This document shows positions 1 through 14,534 of a DNA stretch of 14,534 nt, piece by piece. The stretch is taken from NCBI GenBank assembly GCA_903920405.1, contig CAIXMC010000079.1, positions 1 through 14,534 on the forward strand, given 5' to 3'. The stretch comes from an uncultured beta proteobacterium. Its GTDB lineage: Bacteria; Pseudomonadota; Gammaproteobacteria; Burkholderiales; Burkholderiaceae_C. The notes under the pieces are model-generated. The model saw only the letters and a list, made by a program, of their open reading frames with translations, did no database searches and was not told the DNA's origin. Both the position numbers and the translations under genes were made by a program. Each line of letters begins with the position of its first letter. Position 1 is the first letter of the stretch.

Positions 1-1230
1 GCCAGGTTGTCCGCAGATTTGCAGGTGAGCGGGCAGCCCATTCGTTACCAGGTGACTTTAGAACCCAATCGCCGCCCCTGGTTATTGGTACTGGATGCCA
101 CACCAGAATCTCCTGAATTGGTCGGATACACCACGCACATGACACGCGAATTGCAATGGGTGTTGAACAAGCCTGTCACCGATCTGTTGCGCTATAAAGT
201 GATGAGCTATCTCCGCTTTGTGCATGGGCCTCGCACGCCGGTTGCAGGTCTGCAAGCGTTCCTGGAGTTGCCCGATGGCTTTAACCCGCGCACCCTGCAA
301 CTGGCTACACAATGGTTACGAAACCCCCGTTATGCAGGATTTAATCAGGCACAGTGGGCTGAAGTCGTGATGGAGCGTTTGCGCACCGAGGGCTACCGTT
401 ATACGCTTGACCCGGGTGTATTTGGTCAGCACAGCGCTGATGAATTCTGGTTTGATAGCAAGGCTGGTTTTTGTGAACATATTGCATCGAGTTTTGTGAT
501 TTTGATGCGCTCTCTGGGTGTGCCCGCTCGTATTGTCACAGGCTATCAGGGCGGTGAACAAAACGCCATTGACGGTCTGTGGACTGTGCGCCAAAGCGAT
601 GCCCACGCCTGGGCTGAAATCTGGCAATCCGGGACGGGTTGGGTTCGTATTGATCCAACCTCGGCAGTAGCACCTTTTCGCATTGGTAGCCTGCAACGTT
701 TGATGGTCCCGCGTGGCGCGGTGGCCAATGCCATTTTTGGTCAGGTCAGCCCCGAATTGGCCCAGCACTTGCGCGCCATGTGGGATGCGATGAACACCCA
801 ATGGAATCAATGGGTACTGAATTACAGTCAAACCCGACAGCTTGATTTGTTAAGAAACATGGGGTTTAATGCGCCGCGCTGGCAAGATTTGATTGTGGTG
901 TTGTGCGCCATCATGGTGGCTATCAGTTTGGCTGGGGCGGCGTGGATAGCTTGGCAACGCCAGCATCAAGACCCCTGGCTGCGCTTGCTCGCACATATTG
1001 CCAAGCGGTTACAACAGTCTGGCGTGGTGGTGTTGCAAAACAGCACACCGCGCCAACTTGCACAGCAATTGAATCAACAAACCTCTATAGCCAGTACCAA
1101 GGTATTGCAAGACTGGTTAATGCAGTTGGAGGCTCTGCGCTACGCTCCTGCTCACGCCTTACACGGCAGCTTGAAACAGCAGCTTGCTGTATTGCGACAA
1201 GAACTGAAGCGCATCCGGCTTCATTCGTGA
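1..1230 (+). CDS. TgpA-type transglutaminase-like membrane protein, C-terminal part (5' end outside window)
   Basis: The frame is open from the first base, so the N-terminal part (in this family a multi-helix membrane domain, DUF3488) lies upstream of the window. Numbering from the TTG at position 7, the transglutaminase-core triad is visible: Cys156 in GFCEH, His200 in SDAHAWAE and Asp216 in RIDPTS. A single hydrophobic helix at about 293-316 is followed by a roughly 90-residue Leu/Gln-rich tail that fits the DUF4129-type cytoplasmic domain. The core should face the periplasm, acting as a cysteine peptidase or amide-transfer enzyme on an unknown cell-envelope substrate. Family members usually sit behind moxR and a DUF58 gene, which would be off the left edge. 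The TTG at 7 is only an in-frame codon and not a believable start. The gene ends at TGA 1228-1230, two bases before a fold-back element, and converges with pckG. The family call is firm; the substrate is unknown. Confidence 0.88.
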   Translation, partial: ARLSADLQVSGQPIRYQVTLEPNRRPWLLVLDATPESPELVGYTTHMTRELQWVLNKPVTDLLRYKVMSYLRFVHGPRTPVAGLQAFLELPDGFNPRTLQLATQWLRNPRYAGFNQAQWAEVVMERLRTEGYRYTLDPGVFGQHSADEFWFDSKAGFCEHIASSFVILMRSLGVPARIVTGYQGGEQNAIDGLWTVRQSDAHAWAEIWQSGTGWVRIDPTSAVAPFRIGSLQRLMVPRGAVANAIFGQVSPELAQHLRAMWDAMNTQWNQWVLNYSQTRQLDLLRNMGFNAPRWQDLIVVLCAIMVAISLAGAAWIAWQRQHQDPWLRLLAHIAKRLQQSGVVVLQNSTPRQLAQQLNQQTSIASTKVLQDWLMQLEALRYAPAHALHGSLKQQLAVLRQELKRIRLHS

Positions 1231-1232
1231 TG

Positions 1233-1334
1233 TATAGACTTTCAGATAAATAGTTTCCAAGTTTTAACATGTAACCTAATGAACTTAAATACACTTTTTG
1301 TTAAAAATGGAAGTTATTTATCTGAAAGTCTATA
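1233..1334. repeat. 102-bp fold-back element (family A, MITE-like)
   Basis: The ends are a perfect 20-bp inverted repeat, 1233-1252 against 1315-1334 (outer sequence TATAGACTTTCAG). Pairing continues inward: an 8-bp perfect inner arm TTTTAACA (1262-1269) matches TGTTAAAA (1299-1306), so about 32 nt per side can pair around a 29-nt AT-rich loop. It starts two bases after the transglutaminase stop codon. TA dinucleotides lie at both ends, which fits a TA-targeting (IS630/Tc1-like) non-autonomous element, but there is no coding sequence and no second copy here. It could also act as a 3'-end hairpin for the upstream transcript. Confidence 0.7.
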
Positions 1335-1341
1335 GGTCTGC

Positions 1342-1397
1342 GGGGCGCAACAATAAATGAAACGCCCCTTTAAAGTGCGACTTGGTCGCACCTTAAA
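1342..1397. terminator. Convergent terminator hairpins between transglutaminase gene and pckG
   Basis: Two stem-loops lie between the convergent genes. The first pairs GGGGCG (1342-1347) with CGCCCC (1363-1368) across a 15-nt loop. The second pairs GTGCGAC (1375-1381) with GTCGCAC (1385-1391) across a TTG loop, and its stem extends with one mismatch through TTTAA (1369-1373) and TTAAA (1393-1397). The second begins one base past the pckG stop in the direction of pckG transcription, so it is the likely pckG terminator. T-tracts are short on both strands, so termination strength is uncertain. Confidence 0.6.
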
Positions 1398-1398
1398 T

Positions 1399-3294
1399 TT
1401 AACCAGCGAGTTGCTGTTCCAGACGCACTCTGGTGTCTGCCAGTTCTTTGGGCAGGTGATGCTCCAACTTCTTGAACAGTTCAGTGTGCAATGCCAATTC
1501 TTCAACCCAAGCAGCTTTATTGATACTGGTCACAGTCTCAAATTGCTCAGCGGTAAAGTCAAGACCTTGCCAGTTGATGGATTCAAACGTTGGGCTGATG
1601 CCAAAGAAATGTTCATTGACTTTTGGCGCCGTACCTGAGAGGCGATCCAACATCCACTTGAGTACCCGCATGTTGTCACCATAACCTGGCCAGACAAATT
1701 GACCATTGGCATCTTTGCGAAACCAATTGACGGTGTAAATTTTGGGAAGAACGGCACCTGCGTCCAGGAGCTTGTTGCCCATGTTAAGCCAGTGCTGGAA
1801 ATAGTCGCTCATGTTGTAGCCCATAAATGGCAGCATGGCAAAAGGATCACGCCGCACCACACCGGCTTGACCGGTCGCAGCAGCAGTCGTTTCAGAACCC
1901 ATGGTAGCGGCCATATAAACGCCATCGACCCAGGTGCGTGCTTCTGTCACCAAAGGAACGGTGGTTGAGCGCCGTCCACCAAAGATGAAGGCATCAATAG
2001 GAACACCGGCTGGGTTGTCCCATTCGGGGTCAAGCACAGGGTTGTTCAGTGCGGCTACCGTAAAACGTGAGTTGGGATGAGCGGCCTTGGCACCGGTTTG
2101 TTTGGCAAGCTCAGGCGTCCAGTCTTTGCCCTGCCAATCAATCAAATGTGCAGGCTTGGCGTTGCCTGGTGCGTCTTGCTCCAGGCCTTCCCACCAGATA
2201 TCACCATCATCGGTCAACCCCACGTTGGTGAAAATCACATTTTTGTCCAGACTGCGCATGCAGTTGGGGTTGGTCAGCATATTGGTGCCTGGGGCCACAC
2301 CAAAATAACCGGCTTCGGGGTTGATGGCATACAGTTTACCGTCAGCACCGGGCTTGAGCCAGGCAATGTCGTCACCGATGGTGGTGACCTTCCAACCTTC
2401 AAAGCTTGCTGGAGGCACCAGCATGGCAAAGTTGGTTTTACCACAGGCACTGGGGAAGGCTGCCGCCACATAAGATTTCTTGCCCTCAGGGCTGGTCACA
2501 CCCAAAACGGTCATGTGCTCGGCCAGCCAACCCTGGTCACGTCCCATGTTGGAAGCAATGCGCAGCGCAAAACATTTCTTGCCCAGCAAAGCGTTGCCAC
2601 CGTAACCTGAACCATAGCTCCAAATTTCACGCGTTTCGGGGTAATGCACAATGTACTTGGTCTTGTTGCAAGGCCAGGATACGTCTTTTTGACCGGGTTG
2701 AAGCGGCGCGCCCACGGTATGCACACAGGGCACATAAGAACCATCCGTTCCCAAAACATCATAAACAGCCTTGCCCATGCGGGTCATGATGCGCATGTTG
2801 ACCACCACATAGGCGCTGTCTGAGAGTTCAATACCAATGTGCGCAATCGGGCTACCCAATGGGCCCATGCTGAAGGGAATGACGTACAGGGTTCGGCCTT
2901 TCATGGCACCGTCAAACAAGGCAGGCGTGCCGTCAGCCTGGCCGGTTTGAAGCATGGCGCGCATCTCTGAGGGTGTTTTCCAGTTGTTGGTGGGGCCTGC
3001 GTCGTCTTTGTTCTCGCTGCAAATAAAAGTGCAGTCTTCAACGCGTGCCACGTCGCCGGGATCGCTACAGGCCAAAAAGCTGTTGGGGCGTTTGGCCGGA
3101 TTGAGTTTTTTGAAAGTGCCACCATCTACCAGACGCTGACAAAGCAGTGCATTTTCTTCTTCCGAACCATCGCACCAATGCACGGCATCAGGCTTGGTCA
3201 GGGCGACAACTTCTGCCACCCAGGAAATCAATCGTTGGTTGGTTACAAAAGAGGGAACGTTAAGGGCTGAATCATTCTGCGTGGTTGTGTTCAT
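1399..3294 (-). CDS. pckG: Phosphoenolpyruvate carboxykinase, GTP-dependent
   Basis: Catalyses the reversible reaction oxaloacetate + GTP to phosphoenolpyruvate + GDP + CO2, the entry step of gluconeogenesis, in the cytoplasm. The 631-residue length fits the GTP class. Visible motifs in order: [10 protein letters not shown] (231-240, substrate-binding segment), the P-loop FPSACGKTN (280-288) with the reactive Cys284, kinase-2 motif TIGDD (305-309) for metal binding, [11 protein letters not shown] (439-449), and the guanine-binding loop FVWPGYGDN (533-541). These match the animal and bacterial GTP enzymes and not the ATP-dependent pckA family. The ATG at 3292-3294 has a good ribosome binding site, AGGAGA on the minus strand (3299-3304), five bases upstream. 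The gene is monocistronic, divergent from alaA and convergent with the transglutaminase gene. I found no convincing sigma-70 promoter by eye in the 332-bp divergent region. Confidence 0.97.
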
Positions 3295-3489
3295 TAAATC
3301 TCCTGATTAACACAGTGGTTTGCATGAAGGTATGCTGAATTGCGAAAAGTCTTTCGACTCAAATTGATCTATCAAGGCGATAACTCAATCCGAACAAGAT
3401 TCTATCGTGTGCTGTCACACGTTCGATGTCTGACGTTGTCAAGACAGGAAAAACCTCAGTAGATAGCCAGGGCTGTCCTATCTCCCATA
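3295..3489. promoter_or_regulatory. Divergent pckG/alaA intergenic region with small palindromes
   Basis: No gene is seen here. The region must hold the pckG promoter and possibly the alaA promoter. Visible symmetric sites: TTGATCTATCAA at 3364-3375; CGTGTG (3406-3411) paired with CACACG (3416-3421); the near-palindrome GTCTGAC...GTCAAGAC within about 3428-3445; and TCCTAT/ATAGGA (about 3477-3489) directly before repeat B copy 1. Any could be an operator or an RNA hairpin. None matches a named consensus well enough to identify the regulator. Confidence 0.3.
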
Positions 3490-3576
3490 GGATATGGTCG
3501 ATAACAAGTTTCGTATTGAGCCGTCAGAATTGGGATGCAATGCCAGGCACAAATCGTGCGATGTGGCTCAGCCACA
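3490..3576 (+). repeat. Fold-back repeat family B, copy 1 (left half only)
   Basis: Begins GGATATGGTCGATAACAAG and follows the left half of the complete copy at 13804-13960, through GCCGTCAGA, GCAATGC and the apical hairpin TGTGGC-TCA-GCCACA (3562-3576). Similarity then stops, so the right arm is missing. The small hairpin GCAC-AAATC-GTGC (3547-3559) corresponds to GCGC-AAATC-GCGC in copies 2 and 3, a compensatory change. The fragment ends about 50 bp upstream of alaA and so probably lies in the alaA promoter or leader. Confidence 0.75.
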
Positions 3577-3626
3577 CTCTGTGGTCAAATTATGATTTTC
3601 CATGACGGCAATGCCTCGGAGGGACT

Positions 3627-4853
3627 TTGAAAACCATACACAAATCGGCCAAACTGGCCAACGTCTGTTACGACATCCGCGGCCCCATCATGGATGCTGC
3701 GCGTCAAATGGAGGAAGAAGGGCACAAAATCATCAAGCTCAACATTGGCAATCTGGCTGTGTTTGGCTTTGATTCTCCTGAAGAAATTCAGCAGGACATG
3801 ATTCGCAACCTGCCCAACTCGGCAGGTTATTCTGACAGCAAAGGCATTTTTGCAGCGCGCAAGGCAGTGATGCACGAAACCCAAAAGCAGGGGATTGCAG
3901 GGGTCACGCTCGACGATATTTACCTGGGCAACGGTGCAAGCGAATTGATAGTGACGGCCACCAATGCCTTGCTTGACAATGGTGACGAGATTTTGCTGCC
4001 ATCACCTGATTACCCTTTGTGGACGGCCGCTGCCAGTCTGTCAGGCGGCACACCAGTGCATTATTTGTGCAATGAAGCCAATGGCTGGATGCCGGATTTG
4101 GCTGACCTTCGCTCCAAAATCACCTCAAAAACCAGGGCGGTGGTGGTCATTAACCCCAACAATCCCACGGGTGCGCTGTATTCTGACGATATTCTCAAAG
4201 TGGTCGTGCAAATGGCCCGCGAGTTTGGTTTGGTCGTTTTTTCCGATGAGGTGTATGACAAGGTTTTGTATGACGGTGTCAAACACAAGGCGATGGCTTC
4301 CTTGAGCGAAGATGTTTTGACACTGACCTTTAATTCACTCTCCAAAAGCTACCGATCCTGCGGCTACCGGGCGGGGTGGATGGTGGTCTCTGGCGACAAA
4401 AAACCGGCGCGGGACTATATTGAGGGTTTAAACATGCTCTCGAACATGCGCTTGTGCTCCAACGTGCCAGGTCAGTTTGCTATTCAGACGGCATTGGGGG
4501 GCTACCAAAGCATCAACGATTTGGTTGGCGAAGGAGGCCGCCTGCGTCGCCAGCGCGATTTGGCGTATGAGTTGATCACCGCCATTCCCGGCGTGAGCTG
4601 CGTCAAACCCTCTGCCGCGCTGTACATGTTTCCAAGGCTTGACCCCACCGTCTATCCCATTGCCGATGACCAGCAGTTTTTTCTGGAATTGCTTCAAGAA
4701 ACCAAGGTGATGCTGGTGCAAGGCACAGGTTTTAACTGGCATGAACCTGACCATTTTCGGATGGTGTTTTTGCCGCATGAAGATGAGTTGCGTGTGGCGA
4801 TTGGCCGTATGGCTCGGTTTTTGGAAAACTACCGCAAGCGGCACAGCAATTAA
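3627..4853 (+). CDS. alaA: AlaA-type glutamate-pyruvate aminotransferase (PLP-dependent)
   Basis: A cytoplasmic class I/II aminotransferase that makes alanine from pyruvate and glutamate. It resembles E. coli AlaA along its whole length (408 residues; the E. coli protein is about 405). Landmarks: DIRGP near the N-terminus, LNIGN (38-42), GNGASELI (101-108), SPDYPLWTAA (126-135), NPNNPTG (176-182), Asp207 and Tyr210 in FSDEVYDK for cofactor contact, the PLP Schiff-base Lys240 in SLSKSYR, and substrate-carboxylate Arg378 in DHFRM. The start is TTG at 3627, with GGAGGG at 3618-3623 only a few bases upstream; the nearby ATGs at 3602 and 3611 are out of frame. Matching to AlaA N-termini supports this start. 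It is followed 81 bp later by hom, a pairing common in Burkholderiales, and the two are probably co-transcribed. AlaC is the nearest alternative family, but the N-terminal motifs favour AlaA. Confidence 0.92.
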   Translation: MKTIHKSAKLANVCYDIRGPIMDAARQMEEEGHKIIKLNIGNLAVFGFDSPEEIQQDMIRNLPNSAGYSDSKGIFAARKAVMHETQKQGIAGVTLDDIYLGNGASELIVTATNALLDNGDEILLPSPDYPLWTAAASLSGGTPVHYLCNEANGWMPDLADLRSKITSKTRAVVVINPNNPTGALYSDDILKVVVQMAREFGLVVFSDEVYDKVLYDGVKHKAMASLSEDVLTLTFNSLSKSYRSCGYRAGWMVVSGDKKPARDYIEGLNMLSNMRLCSNVPGQFAIQTALGGYQSINDLVGEGGRLRRQRDLAYELITAIPGVSCVKPSAALYMFPRLDPTVYPIADDQQFFLELLQETKVMLVQGTGFNWHEPDHFRMVFLPHEDELRVAIGRMARFLENYRKRHSN

Positions 4854-4868
4854 ATTGCTCACTTTTCT

Positions 4869-4910
4869 ATAGCTTGCTATGTATATGCAGCATGGGCTAG
4901 AGGCCTATTT
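4869..4910 (-). repeat. 42-bp intergenic repeat (family D), copy 1, minus orientation
   Basis: Read on the minus strand it starts AAATAGGCCTCTAGCCC and ends AAGCTAT, aligning without gaps in length (42 bp) with the copies at 6391 and 7851. The middle is diverged. It fills half of the alaA-hom gap. I recognise the type as an abundant degenerate intergenic repeat of Comamonadaceae; its function is not known to me. Confidence 0.65.
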
Positions 4911-4934
4911 CATCATTATTTTTTTAGGAATTTT

Positions 4935-6284
4935 ATGAATCCAATTCAAGTCGGCCTGATGGGCATCGGTGTGGTGGGGTCGGGCACTTTCAATGTGCTC
5001 AAACGCAATCAGGAAGAAATCAAACGTCGCGCAGGTCGCGGTATTGAAATAGCCATGGTGGCTGATCTTGACGTAGCGCGAGCGCGTTCTCTGGTAGGAC
5101 CGAATGTGAAGGTGGTGAGCGACGCACGCGCACTCATCACCCATCCTGACATTGACATTGTGATTGAACTGGTAGGCGGTTGCGGCATTGCCAAAACATT
5201 GGTACTGGAAGCCATTGCGGCGGGCAAACATGTGGTGACAGCCAACAAAGCGCTGCTGGCCGTTCATGGCACCGAAATTTTTGCCGCAGCCTCAAACCAG
5301 GGTGTGATGGTGGCATTTGAAGCCGCAGTGGCAGGAGGCATTCCCATCATCAAGGCACTGCGAGAAGGTTTAACCGCCAACCGCATCCAGTGGATTGCCG
5401 GCATCATCAACGGCACCACCAATTTCATTTTGAGCGAAATGCGCGACAAGGGTCTGGGGTTCGATGTGGTGCTGAAAGAAGCGCAACGTCTGGGTTACGC
5501 AGAAGCCAATCCCACGTTTGACATTGAAGGGGTTGATGCCGCGCACAAGGCCACCCTGATGAGCGCCATTGCCTTTGGCATTCCCGTGCAGTTTGACAAG
5601 GCTTACATCGAAGGCATTACCCAATTGGGAGCATCAGACATCCAGTACGCACAACAACTGGGCTACCGCATCAAGCTGCTGGGCATCACCAAACGCCGTT
5701 TTGGCGATCTGACTCAGGGCACGGTCGATGGCGTGGAACTGCGCGTTCACCCCTGTCTGATTCCGTCCAAACGGCTGATTGCCAACGTGGAAGGTGCGAT
5801 GAACGCGGTGATGGTGCAAGGCGATGCCGTTGGCACTACCTTGTATTACGGCAAGGGCGCAGGTTCAGAACCCACTGCAAGCGCCGTGATTGCAGACCTG
5901 GTTGACATCACCCGACTGCACACGGCTGATGCCGCCCACCGCGTGCCACACCTCGCCTTTCAGCCCAACGCCATGAGCGATTTGCCCATCCTGCCCATGA
6001 GTGCCGTCATCACCAGCTATTACCTGCGCTTGCGTGTGGTGGATGAAACCGGTGTTTTGGCCAAAGTCACCAGCATTTTGGCGCAAGCCAATATCAGCAT
6101 TGATGCCATGCTCCAGCGCGAAGCCGATGAAGTGGGCAGTGAAAGCCCGCCCGCCCAGACCGATTTGGTTATTTTGACGCACGATTGCGTGGAATCCAGC
6201 ATGAATGCTGCCATTGCCCAGATGCAGGCCTTACCGAGTGTGTTGCAAACGATTGTTCGCATTCGCAAGGAAGAACTGGCGTAA
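4935..6284 (+). CDS. hom: Homoserine dehydrogenase (monofunctional, with C-terminal ACT domain)
   Basis: Reduces aspartate-4-semialdehyde to homoserine with NAD(P)H, the branch-point step towards threonine and methionine. At 449 residues it is a standard monofunctional enzyme. The Rossmann loop GLMGIGVVGSG is at 7-17; VTANKALLA (101-109) carries the conserved Lys105; AGIINGTTNFIL (155-166) is the family signature; Asp201 and Lys205 in GVDAAHK are the expected catalytic pair. The C-terminal 365-445 region begins RLRVVDETGVLAKVT and is an ACT domain, the usual site of threonine feedback inhibition. ATG 4935 has AGGA at 4926-4929, five bases upstream. It likely shares a transcript with alaA. The partner gene thrC, often directly downstream in Burkholderiales, is not present; radA follows after 177 bp. 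Confidence 0.96.
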   Translation: MNPIQVGLMGIGVVGSGTFNVLKRNQEEIKRRAGRGIEIAMVADLDVARARSLVGPNVKVVSDARALITHPDIDIVIELVGGCGIAKTLVLEAIAAGKHVVTANKALLAVHGTEIFAAASNQGVMVAFEAAVAGGIPIIKALREGLTANRIQWIAGIINGTTNFILSEMRDKGLGFDVVLKEAQRLGYAEANPTFDIEGVDAAHKATLMSAIAFGIPVQFDKAYIEGITQLGASDIQYAQQLGYRIKLLGITKRRFGDLTQGTVDGVELRVHPCLIPSKRLIANVEGAMNAVMVQGDAVGTTLYYGKGAGSEPTASAVIADLVDITRLHTADAAHRVPHLAFQPNAMSDLPILPMSAVITSYYLRLRVVDETGVLAKVTSILAQANISIDAMLQREADEVGSESPPAQTDLVILTHDCVESSMNAAIAQMQALPSVLQTIVRIRKEELA

Positions 6285-6390
6285 GTTTTGCGGTGAACGT
6301 GATGCGTTATCCGTCAAGGTGCGTTTCGAAGTGATGTGGGCTGCACCAACACCAAACATGCTATGATTTTTGTGGTATTTCACGATTAAG

Positions 6391-6432
6391 AAATCGGCCT
6401 CTAACGCCCGTCCCACTTGCGTAGATTGCTAT
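6391..6432 (+). repeat. 42-bp intergenic repeat (family D), copy 2
   Basis: Starts AAATCGGCCTCTAACGCCCG and ends TTGCTAT. It differs from the 7851 copy at only a few positions and is the same length. It lies 29 bp upstream of radA, so it is probably in the radA promoter or leader region. The TATAAA that follows at about 6430-6435 could be a -10 element, but I see no matching -35. Confidence 0.7.
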
Positions 6433-6461
6433 AAATAAAGTTTATCAGTTGGATATCCAGT

Positions 6462-7841
6462 ATGGCCCAGGAAAAAACCCAATTTGTCTGCTCAGACTGC
6501 GGTGGCAGCAGCCCCAAATGGCTGGGAAAATGCCCGCACTGCAATGCCTGGAATACACTGATTGAATCTGTGACAGAGAGCGCAGCTCCCACCAAAAACC
6601 GCTTTGCGTCACTTGTAAAAACGTCAGAAGTTGCCATTTTGGGCAACATTAGCGCTGTCGATATGGCACGCACCCCTACCGGTCATGAGGAGCTTGACCG
6701 TGTTCTGGGTGGAGGCATGGTTGAAGGCGGTGTGGTGCTGATAGGTGGCGACCCCGGTATTGGTAAATCTACTTTGTTATTGCAAGCGCTTGATTCCCTG
6801 CAGCGCAGCGGCCAGAACACGCTGTATGTGACAGGCGAAGAAAGCTGCGCGCAAGTAGCTTTGCGCGCACGCCGCCTGGGGTTGGACGGTTCTCAGGTAC
6901 GTGTGTTGGCTGAAATTGGTCTGGAAAAAATCCTCGCCACACTGGTCACTGTTCGCCCTGATATAGCTGTCATTGACTCCATTCAGACGGTTTATTCTGA
7001 TCAGTTAACCTCTGCCCCCGGTTCTGTGTCGCAAGTGCGTGAGTGCGCAGCGCACCTGACTCGTGCAGCCAAGGCCAGCGGTGTGTGCATAGTGCTCGTA
7101 GGCCATGTCACCAAAGAAGGCGCACTGGCGGGTCCGCGTGTGCTTGAGCACATGGTAGATACCGTTTTGTATTTTGAAGGCGATACCCATTCGAGCTTTC
7201 GTCTGGTTCGCGCCATCAAAAACCGCTTTGGCGCTGTCAACGAGATTGGTGTTTTTGCCATGACCGAGCGTGGTTTGAAGGGTGTCAGCAACCCCAGCGC
7301 CATTTTTTTGAGCCAACATGCTGTACCTGTTCCTGGCAGTTGCGTGATGGTTACTTTGGAGGGCACACGTCCCATGCTGGTTGAAATTCAGGCCCTGGTT
7401 GACAGCGGCGGCCCCAGTCCACGACGTTTAAGTGTGGGCCTGGATAAAGACAGACTGGCCATGCTGCTGGCTGTGCTGCACCGTCATGCCGGCGTGGCGT
7501 GCATGGATCAGGATGTGTTTGTCAATGCCGTGGGGGGCGTTCGTATTTCCGAACCCGCGGCCGATTTGGCGGTGCTGCTGGCCATCACGTCATCGCTCAG
7601 AGGTCGCCCCCTGCCACGGGGTTTTTTTGCTTTTGGCGAAGTCGGTTTGGCCGGCGAAGTGCGCCCCGCGCCTCGTGGGCAAGAACGCCTAAAGGAAGCT
7701 GCCAAGCTGGGGTTCAGCATCGCCCTGGTGCCCAAAGCCAATGTGCCCAAAAACCTTAAATCCAAAGATTTTGAGGGGCTGACCATTCACGCTGTGGAGC
7801 GCATTGAACAGGCGATGGAGGTGGTGCGAGGGTTGGAATAA
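6462..7841 (+). CDS. radA: DNA repair protein RadA
   Basis: A cytoplasmic RecA-like ATPase that drives branch migration in homologous recombination and DNA repair. The 459-residue protein has all family parts in order: an N-terminal zinc finger with Cys10, Cys13, Cys24 and Cys27; Walker A GGDPGIGKST (95-104); Walker B IAVIDSIQT (168-176); the RadA-specific KNRFG motif (253-257); and a C-terminal Lon-protease-like domain from about 300, with GEVGLAGEVRP at 392-402. The ATG at 6462 is directly before the zinc-finger region, as in the family. No clear Shine-Dalgarno sequence is seen. It is flanked on both sides by family D repeats and appears to be a single-gene unit, unrelated in function to hom or the signalling genes. 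Confidence 0.97.
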   Translation: MAQEKTQFVCSDCGGSSPKWLGKCPHCNAWNTLIESVTESAAPTKNRFASLVKTSEVAILGNISAVDMARTPTGHEELDRVLGGGMVEGGVVLIGGDPGIGKSTLLLQALDSLQRSGQNTLYVTGEESCAQVALRARRLGLDGSQVRVLAEIGLEKILATLVTVRPDIAVIDSIQTVYSDQLTSAPGSVSQVRECAAHLTRAAKASGVCIVLVGHVTKEGALAGPRVLEHMVDTVLYFEGDTHSSFRLVRAIKNRFGAVNEIGVFAMTERGLKGVSNPSAIFLSQHAVPVPGSCVMVTLEGTRPMLVEIQALVDSGGPSPRRLSVGLDKDRLAMLLAVLHRHAGVACMDQDVFVNAVGGVRISEPAADLAVLLAITSSLRGRPLPRGFFAFGEVGLAGEVRPAPRGQERLKEAAKLGFSIALVPKANVPKNLKSKDFEGLTIHAVERIEQAMEVVRGLE

Positions 7842-7850
7842 TTTACCAGA

Positions 7851-7892
7851 AAATTGGCCTCTAGCGCCCGTCCTGCTTGCGTAGTTAGCTAT
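7851..7892 (+). repeat. 42-bp intergenic repeat (family D), copy 3
   Basis: Starts AAATTGGCCTCTAGCGCCCG and ends TTAGCTAT, nine bases after the radA stop codon. It is followed by CTTTTT (7893-7898), so here the repeat may serve as a weak terminator for radA. The consensus centre as I recall it is a GCTTGCGCAAGC palindrome; this copy has a degraded version. Confidence 0.7.
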
Positions 7893-8001
7893 CTTTTTAA
7901 TAGTAAAAATTGACAAATAAATTCACCTAACTCTTCTCCTGGTATGTATCCATGTTGGCTGCTCCACATCAGTTTGAATCGCACCCGGGTCTAAACGGTT
8001 A
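7893..8001. other. Gene-free spacer between radA repeat and fold-back repeat B copy 2
   Basis: I see no gene or RNA here. A TTGACA hexamer lies at 7910-7915 but has no -10 at a usable distance. The stretch belongs to the 537-bp gap between radA and the signalling module, most of which is repeats. Confidence 0.5.
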
Positions 8002-8145
8002 GGATATGGTCAACAATAAATTGTGCATTTGGCTGTCAGAGTTAAAGATGCAATGCCAGGCGCAAATCGCGCAGTGTGGCCTAACCACATAAGCGATTTG
8101 TAACGACGCAGTGCACCCAAATCCGACGAGACAAATGCGGAACTT
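8002..8145 (+). repeat. Fold-back repeat family B, copy 2 (right terminus lost)
   Basis: Begins GGATATGGTCAACAATAAA and aligns closely with the copy at 13804 until AACTT (8141-8145). There the expected terminal TATTGTTCCATATCC is replaced by an unrelated inverted-repeat segment beginning CAGACCTTCCCGG. The small hairpin GCGC-AAATC-GCGC (8060-8072), the apical stem TGTGG/CCACA (8075-8079 and 8085-8089) and the conserved GCGATTTGTAACGACGCAG stretch are all present. It marks the left boundary of the HDOD-GGDEF/hybrid kinase module. Confidence 0.85.
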
Positions 8146-8343
8146 CAGACCTTCCCGGAATGACCATGAAATGCGGCTGAATTTTGGACAGAATTTAGTG
8201 AAAAATTGTAGTACAGAAAAAAGCACATATAAATCAACGTTTAAAACGAAATGCCAATGTTTGTCGAATGGCTAAATGTCCAATAATAACCAACAAAATC
8301 AATTGGTTAAGTGATGATTTTAACAAAATTCGGGAAGGTCTGG
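8146..8343. repeat. 198-bp AT-rich segment bounded by inverted repeats (family C)
   Basis: CAGACCTTCCCGGAA (8146-8160) is nearly perfectly inverted by TTCGGGAAGGTCTGG (8329-8343), with one extra G in the left arm. The interior is visibly AT-rich compared with both flanks and has no plausible gene. It interrupts the right end of repeat B copy 2, which looks like a later insertion of a small non-autonomous element. I see no clear target-site duplication, and there is no second copy in the window. Confidence 0.55.
8206..8233 (+). promoter_or_regulatory. Candidate sigma-70 promoter for the signalling operon
   Basis: TTGTAG (8206-8211) and TATAAA (8228-8233) are separated by 16 bp in an AT-rich segment upstream of the HDOD-REC-GGDEF gene. 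This would give a leader of about 140 nt. It lies inside the inverted-repeat segment 8146-8343, so that element may have supplied the promoter. The match was made by eye only. Confidence 0.3.
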
Positions 8344-8378
8344 ATTGAGTGAGAAGTTACGACATCCATTATTGAACC

Positions 8379-10235
8379 ATGACCCAAAAGAGCCAACAAC
8401 CGCTACCCAGCCCAAAAGGGGTTGCTCTGGCCATCATGCAAGCCTGCCAGAGGGAGGAAGTGACCGTGCAGGAGATTGCCCGGCTGGTGCAAAGCGATCC
8501 GGCGCTGATGGGGCGTTTGCTGGAGCATGCCAACGCCGCAGCCACGGGCTTACGCCCTTGCGTCTGTGTACAAGACGCGATCAACCGCATTGGCTTGCAG
8601 TCAACGCGCACTTTGGCCTTGAGCTTCTCGCTGATTGACCAGTACGGGCAGGGCAACTGCATCGGTTTTGACTATTCTGGCTTCTGGAGCCAGAGCCTGT
8701 TGATGGCCGTGGCGATAAAGCAGCTTGGTACCCTATTGAAACTCGGCTCTGCCGATGAACTGTTCACCTGCGGTCTGCTGGCGCGTGTGGGCTGCCTGGC
8801 ACTGGCAACCGCCTATCCGGTGGAATATGCAGCCATCCTGGCGCAGGGCGGTGCCGCACCTGCGCTACTGGCCCACGAACGCTCGGTGCTGCTGACCGAT
8901 CACCTGAAAATGTCGGCCCAGTTGCAAGCCCAGTGGGGCATTCCGGCAACGCTGATTGATCCGATAGAGTTCATCGAAGACCCCTCAGCAAGCACGGCAA
9001 CGCACAGCTCACGCGGCTGGATCCTGCTGCAACTGATGCACCTGGTCTGGCGCCTGAGCAACTTCCTGCTGGACAAGTGCCTTGATACGTCACATGAACT
9101 CTCCGAGCTGATCTTGCTGGTGGGCAAGCTGGGATTGACGGCAGAAACCTTTAACGACTGCGTCGACAACATTACCCAGCGCTGGCAAACCATGGCCCAG
9201 CAGCTCAAGGTACAGTCGATTGCCATTGCACCGTTTGCACAACTGGCGCAGGCCCGGGTACGCCCAGATCATGATGTCAACTCGGCTTGGCTGCGGGTGC
9301 TGATTGTCGAAGACGATGACATCATTTGCCACATGCTTCAGACCTGGCTGCAAGACGAATGCCACTACACCGTGCAGACTGCCAGCAACGGCCGTGAGGC
9401 CATGACCATCGCCGCAGATTTCAATCCGCACGTCATCCTGACCGACTGGATGATGCCGGTGATGAGCGGGCTGGAGCTGTGCAAGACGCTGCGCGCCAGC
9501 GAATGGAGCCACAACATTTATGTACTGATGCTCACCAGCAAGGACTCCGATAGCGAACTGATCCGGGCCTTTGACAATGGCGTGGATGACTACCTGACCA
9601 AGCCGGTCAACATGCGCATCCTGAGTGCGCGGCTCAAGTCGGCCTGGCGCTTTGTGCGATTGCGCGATGCCTGGGAACGCGACCATGAGTGCCTGACCCG
9701 CGCCGCACAGGAGCTTGCCCTGACCAATCGGCGGCTGCAGCACGCCGCATTGATCGACCCGCTGACGGAGCTTTACAACCGCCGCGCCGGGAACGCGGCG
9801 CTGACGCAGGCCTGGGCCGCCACCTTGCGCCACGAACGGCCATTGTGCGTGATCAGTTTGGACATTGACAACTTTAAGGCCATCAATGACCGCTATGGGC
9901 ACGCCACCGGCGATCTGGTGCTGCAAAGTTTCAGCCAATGCTTGCGCAGTGCCGCGCGACGCGAAGATATTGTGTGCCGCTGGGGCGGTGAAGAGTTCCT
10001 GTTGATCTGCCCCAACCTGGAGCAGGGCGACGCGGCAATGGCGGCCGAGCGACTGCGCAGCTGCATCGCCGATCACACGATCAAGGTGGAAGGCAAAGCG
10101 CTTCGGGTCACGGCCAGCATTGGCGTGGCCAATTGGCAAGACGGCATCGCCAACCCGGATCAACTGATTGCCCAGGCTGACAAAGCGCTCTACGCGGCAA
10201 AAGCATTAGGTCGCAACCGAGTGGTTACCGCGTAG
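8379..10235 (+). CDS. HDOD-REC-GGDEF response regulator, predicted diguanylate cyclase
   Basis: A 618-residue cytoplasmic protein with three parts. An HDOD domain covers about 8-205 (QSDPALMGRLLEHANAA at 38-54 is typical), followed by a helical linker to about 300. The receiver domain at 305-425 has the acidic pocket E311/D312/D313, phospho-acceptor Asp356 in ILTDWMMP, Thr386 and Lys408. The GGDEF domain at 455-615 has the active-site motif GGEEF (536-540) and the product-inhibition site RxxD (Arg527-Asp530) at the normal five-residue spacing, so it should convert two GTP to cyclic-di-GMP with feedback control. Phosphorylation of Asp356 by the adjacent hybrid kinase's Hpt domain is the natural inference. 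The HDOD part is of unknown role here. No good Shine-Dalgarno precedes ATG 8379; a later GTG would cut into HDOD. The kinase gene follows 61 bp downstream, probably in the same operon. Confidence 0.92.
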   Translation: MTQKSQQPLPSPKGVALAIMQACQREEVTVQEIARLVQSDPALMGRLLEHANAAATGLRPCVCVQDAINRIGLQSTRTLALSFSLIDQYGQGNCIGFDYSGFWSQSLLMAVAIKQLGTLLKLGSADELFTCGLLARVGCLALATAYPVEYAAILAQGGAAPALLAHERSVLLTDHLKMSAQLQAQWGIPATLIDPIEFIEDPSASTATHSSRGWILLQLMHLVWRLSNFLLDKCLDTSHELSELILLVGKLGLTAETFNDCVDNITQRWQTMAQQLKVQSIAIAPFAQLAQARVRPDHDVNSAWLRVLIVEDDDIICHMLQTWLQDECHYTVQTASNGREAMTIAADFNPHVILTDWMMPVMSGLELCKTLRASEWSHNIYVLMLTSKDSDSELIRAFDNGVDDYLTKPVNMRILSARLKSAWRFVRLRDAWERDHECLTRAAQELALTNRRLQHAALIDPLTELYNRRAGNAALTQAWAATLRHERPLCVISLDIDNFKAINDRYGHATGDLVLQSFSQCLRSAARREDIVCRWGGEEFLLICPNLEQGDAAMAAERLRSCIADHTIKVEGKALRVTASIGVANWQDGIANPDQLIAQADKALYAAKALGRNRVVTA

Positions 10236-10296
10236 CGCGATGCACCCACACCCGTCGGGAAAGAGGCGATTGCCAGGAACTGTATAGGAACACCAC

Positions 10297-13200
10297 ATGA
10301 CCGACTGGATTAAAAGAATAAGGCGCAGAAGCATCACCTTGCCCGTGATGGTGCTGATGCTTGGGCTGGGCCTGTCCATCGCTGGCGCCATCTGGCGTCA
10401 ACGTACGATTGATGCCGATGTCCAAGGAGAATTCCAGCGCAGCAGCGCGCGTGTGGCGACGGAGATTGCGCAGCGTTTTAACCGGCCGCTGCAAGGACTG
10501 AATGGCGCCAAAGGTTTGTATGCCGCCAACCATCGGCTCCAGCGTGCGGAATTTACCGCCTATGTCTTGGCACGCGACTTGCCCACTGAGTTTCCCGGAG
10601 TGCGTGGCTTTGGCTTCATACAACGCGTGTTGCGTGCCGACCTGAACGCCTTTATTGCCGCTGATCGGGCCGATCAGGCCCCCGAGTTTGGTAGCCGCGA
10701 GTTGGCTGAAAAGGACCACCCAGACCTGTATGTGATCCGGTTCATCGTGCCTGCGGCCACCAACCATGGGGCGCAGGGCCTCGATATTGGATCCGAGCCG
10801 CTGCGACGCGCCGCCGCCGAGCAGGCTATGGACAGTGGCGAGCCCACCGTCACGGCAGCCATCACGTTGGTGCAGGACAGTCGCAAGACCCCAGGCGTAC
10901 TGCTCTACGTGCCTGTGTATGCCAAGGAAAGCCGTCCCCGTAATGTGGCCGAACGACGTGCCGCATTGATTGGCCTGCTCTATGCGCCGATCGTCATTTC
11001 CGAACTGCTAGATGCCATCCCCGATGTAGCATCCAAACGCCTGGACATCGAACTCTTCGATGCTGCCCCTGCCAGCTCTGGCGGCAAATTGATGTACGAC
11101 TCCGGCAACCCCCACCTGTTGCAACTCAAAAAGGGCAGTTCACCCAGTGTAGGTCACCGTATTTCGATCAAACGGTCGCTCTTGCTGCCAGGGCGCGAAC
11201 TGACCTTGCACGCCAACAGCACGGCTGAGTTTGAATCCACCATCGATCAGACCTCGCCCTACATCGTTTTCGCGGCCGGCGCCCTACTCAGCGCCCTGCT
11301 GGCGATGACCCTGTTCCAGCAAGTCACCGCCCGCAGCCGCGCTGAGACCCTGGCTGGCAACATGACGAAAAAGCTGCGCTACGATGAGGCGCGCTGGCAC
11401 GATTTCTCCCGCAGTGGTTCCGATGGATTCTGGGAGACCGATGCTCAGCACCACTTCTGCTATTTCTCGGAGAATTTTGAAGCAGTCTGTGGCCTCGCTT
11501 CGGGCAAGTTGCTGGGAAAGAGCTACAAGGAAATTATCGAGGTCGATGCTACGCCCGAGGCGATCGCAGCGCACCTCGCCTTGTTGCTCGCACACCAGCC
11601 GTTCAAGGGCTATGAGTACCAGATTCGTGGAGACGACGGCGCGGCGCGATGGATCTCGGTATCGGGCACGCCGCACTTCGATGAGCAAGGACAGTTTGCT
11701 GGCTATCGGGGTACCGGCACGCTGATCACCGAGCGTAAGCTGATCGAAGAACAATTGCGCACTGCCACTTTGGCCGCCGAGACCCACAGTGTGGCCAAGA
11801 GCCAGTTTTTGGCGAACATGAGCCACGAAATCCGCACGCCCATGAACGCCATTCTGGGCATGCTCAATCTGGTGCAGGCCACCGAATTGTCTGAGCGCCA
11901 GTACGACTACATCCACAAGTCTGAGGTGGCTGCGAAGTCCCTGCTGGGCCTGATTAATGACATTCTTGACTTCTCCAAAATTGATGCCGGCAAGCTCGAA
12001 CTCGACCTCCACCTGTTCCGAATCGACCGAATGCTGCGAGACCTCGCGGTGGTGCTGTCGGCCAACGCTGGCAAAAAACCCATCGAAATCCTGTTCAACA
12101 TCGATCTCGATTTGCCTGAGGTGGTGCTGGGTGACTCCATGCGGCTGCAGCAAATTCTGATCAATCTGGGGGGCAATGCCGTCAAATTTACGGCGCAGGG
12201 GCAGATCGTCATCGCCATCCATCGAGTGAATGACCCGGATGCCACACCCGATAGCGTTGACTTGGAGTTTTCGGTGACAGATTCTGGCATCGGCATTGCT
12301 CCCGAACAGCAGGGGCGCATCTTCACCGGTTTTGCCCAGGCCGAAGGATCTACCACCCGCAAATACGGCGGCACCGGCCTGGGACTGGTCATCAGTCAGC
12401 GTCTGGTGCAGGCCATGGGGGGTTCGCTCGAACTGCGTAGCGCGCTAGGCCAGGGCACACGCTTCTTCTTCACCTTGCGCTTGCCGGTTGCAAAGACCAT
12501 TCCCACCGAACTTCAGGAAGTGGCGCGCCAACCCCCGCAACGCTTTAAGGCGCTGATCGTCGATGACAACCCGGTGGCGCGCGAACTGATGCAACGCATG
12601 ACCAGCCAGTGGACCTCAACTTGCGAAGTGGCCAGCAGTGGGGAGCAGGCACTGGCGCTGATGCGCCAGGCCAGCGGCTTTGGATCAGCGCCGTTTGAGG
12701 TGATCTATCTGGACTGCCTGATGCCGGGCATTGACGGCTGGGAAACGGCCAAGCACTTGCGCGCCATCAGTGCCGAACATCCGGGACCCAAACCAGTCAT
12801 CATCATGGTGACTTCCGCCGGGCGTGACATACTGGGCACCCGCACCGCAGAAGAACAGGATCTGTTCGATGGCTTCCTGGTCAAGCCGGTTACCGCTTCG
12901 ATGCTGCTCGATTCCATCGTCGATGCCAAGTCGTCGGTGCCGCGTGTGCGCCAGATGGCACGCAATGTCTCCTGCAAACGCAGCCTGACCGGAATGCGCA
13001 TTCTGGTGGTGGAGGACAACCTGATCAACCAGCAAGTGGCTGAAGAATTGCTGAGTGCACAGGGCGCTCTGGTGTCGATGGCAGCCAATGGTCAGTTGGG
13101 TGTGGATGCGGTGGCTGCCGCCGTTCCGCAATTTGACGCGGTGCTGATGGATGTGCAAATGCCAGTGATGGACGGCTACGCGGCCACCTGGGCCATTCGC

Positions 13201-13803
13201 AATACGCTGAACTTTGTCGATTTGCCCATCATCGGCCTGACCGCCAACGCCATGGTCTCGGATCGCGCTGCCTGTCTGCAGGCCGGCATGAACGAGCACG
13301 TCGGCAAGCCGTTTGACTTGCCACAGTTGGTGTCCACGCTGATTCGCCTAACCGGCTGGACGACCGTGGCAGGTGAAGTGGCCACCCGTGCAGCGGGCGA
13401 CACCCAGGCTGGCACGGTGAACTTCAAGTCTGATGCCATTGACCTCGGGCCCGCCCTGGAGCGCATGGCCGGCATGAAGTCGCTGTACCTGCGTGCCGCC
13501 CTGGAGTATCAAAAATCCATGGCGACCCTGGCCAGTCGCCTTGCAGCACTGGTGGATGCGGGCGATTTCAACCAGGCTGGCATGCTCGCGCATAGCAATA
13601 AGGGCACCGCCGCCACGCTCGGTCTGGAGCGGCTGTCTGCGGAATTGAAAGACATAGAACTGGCTTGCAAGGCCGAAACCGCCGTGCTCGGTGCGGCGCG
13701 GGTTGCTGCCCTGTCGGCACTTGTCGATGCCGCCAGCCGGGGTCTGGACGGCGCCATGGCCCTGCTGGGTTCGTCTCAGCAAACGGAAAAAATCGTACGC
13801 TAA
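10297..13803 (+). CDS. CHASE-PAS hybrid sensor histidine kinase with two receivers and Hpt
   Basis: An inner-membrane phosphorelay sensor of 1168 residues. A membrane helix (about 13-33) leads to a periplasmic CHASE-type domain (about 60-300, with [16 protein letters not shown] at 63-78), then a second helix (about 321-341). A PAS domain follows (about 368-480), then HisKA with phospho-acceptor His510 in [11 protein letters not shown]. The ATPase domain has the N-box around Asn623-Asn627, DSGIGI (662-667) and GGTGLGL (691-697). Receiver 1 is complete (D756/D757, Asp806, Thr839, Lys863), as is receiver 2 (E906/D907, Asp952, Thr982, Lys1004). The C-terminal Hpt domain carries His1099 in LAHSNKG. 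All phosphotransfer residues are intact. ATG 10297 has AGGA (10286-10289) seven bases upstream. The ligand is unknown. The stop TAA (13801-13803) lies within the outer symmetric edge of repeat B copy 3. The likely phosphorelay target is the upstream HDOD-REC-GGDEF protein. Confidence 0.94.
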
Positions 13804-13960
13804 GGATATGGTCAATAATAAGTTCCCCATTTGGCCGTCAGAGTTGGGAGGCAATGCTAGGCGCAAATCGCGCGGTGTGGCCATGCCACATAAGCGATTT
13901 GTAACGACGCAGTGCACCCAAATCTGACGAGCCAAATGCACAACTTATTGTTCCATATCC
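13804..13960 (+). repeat. Fold-back repeat family B, copy 3 (complete, 157 bp)
   Basis: GGATATGG...CCATATCC forms the ends. The perfect symmetry extends out to CTAAGGATATGG (13800-13811) against CCATATCCTTAG (13953-13964). The whole element is an imperfect palindrome: CAATAATAAGTT, CATTTGGC, CGTCAGA, TTGGG and CAAATCGC in the left arm each have an inverted partner in order in the right arm. The apex is TGTGGC-CAT-GCCACA (13876-13890). A local hairpin GCGC-AAATC-GCGC (13861-13873) competes with the long-range pairing of CAAATCGC (13864-13871) to GCGATTTG (13894-13901). There is no coding potential. It reads as a MITE-like or structured-RNA repeat and occupies nearly all the space between the kinase and tolA. 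Confidence 0.88.
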
Positions 13961-13972
13961 TTAGTTCACACC

Positions 13973-14534
13973 ATGCACCAAAGCGCTGAACGGCTTGAAT
14001 TTGCGCCACCTGCCACCTCGGGTATATTGCGTGCGTTGATATTGGCGATTCTTGCGCATGGCCTGTTGCTGGTGGCATTGACGTGGGGGGTACATTGGCA
14101 GCGCGATGCGCAAGTGATCAGCGTCGAGGCCGAACTGTGGTCTGCCGTGCCACAAGAAGCAGCACCGCCAGCCCCAGAGCCGCTTGTACCAGATTTAGCC
14201 CCACTTGAAGAAACCCCGCCATCCCCAGAACCATCTGACGTTGATATTGTCCAGGAACAGGAAAAATTGCACCGGCAAAAGCAAAGGGCGATTGAAGCCA
14301 TGCACGACAAGAAATGGCAACAACAAAACAAGTTGGCAAATGCCAAGCAAGAAAAACTCGAAAAGCAGAAACAGGCAGAACAAGCACGCCAGGCTGCTAC
14401 AGCCAAGAAAAGTACAGCACTTGACTCTAAACAACTCGAAGCCCTGCATCAAGATCAAATACAACGCTCATTGGGCATGGCGGGTTCAGCCGGATCGGCC
14501 AATGCCACAGGCACAGCACAAAAGTCATACGGAC
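13973..14534 (+). CDS. tolA: TolA, cell-envelope integrity protein (3' end outside window)
   Basis: The frame is open from ATG 13973 to the window end (187 complete codons). The N-terminus MHQSAERLEFAPP, a membrane helix at about 17-40 (ILRALILAILAHGLLLVA), a conserved WSAVPQ segment, a Pro/Glu-rich stretch and then a long Gln/Lys/Glu/Ala-rich helical region form the TolA layout of betaproteobacteria. TolA links the TolQ-TolR inner-membrane motor to TolB and Pal at the outer membrane and is needed for envelope stability and constriction; its C-terminal domain III is off the window. The start is 12 bases past repeat B copy 3, and no Shine-Dalgarno is obvious in TTAGTTCACACC. tolQ and tolR, usually just upstream, are absent here; the hybrid kinase gene is in their place. 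Confidence 0.9.
   Translation, partial: MHQSAERLEFAPPATSGILRALILAILAHGLLLVALTWGVHWQRDAQVISVEAELWSAVPQEAAPPAPEPLVPDLAPLEETPPSPEPSDVDIVQEQEKLHRQKQRAIEAMHDKKWQQQNKLANAKQEKLEKQKQAEQARQAATAKKSTALDSKQLEALHQDQIQRSLGMAGSAGSANATGTAQKSYG

Follow-up and report, generated by a model that had tools for sequence, protein, structure and literature searches.

Copies of an abundant MITE around a putatively acquired cyclic di-GMP phosphorelay in an uncultured beta proteobacterium: bracketing as a probable by-product of repeat density

On a contig of an uncultured beta proteobacterium, a gene for an HDOD-REC-GGDEF protein and a gene for a hybrid histidine kinase lie between two copies of a fold-back repeat, here called family B. 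A sequence-only reading of this locus had proposed that the gene pair was acquired or amplified as a cargo unit between two small elements, or by recombination at the repeats. We asked whether the bracketing calls for such an explanation. The window analysed here is the whole stretch of 14,534 nucleotides. A search with a profile built from 18 copies of the repeat found three copies in it, all on the plus strand, and the profile coordinates agree with the earlier placement of copies 2 and 3, in the same orientation, around the gene pair. Rfam gave no matches on the window at gathering scores. The features to which we refer are as follows.

3490..3576, plus strand: MITE family B, copy 1; profile match to the left 88 of 160 positions only (profile 1-88)
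6391..6432, plus strand: 42-nt repeat 5′ of radA, 86% identical to 7851-7892
6462..7841, plus strand: radA (TIGR00416, 608.6 bits against a cut-off of 403.05)
7851..7892, plus strand: the same 42-nt repeat as at 6391-6432, 3′ of radA
8002..8145 (7999..8145 with the left flank TTA), plus strand: MITE family B, copy 2; profile 1-144 of 160, right end absent after ...GGAACTT
About 8146..8345, plus strand: second repeat family, with ends CAGACCTTCCCG and CGGGAAGGTCTG, abutting or nested in copy 2
8379..10235, plus strand: HDOD-REC-GGDEF response regulator/diguanylate cyclase, 618 aa (Pfam PF08668, PF00072, PF00990)
10297..13803, plus strand: hybrid histidine kinase, CHASE-PAS-HisKA-HATPase-REC-REC-Hpt, 1168 aa (Pfam)
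13804..13960 (13801..13963 with the flanks TAA left and TTA right), plus strand: MITE family B, copy 3; profile 1-160 of 160
13973..14534, plus strand: second tolA (tolA2), identified by identity to the tolA of contig C55; starts directly behind copy 3 and is cut by the contig end

Repeat family B is a MITE of about 160 bp, with characters of such an element: inverted termini, a target duplication, a high copy number and no coding capacity. Copy 3 folds into one long hairpin of -90 kcal/mol (z -12), and none of 200 shuffled sequences folded as well. The target duplication is the 3-bp sequence TWA. Among the 38 copies with readable flanks, most of which were taken as best matches rather than at random, 32 have the same triplet on both sides (18 TTA and 14 TAA), two have swapped TWA and four have one flank that is not TWA. 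Such duplications recall IS5-type or Harbinger-type elements. Related copies were found in the genome itself and in 11 of 35 congeners, which makes 12 of the 60 genomes searched; none was found in 24 genomes from other genera of the order.

The number of copies in the genome bears directly on the question. We searched the whole assembly (G000; 458 contigs, 2,676,837 bases, completeness 89.81, estimated contamination 4.17%) for the 21-nt end of the MITE, allowing up to three mismatches. This gave 187 forward and 186 reverse matches, 373 in all; the reversed control had none in either direction. Since a full copy has two ends, the genome carries roughly 190 copies or more. In a post hoc Poisson estimate that assumes 190 copies, a second copy is to be found within 5.8 kb of any one copy with a probability of about 0.34, or half of that when the same orientation is required, and the probability of at least three copies in a 14.5-kb stretch is about 0.086. 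Bacterial MITEs usually sit between genes, according to PMC2229807. At this genome-wide density bracketing is expected by chance, a circumstance that the sequence-only reading had itself named as fatal to its proposal. Bracketing by copies 2 and 3 needs no special cause and is unremarkable.

At the left edge, copy 2 retains its left flank TTA (7999-8001), and its match to the profile stops 16 positions short of the right end; the second repeat family starts at 8146 and the HDOD gene only at 8379, so that copy 2 does not abut the module. The two copies had been described as sitting exactly at the outer edges of the gene pair. This holds on the right, where the stop codon of the kinase gene (TAA, 13801-13803) doubles as the left 3-bp flank of copy 3, but not on the left, where the second repeat intervenes. 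That repeat has a terminal inverted repeat. At E<=1 the genome yields 15 more matches to it, several of which are partial; 11 of the 15 reach E<=0.002, with identities of 66-86%. A candidate remnant of the right end of copy 2 at the start of the HDOD gene (ATTATTGAACCAT) was scored as well by 18 of 2000 shuffled sequences; being suggestive only, it was set aside.

A precise empty site in a relative had been proposed as a check. A match to radA was found in 58 of the 60 genomes, the own genome included (weak in G009 and partial in G027). The radA stretches from 20 congeners, two of which (L078 and L090) reach less than 1.3 kb downstream, contained neither hom nor tolA beside radA, so that the comparison yielded no empty site; many of these 20 relatives have in common a different radA neighbourhood. 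A strong match to hom was present in 13 of 14 genomes, again counting the own genome, and an aminotransferase gene lies 5′ of hom in all 13. With up to 1.5 kb fetched downstream of hom in these 13 genomes, radA was found 3′ of hom only in the window. The hom-radA adjacency is thus itself unusual.

These results bear on the idea of a composite MITE transposon, with copies 2 and 3 as its ends and a transposase that moved the 6-kb segment as a unit. Such an event would explain the shared orientation of the two copies, the TTA and TTA at the outermost flanks and the foreign composition of the module (see below), and PMC6382973 describes resistance segments flanked by MITEs. However, with only two target types, matching outer flanks have a chance of about 1 in 2; copy 2 has no right, that is inner, end and has another repeat beside it; and no radA-tolA junction was seen in the stretches of the 20 relatives. 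The right flank resembles a tolR-tolA junction, but no tolR ends at the left flank. The MITE had no match in 72,556 plasmid records, nor its 23-nt core in viral contigs. When the assembly was searched for PF01609, the one transposase family used to look for an autonomous parent, a single place was found, and the 2,153 bases fetched there lack the MITE ends. Nor was a second location of the segment found, and the own genome holds no other HDOD copy at E<=1e-140. We regard transposition as a unit as highly improbable.

The origin of the gene pair is a separate matter. The earlier impression, gained by eye, that the module is richer in GC was borne out by computation: the two module genes have a GC content of 0.600 and 0.598, against 0.519-0.558 in the five genes to the left, where the contig start truncates the first gene. 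GC3 is 0.743 for the HDOD gene and 0.713 for the kinase gene. In 33 other ORFs of the assembly, which lie mostly beside MITEs, it averages 0.546 (SD 0.050, range 0.438-0.650). Two kinase relatives in the same assembly have values of 0.555 and 0.553, and the kinase gene of a congener has 0.707.

The 88 further congeneric genomes searched, with 14 first-look candidates scored per genome, yielded no orthologue of the HDOD-REC-GGDEF protein at E<=1e-140; a relative in G025 (39% identity, 5.5e-131) falls short of this limit. For the kinase, a limit of E<=1e-150 returned only relatives at the level of paralogues, in 15 of 60 genomes including its own, and the best-scoring of these in the 60-genome sample aligns over residues 381-1127 at 47% identity and does not cover the CHASE part. 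Nearly full-length homologues of the HDOD protein at 88% (P0002) and 81% (P0003) identity occur in unplaced contigs, and further homologues occur widely in betaproteobacteria, among them sequences under the name Rhodoferax with 65% identity or less. Three plasmid records have matches to the HDOD protein, at 34.9-39.7% identity, values that point to no close plasmid carrier.

The gene pair thus combines atypical composition with a patchy distribution, and its horizontal acquisition is supported by these sequence comparisons; the composition fits a recent arrival from a higher-GC relative. In light of the P0002 and P0003 homologues, the module may have a longer history in sister lineages outside the sample than one would judge from its composition. 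One could instead suppose that the pair is ancestral, disappeared elsewhere in the genus and owes its GC3 to selection, for which the occurrence of homologues across betaproteobacteria might speak. The lack of any orthologue at E<=1e-140 in the 88 genomes and a GC3 far above that of the two kinase relatives in the same genome speak against ancestry of this kind, which we consider unlikely. Of the proposal that the pair was acquired as a cargo unit between two elements, then, the acquisition is upheld by GC3 and by distribution, but the cargo unit finds no support, given the repeat density, the absent end of copy 2 and the nature of the tolA gene on the right.

That gene had been taken for the housekeeping tolA. 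It proved to be a second tolA, without tolQR, while the tolQ-tolR-tolA operon resides on contig C55, in the order tolQ-MITE-tolR-tolA. When the C55 tolA region was used as a query against the assembly, no tolA place other than these two came up; the remaining two matches span about 30 bases. The two genes share 86.5% nucleotide identity, and their homology sets in at 13969, at a distance of 6 bp from the right TTA of copy 3. The dN of 0.076 and dS of 0.20 between them place tolA2 under constraint; its GC3 is 0.48.

The flanks of copy 3 are discordant, TAA on the left and TTA on the right, making it one of the two swapped cases among the 38 copies. On contig C55 the gap between tolR and tolA consists of TTAG and eight nucleotides, followed by a duplicated ATGCACC; in the window, copy 3 is followed by TTAG, eight nucleotides and ATGCACC, four of the eight agreeing with C55. 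TTAG and eight nucleotides before an ATG look like a tolR stop codon with tolA behind it. This suggests that copy 3 took its left half from a MITE at the stop codon of the kinase gene and its right half from one at a tolR stop codon. Our preferred reading of copy 3 is a join between two copies of the MITE, produced either in the cell or by assembly. Two points count against a join: the difference between TAA and TTA could be a single point mutation, and the resemblance to a tolR stop extends over a short stretch (TTAG, eight nucleotides and ATG, with four matches in the eight). The unlike ends of copy 3 were dropped as proof of recombination, because a copy with concordant TWA (L207) also has unlike ends.

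A MITE at a tolR-tolA junction was looked for elsewhere. The one tolR found in the bin, that of C55, has no MITE at its 3′ end, and a look at the tolR-tolA loci in 13 relatives found none either. The bin has two more TolR/ExbD matches, on C68 and C9. Their identity to the C55 TolR is 31-32%, and the 4 kb fetched around them contain no match to tolA.

If the assembler made the join, the contig would jump at copy 3 from the MITE of the kinase gene into the tolR/tolA MITE of a co-occurring sister lineage. The constraint on tolA2 is like that on an orthologue, no second tolR accompanies it in the bin, and the searched data contain other tolA variants (P0122 and P0166), one of which, P0166, is identical to tolA2 over 78 shared amino acids and carries the C-terminus. 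The contig ends 571 bp past copy 3, two contig ends match the left 136 bp of copy 3 at 99% identity, and the assembly breaks at the MITE elsewhere, with contigs ending inside a copy at L193, L198, L200, L201, L205 and L206; the estimated contamination of 4.17% points the same way. On the other hand, the concordant TWA in 32 of 38 copies indicates that most of the examined MITE crossings in this assembly are sound, and the GC3 of tolA2 suits this genome. We see such a chimera as a serious possibility, though at somewhat less than even chances.

The same junction, and with it a real second tolA, would arise from ectopic recombination between two MITEs in the living cell. The swapped TWA and the displaced tolA2 are as expected from such an event, the genome offers about 190 similar repeat copies as substrates, and the neighbours of radA in the window, not seen beside radA in the 20 relatives, would fit a rearranged region. 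Against this stand the single tolR of the bin, the lack of a known reciprocal junction and the 14% DNA divergence between the two tolA copies, which is large for a recent duplication. Recombination in the cell seems to us possible but rather doubtful. The recombination at repeats that had been proposed earlier does fit copy 3, as a joining of the kinase end to tolA, but nothing shows that the module was brought in by it.

Taken together, the results make it probable, in our judgement, that a foreign gene pair in a MITE-dense genome came to be bracketed without transposition as a unit. The pair would have entered this lineage from a higher-GC bacterium, and the genome in which it now lies has some 190 MITE copies or more. 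The element takes TWA as its target and often lies immediately at the end of a gene. One such insertion, subsequently damaged next to another repeat, would be copy 2; copy 3 would be the join of a MITE at the kinase stop codon (a TAA site) with a MITE at the tolR/tolA junction (a TTA site), produced by recombination in the cell or by a metagenome assembler crossing a common repeat. The bracketing would then be a by-product of repeat density.

A broader interpretation is that recombination between MITEs builds new gene neighbourhoods in this saturated genome, here a foreign c-di-GMP phosphorelay beside a spare, selectively maintained tolA, and that discordant TWA flanks are a genome-wide record of such joins; we put this forward as a speculation with the odds well against it. 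Should copy 3 be the product of recombination in the cell, TWA flanks would offer a means of counting rearrangements in a genome available only from metagenomes. An abundant MITE family can easily mimic a mobile cassette, and genome-wide density, target-duplication agreement at each copy and paralogy of the neighbouring genes together make a cheap test for any 'cargo' bracketed by repeats.

Family B resembles Correia/NEMIS, RUP and MITEAba12, which PMC2229807 and PMC6382973 describe as shorter than 200 bp, non-coding and mostly intergenic, with inverted termini, target duplications and a strong hairpin. Its sequence is different from theirs. It also differs from most repeats in the former source in its 3-bp TWA duplication as opposed to 5′-TA-3′ termini, and from MITEAba12, to which the latter assigns a 9-bp duplication, in the length of the duplication. 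Unlike those families, it was found in this genus only, among the 60 genomes searched. Sequence names among the protein matches point to a host similar to Rhodoferax, and a literature search found no paper on a MITE with Rhodoferax. The Acinetobacter MITE pairs at class 1 integrons and the MITE-297 pairs, again from PMC6382973, place two copies around genes that are not part of a MITE, as in the window; the window differs from them in the missing end of copy 2, in the discordant flanks of copy 3 and in the abundance of the repeat, with about 190 copies in the genome. We found no second instance of a MITE-module-MITE unit.

The module itself appears to be an ordinary two-gene phosphorelay for cyclic di-GMP, as predicted from domains and residues. 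All catalytic and phosphotransfer residues that we looked for are present: GGEEF, RxxD and the receiver Asp in the HDOD-REC-GGDEF protein, and the phospho-acceptor residues in the hybrid kinase. Phosphate would travel from the membrane CHASE-PAS hybrid kinase, by way of the kinase's two receivers and its Hpt domain, to the HDOD-REC-GGDEF protein, and phosphorylation of the receiver there would switch on the diguanylate cyclase. The protein has REC and GGDEF, with GGEEF and RxxD, in common with PleD-like receiver-GGDEF diguanylate cyclases and HDOD-GGDEF proteins; unlike PleD, it carries an N-terminal HDOD domain before the receiver, and it scores 261 bits with the PleD model, against a cut-off of 474. 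The HDOD protein search found 59 loci, 19 of which were tested for a kinase. At 14 of the 17 loci with a long match to the HDOD protein (L131-L147), a match to the kinase core lies in the same fetched stretch; L137 and L138 are without one, and L136, where the contig is cut, has the receiver part only. As the kinases differ among these loci and a partner is present at 14 of the 17, this kind of pair is recurrent.

In six of the 27 MITE copies, an open frame ended exactly on the flanking TWA, the 3-bp target duplication; these were the copies at the fetched loci L103, L013, L022, L024 and L020, and the window copy whose left flank is 13801-13803. The stop codon in these cases therefore lies within the target triplet or at its edge. 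At five others of the 27 (L007, L016, L018, L021 and L028), an open frame entered the MITE and terminated inside it. Part of these open frames may be non-genic. A MITE was also present in the tolQ-tolR gap of the same assembly:

L200 1810-1969 (G000, contig C55): MITE between tolQ and tolR, flanked by the tolQ stop codon

At several copies (L008, L020 and L029), the MITE flanks read GGCTTCCCAC or GTGGGAAGCC, a sequence context suggesting that the element was inserted into another palindromic repeat.

Three congeners carrying related MITEs (G021, G023 and G020; loci L072, L074 and L077) had genes downstream of radA that grouped with no other relative, whereas many other relatives shared a common gene set there. 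However, MITE carriage had no clear link with the differing radA neighbourhood, because four further carriers of related MITEs (G010, G022, G024 and G031) retained the common set. In the window, radA was flanked on both sides by a 42-nt direct repeat (6391-6432 and 7851-7892, 86% identical), which recurred elsewhere in the same genome, at L005, L103 and L194.
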